A DNA stretch of 64,000 nucleotides, from NCBI GenBank assembly GCA_030430495.1, contig JAUIKM010000016.1, forward strand, positions 1 to 64,000, given 5' to 3'. The translations under genes and the position numbers were made by a program. The DNA is from a bacterium. Its GTDB lineage: Bacteria; Bacteroidota; Ignavibacteria; Kapaibacteriales; UBA7675. Under the pieces are notes generated by a model. That model saw nothing but the letters and a program-made list of their open reading frames with translations, searched no databases and was not told the DNA's origin. Of this stretch, positions 1 to 64,000 are shown in pieces (the first letter of the stretch is position 1; every line of letters begins with the position of its first letter).

Positions 1-586
1 CGCAGGCGGAGAATTAACTCCAGCATGCAGTCGGCAGGATTTATGCACCGATCCAGTGCGGTACTATTTGTGAATAAATCGCCGGTTTACTGTCCGGTGA
101 TCGGTTGAAGTGTTGCAGCACGTGAATCAACTCGGCTTTGACCTTTCCTGTTGGCCGCCAACGTGATCCTTGTGGTTGTACAAATATGGTCGATACATGA
201 TCTTGACAGTCATTGATTCTGACGGGATGCAACATAATCCCACAGGCGAATCTTTCCAAATTTTTCTGCATTGATCTTCAGGGTATAAATCCGGAACCTA
301 GTCCTGAATCCGAGGCGCTACCCACTTCCATGACTGAATAGAATATCCAAACATGACCAAAGAGCAACGATGTTTCTTGCGACAAACCTTGCGGTCACCT
401 TTGCTCTCCATCAAAGAGCCCGGCCAGTCACAGGATTGTGGAATTTTAAACCTGGCACCCATGCAAAGTTAAAATGAGGCCAAAAGCATGCAGCGGAACA
501 GCACAACAATGGTCCCGCCAGGCATTTCAGTTTTATCGCAAACTGCACGTTCGGAAAATATTATCGACGCAAGCGCGCGACCCCCT
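1..586. other. Left-edge stretch with no convincing gene
   Basis: No protein-coding pattern that I trust is seen here. A 76-codon frame on the minus strand (41-271) has no recognisable domain and no clear ribosome binding site. The base composition is less GC-rich than in the flanking genes, which fits intergenic DNA or the decayed end of a gene lying to the left. Confidence 0.4.
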
Positions 587-1561
587 CTACATCGCCAAAG
601 TCCGCGCCGTACTCAAGGACGGCCCCGGCGTCTCCTCCGCCCTGAATCGCACCGCCACGTGTAAACCGCGCGTCAGTGAGTCGCACAAAAACTTCGAACG
701 CCAGGACAGTTGGTCCAGGTCCATGCCGGCGTGAATGTTGCGATGGTTGACAATGATCGCCTTTGTCTGAATCGCCACGCTGTCGAGCGTGCCGACCGCA
801 TAACCGCCGGGTCGCAGTTGTGTCTCACCGTCCAGATAAACCTCGGGCAGATAGTCGATCTGCGTGCGGCCGCTGTAAAGGCGCTCCAGTCGCTGCCTCA
901 TGAGTTTTGTCATCGGTTTGGAGCGCGATTGCAGCCGCACCGCCGCTACACTGCGAAAAGCGCTCGAATCCGCAAACGCAAATGTGCGCGCCGGCCGCGC
1001 CCGGTGAACCATCACCGGCGTGCCGTGCGGCACCAGCGGGAATAAACGCTCAATGTCCTCGCGCCCCACGCGCAGACAGCCGTGCGACGAGGGCCGCGTA
1101 CCCAGATGGCGGTAATAGCCCGAACCCTCCAGACCGTGCGCGCCGATGTTGTAGTTGAAGCCGATCCAGTGGAACATCTTGGCGTTGTCGTACTGACGCG
1201 AAATCGCAAGCGGCGACTTGGTCTGCACCGAGTAAATTCCCATCGGCGTTTCCATGCCGTCGTGAATGCGCGGATTGCCTGAGGAAATCGGAATCGCGAT
1301 GAGCGTATCCACCCCGCGTTGATGCAGGTGCATGTGCTGGCCGTCAAGATCCACCATCAGAAAAGCGTCGCCCAGCACCCAGATCGTGTCCTGCACGGGC
1401 ATGTAGTCGGAGTGAAAGACAAACGCCGCCGGAGCGGCAACGATCGCCGAACCGTGATCCGTGGTCGATGCCAGCACTGATTTTGTGCCGCCTTCGCCCA
1501 GGAATACAATCCCGGCAATGCCGATGTTCAGAGTCAATATGAGGACTATAGCCAGTTTCAT
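587..1561 (-). CDS. L,D-transpeptidase (YkuD family), exported
   Basis: Predicted peptidoglycan L,D-transpeptidase of 324 aa, acting in the periplasm to form 3-3 cross-links or attach proteins to the wall. Residues 1-20 form a hydrophobic N-terminal export signal or anchor. The YkuD catalytic core lies at about residues 60-185 and contains the conserved GAHG (His142) and the hallmark SHGCLR with His160 and the nucleophile Cys162. The roughly 140 residues after the core match no domain I know and may bind wall or a partner. The start is the first Met before the hydrophobic segment; the ribosome binding site is weak. It is transcribed away from murA, with about 225 bp between them. The family is firm; the exact substrate is not visible. 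Confidence 0.88.
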   Translation of the reverse strand: MKLAIVLILTLNIGIAGIVFLGEGGTKSVLASTTDHGSAIVAAPAAFVFHSDYMPVQDTIWVLGDAFLMVDLDGQHMHLHQRGVDTLIAIPISSGNPRIHDGMETPMGIYSVQTKSPLAISRQYDNAKMFHWIGFNYNIGAHGLEGSGYYRHLGTRPSSHGCLRVGREDIERLFPLVPHGTPVMVHRARPARTFAFADSSAFRSVAAVRLQSRSKPMTKLMRQRLERLYSGRTQIDYLPEVYLDGETQLRPGGYAVGTLDSVAIQTKAIIVNHRNIHAGMDLDQLSWRSKFLCDSLTRGLHVAVRFRAEETPGPSLSTARTLAM

Positions 1562-1706
1562 CGTCGGATAAAGACACGCGTGTCGATAAAGGTCGACCGT
1601 AAATTTACAATCTTCGCCGCGTTGGACAAGTCATGAAGACAAGCGCGGTTCAAATGATTCAAGCGATGCTTGAAGCCCGCTACCCTACACGTTGAAAACA
1701 AAGGAC

Positions 1707-1735
1707 TTGGCGCATTCGCAGCGACGGCGTATATT
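1707..1735 (+). promoter_or_regulatory. Candidate promoter of murA
   Basis: TTGGCG and TATATT are separated by exactly 17 bp, about 50 bp upstream of the murA start. The same bases also fit a loose Bacteroidota pattern (TTGG, 19 bp, TATATTG). This is pattern recognition only; no start site is known. Confidence 0.4.
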
Positions 1736-1785
1736 GCACTGCGTTCATAGCCGCCCTGGCGGCGAATCGCTAAAATTGAGGGATC

Positions 1786-3048
1786 ATGGACAAATTTGTG
1801 GTGCGAGGCGGGAATAGCCTCCAGGGAACCGTTAGTGTATCGGGTGCAAAAAATTCATCGATCGCGATGATGCCCGCCTGTCTGCTCGCCTCCGGCGTGT
1901 ACCGATTTTCGAACACGCCCAACCTGCGCGACGTCTGGACCATGTCCCGACTTCTCGGCGCACTCGGCGTCCATTGTGAACTCAATGGGCACGACCTGTT
2001 CATCGATGCCGGCAATATCACGAGCCGGGAAGCGCCCTACGAACACGTCAAAAAAATGCGGGCGTCTTTTTACGTTCTTGGACCACTGCTGGGCCGCTAC
2101 GGGGAAGCACGCGTTTCGCTGCCGGGCGGCTGCGCCTGGGGCCCCCGCCCCGTCGACTTCCACCTGAAGGCGATGGAAAAACTCGGCGCTCAGATCGACA
2201 TCGACGGCGGTTATGTCAATGCCAAAGCCGATAAACTGCACGGCGCGCGCATTCAGTTTGACGTGCCTTCCGTCGGTGCGACAATTAACGTCTTGATGGC
2301 CGCGGTGCTGGCAAAAGGGTCGACGCTGATCAGTAATGCGGCCGTTGAGCCCGAAGTAACGGCGCAGGCGCGCCTGCTGCAATCGATGGGCGCGCGCATA
2401 GACGGCATCGGCACCAGCACGCTCGAAATCGAAGGCGTCACCGATCTGCACACCTGCGATGCCGTCACGATTCCCGACCGCATCGAAGCCAGCACTTACA
2501 TGATCGGTGCGGCCATTACGCGCGGCAACGTGACTGTCAACAATCTGAATCCCTATCACTGCGCGGCAGTGATAGCCAAACTGGAAGAATCCGGTGCGGA
2601 GGTCGACGTCACCGGCAACTCCGTGACGATCAAAATGGACGACGCGCCGCAGGCGACGGACATCACAACAGCCGTCTACCCCGGATTTCCGACGGATGTG
2701 CAGGCGCAATGGGTGGCGTACATGTTGCAGGCCCAGGGCCCCAGCCGCGTCAAGGAAACAATCTACACGGACCGCTTCAAACACGTGCCGGAACTGGCGC
2801 GCCTGGGAGCGGACGTCGAAGTGGACGAGAATACGGCATCGATCCGCCCGGGCAAACGCCTGTCGGGCGCAACGGTGATGTCGACGGACCTGCGCGCCAG
2901 CGCCTCGCTGATCCTGGCAGCGCTGGTGGCGGAAGGGCGCACGGAGATTCTGCGCGTCTATCACATCGACCGCGGCTACGAGAACATTGAGCAAAAACTG
3001 GCCGGTCTCGGCGCGGATATCCGCCGCGAGCAGACCGACGAGTTTTAA
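1786..3048 (+). CDS. murA: UDP-N-acetylglucosamine 1-carboxyvinyltransferase MurA
   Basis: First committed step of peptidoglycan synthesis: transfer of enolpyruvate from PEP to UDP-GlcNAc in the cytoplasm. The protein has 420 aa, the normal family length, and is recognisable end to end (N-terminal RGGNSLQG and [10 protein letters not shown], then [16 protein letters not shown]). Cys116 in GGCAWG matches the catalytic Cys115 of E. coli MurA, the residue attacked by fosfomycin, so the enzyme should be fosfomycin sensitive unless other changes exist. The ATG start follows GAGGGATC. It sits before the EnvC-like and recG genes on the same strand, with gaps of about 90 and 125 bp. Confidence 0.97.
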
Positions 3049-3138
3049 ACGATTTCCATGCCGCGCCTGCGCGGCGCGGCGGCATTCCGTGTAAGAAGAT
3101 CGGAGTGCGGGCAGCGGTAAAGAGGAATGGGAGGAACA

Positions 3139-4392
3139 ATGCGGCAGCGCGGCCCACGTTCGGTTCGCGGCGTCGCCGTACCGGCGTGGATCGGTCTGGC
3201 GGCCGCCGTTCTGTGTTTATGCGGCCTGTTTACAGCTTCGGCCGCGGCCAACGACATCAATGCGGAGCAGCAGCGCCTGAAACGGCTGGAACAGTCGATT
3301 CAGAGCACCCGCGCCAAACTGCGCGAAAAAGACAAACGCGAGCGCTCGATCAACAGCGACCTGCAATTGTACCGCCGCCAGACCGCCGAACTCGACTCCT
3401 ACATCACCCTGCTGGACCGCGAACTGCAGCGCATGAGAGACTCAATCGGCACCACGCAGCGCCACGTCGACCTGCTGCAGGCCAAACTGGAACATCTGCA
3501 AACGGAATACGCTCAATTGATGCGCCGCATTCATCGCGCCGGCAATATCAGCGACGAAGAACTGCTGGTTGCCGCCGCCGAGTACGGCAGCGACATGGAA
3601 CGGCGCGCCTACGTACGCTCGCTTACGCAAAACGCCTCGACCAAAGCCGACGAGATTACGCGCCTGCGCGACTCGATCGACAATCAGCGGCTGACGCTCA
3701 AGCGCCAGGCCGAACTGAACGACCTGATGATTATGGACGAAGTGCGCAAACGCAATGAGTTCAGCGAGGTCATCGGCGAACGCGAACGCCTGCTCTCACA
3801 GGTGCGCAACGACAAGTCGGCGCTGCAGAAGGAACTCAACGAAAAAACGGCCAGTGCGAGCAAGGTCAAGCGCATCGTGGCTCTGCTGGTGGAAAAAGAA
3901 CGCAAACGCCGGGAAGAGGCCGAACGCAAACGCAAAGCCGCGGCCACGCGCGGCGGCGGAATGACCGGCGACCCGGTGCCGGCCGAACCCCGACACCCGG
4001 CGTTCAAGTCGAAATCGCTGCCCTGGCCCGTTAAAAGCCGCAACGTCACCTCGCGCTTCGGCAAACAAAAAAATCCCATAACGGAAACGGAAACGGAAAA
4101 TCTCGGCATCGGCATTCAGACGCCGACGGGCAGTGCCGTTGCGGCTGTCGGCCCCGGCACGGTCTCTCTGGTGCACTGGCTGCCGGGCTACGGCTCGTTT
4201 GTCATCGTCAACCACGGCAACGGCTTCCGGACCGTCTACGGCAACCTGTCCACCGTGCTCGTCACCGAGGGCAAGAAGATTGAACGCGGCGACGTGCTGG
4301 GCCACAGCGGCAAATCGATTGAAGGCGAATACGTCCATTTTGAGCTGTGGAAAAACAGAGACGTCATCGATCCGCTCTCCTTCCTGCACTGA
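3139..4392 (+). CDS. EnvC-like murein hydrolase activator (degenerate LytM/M23)
   Basis: Exported protein of 417 aa. Order: signal peptide (about 1-35), long charged coiled coil (about 40-270), basic linker, then a LytM/M23 domain (about 290-415). The zinc-binding pattern is missing: the usual HxxxD position reads NLGIGI and the usual HxH reads VHFEL, keeping only one His. This is what is seen in EnvC/NlpD-type factors, which do not cut peptidoglycan but switch on AmiA/B/C amidases at the septum. An amidase of the right class is at 9149-11116. The ATG at 3139 is preferred over one 12 bp earlier because a strong GGGAGGAACA site precedes it. Confidence 0.82.
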   Translation: MRQRGPRSVRGVAVPAWIGLAAAVLCLCGLFTASAAANDINAEQQRLKRLEQSIQSTRAKLREKDKRERSINSDLQLYRRQTAELDSYITLLDRELQRMRDSIGTTQRHVDLLQAKLEHLQTEYAQLMRRIHRAGNISDEELLVAAAEYGSDMERRAYVRSLTQNASTKADEITRLRDSIDNQRLTLKRQAELNDLMIMDEVRKRNEFSEVIGERERLLSQVRNDKSALQKELNEKTASASKVKRIVALLVEKERKRREEAERKRKAAATRGGGMTGDPVPAEPRHPAFKSKSLPWPVKSRNVTSRFGKQKNPITETETENLGIGIQTPTGSAVAAVGPGTVSLVHWLPGYGSFVIVNHGNGFRTVYGNLSTVLVTEGKKIERGDVLGHSGKSIEGEYVHFELWKNRDVIDPLSFLH

Positions 4393-4517
4393 AAACGCCG
4401 CCGCTGCGTGCTTTGAAAGCAGGCGTATCATGACTTCTATTTTGCGCGCCTGTTGTAGATTTCGGCGGGCAGAGCGGACCTACCGCCCGCCGCGACGACC
4501 GAACATGACACAATTCA

Positions 4518-6782
4518 ATGGCTGAACGCGCTCCGAACAAAACATCCGCCGGACAAACACCGGTCGAGGTCTCGCCCCTCCAGTGGGTCAAAGGCGTCGG
4601 TCCCAAACGGGCCGAAGCGCTGGCGGCCGCGGGAATTCTCAATGCGCGCGACCTCCTGCTCTACACGCCGTTTGCCTACATCGACCGCGGCGCCGTGCCT
4701 TCCCTGCGCGCCCTGCGCAATGAACTGCTGAACGAACGGCGCGACAACAGCGCTCCCGAAGATTTTGCCCCGCGACGGGAAAAAATGATTGTGGCCACGA
4801 TTGCCCGCGTGCGCGACCGCCGCACGGCGCGCGGCCGCTCCTTTGTCTCGATTGTCATCGACGACGGCAGCGGCGTCGGCGCGGAGCTCATGTTCTGGAA
4901 CCAGGGCGAATACTTCCGCAAACAGTTCAGCGAGGACATGTTGTTGATGGTCGCCGGGCAGCCCGAGCTGAACCGCGGCAGCCAGGTCGTGTTTCATCAT
5001 CCCGAACTTGAACGCATCGAGGCGGAAGACGCCGAGTTGTTCCGCTCCGGCGCTATCCTGCCCAAATACCGCACCAGCCAGAAAATGAAATCGGTCGGCA
5101 TGACCGGCCGCCAGATGCGCAACCTCGTCACGGCCGTGATTGAACAGGCGCTGCCGGAACTGCCCGAGACACTGCCGCGTGAAATGCGCGCACGCTTTGA
5201 CCTGCCCTCGCGCCGCGACGCGCTCCGCGCGATTCATTTTCCGCCGGACGGCGAACAGCTCAACCGCGCGCTGCACCGCATGAAGTTTGAGGAAGTCTTC
5301 TACTTTGAACTCTTCCTGGCCGCGCGCAAACAGGGCGTCAAGATTCAGGAGCGCGCACCGGCCTGCAAAAAACGCGGCACGCGCGCACGCGAACTGGTGG
5401 AAGCGCTGCCCTTTGACCTGACAAAGGCTCAGAAACGCGTCGTCCGTGAAATCGTGGCGGATATGCGCAACAACACGCCGATGAACCGCCTGCTGCAGGG
5501 CGACGTCGGCTCCGGAAAGACCATCGTAGCTCTGCTTGCCATGCTCGTCGCCGCGGACAACGGGCTGCAGAGCGTCATGATGGCGCCGACGGAAATTCTG
5601 GCCGAGCAGCACTTTCACTCGCTGCAGGCATATCTTGAGGGGCACGGTCTGCGCGTCGTTCAGCTCGTCGGCGGTATGCGCGCCAAAATGCGACGCGAAC
5701 TGCTGGAGACGATCGCCCTGGGCAAGGCCGATATTATTGTCGGTACACATGCCCTGTTCGAGCCGACGGTGCACTACAACAAACTCGGTCTGGTGGTGAT
5801 CGACGAGCAGCACCGCTTCGGCGTCATGCAGCGCGCCAAACTGAAGGAGCGCGCACACGAATCGCACGCAGCCACGGCGGGCGGCGTTGATATTTCGCCG
5901 CATATTCTGGTCATGTCTGCCACGCCGATTCCGCGCACGCTCTCGATGACGCTCTACGGCGATCTGGACGTCTCGATCATCGACGAACTGCCGCGCAACC
6001 GCAAACCGATCAATACACGCGTGGTGTTTGAATCGCAGCTGGACGAAGTCTTTGAATTTGTGCGCGCGCAGGTGCTGGCCGGCAAACAGGCCTACATCGT
6101 CTATCCGCTCGTCGAAAAATCGGAAAAACTGGAGCTGAAATCAGCCGAGGAACACCACGAGTTTCTCTCGCAGACGGTCTTCCCCGACATGAAGGTCGGC
6201 ATGCTGCACGGGCGCATGCTGTGGTACGAAAAAGAAGACACCATGCGCGACTTCAAGGAGCGCAAATACCACATCCTGGTCGCCACGACGGTAGTGGAAG
6301 TCGGCATCGACGTGCCCAACGCCACGGTGATGGTCATCGAAAACGCCGAGCGTTTTGGCCTCTCGCAGTTGCACCAGTTGCGCGGGCGCGTGGGGCGCGG
6401 CGCGGACCAGAGTTACTGTCTGCTGGCCACCAAAGACCATTTCCGCTTTCACATGAAAAAGGCGGCGGGCGAAGAGGATGAACGCAAGGCCGCGATTATC
6501 CGGCTGCGCACGATGGAGGAAACGACGGACGGCTTTAAGATTGCCGAGGTCGACATGAAACTGCGCGGCCCCGGCGACATGCTTGGCACCAAACAGTCCG
6601 GCCTGCCGGAGTTCAACTTCGTCGATCTGATTGCCGACACCGACGTCATCGCCCAGGCGCGCCAGGAGGCTTTTGCCCTGGTGGAACGAGATCCGCACCT
6701 GGCCGACGAGGAAAACGCGGTGGTGCGCGCGCGCTACAAAGCCCTCTACAACAAAGAATACGGCTTCATGGACATCGCCTGA
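4518..6782 (+). CDS. recG: ATP-dependent DNA helicase RecG
   Basis: Helicase that remodels stalled replication forks and Holliday junctions. It has 754 aa; the family is usually 690-780. Domains in order: N-terminal wedge/OB domain with the KGVGPKRAEALAAAGI segment (about 25-45), helicase core with Walker A GDVGSGKT (about 328-336), DEQHRFGV as motif II, MSATPIPRT as motif III, and the C-terminal helicase half with QLHQLRGRVGRG. All helicase motifs appear intact. No strong ribosome binding site precedes the ATG. A 462-codon frame runs antisense inside the gene but is a codon-bias shadow. Confidence 0.97.
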   Translation: MAERAPNKTSAGQTPVEVSPLQWVKGVGPKRAEALAAAGILNARDLLLYTPFAYIDRGAVPSLRALRNELLNERRDNSAPEDFAPRREKMIVATIARVRDRRTARGRSFVSIVIDDGSGVGAELMFWNQGEYFRKQFSEDMLLMVAGQPELNRGSQVVFHHPELERIEAEDAELFRSGAILPKYRTSQKMKSVGMTGRQMRNLVTAVIEQALPELPETLPREMRARFDLPSRRDALRAIHFPPDGEQLNRALHRMKFEEVFYFELFLAARKQGVKIQERAPACKKRGTRARELVEALPFDLTKAQKRVVREIVADMRNNTPMNRLLQGDVGSGKTIVALLAMLVAADNGLQSVMMAPTEILAEQHFHSLQAYLEGHGLRVVQLVGGMRAKMRRELLETIALGKADIIVGTHALFEPTVHYNKLGLVVIDEQHRFGVMQRAKLKERAHESHAATAGGVDISPHILVMSATPIPRTLSMTLYGDLDVSIIDELPRNRKPINTRVVFESQLDEVFEFVRAQVLAGKQAYIVYPLVEKSEKLELKSAEEHHEFLSQTVFPDMKVGMLHGRMLWYEKEDTMRDFKERKYHILVATTVVEVGIDVPNATVMVIENAERFGLSQLHQLRGRVGRGADQSYCLLATKDHFRFHMKKAAGEEDERKAAIIRLRTMEETTDGFKIAEVDMKLRGPGDMLGTKQSGLPEFNFVDLIADTDVIAQARQEAFALVERDPHLADEENAVVRARYKALYNKEYGFMDIA

Positions 6783-6843
6783 GGCGTCCGACCCGCCGAC
6801 AAACAAGAAAGTCATGGACGCCACCGCAGGTGAGCGGATCAAA

Positions 6844-6861
6844 ATAAACGCCGGCGTTTAT
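6844..6861. promoter_or_regulatory. Perfect 18-bp palindrome upstream of def
   Basis: ATAAACGCC is followed at once by its exact reverse complement, ending 35 bp before the def start codon. There is no T-run, so it is not a typical terminator. It could be an operator for a dimeric regulator or a hairpin in the leader. Its function is not known. Confidence 0.4.
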
Positions 6862-6896
6862 CGTTTGTACGCTGCATTAGAATTTGCGGGAAACAC

Positions 6897-7568
6897 ATGG
6901 CTATTCTTCCGATTTATACTTTTGACCATCCGGTGCTGAAGCGCAAAACCAACGCCATTGAAGATATGGACGATGCGCTGGCGGAGCTGATCGAAAATAT
7001 GTTCATCACCATGGAAAATGCCGACGGGATCGGTCTGGCGGCCAATCAGGTGGGCATTTCGCGTTCGCTGACGGTGATTGATGTGGCGCTGATCAACGAT
7101 GAAGAGGACGACGGCGACGGCAAAACGCCGGAAGACCGCAAAAAAAAGAAGGACGCCGCGCGTGCCGCCGAGGCCGAAAAAAGCGCCGATGACGAAGAAA
7201 AAACGCCCGCTCGCAAGAAAATCGCGCTGATCAATCCGGTCATTGTTGACCTTGGCGGCGACGACGTCGACTACGTGGAGGGCTGTCTGAGCCTGCCGGA
7301 GCTGACGGGCACGGTGATTCGACCGGAGCAGGTGACGGTGAAGTATCTGGACCGCGACATGAACGAGCAGGAGCTGACGGCGAACGGCCTGCTGGCGCGC
7401 GTGATTCAGCACGAGGTGGACCACCTGCACGGCGTGTATTTTTTTGAGCGCATGACGCCGCTGCGCAAGGCGCGTCTGCACAACAAACTTAAACGCATCG
7501 CTCGCGGCATGACGCCGGCGGCTTACCCGCTCTACGAGGGAAACAGCAAAAAGCGCCGCATCATCTGA
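6897..7568 (+). CDS. def: Peptide deformylase with a charged insert
   Basis: Removes the formyl group from the N-terminal Met of new proteins, using a bound metal ion. All three signature motifs are intact: GIGLAANQVG (about 44-53), EGCLSLPE (128 onward, Cys metal ligand) and QHEVDHLHG (His172 and His176 ligands, Glu173 catalytic). Between motifs 1 and 2 lies an insert at about residues 68-107, made almost only of Asp, Glu, Lys, Arg, Ala and Gly, bringing the length to 223 aa against about 170-195 normally. It interrupts the region where other deformylases have a short beta hairpin. GGGAAACAC precedes the ATG. Confidence 0.95.
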   Translation: MAILPIYTFDHPVLKRKTNAIEDMDDALAELIENMFITMENADGIGLAANQVGISRSLTVIDVALINDEEDDGDGKTPEDRKKKKDAARAAEAEKSADDEEKTPARKKIALINPVIVDLGGDDVDYVEGCLSLPELTGTVIRPEQVTVKYLDRDMNEQELTANGLLARVIQHEVDHLHGVYFFERMTPLRKARLHNKLKRIARGMTPAAYPLYEGNSKKRRII

Positions 7569-7910
7569 CGGGCGTTTGACGTTTCTGCGACGTTCACCTG
7601 CGTTTTACCGACCGCTCAGGGCTGAAACCGGCCCGTTGACGTTTTTCCTCTTGTACACAATTTGTTTAAGCGGCATGTTGCGGAGGTCGAACCATCCGGA
7701 TGGTTGGGCTGTGGCGCGATCTGTAGGCGCATGGTGTTGGGTGAAGTGAAGAACCGCGGATTTCGGGGGTCGGCGGGCTGTGTGCCGGGGTCAAAAAAAA
7801 TTGGAAAAATGGCACGGTGGCGGCGGGGGTGGGGGACCCATTTTGGGTCCCAAATCCGGCCCGCGCTTAACTCGAAGTCTTTAAACTTAACTTGAAGACT
7901 TTTGTCTTGA
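7569..7910. other. Intergenic DNA before the tandem array, with G-rich hairpin
   Basis: No gene is supported. At about 7814-7856 a run of G-rich DNA leads into an inverted repeat, GGACCC-ATTTT-GGGTCC. A related G-rich stretch appears in reverse orientation near 36484-36523. Just before the array a near duplication, CTTAACTCGAAGTCTTT then CTTAACTTGAAGACTTT (7865-7901), is visible. Confidence 0.45.
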
Positions 7911-8703
7911 CGACGGCCGGACTGATAAACCGTCGACGGCCGGACTGATAAACCGACGACTACGGGACTGATCGTTTGACGACGGCCGGACTGATCACTT
8001 GACGAATGCCGGACTGATAAACCGACGAATGCCGGACTGATAAACCGACGACTGCGGGACTGATCATCCGACGAATGCCGGACTGATCAACCGATGACTA
8101 CGGGACTGATCGCTTGACGAATGCCGGACTGATCATCCAACGAATGCCGGACTGATAAACCGATGACGGCCGGACTGATCATCCGATGACGGCCGGACTG
8201 ATCATCCAACGAATGCCGGACTGATCATCCGACCACTGCCAGACTGATCATCCGATGACGGCCGGACTGATCGTTTGACGACTGCCAGACTGATCATCCG
8301 ACCACGGCCGGACTGATCATCCGACGACGGCCGGACTGATAAACCGATGACGGCCGGACTGATAAACCGATGACGGCCGGACTGATCATCCGATGACGGC
8401 CGGACTGATCATCCGATGACGGCCGGACTGATCGTTTGACGACGGCCGGACTGATCATCCAACGACTGCCGGACTGATAAACCGACGACGGCCGGACTGA
8501 TAAACCGACCACTGCCGGACTGATCATCCGACGACGGCCGGACTGATAAACCGACGACTACGGGACTGATCGTTTGACGACTACGGGACTGATCATCCGA
8601 CGAATGCCGGACTGATCGTTTGACGAATGCCGGACTGATAAACCGATGACGGCCGGACTGATAAACCGATGACGGCCGGACTGATAAACCGAAGAAGACA
8701 GGA
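7911..8703. repeat. Tandem array of 34 phased 23-bp units
   Basis: The hexamer ACTGAT recurs exactly every 23 bp from 7921 to 8680 (34 copies, no insertion or deletion), and a degenerate 35th unit reads ACTTGC. Each unit has two variable slots. Before the core: ACGGCC (17 units), AATGCC (8), ACTACG (4), ACTGCC (4), ACTGCG (1). After the core: AAACC (13), CATCC (13), CGTTT (5), with CACTT, CAACC and CGCTT once each. Units with CATCC form an imperfect palindrome centred on TGATCA. There are no unique spacers, so it is not CRISPR. The frames inside it are repeat artefacts. Function unknown; candidates are a multi-copy protein-binding site or a VNTR-type locus. Confidence 0.97.
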
Positions 8704-9017
8704 CTTGCACAACTGCTGTTTCACCTGCCGACTCCGGGCCGTCAAACATCTGCTCGTTCGCCCGCTTTGGTCGTGTTTAACACGCGCTCTGCACTTCTGA
8801 TCGCTTTGAGCTCCGCGCTGCGCGACGGGCTCAGGCTCTCATGACTTTTTTGTTCGTCGACGGGATTCGAGCCGGGCGTTGTTAAATCAGCGACAGGCTG
8901 AAGAAGTTCAGGTTGCGGGACGGGCTCGAGACTTGAGAGTTCTGTGGTTTGTCGCTGAGACTTCGAGCCCGAAGTGCGAGGGCTCGAGACAGACATGGAA
9001 CTCGATTGTTTGAGACT
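8704..9017. other. Intergenic DNA after the tandem array
   Basis: No gene is supported; an 84-codon minus-strand frame here is low-complexity and resembles nothing known. Around 8820-8870 lies a variant arm of the dispersed repeat (CAGGCTCTCATGACTTTTTTG...), facing the opposite arm at 9018-9074. Confidence 0.45.
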
Positions 9018-9074
9018 CGGTGGTTAACAAGAGGAAAAAGCAAGCCGCGGAGTGCAACGAAAGTGGCGAAGCGC
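9018..9074 (-). repeat. Dispersed intergenic repeat, arm F
   Basis: Reads GGTTAACAAGAGG then AAAAAGCAAGCCG, ending in GGCGAAGCG. It is the reverse complement of the arms at 25496 and 36112 and matches those at 41028 and 59379. A facing variant arm lies near 8820-8870, so the two bracket about 150 bp. Confidence 0.7.
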
Positions 9075-9148
9075 TCAGTCAGAAAGCCGCAATCGCGTGT
9101 GCGGCCGGCAAGCCTTTGTTTAACCGCGTCACACCGCAGGCGCCGGGA

Positions 9149-11116
9149 TCAATTCCCCGCCGCCGTGGCTTCCTCCAGGTAGTCGCGATAACGAACGATC
9201 GAGTTAAACATGCCCTGCGCCAGATCGTTGACGCCTTTCTTTGAAGCCAGATATTTTTCGTCGGACGGATTCGAGAGAAAAGCCGTCTCAAACAGCACAT
9301 TCGGCATCGAAGCGCCGACGAGCACAAAAAAACCGGCCTGATTGACGCCGCGGTTGTTAAGCGGAGTAGCCTTGCCGATCTCCTCCTGCAACATCTCGGC
9401 GAACTTTTCCGAGAGTTTAACAAATGCCTTTTGCGCCATGTTAACGACTATAAACTCTTCGTCCGTCAGCGTTTTGTAGCGGTCGGCGTTTTGCTCAAAC
9501 TTGATGACGGCGTTCTCGCGTTCAGCCACCTTGACGGCGTCTTCGTTGCGACCGGGACGCAGAATAAATGTCTCAAACCCGCGAGCGGTAGTGGACGCCT
9601 TCGCGACCGAGTTGGCGTGCACGCTGATAAAGAGTTTGCCGCCGGCTTCATTCGCAATCTGGCCGCGGCGGTAGAGTTCTATGAAAGTGTCGTCGTCGCG
9701 CGTGTACACCACCCTGGTGCCCGGCATGTTTTTCTCGATCAGTTTGCCCAGCGCCAGAGAAATGTTTAAAACCACGTCTTTTTCGCGCACGCCGTTGCCG
9801 CCGATGGCGCCGGGATCCTTGCCGCCGTGACCGGGATCGATAACGATGACGTCCAGTTTCCACTTCTCCGACTCGCGCGCCAGGCGCTCGTTGGCGTCGC
9901 CCCGCGGCTGCAATTGCACGCTGAATTCCACGACCGACGACGAGAGACGGCGGTGTTGTACGTCGACAACGGCAGAGTTAAACCGCAGGCGATACACCTG
10001 AATGCCGCGAATGTTTTCCTGCGCCACCGCCGCAATGCCGTCGTTGTCGGGCAGATTCTGCCACGAAGGCGCCTCGTGTCCCGTTTCCGGAAAACGGATA
10101 ATCAGGCGCGTGCCGTTAACTTCGGGGCGCTGGTAGGACGAAATCGGCGCGCCCGCCTCGAAACGCAGTTTAATCGTATTGCCGACCGTCTCAGCCTTGA
10201 CATCGGTAATGTTAACCGGTGTAAGCAACATGGCCGGGTCCAGCAGCGAAGCCAGCAGCGGCGAAGCCCGAACGCCCGTCGGCAGCGCCGAACGGCTGGA
10301 GTCGTTCACACCTTTGCGCCGTTTGAGATCGGGCGGCAGAATGTAATTGCTGCCCGGCGGCATGGTTAAACTGTCGTATGCGCGCATGGGCCTTTCAAAT
10401 CGCAACGGAGGCCTTGCCGCGGCCCCGCCATTCTGTACGTCAACCGGCGGGACGAAACTTTCCGCGTCGCCGTTCTCGCGAACATTCAGATCCGGCGGTA
10501 CGCGATAGTGGTCCGGCGTTGAGAGTTCAAGCGGCGGCCGGTTTGTCAATGTCTGTTTCGGTTCGCTCGGTTCCCGCCGCGGCCGTACGGGCCCCGGCGA
10601 AATATCTTCGGGCGCGCTTTCCGCGCTCAGGATCTGCGGCGGATAGTGAAGTTGATACTCGCCCACGGCGCTGCGACCCACATCGTACAAACCCAGCACG
10701 TGCAGCGCACGGAAAAAGGGCTCAGCGGGAATGTAAATGTTGTTGTCGCGTTCAATTGAAGGGTGCGTCATCTGCGCAACACGCACGCCGTCGGAGCTCT
10801 CGAGCGCCAGGTAAAAAGAGACGGAGGGACAATGCAGGATGCCCTGATCCAGGCGGATGGCGGTCCCGGCTTCGGTCATCGCGGCGCGCTGAAACAAACC
10901 GTCGGCAATGTCGTGCACGTTCAAGTATTCGCGCCCGCGAATAAAAGTGGCCGGCAACGCAGCGCGCTCGCCGTCCGGCAGACCGACGCGATAGGTTTTA
11001 ACCGGGTTGGGATGCAAGGCATGCGTCGTAGCGCCGGCAAACACACTTAACGCCAGCGCGAATACCGCGCTGAGAATCAACCGGGAAACTCTGTGGGTCC
11101 TTCGAATATTCCGCAC
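9149..11116 (-). CDS. N-acetylmuramoyl-L-alanine amidase, AmiC type with AMIN domain
   Basis: Exported zinc amidase that cuts the stem peptide from peptidoglycan. It has 655 aa. A hydrophobic signal segment (about 12-30) is followed by a region resembling a copper-amine-oxidase-like fold, a Pro/Arg-rich linker, an AMIN domain (about 295-395, wall or septum targeting) and the Amidase_3 domain (about 420-640). The domain shows IDPGHGGKDPGA (His ligand), REKD (Glu ligand), SVHAN (His ligand) and FETAFLSN (catalytic Glu). In this family activity is often switched on by EnvC-type LytM proteins, one of which is at 3139-4392. The gene is convergent with nothing and is followed by the tandem-array region. 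Confidence 0.93.
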   Translation of the reverse strand: MRNIRRTHRVSRLILSAVFALALSVFAGATTHALHPNPVKTYRVGLPDGERAALPATFIRGREYLNVHDIADGLFQRAAMTEAGTAIRLDQGILHCPSVSFYLALESSDGVRVAQMTHPSIERDNNIYIPAEPFFRALHVLGLYDVGRSAVGEYQLHYPPQILSAESAPEDISPGPVRPRREPSEPKQTLTNRPPLELSTPDHYRVPPDLNVRENGDAESFVPPVDVQNGGAAARPPLRFERPMRAYDSLTMPPGSNYILPPDLKRRKGVNDSSRSALPTGVRASPLLASLLDPAMLLTPVNITDVKAETVGNTIKLRFEAGAPISSYQRPEVNGTRLIIRFPETGHEAPSWQNLPDNDGIAAVAQENIRGIQVYRLRFNSAVVDVQHRRLSSSVVEFSVQLQPRGDANERLARESEKWKLDVIVIDPGHGGKDPGAIGGNGVREKDVVLNISLALGKLIEKNMPGTRVVYTRDDDTFIELYRRGQIANEAGGKLFISVHANSVAKASTTARGFETFILRPGRNEDAVKVAERENAVIKFEQNADRYKTLTDEEFIVVNMAQKAFVKLSEKFAEMLQEEIGKATPLNNRGVNQAGFFVLVGASMPNVLFETAFLSNPSDEKYLASKKGVNDLAQGMFNSIVRYRDYLEEATAAGN

Positions 11117-11152
11117 CTCATATCCTCCGCATTGCAGCGTCGACGCTGCGCA

Positions 11153-12205
11153 TTACAGGTCCAGCCAGCCTCTGCGCCGGAAAATCAACAACATGCCGCC
11201 GGCTATCAGAACGAACAGAGCCCACACCATCGGGTATCCGAACTGCCAACCCAGTTCCGGCATATTTTCAAAATTCATGCCGTAAATGCCGGTTATCAGC
11301 GTCAGCGGCAGGAAAATAGTTGAGATCACCGTCAGCACCTTCATTACCTCGTTCATCTTGTTCGAGGTCACGGAAAGATACGCGTCCTGCAGACCGTTAA
11401 TCAGGTCGCGATACGATTCCGTCAAGTCGACAATGCGCACCAGGTGATCGTAGACGTTGCGATAGTAAAAAGTCTCATCGCGCGAAATCAGCGAGAATTC
11501 ACCGCGCGAGAGGCGGTTTAAAATCTCGCGTTGATAGGTCGTAATCTTCTTGAGTCGTTGAACGCCCTTTTTTAGATTGAGAATCTTGGACAAGGTCGAC
11601 GAGTGCGGATGCTGAAAAACGTCGACTTCCAACTGATCGACAAGGTCGTCGAAGTATTCCATCACCGGCGCGTAGTTCTCCACGATCTGGTCGATGACGA
11701 TGTGGAATACATAGTCCGGCCCGCGGCCCAGCGCGCGATTGTTTTTCAGGCACATCTCCCAGGCGTAGTCGACCGAACTGGACGGCTCGTAGTGGTGCGT
11801 CACAATAAATCGCGGGGCCACAAAGGTGTTGATCTGCCGCGTCGGGAACTTGATGTTAAACAGCCTGTCTTCCTCGTCGTCGTCGCCGTCGGGCAGATAA
11901 CTGAAACTCTCGATCGGGCGGTCGACCGGATTAAAAATCACAAATAGATAGTCGTGGTAGTCCTCCACCTTGGGATAGTGGTCGCCCTCATCGGGTTCGA
12001 GGCGCTCGCGCTGGCAGTCTTCCACGGCCAGCGAGTGAAACAGAAAGTAGTGAATCAGAATGGTCTCTTCCTCCTCCACGGAGGGATTGACCATGTCGAC
12101 CCACACGATGGCGTCCTTAAACTCCGGATCGTTTTTGGACTGAAAAAGCTCGGGCAGCGTTAACTGCCTGACTTTTTCATCCTTGTACAACATGATTCGC
12201 AGCAT
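11153..12205 (-). CDS. corA: CorA-type magnesium/cobalt transporter
   Basis: Inner-membrane pentameric channel for Mg2+ (or Co2+/Ni2+). It has 350 aa from the chosen start. The N-terminal two thirds form the cytoplasmic sensor funnel and the C-terminus has two transmembrane helices. The signature YGMN (about residue 308) lies at the end of the first helix, followed by the acidic loop FENMPEL, and the protein ends with a basic RRRGWLDL tail. An upstream in-frame extension to 12334 would run into the recombinase gene, so the Met at 12205 was chosen (12193 is an alternative). Confidence 0.93.
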   Translation of the reverse strand: MLRIMLYKDEKVRQLTLPELFQSKNDPEFKDAIVWVDMVNPSVEEEETILIHYFLFHSLAVEDCQRERLEPDEGDHYPKVEDYHDYLFVIFNPVDRPIESFSYLPDGDDDEEDRLFNIKFPTRQINTFVAPRFIVTHHYEPSSSVDYAWEMCLKNNRALGRGPDYVFHIVIDQIVENYAPVMEYFDDLVDQLEVDVFQHPHSSTLSKILNLKKGVQRLKKITTYQREILNRLSRGEFSLISRDETFYYRNVYDHLVRIVDLTESYRDLINGLQDAYLSVTSNKMNEVMKVLTVISTIFLPLTLITGIYGMNFENMPELGWQFGYPMVWALFVLIAGGMLLIFRRRGWLDL

Positions 12206-12222
12206 ACGACTATCCGCTCTGT

Positions 12223-13197
12223 TTAACTGACCTGCATCGTTTCCACGTGCCAACCGAGATAGGCGCGCGCTTCCTGCCCGTCGCACTTCATCATCTGTGC
12301 GGCTGCCACGTATTGACGCGCGGTATACAACCACTCGATGCGCATGCGCCGCATAATTTCACGCTCGGGACATCCCGCTTTGACCAGCAGCACGCCGCAG
12401 GTATGCCGCAGAGAAAACGGCGTCAGAATGCGATCGCGATTGCGTTTAACGCCGCTCGCCTCCAGACGCGCGTTTAACAACATTCTGAGCCCGCGTTTTG
12501 ACAGCCGTTTGCCTTTGCTGCGTCCGCTGAACGACGTGAACAGCGGCCTGTCCGTCGTATCGGCCGCGCGCTGCTCCACATATCGATTCAGCGCGGCAAA
12601 GGTCGCCGGCGGCACGTCGACAAGCGCGTCCTTGGTCGCGCGTCCCTTGCCCTGCACCCGCAACTGCGGCTCCGGCCCGTCCGTGCGAATGTCCTCTATG
12701 TCCGCCGCAACGAGTTCCTGCTCGGCCACACCGCAACTGAGCATCAGTCGAATTATGGCGTTGTCGCGCAGGTCGGCCGCCCCGGATCCGGCGACGGTCT
12801 CCAGCAGCTGGTCGATTTCCGGCGGATGCAGGAAGACGCGGTTGTGTTGTTTGGGGCGTTCGCCGCCTACCACTTCAAGCGCGGAATCGTCCTGCAGCAC
12901 GGCGGCGTCCAGCAGCTTCTGGATCAGCTTGCGCAGCGCCGTCATATAGGTGGCCACCGAAGCATTTTTCATCGATCGCTGTTCGGTCAGGTAAACGCGG
13001 TACTTTTCGACGTCGCTGCGGCGGAAGAAAAAATAGCGCCGGCGTGCGTAGTAGCGCTGGAATTCGCGCAGGGCGCGCTCGTAGGTCCCGGCCGTTTCGC
13101 TGTTGTGGTCGGCGTGCTCGGAAGCCAGCACATCGCAATAATGCGCTATTTCCTTCAGCGTCAGTTTTACCGGTGCCGAACGCACAGCCCTGGACAT
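12223..13197 (-). CDS. Tyrosine recombinase-like protein lacking key catalytic residues
   Basis: A 324-aa protein with the XerC/XerD-type layout: SAM-like core-binding domain (about 12-100) and C-terminal recombinase domain (about 120-315). Catalytic positions are altered. Arg I of the usual GLRxSEL is Ala158 (GVAEQEL); the first His of HxLRH is Phe261 (PFSLRH, Arg264 kept); the usual LGH is replaced by RMR. The GKG hairpin and a Tyr (Tyr296 in ARQY) remain. No att sites or mobile genes flank it. It may be a DNA-binding derivative of an Xer protein, or a divergent subfamily whose motifs I mis-align. It ends 18 bp before corA begins, so the two are likely cotranscribed. Confidence 0.75.
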   Translation of the reverse strand: MSRAVRSAPVKLTLKEIAHYCDVLASEHADHNSETAGTYERALREFQRYYARRRYFFFRRSDVEKYRVYLTEQRSMKNASVATYMTALRKLIQKLLDAAVLQDDSALEVVGGERPKQHNRVFLHPPEIDQLLETVAGSGAADLRDNAIIRLMLSCGVAEQELVAADIEDIRTDGPEPQLRVQGKGRATKDALVDVPPATFAALNRYVEQRAADTTDRPLFTSFSGRSKGKRLSKRGLRMLLNARLEASGVKRNRDRILTPFSLRHTCGVLLVKAGCPEREIMRRMRIEWLYTARQYVAAAQMMKCDGQEARAYLGWHVETMQVS

Positions 13198-13338
13198 GCA
13201 ATACTGCCTTTTGTGAATAGATCGTATCTTTGCGGCTTCCCGCGTGGGTACAAGCCGGGAAAATACAAAATTTCAGCGTGTTGCGGTCCCGTCGGGAGCG
13301 GGCCGCGCCAAATCACCTGCCGGAGTTCCCCATATATT

Positions 13339-14757
13339 ATGGCGCGTAAAAACAGAGTTCGCGAGGTTCTGGACCTGAATATCGATTCTATCGGCTTTGA
13401 AGGCAAAGCCGTCGCACGCCATGACGACATGGTCTACTTTGTCGAGGGCGCCGTCCCGGGCGACAAAGTCCAGGTGGAGGTGATCCGCAAAAAGCGGCGC
13501 TTCAAGGAAGCCCGCACACTCGCCATCCACGAGGCCTCCGAATTCCGCGTCGAGCCGCGCTGCAGTCACTTCGGCGAATGCGGCGGATGCCGCTGGCAGC
13601 ACCTCGACTACAACGAGCAGGTCCGCTGGAAAGGCATCCACGTGCGCGACGCCTTCCAGCGCATCGGCAAAATTGACATCGGCGAACTGCACCCCGCCCT
13701 GCCGGCGGACAATCAGTATTTCTACCGCAACAAAATGGAGTTTTCCTTTGGCGACTCGCGCTGGCTCACGGCCGCTCAGATCGCCGGCGGCGAGGAATTC
13801 GATCGCTCGTTTGCGCTTGGCCTGCACGTGCCCGGCCGCTACGACAAAATCCTGGACGTCGACCAGTGTTATCTGCAGAGCGAGCTGAGCAACGCCATTT
13901 TGACGCGCGTTCGCGAGCGAGCGCTGGCGTTTGGCGCCAAACCCTTCAGCACCAAATCGCACACCGGTTTTCTGCGCAACCTGGTCGTGCGCCACGCGCA
14001 GAACGCGGAGCAGACCATGCTCATTCTCGTCACGTCCTCACCCGAAACCACGGGCGATCAACAGTTGATGCAGTGGTTCGACAAAGAGCTGCCCGGCGAG
14101 TTCCCCGCGGTGACGACAACTATCCACGCCGTTAACAACAGCAAATCTTCCGTCGCCGTCGGCGAGCCGCGCATTCTGCACGGCGAGGGTTTTATCACGG
14201 AAACGCTGCTGGGCGTGCACTTCCGCATTTCGCCTTTTTCCTTTTTCCAGACCAACACGCGCCAGGCCGAGCGACTGTTTTCGATCGCGCTCGAATACGC
14301 ATCGCCCACCGGCGATCAACGCATCTGGGATTTGTACTGCGGCGCGGGATCGATCAGTTTATGTGCCGCTCAGCGCGCCGCCCACGTCACGGGAATCGAG
14401 TTAAACAAAACGGCCATTGAAGATGCGCGCGCCAATGCCATGCGCAACAATATCAACAATGTGACTTTTATTGCCGACGACATGAAAAACGCGGCCGCCG
14501 ATTTACTCTCGCGTTCCGAGCGCCCCGACACGATTATTGTCGATCCTCCGCGCGCGGGCATGCATCCCGACGTTGTCAAGGCGCTGCCGGAGTTCGGCGC
14601 GGACACAATTGTGTACGTCTCCTGCAACCCGACGACGCAGGCGCGCGACTGCGCCATTCTGGACGAGCATTATCGCATTGAGCATATGCAGCCCGTGGAC
14701 ATGTTCCCCAACACCTATCACATCGAATCGGTGGCTCGCCTCGTTCGGCGCACTTAA
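13339..14757 (+). CDS. rlmD: RlmD/TrmA-family RNA 5-methyluridine methyltransferase
   Basis: SAM-dependent enzyme that methylates a uridine in 23S rRNA (or tRNA). It has 472 aa. An N-terminal TRAM-like domain (about 5-65) is followed by the iron-sulphur cluster cysteines Cys75, Cys81 and Cys84 (CSHFGECGGC), with a distant fourth, Cys177 in DQCYL. The SAM motif WDLYCGAGSIS is near 330, then DPPRAGMHP, and the catalytic Cys429 in SCNP. The ATG at 13339 is chosen because the frame upstream overlaps the divergent recombinase gene and carries no homologous sequence. The cluster argues for an RlmD/RumA-like rather than TrmA enzyme, but paralogues are hard to split by eye. Confidence 0.92.
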   Translation: MARKNRVREVLDLNIDSIGFEGKAVARHDDMVYFVEGAVPGDKVQVEVIRKKRRFKEARTLAIHEASEFRVEPRCSHFGECGGCRWQHLDYNEQVRWKGIHVRDAFQRIGKIDIGELHPALPADNQYFYRNKMEFSFGDSRWLTAAQIAGGEEFDRSFALGLHVPGRYDKILDVDQCYLQSELSNAILTRVRERALAFGAKPFSTKSHTGFLRNLVVRHAQNAEQTMLILVTSSPETTGDQQLMQWFDKELPGEFPAVTTTIHAVNNSKSSVAVGEPRILHGEGFITETLLGVHFRISPFSFFQTNTRQAERLFSIALEYASPTGDQRIWDLYCGAGSISLCAAQRAAHVTGIELNKTAIEDARANAMRNNINNVTFIADDMKNAAADLLSRSERPDTIIVDPPRAGMHPDVVKALPEFGADTIVYVSCNPTTQARDCAILDEHYRIEHMQPVDMFPNTYHIESVARLVRRT

Positions 14758-14768
14758 ACAGATCGCTT

Positions 14769-14790
14769 GCCGCACCTGTGCGGCGCTTTT
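14769..14790 (+). terminator. Terminator of the rlmD-like gene
   Basis: GCCGCAC and GTGCGGC form a short GC hairpin 11 bp after the stop codon and are followed by GCTTTT. Confidence 0.6.
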
Positions 14791-15249
14791 CATGAGCTTT
14801 TTGTTTGTCATGCGGTGAGAATCCGTCAGTCACCGCACTGTGCACATTATGTGAGTGTGCAGTTGCGTGCCGATGTTTGCAATCGCAGAGTTAACAAGCC
14901 ATGCGACCAGTATGAGTGCCCGGGATACGGTACGGATCCCTCCGTGAAATCATATGGGCCCGCCCCACGCCTCCGGCAGTGTTTTCCACCAGCAAGCCCT
15001 CCGCCTGTCAACCAAAAAGTTGGACGGATGCCCGGCCTGCAAACTCGATGCGTTCTCCCGCAACTCGACAGCGCTGCCCTCTCGCTCCTGCACAAGCATA
15101 CAACTCGTTTGCCGAATTTCAAGCCCGAAAAAACTGAACGGGCGGTAAAACCGCAGTGAACGGCAACCTGGCGTGGTTAAGCGGCAAGGCAAACAACTTT
15201 ACTCAAGGCCCGCTGAGATCCACATGGGGCGCGGACACGATTTTCCTCG
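14791..15249. other. Intergenic DNA with a short shared motif
   Basis: No gene is supported; several overlapping short frames exist but none is convincing. A relic of the dispersed repeat (TTTTTGTTTGTC) is near 14797. At 15136-15163 the block GAACGGGCGGT-N5-CGCAGTGAACGG occurs; nearly the same block is found at 50908-50934. Confidence 0.4.
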
Positions 15250-17442
15250 TCACTCCAGCGGCGTAACAACCAGAATCTGCACCGTGCGCGAATAGTTGCG
15301 GCCCTCCGGCAGGGAGTTGTCGTGCAGCAGAATGTCGCTGCCGACGGCCTGCACTGAAATCGCACGGCCCGATACGCCGCGCTCAACCAGATAGTCGCGA
15401 ACATTATTACAGCGCCGCGACGCCAGCCCGCGATTAAACTGCGGCGTCCCCGTGCGGTCGGCATAGCCGAGTACCGTCACGATCGATGACGGTTCGATGC
15501 GCGAGCGCACCAGATCGAGAATACGGCGATTGTTGTTTAACAACTCGTCGCTGTTGTACTCGAACAGAATCAGCGAAAACTTCTCACGCCGCACGCCCTC
15601 GCCTGTGTTGCCCAGGTCGGCGGACCATTCCACCGGCACAACGGCTTCCGCGGTATGCTCGCTCAGATCAGCCGCCGTCAACTCCAGATTGGCGCGCAGC
15701 TCCGTGTCTATTGGCGCAAGGTCCGGCGCGGAAACTTCAAAACGCAATGCACCCGGTCGGCCGTCGCCGATATACACGCGCTGAAAACCGGACGGCGCTT
15801 CCAGCGTCATACTCCACGAATCCGGCTCGCCGCCGCTCCAGGCAGGTATGTACTCCAGGACTTCGGGCTCGACGCGGTCCGCCGCGGTGCGCACAAAAAC
15901 AGGCGCAACTACCTCATAGTTGTCCGACGCAATCTCAACGCGGCGCTGCTCTTCCTGCGAGTCGTTTTTGTTTAACTGCGAAACAGCGATGTCGTCCGGT
16001 GCAACGCGGAGTGCAATCCGGTTTGACTCCACATCCCAGACATCAACAAAATAATCGCGCACGGCCTGCGCACGCGCCAGCGCCACAAGCGAGTCGTCTT
16101 TTGTCCAGTTGCCGGGCGGCGTACGACCCGTCAGCGTCAGGTTCGCCGAGGGAAATCGCAATAAACGCTCACCTACGATGTTGAGGTTGTCGTAGTACAC
16201 GTCCAGGATCGAGCCGCTCAACTCGTTTTCGGCAAACTTCTGCGCGCTGATCTTGTTTAATATTCTTTGCCTGCTTGCGCCTGGATCGGCGCTGCCCGGC
16301 GGAAAAAATATCTGGGACAGCAAGGGCAGATATTCGCGGCTGTCGTGCCGGAAGATGCGCAAAGTTGGATCGGGAATGCGCCGGCCTTCAGCATCGATAC
16401 CGACCACTGTTAAACGCAGTTCGCCCGCCGGAATACTTTCCTCTGCAGGACTAACAAGAGGGTTTTGCTGGGTCGGCTTTGTCAGAGTGTCAGTACTTTG
16501 CGGCGCGGGCAGGTCGGCCAATGGCGTTTCGACAGGTTCGGCAGGCGGCTCAGGTGCATTGTTGCTCTGCTCCGGATTAAAACGCACGGCAAGTCCCAAT
16601 TCCAGCGTGTTAACTTTCCAGTCAAGTCCCTCTACCACACTCTGCGGATGCCAGGTGTAGCGCAGCGTGGGCGCCAGACTTAAACGCTCGGCCACGGGCA
16701 GTTCCCAGGAAATACCGGCCTGCAAACCGACACGCACACCGACAAGGTCGGCAATCGTGCCGCTGCGTTCGTTCCTGACGGCGCGTCCATCGTCGAAGAC
16801 GGCGTTAACCGGTTCAACCAGAACTTCTTCCTGCGTAAAATTGCCGCCCAACGACCAGGCCAGTTGCACGCCCGCATCAAACCAGGGCCAGTTTTCAGCG
16901 TGGTGATAACGCAGTCCGAAGTCCGTGTTTAAGTTGCTCAGATCTACGTCGAGGTTGTGGTCGACGAGAGCGTCAACTGTCTGCGCGCCGGCCCTTGCAT
17001 TGCCGGCAATCTGCCTGCGTGTAATTGTCCCGTTCTGCAGCGCCCAGCCCAAACGCATCTCTGCGCTGTACCGATTGTTAAAATTGTAGTCCGCAAGGAA
17101 CGCCACCGAGGGCATCCAACTCGTCCCGTCGCGATACCCGGGGCAGCAGGATGGTACGCCGGGCAACTCCGCAAACGACGCCGAATGGAAACCAAGGCCC
17201 AGACCTGAAAAAAGACCGTAGCGCCATGCGCTCGCCGTCCTGGTCGTATCCTGATGATTTTCTTGTTTGTCAGCGGGTGATCCGCCGCGAATCGTCCTGC
17301 CGTTAAAGTCCTGTGCTCTCAGTACGACCGTTGTTAAACAAAACACAGAGACAAAGAGCACGGCAGATATTATTTTCTGCAGCACGCCGGGAGTGCGGCC
17401 GCTTAAACGGGTCTTCAACAAACATGCACAACGGATCGACAT
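15250..17442 (-). CDS. OmpA-family outer-membrane protein
   Basis: Protein of 730 aa. An N-terminal hydrophobic signal (about 20-42, ending near LRAQD) is followed by a beta-barrel-like region with alternating aromatic residues (about 70-300), a Pro/Glu/Thr-rich linker (about 305-340), a middle region with no domain I recognise, and a C-terminal OmpA peptidoglycan-binding domain (about 615-725; FEYNSDEL, then VLGYADRTGTPQFNRGLASRR). It likely anchors the outer membrane to the wall. The start at 17442 gives a normal signal peptide and follows GAGGCAGG; an earlier start would overlap the upstream gene, which ends at 17457. The tail differs from the T9SS sorting domains nearby. Confidence 0.87.
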   Translation of the reverse strand: MSIRCACLLKTRLSGRTPGVLQKIISAVLFVSVFCLTTVVLRAQDFNGRTIRGGSPADKQENHQDTTRTASAWRYGLFSGLGLGFHSASFAELPGVPSCCPGYRDGTSWMPSVAFLADYNFNNRYSAEMRLGWALQNGTITRRQIAGNARAGAQTVDALVDHNLDVDLSNLNTDFGLRYHHAENWPWFDAGVQLAWSLGGNFTQEEVLVEPVNAVFDDGRAVRNERSGTIADLVGVRVGLQAGISWELPVAERLSLAPTLRYTWHPQSVVEGLDWKVNTLELGLAVRFNPEQSNNAPEPPAEPVETPLADLPAPQSTDTLTKPTQQNPLVSPAEESIPAGELRLTVVGIDAEGRRIPDPTLRIFRHDSREYLPLLSQIFFPPGSADPGASRQRILNKISAQKFAENELSGSILDVYYDNLNIVGERLLRFPSANLTLTGRTPPGNWTKDDSLVALARAQAVRDYFVDVWDVESNRIALRVAPDDIAVSQLNKNDSQEEQRRVEIASDNYEVVAPVFVRTAADRVEPEVLEYIPAWSGGEPDSWSMTLEAPSGFQRVYIGDGRPGALRFEVSAPDLAPIDTELRANLELTAADLSEHTAEAVVPVEWSADLGNTGEGVRREKFSLILFEYNSDELLNNNRRILDLVRSRIEPSSIVTVLGYADRTGTPQFNRGLASRRCNNVRDYLVERGVSGRAISVQAVGSDILLHDNSLPEGRNYSRTVQILVVTPLE

Positions 17443-17456
17443 TCCAGCAACCTGCC

Positions 17457-20400
17457 TCAATCTGCCACCAACAGTCGCTCCGTCGCAATGCGCGCAGGCG
17501 AACTGAGAATAAGTGTGTACGTTCCGCGCGGGAGATCGGCGTAACGCAGATGAAACCACTGACCCGCTGATTCGGGCCGCAACTGTTCGGATTTGATTGC
17601 GCGGCCGTTAACATCCACCACGCGGAACTGCGTCGGCGCGGCCTCCAGCGTGCGCACAAGAATCTCAACGTCGCCGGCGGAGGGATTGGGATGCACAAGG
17701 TGAATGCCGTACTGGTCCACGTAGTCCAGCAGGCGTGTGTTGTCGCCGCGTTCGCAGAGCTCCAGCAATCGCAGACTGCCGTCCACGCGCTCGACGCCGA
17801 TCTGCGGATACGACCAGGCAAAACTCTCGATTTCAATGGCGGATTCGGCTTCATTTCCAAGCAGCACGTCGCCAATGATCCAGGCCAGCGTATCGCCTGC
17901 CGCTGCGCCGCTGCGTATCCCGTCAAGTGTTGCGCTTACTTCTCCGCCGTTGCGCTGTACCAGCAGATTGGCTCCCTCGGCCGCCAGTGGATTAAACACG
18001 GTGGAGTTGAATCGCACTGCCGCATTAAACTCCAGTTGCGACGTCGTCGCCGGCGCGAATTCGGTCAGTATCAGCGGGATCCGCACGGCGCGCTCATAAA
18101 CGGAAAACTGCACGTCCGGCAGCGCCACCGTTGAAGTTGTTGTGCGACGGGGCGTTCCGCGTCCGCGCAGGCCCAGCTGCTCCCCTGCGGCACACTGACT
18201 GCGACTGTTAAACAGCAGCAGATCGGCAAACTCGCCCTCGGCCGCATCAAACTCCAGATCGACGCGAATTGATTCGCCCGGCTGTAGTTCCACCGGCGGC
18301 GGCGGCGCAACCAACAGAATGCTGAAGGGCGTTATCGGCGCTTCCACCGACTCAATAAAGATCGGCTCGGCCGAGGCATTTGTCGCGGTAACGCTGCGCT
18401 GCGCCAGGCGTCCCGCCGTCACTGCACCAAAATCCACGTCGGGATGCTCCAGGATTAATCCGGAGCTGCGCGCGCGCAAAGGAATTCGCAGCGGTTCGGC
18501 GCAGCTGCTGATATCAATCTCCAGATCGGCCATAAATTCGCCCGCCTGAAGCGGCGCAAAGTCGACAGACACATCTACGCTGGTCCCGGCCGCCAACACC
18601 AGCGGCGGCACGGCACTAATGTTAAAAGGCGCCGGCGACCGCATATCGGTGATTGTCACGGTCTGATCGGCGCTGACATTCTCAATAGTAAACCGCCGCG
18701 TGGCGCGCGTGGCCGGACAAAACTCTACAAATTCAAAGTCAAGCTCGCCCGGCAAGCGCAATGCAGCGTCGCGGCGTTCTATGCTGATGTTTAATCCGGT
18801 ACTCAACTCACAAGGATGAAATGAGACCTGAATGGATGAATTCGAGACGCCCAGACCGGCGGCCGTCATGCGGAAAACCAGGTCCGCCTGTTCGCCCGGT
18901 GCGAGTTCGTCAGGCGGCGCATTCAGAAGCGCAAGCCCGGGACCGGGTTCCACCACAATATCGGAGATGGGTATCTGCCCCGTGTTAACAATTGTCGCGA
19001 CGCTGTCGGCGTCGAATTCACATTCGGCCAGCACGCCCATATCATAAGCGGCGGTGGTAAACTGCAGATGTGGACGCTGAACGTCGGCGTTCACGCTGAC
19101 AAAGCGCGAAGCCGCACAGTCGCTGTTGCTGAAGTCAACCTGAAGTTCGGCGGAGAGCTCTCCGGAAGTTGTTGTATTTAACAGTACAGCTACATCCAGC
19201 GATTCGTCCGCGGCGAGCGTGATCGGCAGCACGTCGTGGACCAGACTGAACGGAGCGGGAATATCCAGTCCGTCGATATTCATCTCGACATTGGATGAGT
19301 TGTTCAGTCTGACGGTTAAACTATCTTCCGCCTGTTCGCACAGGGTTAACAGTCCAAAATCCAGTTGTGGCGGACTCAGCGTCAGCGCCAGTTCGTCGCG
19401 CTGACCACGCAAGTCGATCTCCAGCTCGGTTTCACATGGACCGGCGACAATGGTCAGGGCGGCACTGTGCACGCCGGAGGCATTGGGCGAATAACGCACC
19501 CGGACTTCGAGCGTTTCATCGGGCGACACAAACTGCGGCAATGAGACGGGAGCGACAATATTATACTCCCCCCCGGAGATATTCAGCTCGTCGACCCGCA
19601 CAATGTCCGCGCCGCTGTTGTTTAAGACCAGACTCAGGACTTTACCTTCGGAGCAGTCGCCGAGCAGGCCAAAATCGAGTTCACCAAGGTCCGGCGTCAG
19701 CTCGGTCTCGACTACCTGCACCAGGATCGAATCGAGTTTGACACAGCCCGGCTGGTTTTCGGCGCGCATGTAGAGTCGCGCCGTGCGCACGCCTTTAACA
19801 TTTGGCTGCGCTGCGCGCGGATCGTCGACCAGATCGGCCGGCGTCCACAGATATTCAATGTTCGGCCCGGCGGCCCGAATGCGCACCGGCAGCGACGTGC
19901 CGCGGCAAACGCGCATAAGGGCGTCTTCAAGTTCCACCTCCGGCGAAGGCGCTACGTCAACTACAACCGTTGAGGTTGCCACGCAGCCGTTGCGGTCTTC
20001 AACTGTCAGCAGATAGGTTGTGCGTTCTTCCGGACTGGCAAAGGGCGCAGCTATATTAACATTTGACAGGCCGGTTGCCGGAACCCAGCGGTATTTCAGA
20101 GGCCCTGCGTCGGACTCAACCCTCGGTTGCAGGCGGACGGCGTTGCCGTCCAGACAGAATACCGTGTCACGCAGTTCCACAATGTTCGGCGGATCGTTTT
20201 CCTCAACGACGATGGAACCGACGACGTCGCAGGCGCAGGGACCGGAAGCGCGCACCTCGTAGATTCCGGCGCGCGTGGCTTCAAACTCGGCGCCGCGGCC
20301 GACAATGCTGCCGCTGGCGACGTCGACCCAGCGGAAATCCGACAGCGCATAACACTGTGGTGAAACTGCGCGCACCGTGCGTCGCTCGCCGCGGCAAATC

Positions 20401-22562
20401 TCCAGGGGCCCCGGCGGCTCAATTGTCAAACTGAAGGCGCAGGTGTCGGACAGAGCCACTTTGGCCAGAACGGCATCGGCATTGCCGCGCACGGTAGTTC
20501 GGCCGATTGTGGTCGGGAAGGTCGGCGCATTGGTCCATCCGCCGAAGTACACATTGCCGCGACCGTCGAGCGCCAGCCCAAAACCGCGCTCCTTGCCCGT
20601 GCTGCCGCAATAGGTGGACCACTCCAGTCCGCCTTCGGCGCAAAACTGCGCCAGATACAAATCTTCGTCGCCGCCCAGAGTAGTCTGTCCGATGCCAGCC
20701 GGCAGGTCGGTACTGGCGGTTGCACCGGAAAGAAACAGGCTGCCGTCCGCCGCCGCCGCGATTGAGGGCCCCAGTTTCAGGCCGATCGTAGCGCCGTTGG
20801 GTTCTCCGGCGTTGCCGCCGAACAACGTTTTCCACTCCACGAGGCCGTTGGGACGCATTTTTGCGATAAACACGTCCTCGGCGCTCAAACAGATTTTGCC
20901 GCGGTCCGCTCCGAAATCGGGACTGGCTGTAAATCCGGTGACAATAATGCCGCCGTCGGACGCGATCGTCACGTCCTGCGCGCCGTCAAGACGCGAGCCG
21001 CCGAGGTAGGTGCCCCAGTCGCGTGTTCCGTCGGAAGCCACTTTGGTCACAAACGCGTCGTAGTCGCCGCCCAGAGTTGTCTGCCCGCCGGTGACCGGGA
21101 AATTTGTGCTGCGCGTCTGGCCGACGACGATGAAGTCGTTGCCCTTGCGCGTGATCCCAAAACACTGATCGACGGATGTTCCGCCCAGGTAGGAAGCCCA
21201 GCTGAACGCGCCATCGGCCGCGTACATGGCCAGGAAACCGTCAAAAGAACCGGAGAGCGCGGTTTGTTCGACGGTGGCATTGAGGTCGTTGCTGCCGGTG
21301 ACGCCGACCATGCAGAGTGCGCCGGCGGCGGTGCTGCTGAGATCGAGCGCAAAGTCGCTGCCGCGCCCTCCGAACAGCACGGCCCAGTTCAGCGCGCCGG
21401 CAGCGTCCAACTGCGCCACAAAGGCGTCTTCGCTCGCCTGTTTGGGCGGCGAAAATCCGGAGCGCGGAAAATCGGCGCTGAGGGTGGAGCCGACGAGGCC
21501 GATGCGCCCCTGGCTGTCGAGCGAGATGGCCACGCCGCGGTCGGCGTCGCTGCCGCCGATCAAGGTAGCCCACTGCGGCACGCCGAATGCGTTGAAACGC
21601 ACGACAAAACAGTCGACGGCGCCCGCGAGCGTTATCTGCCCTACCGTGGCCGGGAAATCGAGGCTGCCGCTGTAGCCGGTGGCCAGCAACGAGCCGTCGG
21701 TATCGCACAAAATTTCGCGCAGGACTTCCTCGGCATTGCCGCCGTAGAGCGTTTTCCACTCGACCGTCGGATCGATGATCAGGTCGCGACTGCGGTCGTA
21801 GTCGCCGAGTTCAAAAGCCACAATGTTGCCGTCCAGCGCAAAGCGACAGGCGACCGGCACGACGCGGCCGTCATAGTTCTGATAAGCGAATGGCGCGTGT
21901 TCGCGAATGTCGCCCATCGGCGTGACGACGACGAGGGCGCCGCCGGCGTCGAGGTAGATGTCCGTCGCGCCGGTAATTGCAGTTTTTATCCGGGAAGGAT
22001 CGGCGTCGGCCGTCAGATGGAATTCCGATTTGAAACCGGCGTCGTTTGCATCCACTATGAAGTCGATGCCCGGCCATGCGTCGCCGAACACCAATCGCTC
22101 ATGGGCCTGACGCGCCGGCGCCGCATTGCGGCGCAACCGGAATTCTCGCGGTTTCTCCATCCGTGGCAAACAAGAGGGATTTGCAGAAAGCAGGTCAAAA
22201 TCGACGCGGTAGAGTTCGGAACGCCGTAGTCCCTCATTTGTGAGCGCGGGAGTATCCGAGGAAAAAGTCGCTTCATCGGATAGCGGGAGTGGACGCCGCA
22301 GCACGTGGGAAATGCGCGTGCCGTGGACAAACACATTGCTCCGGCTGAAAAAGGCCACATGTGAGGGGGCCGGGTCGGAAGCGGGCACATGCAGCAAGCC
22401 GTCGCAGGCCAGAAAACCCGACGAAAAGATATGTTGCGACTGAGGAGATGCCGGGCCGGAATCCGCAGAGGAGGAAGAACGAAGCGCGGGCGGTGTGCCA
22501 CAGAAAACCGCCAGAAGCAGGCTGACGCAGCACCAGGATTGCAGGAATGAACGGACTCGCAT
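17457..22562 (-). CDS. Giant secreted SBBP / choice-of-anchor protein with T9SS-type tail
   Basis: Surface or secreted protein of about 1,701 aa. A signal peptide (about 1-25) precedes a domain with RRNAAPARQAHERLVFGDAWPGIDF and a DPTVEWKTLYGG segment, then about seven SBBP-type beta-propeller repeats of about 60 aa (GGS/NxxD...GxTxSxDFP...G). Two Ig-like segments rich in Cys and PRVES/VPATGL motifs follow, then several ASH-like choice-of-anchor repeats (LDFGLL, VDFGAVTAG). It ends in a Por-type sorting domain beginning HPNPSAGDVEI. The role is probably structural or adhesive. The start at 22562 is chosen because the longer frame would include a terminator at 22656-22684. Confidence 0.85.
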   Translation of the reverse strand: MRVRSFLQSWCCVSLLLAVFCGTPPALRSSSSADSGPASPQSQHIFSSGFLACDGLLHVPASDPAPSHVAFFSRSNVFVHGTRISHVLRRPLPLSDEATFSSDTPALTNEGLRRSELYRVDFDLLSANPSCLPRMEKPREFRLRRNAAPARQAHERLVFGDAWPGIDFIVDANDAGFKSEFHLTADADPSRIKTAITGATDIYLDAGGALVVVTPMGDIREHAPFAYQNYDGRVVPVACRFALDGNIVAFELGDYDRSRDLIIDPTVEWKTLYGGNAEEVLREILCDTDGSLLATGYSGSLDFPATVGQITLAGAVDCFVVRFNAFGVPQWATLIGGSDADRGVAISLDSQGRIGLVGSTLSADFPRSGFSPPKQASEDAFVAQLDAAGALNWAVLFGGRGSDFALDLSSTAAGALCMVGVTGSNDLNATVEQTALSGSFDGFLAMYAADGAFSWASYLGGTSVDQCFGITRKGNDFIVVGQTRSTNFPVTGGQTTLGGDYDAFVTKVASDGTRDWGTYLGGSRLDGAQDVTIASDGGIIVTGFTASPDFGADRGKICLSAEDVFIAKMRPNGLVEWKTLFGGNAGEPNGATIGLKLGPSIAAAADGSLFLSGATASTDLPAGIGQTTLGGDEDLYLAQFCAEGGLEWSTYCGSTGKERGFGLALDGRGNVYFGGWTNAPTFPTTIGRTTVRGNADAVLAKVALSDTCAFSLTIEPPGPLEICRGERRTVRAVSPQCYALSDFRWVDVASGSIVGRGAEFEATRAGIYEVRASGPCACDVVGSIVVEENDPPNIVELRDTVFCLDGNAVRLQPRVESDAGPLKYRWVPATGLSNVNIAAPFASPEERTTYLLTVEDRNGCVATSTVVVDVAPSPEVELEDALMRVCRGTSLPVRIRAAGPNIEYLWTPADLVDDPRAAQPNVKGVRTARLYMRAENQPGCVKLDSILVQVVETELTPDLGELDFGLLGDCSEGKVLSLVLNNSGADIVRVDELNISGGEYNIVAPVSLPQFVSPDETLEVRVRYSPNASGVHSAALTIVAGPCETELEIDLRGQRDELALTLSPPQLDFGLLTLCEQAEDSLTVRLNNSSNVEMNIDGLDIPAPFSLVHDVLPITLAADESLDVAVLLNTTTSGELSAELQVDFSNSDCAASRFVSVNADVQRPHLQFTTAAYDMGVLAECEFDADSVATIVNTGQIPISDIVVEPGPGLALLNAPPDELAPGEQADLVFRMTAAGLGVSNSSIQVSFHPCELSTGLNISIERRDAALRLPGELDFEFVEFCPATRATRRFTIENVSADQTVTITDMRSPAPFNISAVPPLVLAAGTSVDVSVDFAPLQAGEFMADLEIDISSCAEPLRIPLRARSSGLILEHPDVDFGAVTAGRLAQRSVTATNASAEPIFIESVEAPITPFSILLVAPPPPVELQPGESIRVDLEFDAAEGEFADLLLFNSRSQCAAGEQLGLRGRGTPRRTTTSTVALPDVQFSVYERAVRIPLILTEFAPATTSQLEFNAAVRFNSTVFNPLAAEGANLLVQRNGGEVSATLDGIRSGAAAGDTLAWIIGDVLLGNEAESAIEIESFAWSYPQIGVERVDGSLRLLELCERGDNTRLLDYVDQYGIHLVHPNPSAGDVEILVRTLEAAPTQFRVVDVNGRAIKSEQLRPESAGQWFHLRYADLPRGTYTLILSSPARIATERLLVAD

Positions 22563-22655
22563 GACGTCAAAACTATTCGATTCGCCGCTCTGATACAAAT
22601 GCCGGGAAGATTCGATCACGCGAAAAAAATCGGAGCGGTCGCAACGAATGCACTT

Positions 22656-22684
22656 AAAAAAAAGCGACGCCCGAAGGACGCCGC
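22656..22684 (-). terminator. Terminator of the Kelch-repeat gene
   Basis: On the minus strand GCGGCGTC-CTTCGG-GCGTCGC forms a stem capped by a UUCG tetraloop, with one bulge and one G-U pair, followed by a run of eight T. It lies 40 bp after the Kelch gene stop and before the next gene's start. Confidence 0.8.
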
Positions 22685-22724
22685 TCTCAAGGTTCTCAAA
22701 ACTGCACAATCAACACGCGTTTGA

Positions 22725-25247
22725 TCAGCGCTGCACGCTCACCGGCAGCGTCAGGACCGCGCCGTCGCCGAAGCTCAGTCGCAGCCAGTAGACGCCCGTC
22801 GCCAGCGTCGAGCTGTCGACCGTCAGGCTGTTGACGCCCGCCGTCCAGTCGATCGCCTGCACACGACCCAGTTGGTCGCTGAGCTCCAGCCGCGCCGGCA
22901 TGCTCGTCAGTCCCGAAACAACAAAGGACTCATTGACCGGGTTCGGCTGCACCTGAATTGCCGGAGCATTGTCTACTTCGTCGCCGGCCGAAGTCACGCC
23001 GCCCATCATCGTGTTGATAACGCGGTTGGTGATCACCGGCGGATTGAAGTCAAAAAAGATGCCCGCGTCGTTTTCAATCTCAACCGTGCTCGCGCCCGGA
23101 TCGTGGGGATTGATGTAATAGCGCACATATCCCTGGCTGCCCGCCTCGTTCACGGCTTTGTGCGGCAGTTTGATGTCGCGGAACAGGTAGGTCGCCAGGC
23201 CGTCCGGCGTGATCGACACCGTCACCGGATGACTGGACTGCCCCAGCTGGAAACTGCTGTAATCAAGATCGTCCGTCAGCTGGTTTTCAATACGCACGGT
23301 AAATGCCGTGTCCGTCCCCAGGTTCTGGAAATAGATCGTGTAGCTCAGTTGCGTCCGGTCGTACACGATCATGCCGCGGTCGCCCTGACCGCGCGGCGTC
23401 ACGATCATTTCATTCGGGTCATACGCGCCGCGCACCTCGCTGCAAAACCGATCCTTGCCGTTGCGCAGCAGGTCGTCGTTGTGTTTGCGGTCGTATTCCG
23501 CGTTGACGCAGACCTCCGTGCCCAGCAGCGAGATATCCGCCGGCACCTGCAGCATCACCAGGATCTGGCCCGTCGCGCCCACCGGCACGTTTTCCAGGAA
23601 CCATGTCAGCGTCACGCCCTCCTGTGTCGTCGGCAGCGGCGAGGCTTTCACAAAGTTCAGCACGTGGTCGAACATGAAGGCCAGGTTGCCCGTGTAGGGA
23701 ATGGTTCCGTTGTTGCGATAAGTCAGGTAGTAATAAACCGGAAAGCCGGGACGCGGACGCGAGCCGACGATGCTGATGTCGAGTTCTTCCACGAGGCGTT
23801 TCGGCGTGATGCCGAAGTCGATGCCGCTGAACTCATCTCCAATATCCTGCACGTTCAGCTCATAACAGTCGTCGCCGGAGGCCGTCCACGAGACATCCCA
23901 ATATTTCATGTCTTTGTCGATGCAGACGTCATATTGACCGACCGGCAGAAAAGCGTCGTAGTTACCGTTGTTATCGCAGGTCACGTAGTACGGTCCCGGT
24001 GTGATTTCAAGTTGCGCGTTGGCTGCGCCCACGTCGAACGGGCCCTGCTCACCATCGCCGTCGAAATCATACCAGACGTTGCCCGCCACGCGCGCGCTGT
24101 TTTCATCGGCGGGATAGTTGCTGATGAAAATCTGGTCGCTGGCGCCTTTAGACTGATTGTTTTCCCACCCGGAGCCGCCGAATACCGCCACCTGACCGTT
24201 GCGCAGACGGAGTGCCATGCTCCAGACCAGATCGACCGGCAGGGACTCGACTTCCGTCCACGCGTTCGTTTTTGGATCAAATTCTTCCACGGTGCTGATG
24301 GAGTGCTGCTTCGACTCGGCACGTTCGATGGCATCCATTCCGGCAATCACGAGCGTCCGGCCGTTTTCGAGCAACACCTGCGAGTGAACGCTGCGTCGAT
24401 GGTTCATCGGCGCTGTCGCCGTCCACTCGCCTGTCGCAGGGTCGTAGATTTCACTCCACTGCTGCGGGCCGGCCCAGCCGCCGGTGCGCAGGACGCGGCC
24501 GTCAGCCATCGTCGTCATGCGATGTTCGCCCGTACCACGCTCCAGAAAGGAAGCGGTGGGCGTCCAGACGTCCGTCAGAGGATCGTAGAGTTCACAATCG
24601 CCAAGGTAACCGCCGGAGGTAGAGTAACCGCGCGTGCAGAGCACAAGACCGTTGTTCAGCAGGATCGCAGCGTGCGAATTCCGAATGCTCGGCAGGCTGG
24701 CCACCGGAGTCCACGTGTCCGTTGCCGGATCGTAAATTTCACATGTCGCCTGTGAAATATTCTCGTTGGTGTTTGGAGCTCCGCCGATGCCGCCGGTGGC
24801 CAGCAGGCGGCCGTCGGGCAGTTTGACCATGGCAAAGCGCTCGCGCCGCATGTTCATCGAAGCCGCCGCCGTCCAGCTGTCCGTCGCCGGATCGTAGATT
24901 TCGCAAAAATTGATGGCGGATCCCATCGCAGTTGCGCCGCCCGCCACCAGGACGCGGCCGTCGTCCAACAGTTCCGCACAGGCCAGCGCACGCGCGCGCA
25001 ACATGTCCGCCGCCGCCGTCACTGATTTGTCGCGGTAGTCGAAGATATCCACGTTGGGAAGCGACGACTGCAACGTCGGTCCTCCTCCCATAATCAGGAT
25101 GCGTCCGTCGTTCAGCTCCACGACGTTATGCGCCATACGCGCTTCCGTCATCCGGGCGGCTGTCGTCCAATTCTGTGCGGCCGCCGTTGCAGCGCAGCCA
25201 ATAAAGACTATCAGAGCAAACAGAAATTTCTTGTGTGATTTTTGCAT
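22725..25247 (-). CDS. Secreted Kelch-repeat protein with conserved-repeat domain and T9SS-type tail
   Basis: Exported protein of 840 aa. Signal peptide 1-23 ends AAAQ. Six Kelch-type blades of about 50 aa follow (about 25-350; recurring DGRxLxxGG and CEIYDPATDxW), which should form a beta-propeller. Then come an SdrD-like/CNA-B-type segment (VWYDFDGDGEQGPFDVGAANA), a DUF11-like segment (SYTIYFQNLGTDTAFTVRI) and a C-terminal sorting domain (VQPNPVNESFVVSGL). The ATG at 25247 has a good GAGGGG site. It is divergent from nothing and has its own terminator, so it is probably a single-gene unit. Ligand unknown. Confidence 0.88.
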   Translation of the reverse strand: MQKSHKKFLFALIVFIGCAATAAAQNWTTAARMTEARMAHNVVELNDGRILIMGGGPTLQSSLPNVDIFDYRDKSVTAAADMLRARALACAELLDDGRVLVAGGATAMGSAINFCEIYDPATDSWTAAASMNMRRERFAMVKLPDGRLLATGGIGGAPNTNENISQATCEIYDPATDTWTPVASLPSIRNSHAAILLNNGLVLCTRGYSTSGGYLGDCELYDPLTDVWTPTASFLERGTGEHRMTTMADGRVLRTGGWAGPQQWSEIYDPATGEWTATAPMNHRRSVHSQVLLENGRTLVIAGMDAIERAESKQHSISTVEEFDPKTNAWTEVESLPVDLVWSMALRLRNGQVAVFGGSGWENNQSKGASDQIFISNYPADENSARVAGNVWYDFDGDGEQGPFDVGAANAQLEITPGPYYVTCDNNGNYDAFLPVGQYDVCIDKDMKYWDVSWTASGDDCYELNVQDIGDEFSGIDFGITPKRLVEELDISIVGSRPRPGFPVYYYLTYRNNGTIPYTGNLAFMFDHVLNFVKASPLPTTQEGVTLTWFLENVPVGATGQILVMLQVPADISLLGTEVCVNAEYDRKHNDDLLRNGKDRFCSEVRGAYDPNEMIVTPRGQGDRGMIVYDRTQLSYTIYFQNLGTDTAFTVRIENQLTDDLDYSSFQLGQSSHPVTVSITPDGLATYLFRDIKLPHKAVNEAGSQGYVRYYINPHDPGASTVEIENDAGIFFDFNPPVITNRVINTMMGGVTSAGDEVDNAPAIQVQPNPVNESFVVSGLTSMPARLELSDQLGRVQAIDWTAGVNSLTVDSSTLATGVYWLRLSFGDGAVLTLPVSVQR

Positions 25248-25495
25248 ATAATCGCCCCTCGCGTGGGGAAAATCCAGCACTTTGAGTTTAAACGAAAGGA
25301 TCGTGATTTCGGCCGGCGGGCGTTTGGTTGGGGGGCTGATACGCAATGCGCCGGGTTGAGATGCCTCTGACACTTCGCAATTTACTTCGTCGTATATTCG
25401 CAACGTGTCGGCCAATACTACGCATTTATCACGAGACGGCAAGCAATAACTTCGACCTCAACCTGCGCCGCCGCTTTTGCCGCCGACGCCATGAT
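25248..25495. other. Upstream region of the Kelch gene
   Basis: No gene is supported. An open frame continues upstream of the Kelch start on the minus strand to 25442, but it precedes the signal peptide and is not conserved-looking. The region should hold the Kelch-gene promoter; I see no clear match. Confidence 0.35.
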
Positions 25496-25550
25496 GCTTC
25501 GCCCCTCTCGCTCTCGCTCGGTGGCTTGCTTTTCCCTCTTGTTCGTCGCG
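25496..25550 (+). repeat. Dispersed intergenic repeat, arm A
   Basis: Begins GCTTCGCCCC and continues through CTCGGTGGCTTGCTT into TTCCCTCTTGTTCGTCGCG. The first 36 bp (25496-25531) are identical to 59277-59312, 34 kb away. No facing partner is evident here. Confidence 0.75.
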
Positions 25551-25621
25551 CAGCTGCAAGCCGGAAGCCGCTCAGCCGGTCCCGAATCCCGCAGCTTCCG
25601 TCGTCGGGTCTGCCGCGGGTT

Positions 25622-25655
25622 TAAAACAATGCGGCGGATCCGCTGAATCCGCCGC
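25622..25655 (-). terminator. Terminator of the aldehyde dehydrogenase gene
   Basis: On the minus strand GCGGCGGAT, a 7-nt loop and ATCCGCCGC form a perfect 9-bp stem, followed by ATTGTTTTAA. It lies about 33 bp after the stop codon. Confidence 0.75.
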
Positions 25656-25687
25656 CATGCTGCAAGTCCTTAAATTATGTGCCCCGC

Positions 25688-27130
25688 TTACGCGCCGACA
25701 CACACGTTTTGCGCCTCGGTAAAAAAGCGCATCGCCTCCCAGCCGCCTTCGCGGCCGACGCCCGAATTTTTCATGCCGCCGAAGGGCGTGCGCAGGTCCC
25801 GCTGCAGCCAGGTATTGATCCACACGATGCCGCAGTCCAGCCGCCGCGCCAGGCCGTGCGCGCGGTGCACCGACTCCGTCCACATGCTGAAAGCCAGGCC
25901 GTACTGCGTGCTGTTGGCGTTTGCCACGGCTTCATCGTCGTTTTTAAACGATTGCAGCGTCACGACCGGGCCAAAAATCTCTTCCTGATTGGTGCGGCAC
26001 CGCGGCCCAAGACCTTCAATCACCGTCGGCGCCACAAACCAGCCGTTCTCACAGCGTCCGCCCGGATAGACGCGTTTGCCGCCGGTCAGGATCGTGCCGC
26101 CCTCTTCGCGCGCCAGGGCGATGTAGTCCAGCACTTTCTGCATGTGCGCCTCCGATACCAGCGCGCCCTGGCGGCTCGTTGGTTCTTTCGGGTCGCCCAC
26201 TGTCAATTTTTGCACTTCGGCCACAAAGGCGTCGCGGTAGCGCTCGTAGATCGACTCTTCCACCAGGATGCGCGAGCCGCACAGACAGATTTCACCCTGA
26301 TTTGCAAAGGACGCGCGGACAGTCTCTTTGACGGTGCGCTCAAAGTCGCAGTCTGCAAAGACCATCGTCGCGTTTTTACCGCCCAGTTCCAGCGAGAGTT
26401 TTTTGAACATCGGCGCGGCCGTCGATGCGATGTGTTTGCCCGTCGCCGTACCGCCGGTGAACGAAATTGCCTTGATCTCCGGATGTGATACAATCGCGCT
26501 GCCCGCACCGGCGCCGTCGCCGTGCACGATGTTTAACACGCCCGGCGGCAGCCCCGCCTCGCGGCAGAGCTCGGAAAACAAAAAGGCCGTCGTCGGTGTG
26601 ATCTCCGATGGTTTGGCGACCACGCAATTCCCCGTGGCCAGCGCCGGAGCTATTTTCCAGGTAAACAAATACAGCGGCAGGTTCCAGGGAGAAATGCAGC
26701 CGACAATTCCCACCGGACGACGCAGCGTGTAGTTGATCGAGCCGTCGGCCATCTGGTGCGCTTCGGAGCTGAAGTGCTCGGCCGCCGTGCCGAAGAAACG
26801 GAAGTTTTCCGAGGCGCGCGGAATGTCGACCTCTCTGGCCAGCCAGACCGGTTTGCCGTTGTCGCGCGATTCCGCTTCGGCCAGTCGATCCAGATTCTGC
26901 CGCACCAGCTCCGCCACGCGCAACATGTGCGCGCCGCGATCCCTGGCCGCCATGCCCGCCCAGCCCGGGAATGCGGCCCGCGCCGCTTCCACCGCATCGT
27001 TGATGTCTGCCGGGCCGGATGCCGGAATGCGACTGTACACCGCGCCCGTGGCCGGTTCGTAGTTGTGAAGGTATTCGCCGGAGCGCGCCGCGCGCAGTTC
27101 GCCGCCGATGTAGTTTTGCAGGTTAAACAT
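25688..27130 (-). CDS. Aldehyde dehydrogenase, probable 2-aminomuconate-semialdehyde dehydrogenase
   Basis: NAD(P)-dependent aldehyde dehydrogenase of 480 aa. Visible motifs: SPWNLPLYLFTWK, FTGGTATGKHI (cofactor fold), LELGGKNA (catalytic Glu), NQGEICLCGSR with Cys282 at the nucleophile position, and EEIFGPVV. The CLCGSR form is typical of the ALDH8/AMSDH group. Beside ACMSD, HAAO, KynU and Kmo, the obvious substrate is 2-aminomuconate 6-semialdehyde, the ACMSD product, giving 2-aminomuconate. The start at 27130 (MFNLQNYIGG) fits family length better than the frame opening at 27178. It is transcribed with the SDR gene, 63 bp upstream. Confidence 0.9.
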   Translation of the reverse strand: MFNLQNYIGGELRAARSGEYLHNYEPATGAVYSRIPASGPADINDAVEAARAAFPGWAGMAARDRGAHMLRVAELVRQNLDRLAEAESRDNGKPVWLAREVDIPRASENFRFFGTAAEHFSSEAHQMADGSINYTLRRPVGIVGCISPWNLPLYLFTWKIAPALATGNCVVAKPSEITPTTAFLFSELCREAGLPPGVLNIVHGDGAGAGSAIVSHPEIKAISFTGGTATGKHIASTAAPMFKKLSLELGGKNATMVFADCDFERTVKETVRASFANQGEICLCGSRILVEESIYERYRDAFVAEVQKLTVGDPKEPTSRQGALVSEAHMQKVLDYIALAREEGGTILTGGKRVYPGGRCENGWFVAPTVIEGLGPRCRTNQEEIFGPVVTLQSFKNDDEAVANANSTQYGLAFSMWTESVHRAHGLARRLDCGIVWINTWLQRDLRTPFGGMKNSGVGREGGWEAMRFFTEAQNVCVGA

Positions 27131-27193
27131 GTCTGGTTCCGGGTTAAACAGCCGCCGCGTGTGCCGGATGCTGTCCACTGTTAAACAAAGTCG

Positions 27194-27982
27194 TCAGAGG
27201 CTGGCCGTACGTCCGCCGTCGACGGGCACGTTTATCCCGTTGATGTAGGCAGCCAGCGGCGAAGCCAGGAATACGGCCGCGGCTGCAATTTCCCAGGCCT
27301 CGGCAAAACGCTGCGCCGGTATTTCCCTGCGCGTGGCGGCGGCAACGTCCTCATAGGACATACTCAATTTGTCCGCCTTTTTGTTCATGATCGATTCCAG
27401 CCTGTCCGTCGCCGTCGCGCCCGGCAGGATGTTGTTGACGGTGATGCCGTCGGGTCCGAGTTCGGTCGCCAGCGTTTTGGCCCAGTTGGCCACCGCGCCG
27501 CGAATGGTGTTGGAGACGCCCAGCCCGGGAATCGGTTGTTTAACAGAAGTGGAAATAATGTTAATAATCCGTCCGTAGCGCGCCGCGCGCATGGTGGGGA
27601 TGCAGACCTGCGCAAGAATCTGGTTGCAGATCAGATGGCGTTTGAACGCCGTTTCAAATTCTGCGACGTCGGCCGCATATGCCGGCCCGCCCGGAGGCCC
27701 GCCGGTGTTGTTGACCAGAATATGTACCGTGCCGCCCACGCCGAAGCGCGCATTGACGGCGCGTCGCAATTCGTCCGGCTGGTCAAAGTCCACGGCGATG
27801 TAATCGTGCGACTGGTCGCCGTAGCGCGGCAAACCGTCGCATACTTCGGCCAAAAGTTCACCGTTGCGCGCCATCAGCGTCACCGATGCGCCGCACTCGG
27901 CCAGACTCTCCGCAATCGCGCGTCCAATGCCGCGCGAGGCGCCGCCTACCAGCGCGTGTTTACCCTTCAAATCGATCCGCAT
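27194..27982 (-). CDS. SDR-family protein with altered catalytic residues
   Basis: Short-chain dehydrogenase/reductase fold, 262 aa. The nucleotide-binding GGASRGIG is near residue 13 and NNTGG near 90. The active-site Ser region reads IISTSV, but the usual YxxxK is replaced by SNTIR, so both Tyr and Lys appear to be lost (Ser and Arg instead). A subgroup of SDRs with S-N-x-x-R exists, so this may be a natural variant rather than decay. It lies at the head of the minus-strand half of the kynurenine cluster, 120 bp from the divergent dioxygenase gene, and may act on a pathway intermediate. GGCGGAACT precedes the start. Confidence 0.85.
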   Translation of the reverse strand: MRIDLKGKHALVGGASRGIGRAIAESLAECGASVTLMARNGELLAEVCDGLPRYGDQSHDYIAVDFDQPDELRRAVNARFGVGGTVHILVNNTGGPPGGPAYAADVAEFETAFKRHLICNQILAQVCIPTMRAARYGRIINIISTSVKQPIPGLGVSNTIRGAVANWAKTLATELGPDGITVNNILPGATATDRLESIMNKKADKLSMSYEDVAAATRREIPAQRFAEAWEIAAAAVFLASPLAAYINGINVPVDGGRTASL

Positions 27983-28102
27983 AGTTCCGCCGTCCTTCCG
28001 GTAAAAACTTGTCGCCTTTGTGAAATAGTGCGAAATTACACCTTTGCCGAGTGTTAGCAAACTACGAGCGTGGGTATTTTAAGGACAATCAAAGGTGATA
28101 CC

Positions 28103-28627
28103 GTGGCTGTACAGTCTCCCATCAACTTCCAGAAATGGATCGAAGAACACCGCCATCTGCTCAAACCACCGGTCGGCAATCAGGTGGTGTACGAAGACAC
28201 CGAATTTATCGTGATGGTCGTCGGCGGCCCCAATTCCCGCAAGGACTTCCACTATAATGAAGGCGAGGAGTTTTTCTACCAGATTGAAGGCGACATCGTC
28301 GTGCGCATAGAGGAAAACGGAACTATCCGCGACGTGCCGATCAAAGAAGGAGAAATTTTCCTGCTGCCCGCCCGCGTACCGCACTCGCCCAACCGCGGCG
28401 AAGGCAGCATCGGCCTCGTCATTGAACGCCGTCGCCGCGAAGACGAGCGCGACGGCCTGATGTGGTTCTGCGAAAACTGCAACACCAAACTCTACGAAGA
28501 ATACTTCCGCCTGGAAAATATCATCACCCAGTTCCAGGGTGTGTTTGAACGCTTCTACGCCAACGAAAATGCGCGCACCTGCTCCAACTGCGGCACGGTG
28601 ATGGAAGCACCCCCGACGATCTCCTGA
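28103..28627 (+). CDS. 3-Hydroxyanthranilate 3,4-dioxygenase
   Basis: Opens the ring of 3-hydroxyanthranilate to 2-amino-3-carboxymuconate 6-semialdehyde. Cupin of 174 aa. The iron ligands are all visible: His50 (RKDFHYN), Glu56 (GEEFFYQ) and His94 (VPHSP). The bacterial second metal site is also present: Cys123-x2-Cys126 and Cys160-x2-Cys163. The GTG start at 28103 was chosen because AAAGGTGAT lies just upstream and the N-terminus then matches the family (SPINFQKWIEEHRHLLKPP). A longer frame also opens with GTG at 28070. First gene of the plus-strand half of the cluster. Confidence 0.95.
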   Translation: MAVQSPINFQKWIEEHRHLLKPPVGNQVVYEDTEFIVMVVGGPNSRKDFHYNEGEEFFYQIEGDIVVRIEENGTIRDVPIKEGEIFLLPARVPHSPNRGEGSIGLVIERRRREDERDGLMWFCENCNTKLYEEYFRLENIITQFQGVFERFYANENARTCSNCGTVMEAPPTIS

Positions 28628-28670
28628 TCCGCGCAGCACGTCATTTTATTACCGAAGAAGGTTGCCCCGC

Positions 28671-29702
28671 ATGGCCGCAAAAACGTTTAAACTCGACATT
28701 CACGCCCATATTCTGCCCGAAACCTGGCCGGACCTCAAACAAAAATTCGGCTACGGCGGATTCATCTACCTGGACCACTTTGCGCCCGGCCGCGCCAAGA
28801 TGATGCGCGACGACGGTTTTTTCTTCCGCGAAATCAAGGAAAACTGCTGGAGCCCGGAGGCGATTCTTAAGGAGATGGACGAGTACAATGTGGACGTGAT
28901 GACGCTCTGCACCGTCCCGGTCCTGTTTAACTACTGGGCACAGCCGCGCCACACGCTCGAGTGGTCGCGTTTTCTCAACGATCACATTGCGGCTATCCAG
29001 AAAAAGTATCCCAGGCGTTTTATCAGCCTCGGCACCGTGCCGATGCAGGACCCGCGCCTGGCCATCGAGGAAATGACGCGCTGCGTCAAAGAACTCAAGC
29101 TGCCCGGCCTCGAAATCGGCTCCAACATCCTCGGCAAAAATCTGGACGAGGAGGAGTTTTTCCCCTTCTACGAAGCAGCGGAAGACCTGGGCTGTTGCCT
29201 GCTGGTGCACCCCTGGGAGATGATGGGCCGCGACCTGATGCGCAAATACTGGCTGCCCTGGCTGGTCGGCATGCCGGCGGAGACCTCGCGCGCCATCTGC
29301 TCGATGATGTTCGGCGGCGTGTTTGACCGCTTTCCCAAACTGCGCGTGCTCTTTGCCCACGGCGGTGGATCCTGGCCGCACACGCTCGGACGCATCGCCC
29401 ACGGCTACAACTGCCGCCCGGACCTCGTCAACCTCAACGACGTTAAAAATCCGCGCGAGTACGCCGGCAAGTTCTGGGTCGACGGCATTACGCACGATCA
29501 GGACGCACTGCGCTACACTATCGGCGTGGTCGGCACGGAGCGCATCGCCTACGGCACGGACTATCCCTTCCCGCTCGGCGATCTGGAACACGGTCGTTTT
29601 ATCGAGGAAATGGACGATTTGTCGGTTGAAGACAAATCCAACCTGCTGTACAAATCGGCCTTTGAATTCCTGGGCCGCGACCCGCGCGATTTTGGCCTCT
29701 GA
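28671..29702 (+). CDS. 2-Amino-3-carboxymuconate-6-semialdehyde decarboxylase (ACMSD)
   Basis: Zinc amidohydrolase-fold decarboxylase, 343 aa, taking the product of the preceding gene to 2-aminomuconate semialdehyde. The metal ligands line up with the Pseudomonas enzyme almost residue for residue: His11 and His13 (DIHAHILPE), His180 (LVHPWEMMG), His230 (FAHGGGSWP) and Asp297 (YGTDYPFPLG). By diverting the semialdehyde from spontaneous closure to quinolinate it commits the pathway to breakdown instead of NAD synthesis. The ATG at 28671 follows GAAGAAGG. The gap after the dioxygenase gene is 43 bp. Confidence 0.96.
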   Translation: MAAKTFKLDIHAHILPETWPDLKQKFGYGGFIYLDHFAPGRAKMMRDDGFFFREIKENCWSPEAILKEMDEYNVDVMTLCTVPVLFNYWAQPRHTLEWSRFLNDHIAAIQKKYPRRFISLGTVPMQDPRLAIEEMTRCVKELKLPGLEIGSNILGKNLDEEEFFPFYEAAEDLGCCLLVHPWEMMGRDLMRKYWLPWLVGMPAETSRAICSMMFGGVFDRFPKLRVLFAHGGGSWPHTLGRIAHGYNCRPDLVNLNDVKNPREYAGKFWVDGITHDQDALRYTIGVVGTERIAYGTDYPFPLGDLEHGRFIEEMDDLSVEDKSNLLYKSAFEFLGRDPRDFGL

Positions 29703-29796
29703 TGAATTCTCTTGTTCGTCATCGCGTCGGAGGTTTCCAGCCGGCGCGGCGTTCAGTTGCTTCGCACTCGTTGACACACTTAAATCTTCCAACTGC

Positions 29797-31113
29797 ATGA
29801 CAAGCAAAAAAATGGCCTTTGAGCCAACGCTGGAGTTTGCACGCGAACAGGATCGGCTCGATCCGCTGGCGCATATCCGCGATCGATTCCACATCCCGCC
29901 GCACGGCGAAGGCAAGGCCTGCTACTTCTGCGGCAACAGCCTCGGGCTGCAAACCACATCCACGGCCGATTATGTCCGCCGCGAGCTCGACATCTGGGCG
30001 GAAAAAGGCGTCGAGGGCCACTTTGAACGCAGCGCGGACGCCCCGGAACGCGAACCCTGGTTTTCCTACCACAAGATGTTCAGTGAGTCCCTGGCACGCC
30101 TCTGCGGCGCTCAACCGGACGAAGTTGTGTCGATGAATCAACTGACCGTCAATCTGCACCTGCTGATGGTCAGTTTTTTCCGTCCCGACGGCAAACGCCG
30201 AAAAATCCTGACGGAGGGCGGCGCATTCCCTTCAGACCAGTATGCGCTCGAAACACAACTGCGCCACCACGGCCTGGATCCCGCCGAGACGCTGATAGAG
30301 CTCTGGCCGCGCGACGGCGAGCACACGCTGTGCACGGAGGACATCATTGCGCAGATCGACGCTGCGGGCGAAGAACTGGCGCTGGTGATGATGGCGGGCG
30401 TGCAGTATTACACCGGACAATTCTTCGATTTGCAGGCGATTACGGCGGCGGCGCACCGCAACGGCGCACTGGCGGGATTCGACCTGGCACACGCCATGGG
30501 CAACGTGGAACTGCGCCTGCACGACTGGGACGTGGATTTTGCGACCTGGTGTTCCTACAAGTATCTCAACTCGGGACCGGGCGGGGTCTCCGGTATATTT
30601 GTGCACGAAAAACACGGCAACGACCCGTCCACGCCGCGTTTTGCCGGCTGGTGGGGCAACCGCGAGTCCGAGCGCTTTGAGATGAAAAAAGGCTTCCGCC
30701 CCGCGCCCGGCGCGCAGGGCTGGCAAATGAGCAACGCACCCGTGCTGTCGATGGCGGCGCACCGCGCGGCGCTCGACATTTTCGACGAAGTCGGGATGGC
30801 GGCGATCTCCCGCAAACGCACGCAGCTGACCGCCTGGATGGAATATCTGATCGACTGCATCCGGGCGGCCGAGCCGGCGCACATGCCGGAAATTATCACG
30901 CCGCGCGCGCCGGCCGAACGCGGCGCTCAGCTCTCGATCATCGTGCCCACCGGCGGCCGCGCCGTCTTTGACAAACTCACGGCGGGCGGCTGCGTGCTGG
31001 ACTGGCGCGAGCCCGACGTCATCCGCGGCGCGCCGGCTCCTCTCTACAACTCGTTTGAAGATGTCTGGCATTTCGGCCGCATTCTGGCCGATGCCTGCGG
31101 CGTCAGTCTCTGA
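29797..31113 (+). CDS. kynU: Kynureninase
   Basis: PLP enzyme that splits kynurenine or 3-hydroxykynurenine to anthranilate or 3-hydroxyanthranilate plus alanine. It has 438 aa. Features: CYFCGNSLGLQ near residue 42, EGGAFPSDQYA near 140, the PLP-pyridine Asp229 in GFDLAHAMGN, and the Schiff-base Lys255 in CSYKYLNSGPGG. The frame is open to 29323, overlapping the ACMSD gene, but homology begins at the ATG at 29797. The 94-bp gap before it holds a fragment of the dispersed repeat (CTCTTGTTCGTCATCGCG). Confidence 0.97.
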   Translation: MTSKKMAFEPTLEFAREQDRLDPLAHIRDRFHIPPHGEGKACYFCGNSLGLQTTSTADYVRRELDIWAEKGVEGHFERSADAPEREPWFSYHKMFSESLARLCGAQPDEVVSMNQLTVNLHLLMVSFFRPDGKRRKILTEGGAFPSDQYALETQLRHHGLDPAETLIELWPRDGEHTLCTEDIIAQIDAAGEELALVMMAGVQYYTGQFFDLQAITAAAHRNGALAGFDLAHAMGNVELRLHDWDVDFATWCSYKYLNSGPGGVSGIFVHEKHGNDPSTPRFAGWWGNRESERFEMKKGFRPAPGAQGWQMSNAPVLSMAAHRAALDIFDEVGMAAISRKRTQLTAWMEYLIDCIRAAEPAHMPEIITPRAPAERGAQLSIIVPTGGRAVFDKLTAGGCVLDWREPDVIRGAPAPLYNSFEDVWHFGRILADACGVSL

Positions 31114-31220
31114 GGCCGCACTCCGGAACCATTTCTGCCCCGGCGGCGCGTTTGTACTGCTCGTATGCGTGCGCTATCGATCGGGGTCGTATCACGGCAA
31201 AAAGCGGAATTCAATCGCCT

Positions 31221-32594
31221 ATGACGTCCAATTCAAAAGTCACGCTGGTCGGCGCCGGTCTTGTCGGTTCGCTGATGGCGGTGCTCCTGGCGCGCCGCGG
31301 AATGAAAGTTACCATGCTGGAACGTCGCGGAGACATGCGCAAGCAGCGCATGAGCGCGGGTCGCTCGATCAACCTGGCAATGTCTAAACGCGGCTGGACG
31401 GCTCTGGAACGCGCGGGCATCGATCACGTGATCCGCAAGGAAGCCATCCCCATGAAAGGCCGCATCATGCACTCCGAAACGGGTGATCTGACCTTTCAGC
31501 CCTACGGACTTGAAGACCAGGCTATTTACTCCGTTTCGCGCGGCGGTCTCAACATGACGCTGCTGGACCTGGCCGAACAGGCCGGCGGCGTGGACCTGCG
31601 TTTTGACGCACAGTGCCTGGACGTCGACCTGGACACGGCCGCGACCGAATTCCACGATCCAAACACGGACACAACTTTTACTGTGGACGGAGACGTGGTA
31701 CTGGGCAGCGACGGTGCGTTCTCCGCCGTGCGCGGCCGCATGATGAAAACGGACCGTTTCGACTATTCCCAGACCTACCTGAAACACGGCTACAAAGAAC
31801 TCTCGATTCCACCGACGGCCGACGGCGGCTTCCGGCTGGAAGCCAAAGCGCTGCACATCTGGCCGCGCGGCAATTTCATGATGATCGCCTTGCCGAACCC
31901 CGACGGCAGTTTTACCTGCACGCTTTTCCTGCCCTTTGAAGGCAAAGAGTCGTTCGACTCTCTGCGCGAGGACAACGACGTGCTGCGCTTTTTTGAGTCC
32001 ACCTTTGGCGACGCCGTCCCGTTGATGCCGACGCTGTTGGAGGACTTCCGCAACAATCCGACGAGTTCGCTGGTAACGGTGCGCTCGAATCCGTGGCAGC
32101 GCAACGGCCGCGTGGGACTCCTGGGCGACGCCGCCCATGCCGTTGTACCATTCTACGGCCAGGGCATGAACTGCGGCTTTGAGGACTGCGTGGTGCTGGA
32201 TCAAAAACTCGACGAATTCAACAACGACTGGGCGGCGGCGCTGCCGGCCTACTCGGATGCGCGCATCGCCAACGGCAACGCAATCGCCGATCTGGCACTG
32301 AAAAATTTCATTGAAATGCGCGACCTCGTGGCCGACGAGCGGTTTTTGCTGCGCAAAAAAATCGAACGCAAGATTCAGACCCTGTATCCGGATCGCTTTC
32401 TGCCGGTTTACTCGATTGTCTCCTTTTCCAATATCGCCTATGCCGAAGCAATGCGCGAGAGCCGCAATCAGGATGAGTTGCTGGCCGAGCTGATGCGACG
32501 CGACGATATTGAGGCGGTTTGGGACAGCGCCGAATTTGAGACTGTGATCCACGATCACATGCGCGGCTACACCGGAGTAGCCGCCCCCCGTTAA
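31221..32594 (+). CDS. kmo: Kynurenine 3-monooxygenase
   Basis: FAD- and NADPH-dependent hydroxylase producing 3-hydroxykynurenine, the preferred substrate for kynureninase in this route. It has 457 aa. FAD-binding GAGLVGS is at 11-17, RSINLAMSKRG matches the family, and the second FAD motif is GDAAHAVVPFYGQGMNCGFED (about 303-323). The C-terminal region (about 385-450) keeps the YPDRFLPVYSIVSFS segment. The ATG at 31221 is chosen over the upstream in-frame opening at 31152, which lacks homology. It is the last gene of the cluster, 107 bp after kynU. Confidence 0.96.
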   Translation: MTSNSKVTLVGAGLVGSLMAVLLARRGMKVTMLERRGDMRKQRMSAGRSINLAMSKRGWTALERAGIDHVIRKEAIPMKGRIMHSETGDLTFQPYGLEDQAIYSVSRGGLNMTLLDLAEQAGGVDLRFDAQCLDVDLDTAATEFHDPNTDTTFTVDGDVVLGSDGAFSAVRGRMMKTDRFDYSQTYLKHGYKELSIPPTADGGFRLEAKALHIWPRGNFMMIALPNPDGSFTCTLFLPFEGKESFDSLREDNDVLRFFESTFGDAVPLMPTLLEDFRNNPTSSLVTVRSNPWQRNGRVGLLGDAAHAVVPFYGQGMNCGFEDCVVLDQKLDEFNNDWAAALPAYSDARIANGNAIADLALKNFIEMRDLVADERFLLRKKIERKIQTLYPDRFLPVYSIVSFSNIAYAEAMRESRNQDELLAELMRRDDIEAVWDSAEFETVIHDHMRGYTGVAAPR

Positions 32595-32654
32595 TCTTTC
32601 TGTGCGGCCGCGCCCGCCCGTAGCCCGGCCGCAGACATACACACAGCATGCAAA

Positions 32655-32704
32655 ATGGAATCGAGCTGTAACCTGGCTCGATTCCATGCTATAAACATAT
32701 GTTT
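32655..32704 (+). terminator. Hairpin after the kynurenine cluster
   Basis: ATGGAATCGAGC and its exact complement (32676-32687) form a 12-bp stem with a 9-nt loop. It is followed by the palindrome AAACATATGTTT. There is no long T-run, so termination is likely but not certain. Confidence 0.45.
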
Positions 32705-32850
32705 CAGACTGAATCGTCACTGGACATTATCGAATTCGGGACTACTATCCGCACACAAATGACGTGACCATCTGAATATTTTCGAGTCACAGAGTACAAT
32801 TGAATATTTGAAAGCGACTGAAAGATTTTTTCTATATGGAGACTGCGATA

Positions 32851-35800
32851 ATGAAGTTCACTCGCGCATTGGGGTACTGGCACGTACTCTGCGTATGCAT
32901 TGCGGTATGTGCCATTTCGACCCCGACCCTCACGGCGCAGACCGGCGGCAAATCGTCCGGCGACGTCGTACTGGCGGGCGAAAACAACAGCAATCTGTTC
33001 TGGGAAGAAGTGTTCACCGTAGCCGGCGTTGACGGCGATGTGTACACCATGGTCCGGGACAGCGAAGGCAACATCTACGTCGGCGGCGACTTTACGACCG
33101 TCAGCGGCGTCAATGCAAACAATATCGCCATGTGGGACGGCAGCGCCTGGTCGGCGCTCGGCGCCGGAACGAACGGCCCCGTCTACGCCATTGAGACCAT
33201 CGGCCTGGAAGTATTTGTGGCCGGCGCGTTCGACCACGTGGGCACGATGCCCGCGGCCAACGTGGCCAACTGGACCAACCAGACGCGCTGGCGCACCATG
33301 GGCACCGGCATGAGCGGTCCCGTCTACGCTCTGGATCGCATGGGAACCAATCTCGTGGCCGGCGGGAAGTTCATCGCCGCGGGCGGCGTGAATTCCAATA
33401 ACATCGCCCGCTGGAACGGCGCACGCTGGGAACAAATGGGCACGGGCCTCTTCGGTGCGGACGAAATCGTTTACGCCGTCGAAGTGGTCGACGATCGCGT
33501 CTATGTGGGCGGCTCCTTCGGTCGCGCCTCGGAAGTTCAGGTCAACAATGTTGCCATGTTTGCCGACGGCGAGTGGTTTGACATGGCCGGCGGCGTTACG
33601 TCCGACGCGCCCAACTCCCGTGTGTATGCGCTCGAAGCCATGCCGGACGGCATTTGGGTCGGCGGCAGATTTGAGTCGGCCGGCAACGAAAACAGCATCA
33701 ATCTGGCGCGCTTCGACTACGCCGGCAGCACCTGGGCCAATGTCAACGCCGACGCCAACGCACCCGTGCGCGCGCTCAAGCGCCAAAGCGACAACCGCCT
33801 GTTTGTGGGCGGCGCTTTCAGCATGCTGGGCGGCGTGGAACACTCTCGCGTGGCGCGCATCTCCACCGGTGCAAATCTCAATATCACCCGCCTGGGCCTG
33901 GGCGTCAATCGCCCGGTGCATTCCATTCTGGTGGTCGATGAAAACACGCAGTATTTCGGCGGTGAATTCTCGTTGGCGGGCTCCAACCCCGCAGCGTCCA
34001 TCGCGCGCTGGAACGGCTCCAGCTACTTTACGCTCTCTCCGCTCGACAACAACAGCGTCGACGGACGCATCAACAGCCTGCTGCAACTGCCCAACGGCGA
34101 TCTGGTGGTCGCAGGCGATTTTCTGCTCGCGGGCGAGCTGCGCACGAGCAATATCGCCTCATGGGACGGCGAAGAATGGCACGACATGGCCGGAGGCGTC
34201 AACGGCGAAGTCTTCGACCTGGCCCTGGCCCCGGACGGTCGCATCTATGCGGGCGGCGACTTTACTACGGCGGGCGTGACCAATGCCAACCGCATCGCCT
34301 GCTGGGACGGCGACAAATGGCTGGCGCTGGGCGCGGGCATGGACAACACGGTCTACGCGGTTGAAATGGTCGGCAACACGGTCTACGCCGGCGGCGATTT
34401 CAACGCGGCCGGTACAACCAATGCCAACCGCCTGGCGCGCTGGAACGGCGTGGACGACTGGCTGCCGCTTGCCGGCGGCGTCGACAACCGCGTCACGGAT
34501 ATGGAGTACGCATCGGGTCGCCTGGTGGTGGCCGGCTGGTTTGAAACCGCCGGTATCATTCCAAACGTCGGCGGAGTAGCCGCCTATACAGTGGAAACCC
34601 AGTCCTGGACCGGCTTCAACGCCCAGACCGACGGCCTGGTTTCCGGCGTGGCATTGCGCGACGAAGAAATCTATATCGTCGGCGACTTCCAAAAGGTTGG
34701 CGGCGTCAACATCAATGGCATCGCGCGCTGGACCGGCCGCAAATGGGAAGCGCTCGGCGGCGGCCTGGCCGGCGTAGGCCACAAAGTTGTCACGGATGAC
34801 GGCGATCTTGTCGTGGTCGGCGATTTCGGCGGTGCGGGCGCTTCGGACGCACACAACATCGCGCGCTGGACCGGCGGCGGCTGGGTTAACTTCGGCAGCG
34901 GTCTCAACGGCCCCGGCAACGCGGTGATTGCCACGGACGACTTTGTCTTTGTCGGCGGTGAATTCACACTGGCGGGCGACAAACCCTCGCGCAACATCGG
35001 ACGCTGGTTCGTGTGCAACCCGGACCTGCGCATCGGCGCACAGGGCCCGACGCGTCTCTGCGAAGGCCAATCGGTGCAGCTGATCGCTTCGAGCGGATTT
35101 GTGTCCTACCAGTGGTCCACCGGCGACGAATCGCAAGGAATTGAAGTCGACACCGAAGGCACGTGGATCGTAACCGGCGTGGATGAGCGCGGCTGTGAAG
35201 CCGTCGCCTCGATCACGACGGAAATCGTTCCCCTGCCGGAACCCGTCATTCTCAACGACGACACCGGCCTGCCCGTCGGCTCGACAATTTTCCTCTGTGC
35301 GGGCGAGGTTGTGAAATTCGACGGCGGCGATTTCAACTCCTTCCTCTGGTCCACCGGAGCGCGCTCGCGCAGCATCCAGGTCAACCAGCCCGGCGACTAC
35401 TTTGTCGAAGTAACCGACATCAACGGCTGTAACGCCGTTTCCGCAACAGTTACAGTGGAGCGCCTGCCCGCGCCGGACAAACCGACGATCACCCAGGAAG
35501 AAAACGAACTCGTTTCATCGAGCGCCGATTCCTACCAGTGGTATTTTGAAGGTCAGTTGATTGAAGGCGCCACGGGTCAGCGTTATGCGCCGACGGTCGA
35601 AGGCATCTACTCGGTGGAAGTTACGCAGGGCGGCAACGGCTGTACGGCCCGTTCCGATGCGTTTAACTTCAAAGCCACCGGCGTGGATGAGGTAATCGGC
35701 AATGCCGCGTTCAGCGTCTACCCGAATCCGACCAGCGATCGCGTTGTTGTCGGTTTCACGCCTGAAAAAAACGGCCGTGTGCGCATCGAAGTGATCAACT

Positions 35801-35958
35801 CGCTCGGCAACGCGATACTGTCGAGAGAAATCGACGCAGTTGCCGGACAGCGCAACACACTCAACCTGAGCCTGGTCGATGCCGCCGACGGCGTGTATTT
35901 CATCCAGGTTAACGGCCTGAGCAACTCGCAGCGACTCAAGGTTATTAAACAGCGTTAA
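32851..35958 (+). CDS. Secreted propeller-repeat protein with PKD/Ig-like domains and T9SS-type tail
   Basis: Exported protein of about 1,035 aa. The signal peptide ends near TLTAQ. About 14 repeats of 45-55 aa fill residues 45-720, each with VYVGGxF-xxAGGVxxNNIARWxGxxWxxLGxG; these should build one or two beta-propellers. Two Cys-containing Ig-like domains follow (CEGQSVQLIASSGFVSYQWS; CAGEVVKFDGGDFNSFLWS) and then a typical Por sorting domain (VYPNPTSDRVVVGF, ending KVIKQR). The start at 32851 is favoured because GGAG lies 9 bp upstream; an ATG 15 bp earlier is possible. Ligand and role unknown. Confidence 0.88.
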   Translation: MKFTRALGYWHVLCVCIAVCAISTPTLTAQTGGKSSGDVVLAGENNSNLFWEEVFTVAGVDGDVYTMVRDSEGNIYVGGDFTTVSGVNANNIAMWDGSAWSALGAGTNGPVYAIETIGLEVFVAGAFDHVGTMPAANVANWTNQTRWRTMGTGMSGPVYALDRMGTNLVAGGKFIAAGGVNSNNIARWNGARWEQMGTGLFGADEIVYAVEVVDDRVYVGGSFGRASEVQVNNVAMFADGEWFDMAGGVTSDAPNSRVYALEAMPDGIWVGGRFESAGNENSINLARFDYAGSTWANVNADANAPVRALKRQSDNRLFVGGAFSMLGGVEHSRVARISTGANLNITRLGLGVNRPVHSILVVDENTQYFGGEFSLAGSNPAASIARWNGSSYFTLSPLDNNSVDGRINSLLQLPNGDLVVAGDFLLAGELRTSNIASWDGEEWHDMAGGVNGEVFDLALAPDGRIYAGGDFTTAGVTNANRIACWDGDKWLALGAGMDNTVYAVEMVGNTVYAGGDFNAAGTTNANRLARWNGVDDWLPLAGGVDNRVTDMEYASGRLVVAGWFETAGIIPNVGGVAAYTVETQSWTGFNAQTDGLVSGVALRDEEIYIVGDFQKVGGVNINGIARWTGRKWEALGGGLAGVGHKVVTDDGDLVVVGDFGGAGASDAHNIARWTGGGWVNFGSGLNGPGNAVIATDDFVFVGGEFTLAGDKPSRNIGRWFVCNPDLRIGAQGPTRLCEGQSVQLIASSGFVSYQWSTGDESQGIEVDTEGTWIVTGVDERGCEAVASITTEIVPLPEPVILNDDTGLPVGSTIFLCAGEVVKFDGGDFNSFLWSTGARSRSIQVNQPGDYFVEVTDINGCNAVSATVTVERLPAPDKPTITQEENELVSSSADSYQWYFEGQLIEGATGQRYAPTVEGIYSVEVTQGGNGCTARSDAFNFKATGVDEVIGNAAFSVYPNPTSDRVVVGFTPEKNGRVRIEVINSLGNAILSREIDAVAGQRNTLNLSLVDAADGVYFIQVNGLSNSQRLKVIKQR

Positions 35959-35978
35959 GTTGCTGTTTAACAGAACAT

Positions 35979-36018
35979 ACAGCCTCTTCCGCTCGGGCGG
36001 GAGGGGCTGTTGTATTTA
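35979..36018 (+). terminator. Terminator of the propeller-repeat gene
   Basis: ACAGCCTCTTCCGC, a TCGG loop and GCGGGAGGGGCTGT pair over 14 bp (two G-U), followed by TGTATTTAT. Confidence 0.8.
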
Positions 36019-36808
36019 TGGGCCGATCGGTTGCAGCTGTCCAACCATCGGCAAGTATGCTATGAAAGTCCTTGTTTAAATTCCGCCTCCAGACCTGCAA
36101 GAGAAACCATCGCTTCGCCTCCTTCGCCCCAGCTCGGCGGCTTGCTTTTTCCTCTTGTTAATCACCGCGTTTCCGGCCCATGTGTTTAAGTCCGGCATCA
36201 AACATCACAGCGTCAAACCCGAAGCCAAACAAAAAAGTCAGAAGAGCCTGAACGAGGAGTCCGCCGACGAGTTCAAAGCGATCAAGTCAATGTCAAACAG
36301 CGCCGCTGCCGGCCATCAAGCGAGAAACAAACGACATTAACCACTGACGCCATGGAAGTCCAACAACGGAGTAAGTCGACATTTGAGACTGACGCGGCAC
36401 CCGGACGACAAGAGTGTGAAGTCTCTGTTTCAGCTGAAAATGCAGTCTGAAGAACTTGAGTCTGCACGCAAAAAAACGGGTGTGCCCCCAAATGGGTATC
36501 CCTCCCCCGCCGCCTGTCCGAAAAACTCCCGACACCGGGACGTTCCTCACCCGCCCCGGAAGATCCAGATTTTTTTGCGGAGCGCAGCAAAGCTTGCAGG
36601 CATACCCCGTCGGCACGTGAACCCAATGTGTGCGCGGGTCCTATGCCGCAGCGCGGCTGAAACTCCGGAAGAGCTTCGGCACGCACAAAATGATGCCCAC
36701 AGATCTTTCCGCCAAGCGGAAAAGACTGAACGTAGCACCTTCGCCGTCAAACGTTGCGACTTACGTGGTTAATCGGTCAAATCGGGAAGTCGCGCGGAGC
36801 AGCGCCGC
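36019..36808. other. Intergenic DNA with repeat elements
   Basis: No gene is supported although several frames of 60-134 codons overlap here on both strands. It holds dispersed-repeat arm C (36112-36169), a likely facing variant near 36221-36255, and, at about 36484-36523 on the minus strand, a G-rich block resembling 7814-7856. Confidence 0.45.
36112..36169 (+). repeat. Dispersed intergenic repeat, arm C
   Basis: Starts GCTTCGCCTCCTTCGCC, continues CTCGGCGGCTTGCTTTTTCC, and ends TCTTGTTAATCACCGCG. Same element as arms A and B with small changes. Confidence 0.7.
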
Positions 36809-37432
36809 TCAGTGAAGATTGCTTTCCATCAACGTCGTGCGAACCGATCCTTCGCTGCCGTTTGTCATCATGACGTTGGTGGCGACCCATTCGACCAGGC
36901 CGACGCCGGGCGCAAAATAGTAGGTCGTGGCCGAGGGTGCGTTGCCGAAGCGTTCCATGTACTCAAGCCCGGTGAATTTGCCGGCGCCCGTATTTACCGT
37001 GGAGTTTGTGTCCTGCAACATGATGTTGAAGGCCGGCGGACGTTCGTAGGTCTCGCCGCGCTTGATGTCCGTGCGGTAGTAGTGGACCTCGCGTCCGAGT
37101 TTGTCGATCATCCACAAACCGTCGGGCCGCGTTTTCAGCAGGATTGTATCCTTGACCATAAATCCGTAGACCTCGAACCACGTGGTGCTGTCGCCGTCCT
37201 TGGACGCCACCTCGCGCGCGCCGACAACGCGCATCGTGTCAAGGCTGGGATTGCCGCTATTGCCCTCTTTGTCAATGGTCGTTGTTTCGTAGATCCAGTA
37301 GTTGCCTTCGGCCAGAGGAATGATCTCATTGGAGTCCTGCGGCTCGTCGGTCGCGGTGGAACAGGCTGCCAGAACGATCAGAGCCAGTGCGCCGAACCAG
37401 ATGCCGCAACAATTCGTTGCCGTGCGTTGCAT
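36809..37432 (-). CDS. Hypothetical lipoprotein
   Basis: A 207-aa protein with a lipoprotein signal: hydrophobic stretch followed by LAACS (lipobox), so it should be acylated at Cys24 and held in the inner or outer membrane. The mature part has a GNYWIYET motif often seen near the start of small Bacteroidota lipoproteins, but I recognise no domain. The ATG at 37432 is chosen because GAGGT lies 9 nt upstream; the frame also opens at 37450. Divergent from the repeat lipoprotein gene, with 391 bp between. Confidence 0.75.
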   Translation of the reverse strand: MQRTATNCCGIWFGALALIVLAACSTATDEPQDSNEIIPLAEGNYWIYETTTIDKEGNSGNPSLDTMRVVGAREVASKDGDSTTWFEVYGFMVKDTILLKTRPDGLWMIDKLGREVHYYRTDIKRGETYERPPAFNIMLQDTNSTVNTGAGKFTGLEYMERFGNAPSATTYYFAPGVGLVEWVATNVMMTNGSEGSVRTTLMESNLH

Positions 37433-37823
37433 AATCACATGACCTCGCATACAAACTATGTGTATAGATCAGACTGAGAAAACGCTAATATACACAATCG
37501 CCTGCGAGTATTCCTCGGGGCCTGCCGCGTGAAAGAAACGGCCCCGCGGCGGCAATCACGACCGCGAAACGACGGCCGACGGGAACATCAAATATTGTGC
37601 TATCTTTGGAGCAGGCGTCTGTGACAATATGAACGGTTACAAGTCTTGTGCTGCGTGTGAAGGCGAGAAATGCCGGATTTCGCGCGTACAGAATTCATCA
37701 ACAAAAATCAAGCCCGCCCCGGTTCTGCCAGTAACATTTTTGATTGTGTGAGTATTTTCTGGCACTACTGTTCAGCGACTCTCTGGTAAATTATTCTCAC
37801 ATCTACATTTGAAGAGTGCCTGC
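37433..37823. other. Divergent intergenic region
   Basis: Holds the 5' signals of two divergent lipoprotein genes. TATCTTTG at 37601-37608 matches the Bacteroidota -7 box, but no -33 TTTG is seen at the usual distance. Otherwise nothing recognisable. Confidence 0.35.
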
Positions 37824-40613
37824 ATGATTCCTGCTAATACCCCATTGCTGCGCGGCGGCTTCATCGCATTGCTGATGATTGCGCTGGTCGGCGTCGGTGC
37901 TTGCGACGACGACAGCCCGACCGCTCCTTCGGGCCAGATCGAATCCGTTTCCGGTATGATTACCAGCGACGGCAATAATGGACTTCCGAACGCTTTTGTT
38001 CAGGCCTTTAACGCTGAACAGACTCTCATCGACAGCGACTCTACCGACGCGGACGGCAACTTCCTGCTCGAAAACCTGCCGACCTCGCTGGACGACGTCA
38101 GCCTGCGCGTGGCGCACATCAACTACGGCGCCGTCACCCTCAACCTTAAATCGATCATCAATTCGAGCAGTAAAAAGGACGGATCGGATCTGATCCTCAA
38201 ACTCGACTCGCTCTGCTGCGGCGTGATTACGATCTGCGCCGTGACCGGCGATCCGGCCGAAGTCCTCGAAAACGTCAACATCACACTGCGCGAAAAAGGC
38301 GACGAGCTCAAGTCGCTCAAAACCAACGGCGACGGCAAAGTGACGTTCAACAACGTCTGCGAGGGCGAATACGACGTGCGCCTGAAGCTCGAAGGTTATC
38401 GCGTACTCGAAAAAGAATTCGCCCTCGACTCCTGCGACACGCTGACGCTCAAACTCTCCATGGAACCCGAGAAAGACGAGTGCTGCGACAACAAAGTCAC
38501 CGTCAAGGTCACCGACAAAGACGGCAACGTTATCGAAGGCGTCAACGCCTGGCTGCGCCAGGAAGGCAAAGTGCTGAAAGAAGGCAAATCCAATGGCGAC
38601 GGCGTCATTGTTTTTGAAGAAGTCTGCGAAGGCAACTACGACATCAAACTCTCGAAGGACAGCTATATCGTCCAGGAAATTGAGGTCGAAGTCGAATGCG
38701 ATAAAGATCAGACCATCGAAAGCACATTGACCAAGGAAGACGACGCCTGCTGCGACGGCATCCTGCGCCTGACCGTCAAGGACAAGGACGGCAATGCAAT
38801 TAACAATGCACGCGTAGGTCTCTGGCGCGACGGCAAACTCATTGACGACCCGCGCACCAATGGCGACGGCGTGGTCGTGATCGACGGTCTCTGCGAAGGC
38901 ACGTACGGCATCGGCCTTACCGCCGAAGGTTTCGAAGGCATTGAGTTTGAATTTGAAATCGGATGCGGCGAAGACAAGTCGCTCGAAAAACAACTCGAAC
39001 CCGCCGAAGAAAAATGCTGCGACAACACCGTGACCGTAAAAGTCACCGACAAAGACGGCAATGCAATTGAAGGCGTCAACGGCGTTATCCGCTGGGAAGG
39101 CAAGAACTACGGCGAAGGCAAATCCAACGGCGACGGCATTATCACCTTCAAGGACATCTGCGAAGGCAAATACGAGATCCGCATCGCCAAAGAAGGCCTG
39201 GTCGTGCAGGAGTTCATCGTTGAAGTCGGCTGTGACGACAAAACAGTCGAGCGCACGATGGAAGCCGCCGAGGAAGAGTGCTGTACCGGCATCCTGCGTT
39301 TAACGGTCACGGACAAGGAAACCGGCAACGCAATTAACAATGCGCGCGTCGTCCTGTACCGCAACGGCAAAGCTGTTGAAGACCCGCGCACGAATGCCGA
39401 AGGCAAGGTTGTCATCGACGGACTGTGTGAGGGCGCGTACGGCGTCGACATCAGCGCCGAAGGTTACGACGCCATCGAATTTGAATTTGAAATCGATTGC
39501 GACGAAGACAAGTCGCTCGAAAAACAACTCTCCCCCGCCGAAGAAAAATGCTGCGACAATACGGTGACTGTTACAATCACCGACAAAGAAGGCAACGCGA
39601 TTGAAGGCGTCAACGGCGTTATCCGCTGGGAAGGCAAGAACTACGGCGAAGGCAAGTCCAACGGCGACGGCGTCATCACCTTCAAGGACATCTGCGAAGG
39701 CAAGTACGAGATCCGCATCGCCAAAGAAGGCCTGGTCGTGCAGGAGTTCATCGTTGAAGTCGGCTGCGAAGACAAAACGGTCGAGCGCACGATGGAGTCC
39801 GCCGAGGAAGAGTGCTGCGACGGCATCCTGCGTTTAACAGTTACGGACAAGGAAACCGGTGAGCCGATTAACAATGCGCGCGTCGGCCTGTGGCGCGACG
39901 GCAAACTGATTGAAGATCCGCGCACGAACGCCGAAGGCAAGGTCGTCATCGACGGGCTCTGTAAAGGGAACTACGGCGTGGGGCTGACGGCTGAAGGGTA
40001 CGACGGCATCGAATTTGAATTCGAAATCGGCTGCGACGAAGACAAGTCGCTCGAAAAACAACTCTCCCCCGAAGGCGACGAGTGCTGCGACGCCGCCCTG
40101 CGCGTCAAGGTCCGCAACGACGACGACGAATCGGCGCTGCAGAACACAACCGTCAAAGTGCGCCAGGAAGGCAAAGTCATTGCCGAGGGTAAAACAAATG
40201 CCGACGGCGTTGTTGAATTCGACGGTCTCTGCGAAGGCACGTACAGCCTGCTCTTCCAGCGCGACGGTTTCAAATCCGCCGAAGCAAATGTTGAAGTGGA
40301 ATGCGACCGCGAAAACAATGCACAAAAAGACCTGACGCCGAATGAGTGCTGCGACGCGCTGTTAAAACACATCGTGATCGACAAAGCCACCGAAGCGCGC
40401 ATCGAAGGCGCGACGGTCAAGGTTTACTACAACGGCGAGCTGGTTGAAGACGCCTCAACAAACGGCGACGGCATTGCAATTGTCGACGGCCTCTGCGCCC
40501 CGCGCACCTACGTCATCGTCATCAGCAAAGACGGCTACAAAACGGCCGAGTACGAATTCCGCTTTGAGAAATGCGACGACCTGCAGGAAACCTTCCGCAT
40601 CGAGAAGAACTGA
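37824..40613 (+). CDS. Repeat lipoprotein with about nine Cys-Cys-led CNA-B/CarboxypepD-like domains
   Basis: Exported protein of 929 aa. The signal ends in VGVGACDDD, a lipobox. One N-terminal carboxypeptidase-regulatory-like domain (SVSGMITSDGNNGLPNAFVQAF) is followed by nine domains of about 85-95 aa, eight of the pattern (E/K/A)CCD-x(12)-DKxG...TNxDGxVxxxxxCEG.Y...CD. Each has four cysteines at fixed places, so disulphides are likely. Domains 4-5 and 6-7 are near copies, a 534-bp (178-aa) tandem duplication. It is very acidic (Asp/Glu-rich) and lacks a T9SS-type tail. It is probably an extended cell-surface stalk; partner unknown. The ATG at 37824 is chosen over an in-frame TTG 15 bp earlier. 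Confidence 0.85.
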   Translation: MIPANTPLLRGGFIALLMIALVGVGACDDDSPTAPSGQIESVSGMITSDGNNGLPNAFVQAFNAEQTLIDSDSTDADGNFLLENLPTSLDDVSLRVAHINYGAVTLNLKSIINSSSKKDGSDLILKLDSLCCGVITICAVTGDPAEVLENVNITLREKGDELKSLKTNGDGKVTFNNVCEGEYDVRLKLEGYRVLEKEFALDSCDTLTLKLSMEPEKDECCDNKVTVKVTDKDGNVIEGVNAWLRQEGKVLKEGKSNGDGVIVFEEVCEGNYDIKLSKDSYIVQEIEVEVECDKDQTIESTLTKEDDACCDGILRLTVKDKDGNAINNARVGLWRDGKLIDDPRTNGDGVVVIDGLCEGTYGIGLTAEGFEGIEFEFEIGCGEDKSLEKQLEPAEEKCCDNTVTVKVTDKDGNAIEGVNGVIRWEGKNYGEGKSNGDGIITFKDICEGKYEIRIAKEGLVVQEFIVEVGCDDKTVERTMEAAEEECCTGILRLTVTDKETGNAINNARVVLYRNGKAVEDPRTNAEGKVVIDGLCEGAYGVDISAEGYDAIEFEFEIDCDEDKSLEKQLSPAEEKCCDNTVTVTITDKEGNAIEGVNGVIRWEGKNYGEGKSNGDGVITFKDICEGKYEIRIAKEGLVVQEFIVEVGCEDKTVERTMESAEEECCDGILRLTVTDKETGEPINNARVGLWRDGKLIEDPRTNAEGKVVIDGLCKGNYGVGLTAEGYDGIEFEFEIGCDEDKSLEKQLSPEGDECCDAALRVKVRNDDDESALQNTTVKVRQEGKVIAEGKTNADGVVEFDGLCEGTYSLLFQRDGFKSAEANVEVECDRENNAQKDLTPNECCDALLKHIVIDKATEARIEGATVKVYYNGELVEDASTNGDGIAIVDGLCAPRTYVIVISKDGYKTAEYEFRFEKCDDLQETFRIEKN
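39010..40078 (+). repeat. Tandem 534-bp duplication inside the repeat lipoprotein gene
   Basis: The TGCTGC of domain 4 (39015) and of domain 6 (39549) are 534 bp apart, and long stretches such as the segment encoding EGVNGVIRWEGKNYGEGKSNG are the same in both copies with a few silent changes. This indicates recent unequal exchange. Confidence 0.8.
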
Positions 40614-40648
40614 TACCGGCGGTTAAACGCATCAACCTGACAATTCAC

Positions 40649-40688
40649 CAGGGTCGTTCCGATTTATCGGGGCGGCCCTGTTGATTTT
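40649..40688 (+). terminator. Terminator of the repeat lipoprotein gene
   Basis: CAGGGTCGTTCCGA, loop TTTA, TCGGGGCGGCCCTG pair over 14 bp (three G-U pairs), followed by TTGATTTT. Confidence 0.8.
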
Positions 40689-40841
40689 ACACAGCTGCCG
40701 TTTGCCTGGCATTCTACCTCTTGTTTAACACTGTGCGATGGATGGCCGGCGCCTGGTGATTTCACTCGCTGATACTGTTTGACTTTGAACCCGGCTCTTG
40801 TGGCTCTCACCTGCATTCTGAGCGCTGCGCCGCCGCCTGCC

Positions 40842-40880
40842 GGCGTTCGGCTGACTTTTCCCTCTTGTTAATCACCGTGT
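40842..40880 (+). repeat. Dispersed intergenic repeat, arm D
   Basis: GTTCGGCTGACTTTTCCC followed by TCTTGTTAATCACCGTG. The last 17 bp match arm C apart from one base. Confidence 0.65.
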
Positions 40881-41027
40881 TGTCGGCTTCAAATCGCCGG
40901 GCTCGAAGCCTTGTTGTTTCAAGGCGGCGCGTCAGTGCGCCGGATGTGACGCAGGGCGCGCCGTGACGGACTCAAAACTGAAAACTCAGCGGCTGTTAAC
41001 AGACTCGATTGATTGGAACTTCACGTG

Positions 41028-41062
41028 CGGTGACGAACAAAAAGAAAAAGCAAGCCGGAGTC
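41028..41062 (-). repeat. Dispersed intergenic repeat, arm E
   Basis: GGTGACGAACAAAAAGAAAA then AGCAAGCCGGAG. Faces arm D. Confidence 0.65.
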
Positions 41063-41157
41063 AAATCAGCGAACAACAGTTAAACAACCTGCACATCGGC
41101 GGCCGACGGCGAAGCGAGGCTGTTTAAGCAGCGCAGGACAGCGTGAATACACGACAT

Positions 41158-41190
41158 AAAAAAAGCCGGCCGGAACAGGTCCGGACGGCT
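41158..41190 (-). terminator. Terminator of the small outer-membrane protein gene
   Basis: On the minus strand AGCCGTCCGG, loop ACCTGTT, CCGGCCGGCT pair over 10 positions with one mismatch, followed by seven T. It lies 25 bp after the stop codon. Confidence 0.8.
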
Positions 41191-41214
41191 TGTACAATTA
41201 CACAACGCGTAAAA

Positions 41215-41739
41215 TCAGATGGGGAAACGCACGCCGCTTTCAAAGACGAGGAAGGAACCCTCAATGAAGACAAAGCGGAACTCGCCGAATACGCCTCCGA
41301 AGTCGGTCTCGTATTCAACGCCGGCGCCGAGGTCCAGATTCAGGCTGGTATCCGATTCCGATATTTCGCCGAGGAAGGGCGAGTCGACCGTTACGGTTGC
41401 ACGTTTAAAGCCAAGGCCGCCCAGCGAATAGAGGTAAAATCCCTCGGAGCTTTCGAACATCCACTGCCACATCACGTCAAAGGTAATCCACTGAACATCA
41501 AAGCCGGCGCTTGACGAGGTGGGCAGATAGTAGACCAGTTCGGGTACAATGTAAAAGACATATTCATCCGACGGCACTTCGTACCAGCCGCGAGCAGCGA
41601 TACCAAGACTGTTGATGTCCGTAGCGTAAGCCAGACCGCCGCCGACACTCATGTCTCCGCCGTCCGCCTGCAGATTGGTGATGCCGCCCGCCAGCAAAAA
41701 TGTGAATGCAGCCAAAACACCGCGTACGAGATTGCGCAT
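41215..41739 (-). CDS. Small outer-membrane beta-barrel protein, function unknown
   Basis: A 174-aa protein with a cleavable signal (about 1-25, ending NLQADG) and alternating hydrophobic/polar strands with many aromatic residues and a terminal strand ending GVRFPI, typical of 8-stranded outer-membrane barrels. No specific family is recognised. The start at 41739 has GGGAG upstream and gives a clean signal peptide; the frame opens further up at 41808. It stands alone with its own terminator. Confidence 0.75.
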   Translation of the reverse strand: MRNLVRGVLAAFTFLLAGGITNLQADGGDMSVGGGLAYATDINSLGIAARGWYEVPSDEYVFYIVPELVYYLPTSSSAGFDVQWITFDVMWQWMFESSEGFYLYSLGGLGFKRATVTVDSPFLGEISESDTSLNLDLGAGVEYETDFGGVFGEFRFVFIEGSFLVFESGVRFPI

Positions 41740-41889
41740 ATACGTGCTCCCAATTAGAACTTCATGAGTGTTGAGTGGCGTAGCGAACCGCGATGGTGGG
41801 CCGGCCACGTAACTGAAGTCAATAATTTACAAAAGTCCGCAGAAAATTTTCAACAAAGCAATGACAAATGCGCTGCCCGTGGAATGCGA

Positions 41890-43185
41890 TCAGGAGCCGG
41901 TCTTGGGCACGTTTTCGTTGTTGTCGTGCGGCTCGCCGGAATGTGAATCCAGCACGTATTCCGGGTCGGCGCCCTCCGTAAGCACGTCGCTCGTAACGAT
42001 GACTTTGCGCACGTCGGCCATGTCGGGGATGTTGTACATGGTGGGGATCATCAGGTCTTCCATGATGCCGCGCAGGGCGCGCGCGCCGGTCTTGCGCTCA
42101 CGGGCGATCTTGACGATCTCGATCAGCACCTCGGGCGTGAATTCGAGTTCCTTGCCTTCCATCTGCAGCAGCTTTTTGTACTGCTTGACGAGTGCGTTGC
42201 GCGGGTTGGAAAGGATGTCCAGCAGAGCGTCGTCCGTGAGCGCGTGCAACGAGGCGACCACCGGCAGACGCCCGATAAATTCGGGAATAAATCCGTAGCG
42301 CAGCAGGTCTTCCGGCTGAATCTCAAAAAAGAGGCTTTCGTCTTCCGTGATGCGCCGCGTTTCGTCGGCGGTGAATCCAATTGTGGAGGAGGAAAGGCGC
42401 TGAGCGATGATTTTTTCCATGCCGTGGAAAGCACCGCCGCAGATAAACAGAATATTTTTGGTATTGACGTTGATCAGCGGCTGCTCGGGGTGTTTGCGTC
42501 CGCCTTTGGGCGGCACGCCGGCTATCGTGCCTTCGAGCAGCTTGAGCAGCGCCTGCTGTACACCTTCACCGCTGACGTCGCGCGTAATGCTCGGGGAGTC
42601 CGATTTACGCGTGATTTTGTCGATCTCGTCGATGTAGACGATGCCGCGTTCGGCGCGCTGCAGGTCGTAGTCGGCATTCTGCAGCAGGTGCGCCAGAACG
42701 GTCTCCACGTCGTCGCCCACGTAGCCCGCCTCCGTCAGCGTCGTGGCGTCGGCAATCACAAAGGGCACGTCCAGCACGCGCGCCAGTGTCTGCGCCAGCA
42801 GCGTTTTGCCCGTGCCCGTGGGGCCGAGCAGCAGAATATTGCTTTTCTCGATCTCGACGTCATCCAGCGAACCTACGAGGTCCTGCGACTGGATGCGTTT
42901 GTAGTGGTTGTAAACGGCCACGGCCAGCGTGCGCTTGGCTTCGTCCTGGCCGATGACGTACTCGTCAAGCGCCCTGGTGATTTCGCGCGGTTTGAGCAGA
43001 GTCGCAACCGCTTCGTTACGGCGCTGCGCCGCATTATTGCGCAGAATTTCGACGGAATTCTGGATGCAGATGTCGCAGATGTAAACGTTGGGACCGGCGA
43101 TCATGCTGGTCACTTCACTGGAGGAGCGCCCGCAAAAAGAGCAATGTAATTCTTCGGTAAAGTTGTTGGGGGGCCGGTCGTTCAT
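41890..43185 (-). CDS. clpX: ATP-dependent Clp protease ATP-binding subunit ClpX
   Basis: AAA+ unfoldase feeding substrates into ClpP; 431 aa. The N-terminal zinc domain has Cys15, Cys18, Cys37 and Cys40 (CSFC, CDIC). Walker A is GPTGTGKT at 121-128, Walker B is VYIDEIDKI, and the pore loop YVGDDV and sensor/IGF-like regions are present. The Met at 43185 is used because the upstream frame has no homology. It follows clpP on the same strand with about 200 bp between, in which a terminator-like hairpin lies. Confidence 0.97.
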
Positions 43186-43246
43186 AATAATTCTGCGAGA
43201 TAATGAGTCCGTCAATTGATGGTCTTGGCGGCTGCCGTCACAATGC

Positions 43247-43284
43247 AAAAACGCGGAAGGCAGCCGGAATATGCCGCCTCCGCG
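43247..43284 (-). terminator. Terminator-like hairpin between clpP and clpX
   Basis: On the minus strand CGCGGAGGCGGCA and TGCCTTCCGCG pair imperfectly around a loop and are followed by GTTTTTGC. It could end part of the tig-clpP transcripts and lower clpX expression. Confidence 0.55.
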
Positions 43285-43385
43285 TGGATCTGTTGACCTG
43301 TTTTTTCACCGTTCCGACGCTGCGGCGACATGAAGTGATCGCCGTCGGGCGTCGGACGGACGGACAGCGTCCGCCCCTAAGTTAA

Positions 43386-43994
43386 TCAACTGTCGGACTT
43401 TTCGCTCGGTCGATGTTCCAGAATTTTGTCGATCAGTCCGTAATCGAGCGCTTCCTTCGGCGACATATACTTGTCGCGATCGGCGTCGATCTTGATCTGT
43501 TCGGGATCTTTGCCGGTGTGTTTACTGATGATCGTGTAGAGCTGTTCGCGGATGCGCAGCATCTCGTTCGTGTAGATCTCGATGTCCGTTGCCTGCCCCT
43601 GCGTACCGCCCATGGGCTGGTGCATCATGATGCGCGAGTGCGGCAGGGCGATGCGCTTGCCTTTGGCGCCGGCGCAGAGCAGGATCTGAGCCATCGATGC
43701 GGCCATGCCGACGCAGATGGTCGAGACTTCGCAGCGCACGAACTGCATGGTATCGTAAATCGCCAGGCCGGCGCTGACGCTGCCGCCGGGCGAGTTGATG
43801 TAGAGCGAAATCTGTTTGTCGGGATCTTCGCTGGCCAGGAAAAGAAATTGGGCAATCACGACGCTGGCGACGTGATCATCTATGGCCTGACCGAGAAAAA
43901 TGATGCGATCCTTGAGCAATCGCGAGAAGATGTCGTACGCCCGTTCACCGCGGCTGGTCTGCTCGATGACGTTCGGCACCAATACGTTGTTCAA
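43386..43994 (-). CDS. clpP: ATP-dependent Clp protease proteolytic subunit ClpP
   Basis: Serine protease of 202 aa assembling as a 14-mer chamber. The catalytic triad is intact: Ser100 (GMAASMAQ), His125 (MMHQPMGG) and Asp174 (ADRDKYMS). The N-terminal [19 protein letters not shown] is the normal form. It lies between tig (73 bp upstream) and clpX, a widely kept order. Confidence 0.98.
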
Positions 43995-44067
43995 TTGTAT
44001 TCCTCCGGATACTTCGGCCGGCCGGCAGGCGCGCCCGAAGATTCAATACTGCTCGTTACTGAAGTAT

Positions 44068-45444
44068 TTAGTCGTTCTCAGCCAATTCTTCGCTGCCGTC
44101 CTGTCCCGCGTCCGCGTCGGCCGCGGCGGCGGGCATCTCTTCGCCGGGGAGATAAATCTCGTTGGGCGAAGAGACTTCAACATCTTCGTAGCTTGCCTGT
44201 TCGCGCAGGAACTTCATCGCCTTGTCGTTGACGATCTGCGCCATAAAGCGCTCATCCTGAGCTACATAGGAGCGGATCTGCGCCGGATCAAAATTGGCGC
44301 CCGCGGCAATCTGCTGGACCATTTCGTCGATGTCCGCTTCCGTCGCTTCCAGTTTTTCTTTTTCGATGATGGCGTCGCGCACCAGCAGCCAACGGGCGCT
44401 GCGCTCGGACTGCGGACTGACGCGCTGCACGAAGGTCGCAATGTCGAAATTCTCCGGCAGTTTTTTGTCGGGCTGTTTATCCTGAAACTCTTTCAGGCTG
44501 GCGCGGTTGAGTTCGTCCACCAACGCCTGCGGCACGGCCCAGTCGTTATTGCGGCTCAGCATCGTGCGAATGATCTGTTCGTCGATGCTCTTGTCCGTGT
44601 GTTCCAGAACGGAATCGCGCAATTGCGATTCAATCTGTTTGCGCAGTTCTTCCGTGGAGTGAACCGCTCCGTTGGTCAGCCCCTCCACAAAGTCGTTGGT
44701 CAACTCCGCGGGCACGACTTCCTGGAATTCCTTCACGGTGTGGATGAAGGTAATTTTGACGTTTTGATCCTTTTCCGACGGATACTCGTGCTCAAAGGTA
44801 TCGCCGACTTTCAGGTTCAGCAGTTTGGCTCTGACTTCGGGATCGACGCTGGGATTCGGCAGGAACCAACGCAGTTCTTCCACCGGCGCGCTTGCGTCCG
44901 GCTGCCCCGCCTCGTCAACTTTCCGGGCTTCAACGGTGACGAAGAAATTGTCGCTGTTGATCTGCTCGGCTTCCTGAAACTTGCCGTGGTCCAGCAGCAG
45001 GCGGTCGACTTCTTTATCGACGACTTCGTCGTTGACGATCATGCTGCGGCGCTGAACCGAAAAGGTTTTGTAGTCGGCCAGGTCAAATTCCGGCTGAACG
45101 TCGTATTCAATGGTAAACTGCACCGAGCCGTCGCTGCGCTCATCGACGTTGGACAGGATCGGGCGACCAATGGTTTTAATCTCATTGGTGCGCACAATGT
45201 TGCTGAACACCTCGCTGGTGATATCGCCCATCGCATTGGCGCGAATGCGCTTGCCGAAGCGCTTTTTCACGACATCCAGGGGCACCTTGCCCTTGCGGAA
45301 GCCCTTGACTTCCAATTCGGGCTGTGCTTCGCGATAGGCGCGTTTGTAATGCGGTTCAAGATCGTTCGGGGTCAGCGTCACAACGACTTCCGACCGGCAT
45401 CCATGCAGGGTGTTAAATTGGGTTTCCACTTGATTCCATAGCAT
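44068..45444 (-). CDS. tig: Trigger factor
   Basis: Ribosome-bound chaperone with peptidyl-prolyl isomerase activity; 458 aa. The ribosome-binding signature VKGFRKGKVP is at about 46-55. The PPIase region (about 150-250) is divergent, as in many Bacteroidota/Chlorobiota, and the helical C-terminal arms follow. The end is an acidic/Ala tail (about 435-458). Upstream lies tRNA-Leu, 85 bp from the start codon, without an obvious terminator between, so the two may share a transcript. Confidence 0.94.
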   Translation of the reverse strand: MLWNQVETQFNTLHGCRSEVVVTLTPNDLEPHYKRAYREAQPELEVKGFRKGKVPLDVVKKRFGKRIRANAMGDITSEVFSNIVRTNEIKTIGRPILSNVDERSDGSVQFTIEYDVQPEFDLADYKTFSVQRRSMIVNDEVVDKEVDRLLLDHGKFQEAEQINSDNFFVTVEARKVDEAGQPDASAPVEELRWFLPNPSVDPEVRAKLLNLKVGDTFEHEYPSEKDQNVKITFIHTVKEFQEVVPAELTNDFVEGLTNGAVHSTEELRKQIESQLRDSVLEHTDKSIDEQIIRTMLSRNNDWAVPQALVDELNRASLKEFQDKQPDKKLPENFDIATFVQRVSPQSERSARWLLVRDAIIEKEKLEATEADIDEMVQQIAAGANFDPAQIRSYVAQDERFMAQIVNDKAMKFLREQASYEDVEVSSPNEIYLPGEEMPAAAADADAGQDGSEELAEND

Positions 45445-45529
45445 TATCCGTTGACCGCAAGGCAGGCGGCGCAGAACGGATGATTCCAGAGGTATACAGA
45501 ATTGTCTTGCAAAATGTAGCGTGCCGTTG

Positions 45530-45611
45530 TGCGGATGGGGAGACTCGAACTCCCACGAGTTGCCTCACCAGATCCTAAGTCTGGCGCGTCTGCCAATTCC
45601 GCCACATCCGC
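45530..45611 (-). tRNA. tRNA-Leu (anticodon UAG)
   Basis: The minus strand folds as a class II tRNA of 82 nt: acceptor GCGGATG/CATCCGC with discriminator A, D-arm GGCGGAATTGGCAGACGCGC, anticodon stem CCAGA/TCTGG with loop CTTAGGA (anticodon TAG), a short variable arm, and T-arm GGGAGTTCGAGTCTCCC. The 3' CCA is not encoded. Confidence 0.96.
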
Positions 45612-45661
45612 AGAGTCCAGCCCAAACGGACGTTCCGGGTTGCCCCGCGCAGGCTGCATTG

Positions 45662-45692
45662 CAAAGATAGCCACGACGCAACTTTGTTGAAA
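45662..45692 (-). promoter_or_regulatory. Bacteroidota-type promoter candidate for tRNA-Leu and tig
   Basis: On the minus strand TTTC, 19 bp, TATCTTTG. This fits the primary sigma consensus TTTG-N19-TAnnTTTG of Bacteroidota with one change, about 50 bp upstream of the tRNA. Confidence 0.5.
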
Positions 45693-45826
45693 TTATTATT
45701 GGCGCAGGCACGGCCCGGCTGGTCCCGCCACAGCCGACGGCATCCGGCCGCAAACTCAATATCGGCCCCGCAGCAACGTTGTTGCGCGCAGTCTGAATCA
45801 ACACTTTCACGCGGGAATGAGCAATC

Positions 45827-47203
45827 GTGGCGTCCGCTCCGGCACATACACAGTTTGACTGCATTGTCACAGGCGCCGGTTTTGCCGGTATCGCCGCGGC
45901 CATGCATCTGTCGCAGGCCGGACAGCGCGTGCTGCTGCTGGAGAGCCGCGCGTACGTGGGCGGCCGCGTACGCTCCTTCCGCGAGGCACACACGGGCGAG
46001 GACATCGACAACGGGCAGCACCTGCTGATGGGGGCTTACCGCCACACGCTGCCGCTGCTGGAATCACTGGGCACCTCTCATCTCTTGCGGCCGCAGGAGC
46101 GCCTGCGCGTGGTGTTTGTCGAGGCCGACGGACGCGGCAATGTTCTGGACAGTCGCGGCTGGCCGGGCGCGGCGGGCATGGCGCGCGCACTTGTGGGACT
46201 GGGCGGAATCTCCGCCGCGGAGAAACTTCAGGCTCTCTCCTTTGCCGCGCGGCTGCGGCTGGGCGTAAATTTTGAAGGTTTTACAACCATTCACGCGCTG
46301 CTGAAAGCTCAGGGCCAGAGCGACAGGCTGATCACGCGTTTCTGGGAGCCGATGGTGCTGGCCACCATGAACGCCGCGGTGGAGGAAGCTGCGGCGGAGC
46401 CCTTTCTGAACGTGCTGCGACGCGCTTTCCTCGGTTCCTCTCAGGACATGCTTCTGTTTTTCCCCGCCGCGGGTTTAAGTGAGTTACTCGCGCCGCTGGA
46501 AGGTTTTCTGTCGGCGCGCGGCTCGCAGCTTACAACCGGAGCGTCCGTCGATCAACTGCTGATTGAGGAAGGCGCCGCGCGCGGCGTCGAACTCAAATCC
46601 GGCGAGCGCCTGTACGCCCGCACGGTAATCAGCGCCGTTCCGGCGCGCGCGCTGGGCCGCCTCCTGCCGCCGCAACATGGCATGTTTCCGGCGGAGCTGC
46701 ATCAGGCCATTGCGTCCGCGCGCTACTCGCCGATTGTATCGGTCTACCTCTGGTTCGACCGCGACTTTCTGGAGCACGACTTTGTCGCCATGCTCGGCAC
46801 AAAAATTCAGTGGGTGTTTAACCGACGACGCCTCTGCCCCGCCGACCAGGAGATCAGACACAGATTCCCCGGGCATCTGACGCTCACCGTCAGCGCGGCC
46901 GATGCGTTCAGCGAACAATCTGCGGACGACATCGCGGCGCACTGCGTCGCAGAACTGCGCGCGGCTTTCAGCGGCGCGGCGGCGGCGCACCTGCTGCACG
47001 CCAAAGTGATCAAGGAAAAGATGGCAACATTTCGTTTAAGTGCGGAGTACGATGCACTGCGTCCGGCCGCGGCGACGGCGCTCAAGGGTTTCTACCTTGC
47101 GGGCGACTGGACTTCCACCGCGCTGCCCGCCACGATTGAAGGCGCGGCGCAGAGCGGAGTTGAGGCGGCGAGTTTGGCGCTCAAAGCCCTGGAACGACGT
47201 TAA
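45827..47203 (+). CDS. hpnE: Hydroxysqualene dehydroxylase HpnE
   Basis: FAD-dependent amine-oxidase-fold enzyme of 458 aa that reduces hydroxysqualene to squalene in the HpnCDE route. The FAD motif GAGFAGIAAAMHL is at 16-28, followed by the family-specific DNGQHLLMGAYRHTL near 61 and FWEPMVLATMN near 173; the C-terminal GDWTSTALPATIEGAAQSG closes the FAD site. The start is GTG. The partner genes hpnC and hpnD and any squalene-hopene cyclase are not in this window, so squalene use (hopanoids or carotenoids) cannot be judged. The 3' end is 10 bp from a convergent gene. Confidence 0.9.
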   Translation: MASAPAHTQFDCIVTGAGFAGIAAAMHLSQAGQRVLLLESRAYVGGRVRSFREAHTGEDIDNGQHLLMGAYRHTLPLLESLGTSHLLRPQERLRVVFVEADGRGNVLDSRGWPGAAGMARALVGLGGISAAEKLQALSFAARLRLGVNFEGFTTIHALLKAQGQSDRLITRFWEPMVLATMNAAVEEAAAEPFLNVLRRAFLGSSQDMLLFFPAAGLSELLAPLEGFLSARGSQLTTGASVDQLLIEEGAARGVELKSGERLYARTVISAVPARALGRLLPPQHGMFPAELHQAIASARYSPIVSVYLWFDRDFLEHDFVAMLGTKIQWVFNRRRLCPADQEIRHRFPGHLTLTVSAADAFSEQSADDIAAHCVAELRAAFSGAAAAHLLHAKVIKEKMATFRLSAEYDALRPAAATALKGFYLAGDWTSTALPATIEGAAQSGVEAASLALKALERR

Positions 47204-47213
47204 CCAATAATTC

Positions 47214-48476
47214 TCACCGCCGAATCTGGATTGCTCGCCCCGTCACATGCGTGCCGTCCGCGCTTTTTGCAATCAGAACATAAGCGCCGTCGGCAAGGTT
47301 TGAATTGTCCATTCGCAGCCGTATCGTATGACTGCCGACCGGCAGCTCGCCTGCCCAGAGTTCTTGCAACGAGCGGCCCGACAAAGCGGTTAATGTCACT
47401 GTAAAGGCCAGCTCCTTAAACACCGTGAATTCAATTGAGAACTCTTCCCGATCCAGCGGCTGTGGATTAACACGTGATATGAGAACCGCGCTTCCACCGC
47501 TGCCTCGCTCATCGCCGCCCGACGCACTGCTGATGATGTTGTTCTGGCTGGTGTCGTATTCGTACCAGGTGGTAACGCCACCTGCGACCTCCGGAATCAT
47601 GTACCGTTCCTGCAAATCATCCAGTTGTTCCTGCGTAAAACGCAGATAGCGTTTTGTCGGCGTCCACCCCGTGGCGAGTTTAACCGCATCAAAGTGCTCA
47701 ACAACCTCATCATAGTAGATTTGTTTCATTTCTTCATCGACCGGCAGCCGCGAACCGTGGTTGGAATACAGAGCGGACAGATTCACCCAGTTGTGCCAGA
47801 CGTACACGCGCATTCCGAACGATGTCGGGCCGGTGCGTTTGGGAACAATCTGGAGATACACGGTCTCCCCGTTTAACGCCGCCGGCAAAGACACGGCATG
47901 ATTGATGACATTGGAGTTAACACCGTAACGAGCGTCAATCGACGGATCGCTGTGCGCCACCACCCCACAACTGTCTACCGTGAACAGGTGTTCTCCGTCG
48001 CTCGCGCGCAGCACCCGCACAACCCATTCGCTGTTGTCGAGAATATCCCAGGGCGTCGGTTCATAATCGGGGTCTTCGTTGCCCGGAGGCAAATCCGGAA
48101 ATGCGTTAGACGGAGCCCAGGTGGAAAGCTGGCGATAAAACTGAAGGTCGACGCCGCCCTCTTCGGGGATGTCAAAACTCTCGGTCGTGCCGGCGGACAG
48201 CAGGCTGTGGTCGATGCCCTGCGCATTCTGACCGTAGATCACGACATCTTCGCCCGGCCACGGCGTAAAGTTAATTCGCTGTTTCTGCGCCGGACCAATT
48301 AAACAGAAATTGCCAATCTGATATTCCACACCGGAATAGTCGAACGCGTTCTGGTATTGGTTGTAGCGCAAAAACTCATTGTCGGCCTGGGTAATACTGA
48401 ATACCGTATCCTGCGCGGCAGAATAATTCTGTGAGATCAACAACACACAGGCTGTGACGGCAAATATTTTCAACAT
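47214..48476 (-). CDS. Secreted protein of unknown function, paralogue 1, T9SS-type tail
   Basis: A 420-aa protein with a signal peptide (1-21) and two parts: an N-terminal region of about 330 aa with no domain I know, and a C-terminal sorting-like domain (VNPQPLDREEFSIEF, ending AIQIRR). It is homologous along its length to the product at 49452-50744: shared blocks include YSGxxYxxG, GxDxSLL, SDxxHLFTxDS, LNGExVYLQIV, ATGWxP and LQELWxGEL. AAGGA precedes the start. A Cys-rich gene lies between the two paralogues, all on one strand. Confidence 0.8.
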   Translation of the reverse strand: MLKIFAVTACVLLISQNYSAAQDTVFSITQADNEFLRYNQYQNAFDYSGVEYQIGNFCLIGPAQKQRINFTPWPGEDVVIYGQNAQGIDHSLLSAGTTESFDIPEEGGVDLQFYRQLSTWAPSNAFPDLPPGNEDPDYEPTPWDILDNSEWVVRVLRASDGEHLFTVDSCGVVAHSDPSIDARYGVNSNVINHAVSLPAALNGETVYLQIVPKRTGPTSFGMRVYVWHNWVNLSALYSNHGSRLPVDEEMKQIYYDEVVEHFDAVKLATGWTPTKRYLRFTQEQLDDLQERYMIPEVAGGVTTWYEYDTSQNNIISSASGGDERGSGGSAVLISRVNPQPLDREEFSIEFTVFKELAFTVTLTALSGRSLQELWAGELPVGSHTIRLRMDNSNLADGAYVLIAKSADGTHVTGRAIQIRR

Positions 48477-48514
48477 ATCTATATCCTTAATACTGTATTC
48501 GAGGTTGGTTTAAC

Positions 48515-48988
48515 TCAATTGTTTCCGCACCTGATGGCGCACTCCTGCTCCATCAATATGCCGGTGCAATTGGCCGAATAACACGGGCTGACAAGGGTTG
48601 TGCAGGGTGCCTGGTCGGAAAAGTCGCCTGCGAACGTAACGGTGTATGTGTATTTATCGTCCAGCACGGTGCAGTGTTGGAACGGGTCGCCCTGGCTATC
48701 ACTTTTCTGACAGGTGTTAATGACGGCATTTACTTTTGCGCAGAGGTAATCCAGGCCGCAATCGAGGCAGGTCACCCGGCACTCACACTCAATGTTGTAG
48801 GGAGACATGGTGCACATCCAGCGCTCCTCATACCACTGCCCGCGCTCATCCTCAACCCGCATTTTCTGGCAGCATTCCGAGTAGGCTGTGGAGTTTTCGC
48901 CGGTATCCGCGGTCGCGGCAAACAATTCATTGGCTTCAAAAACACATGCGATCAAAATTATCAGACCGGCTAATTGCCAGTTACACAT
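48515..48988 (-). CDS. Small cysteine-rich secreted protein, unknown family
   Basis: A 157-aa protein with a hydrophobic N-terminal signal (about 1-25). The mature part has 15 cysteines in about 130 residues, including CC, CEC, CLDC and CTGILMEQEC, an arrangement that suggests a disulphide-stabilised fold exported to the periplasm or outside. I recognise no family. It lies 38 bp upstream of the paralogue 1 gene on the same strand, so they may be cotranscribed. A GGGGGC site precedes the start. Confidence 0.65.
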   Translation of the reverse strand: MCNWQLAGLIILIACVFEANELFAATADTGENSTAYSECCQKMRVEDERGQWYEERWMCTMSPYNIECECRVTCLDCGLDYLCAKVNAVINTCQKSDSQGDPFQHCTVLDDKYTYTVTFAGDFSDQAPCTTLVSPCYSANCTGILMEQECAIRCGNN

Positions 48989-49451
48989 ATTGCCCCCATC
49001 AATAAAGAATCCAGCCCGATCCTGTGGGGCTGGCGGTCGGGATGAACAGGTTCAGTGTTCTTTTGAGTTTGTGACTGAATGTCAGCTCACCTCGGCAGTG
49101 GTGTACTGATTTACACATCGATCAAGAATGGTGATGTGAATTCAACGTGGGCCCAAAATAACACACTGCTTACTCCGAGTCAAGGAAAAAAGCGTCGCCT
49201 GGCACATCTTGTTTCACCGGCCCGGCACCAACTTTTTCCGGGAATCCGCTCAGGCTACTGCTCAAGGAATCGCCGTTTTCTGCTTATTTTCAGCATATTC
49301 AACCCAATTATCACAGAATTACCACATTTTGTTTGCTGCCGGCTACACTTAAACCAGCCATGTTCTACGTAGTTTATACGTATCCACCTCAACAGCTCGC
49401 TGCTCCCATGACCTCCAAAAGGCCTTCTTGTTAGTCGCGCAGATTCAAGTC
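48989..49451. other. Intergenic DNA between the Cys-rich gene and paralogue 2
   Basis: No gene is supported; a 97-codon plus-strand frame (49079-49372) has no coding character. A relic of the dispersed repeat (TTCTTGTTAGTCGCGC) is at about 49424-49440. The stretch is less GC-rich than the genes around it. Confidence 0.4.
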
Positions 49452-50744
49452 TCAATCCACCGAGATAGTGACCGGTATGCTGGCCGCAGGTGTGCCGTCC
49501 GCATCCGAGACAAACAGCAGATAGGTGTCGCTCGTTAAAGCGGAGCGGTCGATGTTCAAGCTAAGTGTATGCTTTGAACCGTTTAACTCACCGTTCCACA
49601 GTTCCTGCAATTCCTGGCCCGCGATTGTGCTTAACCAACACCTGACGTTCATCGTCTCGCGCAAGGTGAACGTCAGGCGGCAGACGTCCCGCACGATTTC
49701 GGGTTCCGCCGCGATATATTGAATTGCGTCGTTCAGCGAAACAGAAGTGTTGCGGCTGCCGTCCGGATTGTCGCGCCAAAATTCAATTCGCTGCGGCCGC
49801 ACGTTTATCTCGGTCCGAAAATCGCCCCGGCCGTGCCGAGATTCAAGACTGTAGCGTTGTTTAACAAGCGCTTCCTGCTGCGGCGTTATCGGGTAGTTGC
49901 GCAGGCGCGGCTGCCAGCCCGTCGCAATTTTGACCGAGTCGAGATAATGCAGCACGGAGTTAAACACTTCGGGTGAGCGCGGATCGAAATCCGCGCAGGC
50001 GGACGGTTCAAAAGATTCCGCCGCCGCGCGCTCGCCGCCCCAGATGGGGAACCTCCGTAAAACAATGGGCCGCAGCGTCGGGCCGCGCCTGAGGACGACG
50101 ACCTGCAGGTAAACTTCTTCGCCGTTAAACTCCTGCGGCAGGACTACACAAAGTCTTTTCCGCTTGACATGTTCGCCGTACAGCGGATTCAAAACGGGAT
50201 CGTCGTGAATCGGCACGCCGACGCTGTCCAGTGTAAACAGATGGGCATCGTCACTGCTGCGGCGCAATTGCACCCGCCACTCACAGTTGTCGTCGACGTC
50301 CCAGGGCGTCGTGACAATATTGGGATCGCGATTGTAGGGCGGCGCGTCGGGATAGGCGTCACAGGGCGCAAAGAGATAAAATGAGCGGTAAAACAGAATG
50401 CGGCAGACGCCCTCGCCTGCAATGACAAATGTATCGCTGCGCCCCGGCGCGAGCAGCGTTGAGTCAACGCCCTGCATCGTTCCGCCTTCGATCGTCATGG
50501 TCGCGGCCGTCCGATTCTGATACAAAATGTCACGCGGGCCGTTTGCATCATACTGCAGGAATGACCCCACGTAATATGCAGCGCCCGAATAGCGCCAATG
50601 TTGGCGATACTCGAGCAGGTTGACCCGTCCGGCGTCCAGGCTGGTCCCGATCGACACGCTCGCAATGGTTGCAGTCTGAGCAGCCAGGCCCGGTGCGGCT
50701 GCAAAGCAGAGGATGAGTATCAGGTGAAAACAGCGGAAATTCAA
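49452..50744 (-). CDS. Secreted protein of unknown function, paralogue 2, T9SS-type tail
   Basis: A 430-aa paralogue of the 47214-48476 product with the same order: signal peptide, unknown N-terminal region, sorting-like C-terminus (FTLRETMNVRCWLS, ending PVTISVD). The chosen start is TTG at 50744, which has GGGAG at the right distance and gives a clean signal peptide (NFRCFHLILILCFAAAPGLA). The open frame continues to an ATG at 50828, but that would add an odd 28-residue leader before the signal. The sequence is much diverged from its paralogue, so the duplication is not recent. Confidence 0.75.
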   Translation of the reverse strand: MNFRCFHLILILCFAAAPGLAAQTATIASVSIGTSLDAGRVNLLEYRQHWRYSGAAYYVGSFLQYDANGPRDILYQNRTAATMTIEGGTMQGVDSTLLAPGRSDTFVIAGEGVCRILFYRSFYLFAPCDAYPDAPPYNRDPNIVTTPWDVDDNCEWRVQLRRSSDDAHLFTLDSVGVPIHDDPVLNPLYGEHVKRKRLCVVLPQEFNGEEVYLQVVVLRRGPTLRPIVLRRFPIWGGERAAAESFEPSACADFDPRSPEVFNSVLHYLDSVKIATGWQPRLRNYPITPQQEALVKQRYSLESRHGRGDFRTEINVRPQRIEFWRDNPDGSRNTSVSLNDAIQYIAAEPEIVRDVCRLTFTLRETMNVRCWLSTIAGQELQELWNGELNGSKHTLSLNIDRSALTSDTYLLFVSDADGTPAASIPVTISVD

Positions 50745-51281
50745 TGGGAGGCTCCCGAAGAAAACAGTGCTGTTCGGATTGCGGGCGCCCCACGCACGCA
50801 TTTCGCTGCACTCCGATTCAGTAATCAATTAAGGCTGAGATGTCCTCAAGATAAACTCGGTACGCCTTCCGAGTCAAGTGCATTTTTCCGGTTGCATATG
50901 AAGCGCCGAACGGGCGGTTTGGCGCAGTGAACGGTTAAAAAATCTGCAAGTCAGCGCGCTTTTACGTACAACCAGGTATGAACTGTGTGCCCTAAGGGCT
51001 CATGCGTAGTTGTACGCAGTCCCTGTTTCTTAAGCATCAAAACACAGACCCAAACCCCGCAGCAGCTCGCCGCCCGACGCCGCCGCGCGACTCGGCGCTT
51101 CGCTCCCGCCGACAAACAAAAAGGGGCTGCAGGCGCCAGTGAAGCTGAGCGCCAATAAAGGCAGAGTGCGCCACGGAAGACCGCATGCCGCCGCCGCCCG
51201 CAACAGGTTTGAAAATCAGCCCTAAAAGTCGTATCATTCGGGCTTATTTTTTTGAAAAATCGAGCCAACAGAGAATACATC
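50745..51281. other. Intergenic DNA upstream of ileS
   Basis: No gene is supported. At 50908-50934 the block GAACGGGCGGT-N4-CGCAGTGAACGG repeats that at 15136-15163. Near 51093-51120 GCTTCGCTCCCGCCGACAAAC and the following A-run resemble the dispersed repeat. It should hold the ileS promoter or leader; no T-box is visible. Confidence 0.4.
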
Positions 51282-54200
51282 ATGTTTGAAGCTTTGCCCG
51301 ATTCCTTTGAGTATGCCGGCCTCGAACAAGAAGTGCTGGATTTCTGGGAAAAGGAGAACATCTTTCAGCAATCGCTGGACCTGCGCCAGGGCGGTGAATC
51401 CTGGACGTTTTACGAGGGACCGCCGACCGCCAACGGACGTCCCGGCATCCACCATGTGATTTCGCGCACATTGAAGGACATGATGTGCCGCTACCAGACC
51501 ATGAACGGCAAATACGTGCACCGCAAAGCCGGCTGGGACACCCACGGCCTGCCGGTCGAAATCGCCGTCGAGAAAGAGCTGGGAATCAAAGAGAAAAAAG
51601 AGATTGAAACCTTCGGCATCAAGAAGTTCAACGATGCCTGCAAAGAGTACGTGGCGCGCCATATCAACATGGACGGCGGCTGGGATGCCCTGACAAAACG
51701 GATGGGCTACTGGCTGGACATGGAGCACCCCTACATCACATTCAAAAACGACTACATCGAGTCGGTCTGGTGGGCGCTTAAACAATTCTTTGACAAAGGG
51801 CTGATTTACAAGGGATTTAAAATCATCCCGCAGTCGCCGACGATTGAGACGCCGCTGAGCTCGCACGAACTTTCGCTTGGATACCGCGACGTGCGCGACC
51901 CGAACTGCTACATCAAACTGAAAATTACCGCGGCAACGCGCGCCGACCTGGCCGACGCGGAACTGCTGGTCTGGACGACGACGCCCTGGACGCTGATTTC
52001 CAACGTGGCGCTGGCCGCCGGCCGCGATATCGACTACGTCAAAGTGCGCAACACGCGCATTGTTAAACGCGGCGATGCAAAAGTTGAAGATGTTAACATC
52101 CTCGTGCTGGCCAAAGCACGCGTGGAAGCGCTGGACGGCGAGAGCGAAGTCCTGGCGGAGTTTAAAGGCGAGGAACTGATCGGCACGCGCTACGAGCAGA
52201 TATTCCCCTATGTGGACCTGCAGACGGACGAATACACGGACGCGCTCTCCATCCTGCCGGGCGACTTTGTGACGACCGACGACGGCTCGGGCATCGTGCA
52301 CATGGCGCCGGCCTTTGGTCAGGACGACTACGACATGTCCAAGCGCTACAAAATCCCCGTGGTGCAGCCGGTGACGCCGGGCGGACGTTTTACCGAAGAA
52401 GCCGGGCCGTTTGCGGGCCGCACGGTTAAAACCTTCCAGTACAACGACCGGGTGGAAGAAGGCGCGGACAAGGACATCGTCATCGCACTTAAACACGCCG
52501 GCAAGATTTACCGCTCGACGAACGACTACCTGCACAGTTACCCGCACTGCTGGCGCACGGACAATCCGATCATTTACTTTGCGCGAAGCTCCTGGTTTAT
52601 TAACTCGCCGGCGTATCGCGACCGGATGATCGAGTTAAACAAAACGATCCGCTGGCAGCCGCCCGAAATCGGCACGGGCCGCTTCGGCAACTGGCTGGAC
52701 GACGTCAAAGAATGGTCGCTCTCGCGCGACCGCTACTGGGGCACGCCGCTGCCGATCTGGGTCTGCGAGGACGACGAGCAGGACAAATTCGCCGTCGGTT
52801 CGATTGAAGAACTCAAAACCGGCCTGTACGAACGCGAGAACGGCACGCGCGTGCCGCTGGACGAGTGCGGTGAGGAAATCGACCTGCACCGCCCCTTTGT
52901 CGACAATGTGATTTTTGAGCGCGACGGCAAGGTCTACCGCCGCACGCCGGAAACGATTGACGTGTGGTTCGACTCGGGCAGCATGCCCTTTGCGCAGCTG
53001 CACTATCCGTTCGAAAACAAGGACGTATTTGATCAGGCTTTTCCGGCGGACTTCATCGCCGAAGGCATCGACCAGACGCGCGGCTGGTTTTACACGCTGC
53101 ACAACATCGCGACGGCTCTGTTCGACAAACCGGCCTACAAAGGCATCATCGTCAACGACCTGATCCTGGACAAAAAAGGTCAGAAGATGTCGAAGAGCCG
53201 CGGCAACACGGTCAACCCCTTCACGGTGATGGACCAGCTGGGCGCGGACGCCGTGCGCTGGTATCTGCTGACGGTCAACCCGCCGTGGAAGCCGGTGCAG
53301 TTCAACGAAGATGAGATTGCGCGCACGGTGATTGCGGACTTTTTCCGCTCGCTGACGAACGTCTACGCCTTCATGGCGCTCTACGCCAACATCGACGGAT
53401 TCAGCGGCGAGGAGGCGACAGTTGATCACGCCGCGCGACCGGAGATCGACCGCTGGATTATTTCCCGCCTCAACACGGTGCTGGCGGAATACCGGCGCGA
53501 CATGGACATTTTTGAGGTGACGCGGGCGCTGCGCAACATCCGCGACTTCATGATCAACGACGTATCCAACTGGTACGTGCGCCGCAACCGCAGGCGTTTC
53601 TGGAAGGGCGAGAACGACGCCAACAAACTGGCGGCCTACCAGACGCTGCGCGAAGTGCTCCTGGGCGTCTGCTCGATGATTGCGCCGGCGGCCCCCTTCC
53701 TGCCCGAGTACCTGTACCTGCGCCTGCGCACCGCGGGCGACGCGCCGTCGATCCATATGACCGACATGCCGCATCCGGACGACAGCAAGGTCGACGCCGA
53801 CCTGGAAAAACGCATGCGCACGGCGCAGACCGTTGTGTTCCTGGCGCGCTCGCTGCGCGAGCGCTCGCGTATCAAAACGCGCCAGCCGCTGCGCCGCATC
53901 CTCGTGCCGGTCGACAGCGCCGAGTTGCAGGCGCGCATCGAATCGGTCGGCGAAATCATCCGCGAAGAAATCAATGTGAAAACTATTGAGTTTGTCGGCG
54001 ACGACAACGACATCGTCAAAAAGTCGGTCAAGCCGGACTTCAAGGTCATCGGCAAGAAGTACGGCAAACAGACCAAAGGCGTCGCCGCCTGGATTCGCAC
54101 CATGTCCGATGCGGATATCGCCGTGCTGGAACGCGACGGCGGCATCGATGCACAGATCGACGATGTGACGCTGCGCGTTGAAAGTGAAGACGTCGAGATT

Positions 54201-54539
54201 CAGTTTGAAGACATCGAAGGCTGGCTCGTCGCGTCGGAAAGCGGCGTAACGGTCGCCCTGGACACCGAGCTGAATCCGGAGCTGATCAACGAAGGCCTGG
54301 CGCGCGAATTCGTCAACCGCATCCAGAACATGCGCAAGGACGCCGGCTTTGACGTGACCGACCGCATCAGCATCGTCTACCGCGGCTCGGAACAGATGGC
54401 CGCGGCGCTGGAAGCCACGCGCGACTACATCTGCGCGGAGACTCTCTGCGAACATCTGCAGAGCGGCGACGGCAACGGCGCAATGCAGACGGTCCAGATC
54501 AACGAAGAACAAATATCTGTCGGCCTGACGCGCATCTGA
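51282..54539 (+). CDS. ileS: Isoleucyl-tRNA synthetase
   Basis: Charges tRNA-Ile; 1,085 aa. The class I HIGH motif reads GIHHV (about 55-59, after NGRP) and the KMSKS motif is intact (about 635-639, KKGQKMSKSRGN). The CP1 editing domain (about 190-400) has the usual WTTTPWTLISN. This form, with RKAGWDTHGLPVE, is common in Bacteroidota/Chlorobiota and in the eukaryote-like IleS class, known to be less sensitive to mupirocin. The ATG at 51282 is used; the frame opens upstream with TTG. Confidence 0.97.
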   Translation: MFEALPDSFEYAGLEQEVLDFWEKENIFQQSLDLRQGGESWTFYEGPPTANGRPGIHHVISRTLKDMMCRYQTMNGKYVHRKAGWDTHGLPVEIAVEKELGIKEKKEIETFGIKKFNDACKEYVARHINMDGGWDALTKRMGYWLDMEHPYITFKNDYIESVWWALKQFFDKGLIYKGFKIIPQSPTIETPLSSHELSLGYRDVRDPNCYIKLKITAATRADLADAELLVWTTTPWTLISNVALAAGRDIDYVKVRNTRIVKRGDAKVEDVNILVLAKARVEALDGESEVLAEFKGEELIGTRYEQIFPYVDLQTDEYTDALSILPGDFVTTDDGSGIVHMAPAFGQDDYDMSKRYKIPVVQPVTPGGRFTEEAGPFAGRTVKTFQYNDRVEEGADKDIVIALKHAGKIYRSTNDYLHSYPHCWRTDNPIIYFARSSWFINSPAYRDRMIELNKTIRWQPPEIGTGRFGNWLDDVKEWSLSRDRYWGTPLPIWVCEDDEQDKFAVGSIEELKTGLYERENGTRVPLDECGEEIDLHRPFVDNVIFERDGKVYRRTPETIDVWFDSGSMPFAQLHYPFENKDVFDQAFPADFIAEGIDQTRGWFYTLHNIATALFDKPAYKGIIVNDLILDKKGQKMSKSRGNTVNPFTVMDQLGADAVRWYLLTVNPPWKPVQFNEDEIARTVIADFFRSLTNVYAFMALYANIDGFSGEEATVDHAARPEIDRWIISRLNTVLAEYRRDMDIFEVTRALRNIRDFMINDVSNWYVRRNRRRFWKGENDANKLAAYQTLREVLLGVCSMIAPAAPFLPEYLYLRLRTAGDAPSIHMTDMPHPDDSKVDADLEKRMRTAQTVVFLARSLRERSRIKTRQPLRRILVPVDSAELQARIESVGEIIREEINVKTIEFVGDDNDIVKKSVKPDFKVIGKKYGKQTKGVAAWIRTMSDADIAVLERDGGIDAQIDDVTLRVESEDVEIQFEDIEGWLVASESGVTVALDTELNPELINEGLAREFVNRIQNMRKDAGFDVTDRISIVYRGSEQMAAALEATRDYICAETLCEHLQSGDGNGAMQTVQINEEQISVGLTRI

Positions 54540-54690
54540 AACACGCAGAACGAGGGTGAAGCGTCAGACCTCTTTTTGGTGCGCCGCGGAGCGCCCGCCC
54601 GTGGGGAATTCCGCCGTACCGCCCGTACATCCGGCCCGCAGCGCTGCGGTTGCCCTGGGGTTTCAGTTAACGATTTTTGCGAACAGCCTT

Positions 54691-55173
54691 ATGGAAAAAC
54701 AAAGCAAAAACACGCCGGCGACGGACGAACAGGCCGAAGACGGCAAACGCCGCGTCACCGTTCGCTACCGCGACGAGGACCTGGAAGAATTTCGCGCCAA
54801 TATCCAGCAGGCCCGCCTGGAGGCCGCGGATGAGTTCCAGATTCTGAAGGAAAACCTGGTAGAACTGAACGACGCCGAACAGGCCGACGAGAACTCCTCC
54901 TACTCCATGCACATGGCCGAACAGGGTACCGAGGCGCAGGAAAAGGAAAAGATCTACGCTCAGGTGCAGCGCCTGAACGACTACATTAAAAAACTGGACG
55001 ACGCGCTGCAGCGCATCGACAACAAAACCTACGGCATCTGCCGCATCTGCGGAATCCTGATCGCCAAGGAACGCCTGCTGGCGGTGCCGATTACGACGCT
55101 TTCCGCCTCGTATAAAATCCGCAAGAAATGCCCCGAGGACGGTGTCGACAAAATTGTCGCCCGCCAGGGTTGA
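54691..55173 (+). CDS. DksA/TraR-family protein with a half zinc finger
   Basis: A 160-aa protein with an acidic N-terminus, a long coiled-coil helix region (about 28-112) and a C-terminal DksA-type segment (YGICRICGILIAKERLLAVPI). The first Cys pair (Cys117, Cys120) is kept; at the usual second pair the sequence is TLSASYK, so a normal four-Cys zinc site cannot form, though a single Cys147 follows. Loss of Cys is known in DksA relatives of Bacteroidota. By family it would bind RNA polymerase in its secondary channel, possibly with ppGpp. The ATG at 54691 is used; the frame opens earlier, at 54556. Confidence 0.85.
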   Translation: MEKQSKNTPATDEQAEDGKRRVTVRYRDEDLEEFRANIQQARLEAADEFQILKENLVELNDAEQADENSSYSMHMAEQGTEAQEKEKIYAQVQRLNDYIKKLDDALQRIDNKTYGICRICGILIAKERLLAVPITTLSASYKIRKKCPEDGVDKIVARQG

Positions 55174-55219
55174 TTGCGCCGCCCTTTCCCGGTGAAGACT
55201 TGTACAACGAATTAGAATG

Positions 55220-55249
55220 ACGCGGAAGAATCGCCTTCTTCCGCGTTTT
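55220..55249 (+). terminator. Terminator after the DksA-like gene
   Basis: ACGCGGAAGAA, loop TCGCC, TTCTTCCGCGT: perfect 11-bp stem followed by TTT. It overlaps the first codons of the longest lspA frame and so argues for the later lspA start at 55265. Confidence 0.8.
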
Positions 55250-55264
55250 CAGACAGGCCTGTTC

Positions 55265-55996
55265 ATGCGCTCTTCCCCCAATATCAGATTCATGCTCGCG
55301 GCTCTTGGCCTGATTTTCATCGATCAGATCACCAAAGTCGTCGTCAAGGGTTTTTCCCTGTTCGGCATTGAACACGCAGGCATGGAGCTGGGTGAGAGCA
55401 TCACGGTCATCGACGGTTTCCTGTGGTGGACTTTCGTCGAAAACCCCGGCATGGCCTTCGGGCTGGAGTTCGGCGAAGCCAAGATTCTGCTGAGCCTCTT
55501 TTCCATCGTCGCCAGCGTGCTGCTGGGCTGGTATCTGTGGCGCACCAGGATCGATTCGTTCTGGGCCAAACTGGGCCTGACGCTGGTGCTGGCGGGCGCT
55601 TCGGGCAACCTGATCGACCGCGTGTTCTACGGCTGGATCTACGACTACGCGCCGCTGTTCTACGGCAAAGTCGTCGACTTTGTGGAAGTTGAGTTCTTCG
55701 ACTTTTCGCTCTTCGGCCGCAGCTTCACCACCTGGCCGGTGTTCAACGTGGCGGATTCCTGCGTCACGGTCGGCATGATCGTCCTGATTCTCAACACCAA
55801 ACACCTTACTTTCCTGCACGACAAAAAAGACACTGAAGACTCCTCTCCGCAGGACAAACAAGAGGGTTTTGCCGAAGCCGAAGGCGCTTTGCAGGAGGGC
55901 GCAGCCGAAGAGTCAGACGAGAACAACACCCCATCTTCCGTCGCCGCCGATGCGAACAGCGCGCAGTCGCAGGAACGGACGCCGGGAGGCCGCTAG
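55265..55996 (+). CDS. lspA: Lipoprotein signal peptidase (signal peptidase II) with acidic tail
   Basis: Inner-membrane aspartyl protease that removes lipoprotein signal peptides; needed for the lipoproteins at 36809, 37824 and 59602. It has 243 aa, longer than the usual 150-210. Four transmembrane helices are visible. Conserved blocks: ENPGMAFG (about 59-66), GASGNLIDR (111-119), and the catalytic Asp138 (KVVDFVEV) and Asp164 (FNVADS). After the last helix a hydrophilic, Glu/Asp/Ser-rich tail of about 60 residues follows; a DNA word inside it (GACAAACAAGAGGG) matches the dispersed repeat core. The gap to rluD is 3 bp. Confidence 0.94.
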   Translation: MRSSPNIRFMLAALGLIFIDQITKVVVKGFSLFGIEHAGMELGESITVIDGFLWWTFVENPGMAFGLEFGEAKILLSLFSIVASVLLGWYLWRTRIDSFWAKLGLTLVLAGASGNLIDRVFYGWIYDYAPLFYGKVVDFVEVEFFDFSLFGRSFTTWPVFNVADSCVTVGMIVLILNTKHLTFLHDKKDTEDSSPQDKQEGFAEAEGALQEGAAEESDENNTPSSVAADANSAQSQERTPGGR

Positions 55997-55999
55997 GTC

Positions 56000-57115
56000 A
56001 TGTCCGACGCCGACTTCAGCGACGAGGATGAGCGCCGCGCCGACTACATCCCCGTTGAATACGAATACCATCTTACCGACGGCTACCAGGCTGAACGCCT
56101 GGACGTCTACCTGACCTATCGCATTCGCAACGCCACGCGCACCAAGGTGCAGCGCGCCATCGGCGAGGGTTTTGTGAGCGTCAACGGCAGCACAAAAATC
56201 AAGGCCTCGTACAAGATCCGCCCGGGCGACCACATCGTGTGCCGCCTGATGAAACCGCCGCCGATCGAGCTGATCCCCGAAGACATTCCGCTGCAGATTC
56301 TCTACGAAGACGATGACGTGCTGGTGATCGACAAGGAAGCCGGCATGGTGGTACACCCCGGTTTCGGCAATCGCAACGGCACCCTGGTGAACGCGGTGCT
56401 CTACCACATGGGCGTGCGCGAGACGCGCGTACTGGAGCGCGAGGACGACGACGCCTCGATGATTTACAGCGATGCGGCGATTCGTCCCGGCATCGTGCAC
56501 CGACTGGACCGCGAGACGTCCGGCGTGATGGTCATCAGCAAAAAAGAGCATATCCACGCGCGTCTGGCCGAGCAGTTTGCCCGGCGCACGACGCGCCGCG
56601 AGTATATCGCGCTGGCATGGGGGGTGTTCAGTGAGGACGAGGGAACGATTGAAGGAAATATCGGGCGCTCGACGCGCGACAGGAAAATCATGGCCGTGCT
56701 GAAACGCGACGGCAAAGCGGCGCGCACGGACTACGCCGTGCTGGAGCGTTTTGAATTTGCCACGCTGATCCGCTGCAAGCTGCACACGGGGCGCACACAC
56801 CAGATCCGCGTTCACTGCGCCCACATCGGCCATCCGCTCTTTGGCGATCCGACCTACGGCGGACGCGAAGTACATGCCGGGCCGCGCACGCGGCGACATC
56901 GCCAGACGGTGAAGAATCTGCTTGAGCTGATGCCGCGCCAGGCGCTGCACGCCCGCACGCTGGGATTCATGCATCCCGGCAAAAACGCACAGATGGACTT
57001 TGAATCGCCGCTGCCGGCCGACATGAACGCGCTGTTGGAGCGCCTGCGGGCCCTTCCTGGATCGGATTCCGCAGACGCCCCCGGACAGGCGGCAGGTTCC
57101 GTCAGGGAATGGTAA
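56000..57115 (+). CDS. rluD: RluD-like 23S rRNA pseudouridine synthase
   Basis: RluA-family pseudouridine synthase, 371 aa. It has an S4 domain (about 30-85: ERLDVYLTYRIRNATRTKVQRAI) and the catalytic domain with the nucleophile Asp170 in HRLDRETSG; RTHQIRVHCAHIGHPLFGDPTYGG is intact. It is most like RluD, which modifies helix 69 of 23S rRNA, but RluA-family members cannot be separated with certainty by eye. It is tightly coupled to lspA. Its last 14 bp overlap the 3' end of the convergent gene at 57102. Confidence 0.93.
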   Translation: MSDADFSDEDERRADYIPVEYEYHLTDGYQAERLDVYLTYRIRNATRTKVQRAIGEGFVSVNGSTKIKASYKIRPGDHIVCRLMKPPPIELIPEDIPLQILYEDDDVLVIDKEAGMVVHPGFGNRNGTLVNAVLYHMGVRETRVLEREDDDASMIYSDAAIRPGIVHRLDRETSGVMVISKKEHIHARLAEQFARRTTRREYIALAWGVFSEDEGTIEGNIGRSTRDRKIMAVLKRDGKAARTDYAVLERFEFATLIRCKLHTGRTHQIRVHCAHIGHPLFGDPTYGGREVHAGPRTRRHRQTVKNLLELMPRQALHARTLGFMHPGKNAQMDFESPLPADMNALLERLRALPGSDSADAPGQAAGSVREW

Positions 57116-59084
57116 GGATGGGCACAGTCAACTGTGTTGATTCGAAGCGAAAACGCAGCAGGGCTGCGGCTCCGTCGTGCGCCGGAAGCTCCAGGGGCAG
57201 CTGAACGGAGCCGGTTTGTACGGCGCTTGGGGGCATCGTGACAGTTCTTCCTTGCAGGTTTATCAGTTCCACGTAGAGCATGCCGTCTCGCGGCACGTCG
57301 ACATGCGCCACAAGCTGTTCACCGGCGCGGCGCGGGTTGGGACCAATTTCCACCTTGAACACGCCGCCACGCGGCAGAATGGCAATTCCCGTCGGCTCTT
57401 CCACCGCGGAGCCGCTGAGCGGCACGCGCTCCTCACCCGCCGAAGTCGTGATGACCAGTTCACCGGAATACAGGCCCGCCGACTGCGGTTCAAAAGCAAT
57501 CTGAATTTCAAGTTCGTTTTCATGGTCCAGCATGATCGGCATGAGAGGGCTGTCGGCCAGGCGGAACGCTTCACCTTCAACCTCCAGGGCCTGAAGCTCC
57601 AGGTCGGCTTCGTTGGCGGCCAGCAACTTCAGCGGCAGGGATTTTTCCTGACCCGCGTTCAGTTCACCGAATTCCAGGCTGGTTTTATCGAGCACGAGGC
57701 CCGGCTCCAGCACTTCGGCGCCCGACCCGCTGACGGGGATGTTGACGACGGCGCCGTCGACGTCGTCGGTCTCGATGACGAGCGTGACTTGTCGCTCGCC
57801 GGCGGCCTGCGCTTCGAACCTGACTTCAAACGCAAAAAATCCGCCGCCGTCGATCGTCATCGGCAGCTCGCCGACAATCTCCAGGCTGAAGCCGCGCTCC
57901 GCGGCATCGGCTTCTTCAAACTCGATGCGTTTGATCTCGAGCGCGGCGGCGCTGACGGACTCGATGTTGACCGGGATGCTGAATCCCTCGCCGACTCCGT
58001 GTTCGCCGAAGAGCAGTTCCGTCGGCTGAATTTCAGCCTGCGGCTCGGGCGCCGGCGAAGGGTCGCGCGAGGTCTGCAGGATCGTGCCGTCGGTACCACA
58101 GGCAAAACCCTCGGTTTCCGTCGGGAAGTGCACACTGCGCAGCAGCGCGCCGCCCGGCGCGTCTTCGCTCTGCCAGGAAAAACCGCCGTCGATACTGCGC
58201 ACGATTATCGGGTTGTTCTCATCAAAAAGATTGCCGCCCACGGCGTACAGCACAAAGGGATTGTCCGGCGCTACGCAGATGTCCATAAACGTCTGGCCCG
58301 CGCCGCTCGCCATGTAGGAAGTCGTCCAGGTCGCGCCGCCGTCCGTCGTTTTCCAGATCGTCGCGGCGGACGTCCCGCCGGCCACGTAGCCGACGTTTTC
58401 ATCGACAAATTCCACGGCGTTGATCTGCGGAAACTGCGTCACGAGTTCCCAGGAAAAACCGGCGTCCGTCGTGCGGTACAGTTTCGTGCCGCTCCAGAAA
58501 TTCTGATCGCTGGGGCTCGTCACCGCATAACCGTTGCGCAGGTCGATAAAGTCGAGGTCGAGCACATGCGTGCCGCCCGGAACCGAAGCGCCCGCGGTCC
58601 AGGAGTTGCCGCCGTCGGTGGTCGACATGAAATAGCCCTGTCCACCGGCCACGTAGCCGTCGCGCGCACCGACAAAGTCCACGGCCCAGAAAGCGGGTGT
58701 GGACGAGGCGTCGTCGACGCGCAGGGCCCAGTTGTCGCCGCCGTCATCGGAGGTAAACACACGCGAAAAATTGGTCGTACCGCCGATCACCACGGCTTTG
58801 CGCGGTCCCAGCATACGCGCGCCGGTCATACCCTGGTTGATTTCACTGAGCGACTTCGTCCATGTGACGCCGCCATTTTCGGTTGTCAGGATTTCGGCTG
58901 CGCCGGGTTTAACCCACACGGCGGCGGTGCCGGTACTTTCGTCGTTAAAATGCACTTCATAAATGTCGCCGGTACTGCCGGAAGTCTGCACATTCCACTG
59001 TGCGACGGCCTGCGGCAGGGCCAGGACGGACAACAAACCTGCTATCACGAGGCTCGTAATATTTTTACGGATAAACACTGTCAT
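57102..59084 (-). CDS. Secreted BNR/YCF48-type propeller protein with ASH domains and T9SS-like tail
   Basis: Exported protein of 660 aa. The signal ends near QAVAQWN. About six BNR/Ycf48-like blades of about 45-50 aa follow (residues 25-310; TTDGGxSWT, SIDGGFSWQ, GYVAGG), forming a propeller. Two ASH-like choice-of-anchor domains come next (PTELLFGEHGVGEG; SLEFGELNAGQEKSLPL), then a C-terminal segment (VEIGPNPRRAGEQLVAHVDV) that resembles a T9SS sorting domain but is less typical. The start at 59084 gives the signal peptide. Role unknown; such proteins are often surface-exposed. Confidence 0.84.
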   Translation of the reverse strand: MTVFIRKNITSLVIAGLLSVLALPQAVAQWNVQTSGSTGDIYEVHFNDESTGTAAVWVKPGAAEILTTENGGVTWTKSLSEINQGMTGARMLGPRKAVVIGGTTNFSRVFTSDDGGDNWALRVDDASSTPAFWAVDFVGARDGYVAGGQGYFMSTTDGGNSWTAGASVPGGTHVLDLDFIDLRNGYAVTSPSDQNFWSGTKLYRTTDAGFSWELVTQFPQINAVEFVDENVGYVAGGTSAATIWKTTDGGATWTTSYMASGAGQTFMDICVAPDNPFVLYAVGGNLFDENNPIIVRSIDGGFSWQSEDAPGGALLRSVHFPTETEGFACGTDGTILQTSRDPSPAPEPQAEIQPTELLFGEHGVGEGFSIPVNIESVSAAALEIKRIEFEEADAAERGFSLEIVGELPMTIDGGGFFAFEVRFEAQAAGERQVTLVIETDDVDGAVVNIPVSGSGAEVLEPGLVLDKTSLEFGELNAGQEKSLPLKLLAANEADLELQALEVEGEAFRLADSPLMPIMLDHENELEIQIAFEPQSAGLYSGELVITTSAGEERVPLSGSAVEEPTGIAILPRGGVFKVEIGPNPRRAGEQLVAHVDVPRDGMLYVELINLQGRTVTMPPSAVQTGSVQLPLELPAHDGAAALLRFRFESTQLTVPILTIP

Positions 59085-59276
59085 TGCATAAGCTCCAGAT
59101 TCTGGGTTCGATGCGGGCGACGGGGACGGCCGCACGCATCCACAACTGCGGGACCGTCAATCTGGGCAAAAGCGGAGCCATGCTGTTATTGAAAATTGCT
59201 TTTTTGGCGATTGGCCGGTTTGCGGCGTGGTTTGAGGCAGGATTCCGACTGCCGCACGACGAATAAATGCTTCAGA

Positions 59277-59333
59277 GCTTCGCCCCTCTCGCTCTCGCTC
59301 GGTGGCTTGCTTCTTGAGGATTTTGCTCGTCGG
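59277..59333 (+). repeat. Dispersed intergenic repeat, arm B
   Basis: The first 36 bp are identical to arm A at 25496-25531. The rest reads CTTGAGGATTTTGCTCGTCGG, a divergent version of the usual CCTCTTGTTCGTC. Confidence 0.75.
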
Positions 59334-59378
59334 CGCGTTTTCAGTCTTCAGTCGCCGAGTGGTTTGAAGTGTCCGATG

Positions 59379-59428
59379 CGGTGATTAACAAGAGAAAAGA
59401 GCAAGCCGGAAGTATGACGGCGAAGCGG
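59379..59428 (-). repeat. Dispersed intergenic repeat, arm G
   Basis: CGGTGATTAACAAGAG, AAAAGAGCAAGCCGG and, after 8 bp, GGCGAAGCG. Reverse-complement version of arms A-C and partner of arm B. Confidence 0.7.
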
Positions 59429-59495
59429 TGGTTTGCGAAGCCGTAAAATAATCGGCGAGGAGAAACTCATCCCGGCGCAAGAAGTATAAGCAGCA

Positions 59496-59536
59496 AACAA
59501 AACAGTCGGCCGCATGTAGCGACCGACTGTTTTGTT
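59496..59536. terminator. Bidirectional terminator
   Basis: AACAAAACAGTCGG and its exact complement (59523-59536) enclose a 13-nt loop. Read either way the stem ends in TTTTGTT. It lies 65 bp after the stop of the VWA lipoprotein gene. Confidence 0.8.
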
Positions 59537-59601
59537 AAAACTGATCTGAGTGCAAATTGTTAAGTGTCACGGTGACAAATACAACTGTTGTTAACACAAA
59601 G

Positions 59602-60624
59602 TCACGGCATTATCAGGTCTTCGCGGAACTTGGCGGCAACGTCAATGTCGGACAGCACTTCCACGACAAATGACACCGGAGTCCCGGCCGCGGGCAAAAA
59701 GGCCGACTTCCAGTACACCGTAATCTGGTAGCTGTTGCGCAGATTGCCGCTGATGCGCTGATAAATTTCTTCCAGTCTGTCCGAGCCGGGCGAGTAGTAA
59801 TAGAAGCCGCCGGTCTCATCGGCAATCTGGATAAGGTCCTGCTCGCCGGCACTGCCTTTGTCCAGCAAACCGATGGTAAACACCGGAATGCGCTCGGCTT
59901 GCGCCAAAGCGATAATATCGGCTTTGGAAGCGGCCCCCTGCGTATCCTCGCCATCGGTAAACGCCAAAACGGCACGGTTAAACGACGTCCGGTCAATCGC
60001 AGTTGTGTTTAAAAGTCCCTGATAAATCGAGCCAAACAGGTTGGTCCATCCCCTGTCAAAAGAGCTCGCCTTCGCAGCGTTTAACAATAAAGACTTATTC
60101 GTGGTGTACGCCTGCACAACATCAATATTCGTGCCGAACTTGATTACTTCCGCGGCATCGCCGGATTCGTAATTCCGAAAAAACGCCTCGACGGCGTTCT
60201 CCATGTCGCCAATACGGCCCGCCATGCTGCCGCTGTAATCCATGACATTCGACACGGCAATATTCTGCCCACTACCACTGAAGGTTTGCAGCTCAGGCCG
60301 GCCGCGAAGCTGTTTAACCGCCCCGCCCAGAATAATATCGCTTTGCTGTTTTGTTGTGCCGCCCGTTGGAATCCACTCGAGGTAAGCCCGCAGTTTATTT
60401 TCTCTCAGGTCGGTTATCGCGCGTCCTTCCTGGTCGCTCAGAAACATGGTCAGGGTCAGCTGCGACTCTTCCAGTCCGCGGTTAAATTCAATTGTATCGA
60501 TCACACCGTTGACTTTCAGGTCAATGCTCGGGATCACCGGGTCGTTAACATTTTCACAGGACTGTAGTCCCGCCGACAGGACCGCGACGGCAAAAAGCGC
60601 CGCGGAAACTCGAAACAGTTTCAT
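59602..60624 (-). CDS. VWA-domain lipoprotein
   Basis: A 340-aa protein with a lipoprotein signal (GLQSC, acylation at Cys23). The von Willebrand factor A domain (about 120-315) has the metal-binding MIDAS motif DYSGS (Asp129, Ser131, Ser133), a Thr in WTNLFGS, and a late Asp in AFTDGEDTQ, so it should bind a divalent metal and a protein ligand. Before it, residues 30-115 hold an unrecognised beta-rich segment. GAGGATACAACA precedes the start at 60624; the frame extends to 60684. No T9SS-type tail. Partner unknown. Confidence 0.88.
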   Translation of the reverse strand: MKLFRVSAALFAVAVLSAGLQSCENVNDPVIPSIDLKVNGVIDTIEFNRGLEESQLTLTMFLSDQEGRAITDLRENKLRAYLEWIPTGGTTKQQSDIILGGAVKQLRGRPELQTFSGSGQNIAVSNVMDYSGSMAGRIGDMENAVEAFFRNYESGDAAEVIKFGTNIDVVQAYTTNKSLLLNAAKASSFDRGWTNLFGSIYQGLLNTTAIDRTSFNRAVLAFTDGEDTQGAASKADIIALAQAERIPVFTIGLLDKGSAGEQDLIQIADETGGFYYYSPGSDRLEEIYQRISGNLRNSYQITVYWKSAFLPAAGTPVSFVVEVLSDIDVAAKFREDLIMP

Positions 60625-60759
60625 TGTTGTATCCTCGTCCGAAATATAGTTGTGTTTCAGGTTTGCAATATTCATACGACACAAGCGGCGCCGGGCATTT
60701 CACCGGGCCGGCCATGCGCCGATCGTTTGCGCAGTAAACAGTGTTTAAGGTGCGCAGAT

Positions 60760-61575
60760 CTACAGTGTATAGAAGATGGTCACTTGCCAGTTCACGTTTG
60801 TTAACAACTCCTCCTCGACTTCGCCGCGCCCGCGCAGCAAAGCTTCGGACGAGGGCGTGGCGGGGTCGTCGTCTTCCTGCAGAAAGAGGTTGAGTATTTG
60901 ATACCTGACTCCGAAATCCACGCTCCAGTTCCGGACTATATCGAGGTCGAGTCCTGCCGACAGGCCGACTCCCACGCGAGAGTAGGTGTACTCAAAGGAA
61001 TGCGGGCCTCTGAGGCTGTCGACTTCTTCCGAGGCCGCCAGGAAAAAACTTCCGTTTACTTCGGGGACAACGTACACTCTGGACTCCAGGCCCGGTTTTC
61101 TGAGGAGTGACGGGAGCTGCAAGACCTGAAACCAATAACCCGCTGCGAATTGTGCGTAGTGCAATGACGTTGTGTTTTCGCCAATATCAATAAAACTCCC
61201 GGCATCTGGCGCGTCCGGATCGGGGATGACAAAGGGAGTGCGGCTGCGCCAGCCGGAGAAGTTAAGACTTGTGTGCAGCGCTGAAACCCGGCTGATCGGA
61301 ATTCGCAGCGAAGCGCCGGCTATTATCGTTTCGCCAAAACCGAGCGCATCCAGATCGTTCAGCAAATGTTCTTCGCGCAGGGTTGCCGTTTGCGGTGCAT
61401 CGGACAAGAGATCGACTGACGATATCTGATCGACTTCGAGGTAATTTTGCCCGAACATTAAACCGATTCTCACGCCCGAGTCATTTCGGGCCGACGCGTT
61501 TACCGCCGGCAACAAATTCAAAGCCATGAACAATGCGATTTTTAACAGTCCTGCCCAAGAGCTTGAGACTCTCAT
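60760..61575 (-). CDS. Outer-membrane beta-barrel protein (OmpW/PorT-like size), unknown function
   Basis: A 271-aa protein with a signal peptide (about 1-30, ending NASA) and strands alternating in hydrophobicity, ending VNWQVTIFYTL, a typical final barrel strand. The pattern VGVGLSAGLDLDIVRNWSVDFGVRYQ is typical of outer-membrane barrels of the FCB group. The start at 61575 has AAGGGCC upstream; the frame opens at 61788 with no signal. It is probably a single-gene unit. Confidence 0.75.
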   Translation of the reverse strand: MRVSSSWAGLLKIALFMALNLLPAVNASARNDSGVRIGLMFGQNYLEVDQISSVDLLSDAPQTATLREEHLLNDLDALGFGETIIAGASLRIPISRVSALHTSLNFSGWRSRTPFVIPDPDAPDAGSFIDIGENTTSLHYAQFAAGYWFQVLQLPSLLRKPGLESRVYVVPEVNGSFFLAASEEVDSLRGPHSFEYTYSRVGVGLSAGLDLDIVRNWSVDFGVRYQILNLFLQEDDDPATPSSEALLRGRGEVEEELLTNVNWQVTIFYTL

Positions 61576-62167
61576 TTTTAGGCCCTTTGCGTATAGAATT
61601 GGATGAAAATCACCGGGATACTTGAAAATGCGACTTTCGTCGGCACACACAGGTTTTAACATTGACCGACAGGTTTGGCTTCGGCAGCAATGGCATCCAA
61701 ACCGCCTCACTACAGCGCCAACTGCATCGCCGTCAGGCAAATTACCACAGACGGCAGATTCAGTCGCGGTGAACAGTAATTCACACATTCACAAACATAT
61801 ACATCGCACTCGCGATTCACAATACGTAGTACATACGTATTACCTGATTTCCGTGCGGACTCCCCTCCCATTGGTCAACTGATCGCACGATAATAGAAAT
61901 TCGATTGCGGACACTTCGACTTCCGACCGGCATGATCTTCGGCTTTCGCGTTTTGCGCTTCATCGGCGCAGCGACTCTGGACTTCGCCTCTGTCGCATTT
62001 ACTCGGCGGCTTGTTGACTGAGGGTTTTGGTTGTTGGTGGGTTGGGGGTGCGGAGCAGGCAAGTATGTTTGCCTTGGTTAATCTGTCAGGTGAAAATCAG
62101 GGTGAGATGTTTCGGTGAACCTCATCGTCAATTATTCAACCGACACGATGCCGACGGTCGGTTCAGA
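61576..62167. other. Intergenic DNA with a degenerate repeat arm
   Basis: No gene is supported. A weak copy of the dispersed repeat (arm H) is at 61981-62040. The region separates the outer-membrane protein gene from the immunity-gene cluster. Confidence 0.4.
61981..62040 (+). repeat. Dispersed intergenic repeat, degenerate arm H
   Basis: ACTTCGCCTCTGTCGC then ACTCGGCGGCTTGTTGACTG. It matches arms A-C only in the first half. Confidence 0.45.
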
Positions 62168-62186
62168 CAAAAAGCTTCGCAAAGCT
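62168..62186 (-). terminator. Possible terminator of the immunity gene
   Basis: On the minus strand AGCTT-TGCG-AAGCT makes a short 5-bp hairpin followed by TTTTTG. Confidence 0.35.
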
Positions 62187-62221
62187 GACGACAATTAAAC
62201 CAGCGTTTGTCTGAAATACGA

Positions 62222-62674
62222 TCAGCGCGCAGACAGGAGTTTCTCCAACATCCTGATACAAGGATTCTTGATATGGCCGTCAAGTTCCTGATCCGCAAGG
62301 AGTTGCTCCAATCCGCAGGTGCAGACTCGCTTCACTTCCAGCGCAAGATCGGTGTGCAAATTCCAGAATTCAGCGTCGACACGAAGCAGGTTTCTGACAA
62401 TATCACCCGGATACATATGCCCTTCGGCCAGAATGTCATTGTTTAGAATGTCAATAGCCATGGGCACAACAAAGATGAGTCCAATTTCCTGCGACAAACA
62501 GAACCTGACATCTTCATATGTGAAGTCCTTCAGTTGTTTAAGGGTAACTGAATAACCTCTCCGGACGACATTTGAATCCTCATCGGTGGGAGTATTCTCG
62601 GCCGTCCACTTGATGTCCAGGAGTTGCTGAAGTGTTTTGTCCAGGTACTTTGCACTATTGGCCATTTGTTCCAC
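62222..62674 (-). CDS. Probable CdiI_2-family contact-dependent-inhibition immunity protein
   Basis: A 150-aa cytoplasmic protein. It resembles immunity proteins of the CdiI_2 type: an N-terminal LQQLLDIKW near 16, then LKQLKDFTYEDVRFCLSQE, IGLIFVVPMAIDIL and ILAEGHMYPGDIVRNLLRV; the IGL...VPMAI...AEG..YPGD order is the family hallmark. Such proteins bind and block a specific toxin delivered by neighbouring cells. No toxin gene lies in the window, so this is either an orphan immunity gene or the end of a toxin-immunity run entering from the right. Met at 62665 is an alternative start. Confidence 0.75.
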   Translation of the reverse strand: MEQMANSAKYLDKTLQQLLDIKWTAENTPTDEDSNVVRRGYSVTLKQLKDFTYEDVRFCLSQEIGLIFVVPMAIDILNNDILAEGHMYPGDIVRNLLRVDAEFWNLHTDLALEVKRVCTCGLEQLLADQELDGHIKNPCIRMLEKLLSAR

Positions 62675-62775
62675 CGTATCTTCGACTTAACGTTTGCGCC
62701 GCCAAAGCCGCTATTTGGTGTATTTTCAGCACTATGACAACGCCTCAGTATTTACTCTACTGCCTGCCTGCGCCT

Positions 62776-63210
62776 CTAAATCAGTTGATCCCAAAAAGCG
62801 GCTGTTTCGTCGGGACTTGCTCGTTCAATAGAAATCGAACTGCAGACCAACTCCACGTAGCTGTCGTGCCCTTCCACAATGATGTGTTGTTGAGACTCCC
62901 GCGTGGTATTCGGATATCTTCGCCGAGCCTCTGCGTTTACTTCAACGAGCCACTCGGAGTCGATCACTTCGTAGATGTAAGAGTCACTAACGTTTTCGAC
63001 GATGTTGATCGGCGCGCCCTCAAATCCATACATCCTAATGGCAACAGTTCTGTCAGCGGTTAGTCTGCCGATGTATTCCGTAATTTCGACATTGGCCTCG
63101 TTGTCGTAACAGGCAAAGTACACAACTGATATTCGAGGGGTTTCCACCAGAGCAATGTCAGCGTTGGGTGCCATCGGTTCCGGTGTTGGAATTGCGCAAA
63201 CGTTTAACAT
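62776..63210 (-). CDS. Hypothetical protein in the immunity-gene cluster
   Basis: A 144-aa protein, no signal or membrane segment, many charged residues and an alternating beta pattern (VAIRMYGFEGAPINIVENV, HIIVEGHDSYVELVCSSISI). I recognise no family. It sits 101 bp upstream of the CdiI_2-like gene on the same strand, with lower GC than the core genes, so it may be another immunity gene. The weak upstream site GGGAAATACT fits a start at 63210. Confidence 0.55.
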   Translation of the reverse strand: MLNVCAIPTPEPMAPNADIALVETPRISVVYFACYDNEANVEITEYIGRLTADRTVAIRMYGFEGAPINIVENVSDSYIYEVIDSEWLVEVNAEARRRYPNTTRESQQHIIVEGHDSYVELVCSSISIERASPDETAAFWDQLI

Positions 63211-63309
63211 AGTATTTCCCGTATGGTCGAAATCCGCAATCTTGCAGCATTAACAGTTGAAGCTGCGTTAAGGTACCAATGAATCGTTTGCATAGCCAAT
63301 GCCGCAGCG

Positions 63310-63672
63310 TTAATTGGTCATTGCCGGATACATGAGCACAACAACAATTACAGCAATAAGCGACCAGTACACTCTGTACGACTTCTGCCAGGCAGCAACA
63401 AAGGTCAGCAAAAGCAGGGAAACGACAAAACTATGGAATGTCATAAACTTCGCCTGACTTTTGTAAATGGAATAAGGACCAAAAAACTCGCTGCCAAAGG
63501 GATACTGACCGCTGTTTTGCAGGACATTGATAATTTCAAGAATCAGCATCACCGCCAGTAAAACCGACACGACGCAACTACACACAAAGATGATCCGCCT
63601 TGATTTCTTCCGACTCTCCGTCGCTTTGCCCCTTCGTTGGCCAATCGAGACGGCCGGCGGCAATTTTCTCAT
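63310..63672 (-). CDS. Small three-helix membrane protein, unknown function
   Basis: A 120-aa protein with a basic N-terminus (about 10-26) and three hydrophobic segments: about 27-50 (IIFVCSCVVSVLLAVMLILEI), 75-92 and 100-117. No family is recognised. Its start overlaps the stop of the upstream gene by a few bases, so translation is probably coupled. In an immunity cluster a small membrane protein could protect against a pore-forming toxin, but this is a guess. Confidence 0.6.
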   Translation of the reverse strand: MRKLPPAVSIGQRRGKATESRKKSRRIIFVCSCVVSVLLAVMLILEIINVLQNSGQYPFGSEFFGPYSIYKSQAKFMTFHSFVVSLLLLTFVAAWQKSYRVYWSLIAVIVVVLMYPAMTN

Positions 63673-64000
63673 GATGTCGTTCCATACACCGTCAACAGGT
63701 CCGCACGGCCGGTAAATCTGTCGTAGTGCAGCGAAAGACGATGCGGTTGAGTGGAGATGTTAAGATCACCGGTATCGTCGTTGTATTCTTGCATATCACA
63801 TTCACATCCGTATCGGCGCAGCACTTCCAGCCACTGATCAATATTCAGATCCGCGAAGTCGAAAATATCGGTGACAACAAGAGCCCGCGGCGATGTTATC
63901 GCCGCAACTTCCTGAAGCCGGATGTTAATCGAATACAGCTTGTAGCGGTGGAACACAAAGTCCACACCGTCGAATACTTCAAAGTATGGTTTGCGGGAAT
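63669..64000 (-). CDS. Partial hypothetical protein running off the right edge
   Basis: The frame is open to the window edge with no start in view; codons before the GTG at 63965 read RKPYFEVFDG, coding-like, so the gene probably begins outside. The visible 110 residues show DIFDFADLNIDQWLEVLRRYG and end TVYGTTS; no family is recognised. It lies 5' of and overlaps the membrane-protein gene by 4 bp, forming one unit. Confidence 0.55.
   Translation of the reverse strand, partial: SRKPYFEVFDGVDFVFHRYKLYSINIRLQEVAAITSPRALVVTDIFDFADLNIDQWLEVLRRYGCECDMQEYNDDTGDLNISTQPHRLSLHYDRFTGRADLLTVYGTTS

Follow-up and report, generated by a model that had tools for sequence, protein, structure and literature searches.

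A 23-bp tandem array, probably a mosaic minisatellite, downstream of an undescribed structured RNA

We analyzed a window of DNA, meaning the whole stretch of 64,000 nucleotides, in which a 23-bp tandem array occupies the spacer between the convergent def (+) and amidase (−) genes. Our preferred explanation for the array is a mosaic minisatellite needing no sequence-specific function, a reading to which we give a probability of about 0.62, and it seems to preserve, in a natural bacterial repeat, a record of exchange over short tracts. The structured RNA upstream of it, called R1 here, is more interesting than the array itself and worth study in its own right. With at least 150 matches to the T9SS sorting domain in the genome, the lineage appears to be Bacteroidota-like.

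Anatomy and setting of the array

TRF placed the array at 7909-8692, with a period of 23, 34.1 copies, and 0% indels. Together with a unit table, this bore out the original prediction of 34 ACTGAT cores at an exact 23-bp spacing without an indel; ACTGAT and the longer GACTGAT are each invariant in 34/34 units. The extent first proposed for the array stands up to 8690, the end of the last phased unit, but positions 8691-8703 are a degenerate 35th unit. Units are made up of one of five five-base 5′ words, one of six six-base middle words, and a 3′ word, and the earlier counts of the 3′ words were reproduced (AAACC, 13; CATCC, 13; CGTTT, 5; singletons, 3). The middle and 3′ words occur in 15 combinations, and 22 distinct units are found among the 34. 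Seven adjacent invariant columns have a probability of 0.003 under random placement, in a post hoc test. The 23-bp units are continuous and have no spacers, in agreement with the earlier statement that the array is not a CRISPR.

The flanks of the spacer are composed of dispersed modules, the left one being R1, and the array begins approximately 50 bp downstream of it (Table 1). The other modules may act as terminators, to judge from their sequences; no T run follows the 3′ hairpin of the window's R1 copy. A coding repeat was ruled out, because every frame of both strands contains stops (19 to 23 per frame on the + strand and 4 to 10 on the − strand). An assembly artefact appears unlikely, because the longest exact repeat within the array, 62 bp, is shorter than typical assembly k-mers.

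We searched the rest of the genome for the 23-mer, a check suggested in the original prediction, and found the phased pattern at no second site. The core was not enriched outside the array, with 60 occurrences of GGACTGAT observed versus 58.7 expected. None of 390 other genomes of the class contained the array, and none of them is of the same genus. The M23-recG-def gene order is also kept in a genome of the same family, G002, whose def locus has no array, a convergent response-regulator gene following def directly. A viral origin was rejected, the phased pattern being unmatched in viral contigs.

Table 1. Features of the def-amidase region of the window
Feature	Coordinates	Strand	Basis
def, peptide deformylase, upstream of the RNA and codirectional with R1	6897-7568	+	Pfam PF01327, E 3e-47; gene order in G002
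L1 promoter-upstream element, three phased direct repeats resembling LytTR-type sites (9-mers at 7589, 7611, 7632)	7589-7640	+	Conserved CG[TC]T boxes
Putative promoter: −33 CTTG, 7650-7653; −7 CATGTTGC, 7674-7681; constant spacing	7650-7681	+	Family conservation
R1 structured RNA, its 5′ hairpin starting at the inferred +1	7686-7857	+	Covariance model R1, 144.7 bits; covariation 0/500 shuffles
Tandem array, 23 bp × 34	7909-8690	None	TRF and unit table
Degenerate start of 35th unit	8691-8703	None	Unit table
Dispersed module B, terminator-like, hairpin ahead of a T run near 8845	8798-8870	+	Dispersed repeat; hairpin −10.2 kcal/mol; unlisted by a generic consensus scan
Dispersed module C, inverse-related to B, terminator-like	9016-9077	−	Dispersed repeat; terminator-like site 9058-9044 on −, number found not above shuffles
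N-acetylmuramoyl-L-alanine amidase, convergent, downstream	9149-11116	−	Pfam PF01520, E 2.5e-48

Origin of the array

In minimum spanning trees of the words, 13 of the 14 links are single-base steps and the intermediates are present in the array, so the proposal that the words come from fixed vocabularies instead of base-by-base drift fails. The middle and 3′ words vary independently, as had been supposed (mutual information, 0.446 versus 0.433 expected; permutation p = 0.43), and a weak dependence was detected between the 5′ and middle words (p = 0.013, one of eight tests). Column linkage is frequent at 1 to 4 bp, where 34% of the pairs have p < 0.05, and rare past 5 bp, and autocorrelation between neighboring units at lag 1 is not significant. 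The single-step links between words and the short range of the linkage both support a mosaic minisatellite.

The folding z scores of the array were −6.5 and −4.9 against dinucleotide shuffles. That signal was gone once the comparison was made with column-permuted arrays (z scores of 0.63 and 0.19, no better than the controls), and an RNA structure in the array was rejected.

A repeat census was based on a sample of approximately 1.83 Mb of the genome, enriched in contig ends. Other short-period arrays in this sample, some of them coding, also have 0% indels, so the phasing of the 23-bp array is not as special in its strictness as first thought. The 20-bp array L141, on contig C70, is unrelated to it in sequence and equally shuffled. 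The occurrence of L141 and of other indel-free arrays in the same genome supports a mosaic minisatellite. So do the absence of the array from the same-family locus and the 390 class genomes, its folding at the level of column-permuted arrays together with the lack of enrichment of GGACTGAT, and the differences in unit length and sequence among the arrays at R1 loci. L141 itself consists of two blocks, at 1-503 and about 960-1258, separated by a spacer that is partly duplicated; it adjoins a gene for a LytTR-type regulator, and contig C70 begins inside it.

In simulations using simple, crude models with conversion tracts of 5 to 20 bp, slippage alone matched the diversity, lag, and linkage of the array in 10 of 597 cases (1.7% of the diversity-matched runs), and a conversion-heavy regime (0.9 of events) did so in 12 to 31%. 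The array thus looks shuffled, as the recombinational shuffling of units proposed at the outset would have it, and short-tract exchange is favored because conversion-heavy simulations match more often than slippage alone. A minisatellite made by slippage or unequal crossover alone, with no separate conversion, is improbable: some simulated arrays with blocks of 3 to 8 units do match, and the array contains a 62-bp duplication, but matching runs are as rare as stated above, and the typical slippage arrays of this genome have clear lag signals, between neighbors at lag 1 in the 7-bp array L125 and from block duplication at lag 10 in the 21-bp array L128.

If the array is a mosaic minisatellite, a single 23-bp unit would have been amplified within the intergenic spacer, and point mutation would have made its copies diverge. 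Frequent short-tract, in-register exchange among units, which we infer to be the shuffling process, would then have redistributed the variants and left linkage over approximately 4 bp only. The position between the R1 gene and the terminator-like modules may be a place that tolerates such arrays. The array probably has no sequence-specific role, and it appears to lack a function. Against this reading, the invariant 7-bp core could reflect a constraint, and homologous recombination ordinarily involves longer tracts than the 5 to 20 bp of the simulations.

The R1 RNA family and its upstream region

The assignment of R1 to an RNA family is well supported. A covariance model built on 11 copies gave 46 matches in this genome at E ≤ 0.01, 38 of these at E < 1e-7, and the family numbers approximately 38 copies dispersed in intergenic regions. 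In 30 aligned copies, whose mean pairwise identity is 0.59, standard pairs fill 92.6% of the paired cells and 12 of the 24 pairs show two-sided changes; the alignment was fitted to the model structure, which biases these counts, but the controls are nonetheless far off, with 0 of 500 shuffles reaching the pairing and covariation values of R1 and slid structures being at most 55% paired.

The window contains a second, weaker copy (55 bits) at 36476-36701 on the − strand, with a promoter-like L1 element at 36713-36772. Outside this genome, G002 alone among 60 relatives was matched, weakly; a motif search gave two places in G002, faint relatives of R1 in a sister genus, and a phylum-wide sample gave one further match, weak and partial. 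Neither R1 nor the array has a match in Rfam 15 at the gathering threshold, the window yielding a tRNA only, and the best local match (E 0.087) is far under its own gathering score. Literature searches turned up no account of the array or of the R1 RNA. Within reach of the searches made, R1 is an undescribed structured RNA family.

It resembles an independent RNA gene more than a leader, because, by crude ORF calls, the gene before it is codirectional in 22 of 30 copies and the gene ahead is convergent in 21 of 28. A peptide in its G-rich end was rejected, since neither start codon nor frame is conserved in the alignment, inspected by eye. The self-complementary motif TCCGGA is found in the apical loop of the 5′ hairpin (a hairpin that spans 7686-7712 in the window copy) in 23 of 30 copies, and such loops could engage in kissing-loop pairing among R1 copies.

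The upstream regions of the 30 copies align without gaps. CG[TC]T boxes, phased at 22- and 21-bp intervals, hold fixed offsets and occur in 19, 25, and 28 of the copies, with all three boxes in 15 (0.0 expected from shuffles). NTTG (28/30) and CATGTT (21/30) also keep the same offset, and the inferred start is the first base of the 5′ hairpin. By sequence, the region resembles LytTR-type direct repeats joined to Bacteroidota −33/−7 boxes and is a putative promoter; nine LytTR-domain matches were found in the genome. The L1 element was also observed before another conserved start (TATGCTTG... CCGGCCGGGAATC...) at L090, L122, L139, and L140, perhaps marking a second RNA family.

Functional readings and comparison with known systems

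Arrays are found close downstream of 7 to 8 of 30 R1 copies, every one with a different unit; unit lengths are 20, 23, 24, 26, 63, and 90 bp, and the sequences differ. An association between arrays and R1 is not established, because 10 of 60 long intergenic regions devoid of R1 also have arrays, and the enrichment next to R1 (7-8/30 versus 10/60) is not convincing. No hidden 20- to 24-bp periodicity was detected in array-free R1 loci. A palindrome-like word, TTGCCTAGGCAAC, or near variants of it are dispersed in spacers, in the bodies after R1 at L191, L195, L200, L205, L211, and L219.

Functional readings of the array are possible, the positive evidence for them consisting of the phasing and the core alone. 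The array might serve as a functional 3′ body in a long transcript of R1, a multivalent repeat RNA running from the promoter at 7650-7681 and a start at ~7686 to terminator B at ~8845. A conserved promoter-like element and a structured RNA upstream, a terminator-like module after the array, and arrays in the same position at other R1 loci are consistent with this. Most R1 copies have no array, however; units are unrelated from locus to locus, arrays in 10 of 60 R1-free regions leave no clear enrichment, and the array has no special RNA structure and only putative transcription. We regard this reading as speculative and unlikely. Somewhat less likely still is the broader view that R1 comprises approximately 38 LytTR-controlled RNA genes, each joining a structured 5′ domain that stays constant to a 3′ body specific to its locus, and that the 23-bp array serves as one of these bodies, being expressed as repetitive RNA with variants reshuffled by recombination. 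It is very doubtful that the array is a phased series of sites bound by a regulator or a nucleoid protein, its 23-bp repeat spanning about two helical turns and GACTGAT being the contacted core: the phasing is perfect and the 7-bp core invariant in 34 units, but the genome has no other phased sites, the core is not over-represented elsewhere, the site lies between gene 3′ ends, away from gene promoters, and relatives do not conserve the array. The idea of units selected as distinct binding sites is likewise unsupported, as GGACTGAT is not over-represented elsewhere and no relationship is seen among the units of arrays at related loci.

CRISPR arrays share with the 23-bp array a regularly spaced, invariant short segment, but are built of repeats of ~23-47 bp and unique spacers of similar length, whereas the array has neither long repeats nor unique spacers. 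Elsewhere in the genome, at L081, L086, and L093, there are genuine CRISPR-type arrays, whose repeat is 37 bp long (GTCCGAGACC...GGATTGAAAC). The closer likeness is to bacterial minisatellites and VNTR loci with minisatellite variant repeats: the array is intergenic, head to tail, and locus specific, with variant units interspersed, its 34.1 copies at a period of 23 lie within the 10- to 100-bp unit range, and its variants derive from one another by point mutation (13/14 single-step links). It differs from them in that neighbors are not similar and two parts of the unit are almost fully at linkage equilibrium.

LytTR regulators bind direct repeats ~12 bp apart, located ~10 bp upstream of the −35 box (PMC6193735). 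The R1 element similarly has phased direct repeats upstream of a −35-like box (in at most 28/30 copies), spaced by ~21-22 bp with the last ~9-10 bp away from it; it has three repeats instead of two, and the likeness is one of sequence only. Its −7 box fits the flavobacterial types TAnnTTGY and TAnnTTTG (PMC9723704) except at the first base. Like multicopy bacterial structured RNA families, R1 has covarying helices and dispersed intergenic copies; unlike them, it matches nothing in Rfam 15 at threshold and is nearly confined to its lineage as far as tested. With approximately 38 covarying copies, seemingly one conserved promoter architecture, and a distribution that is nearly that of one genus as far as tested, R1 is an uncatalogued multicopy RNA.
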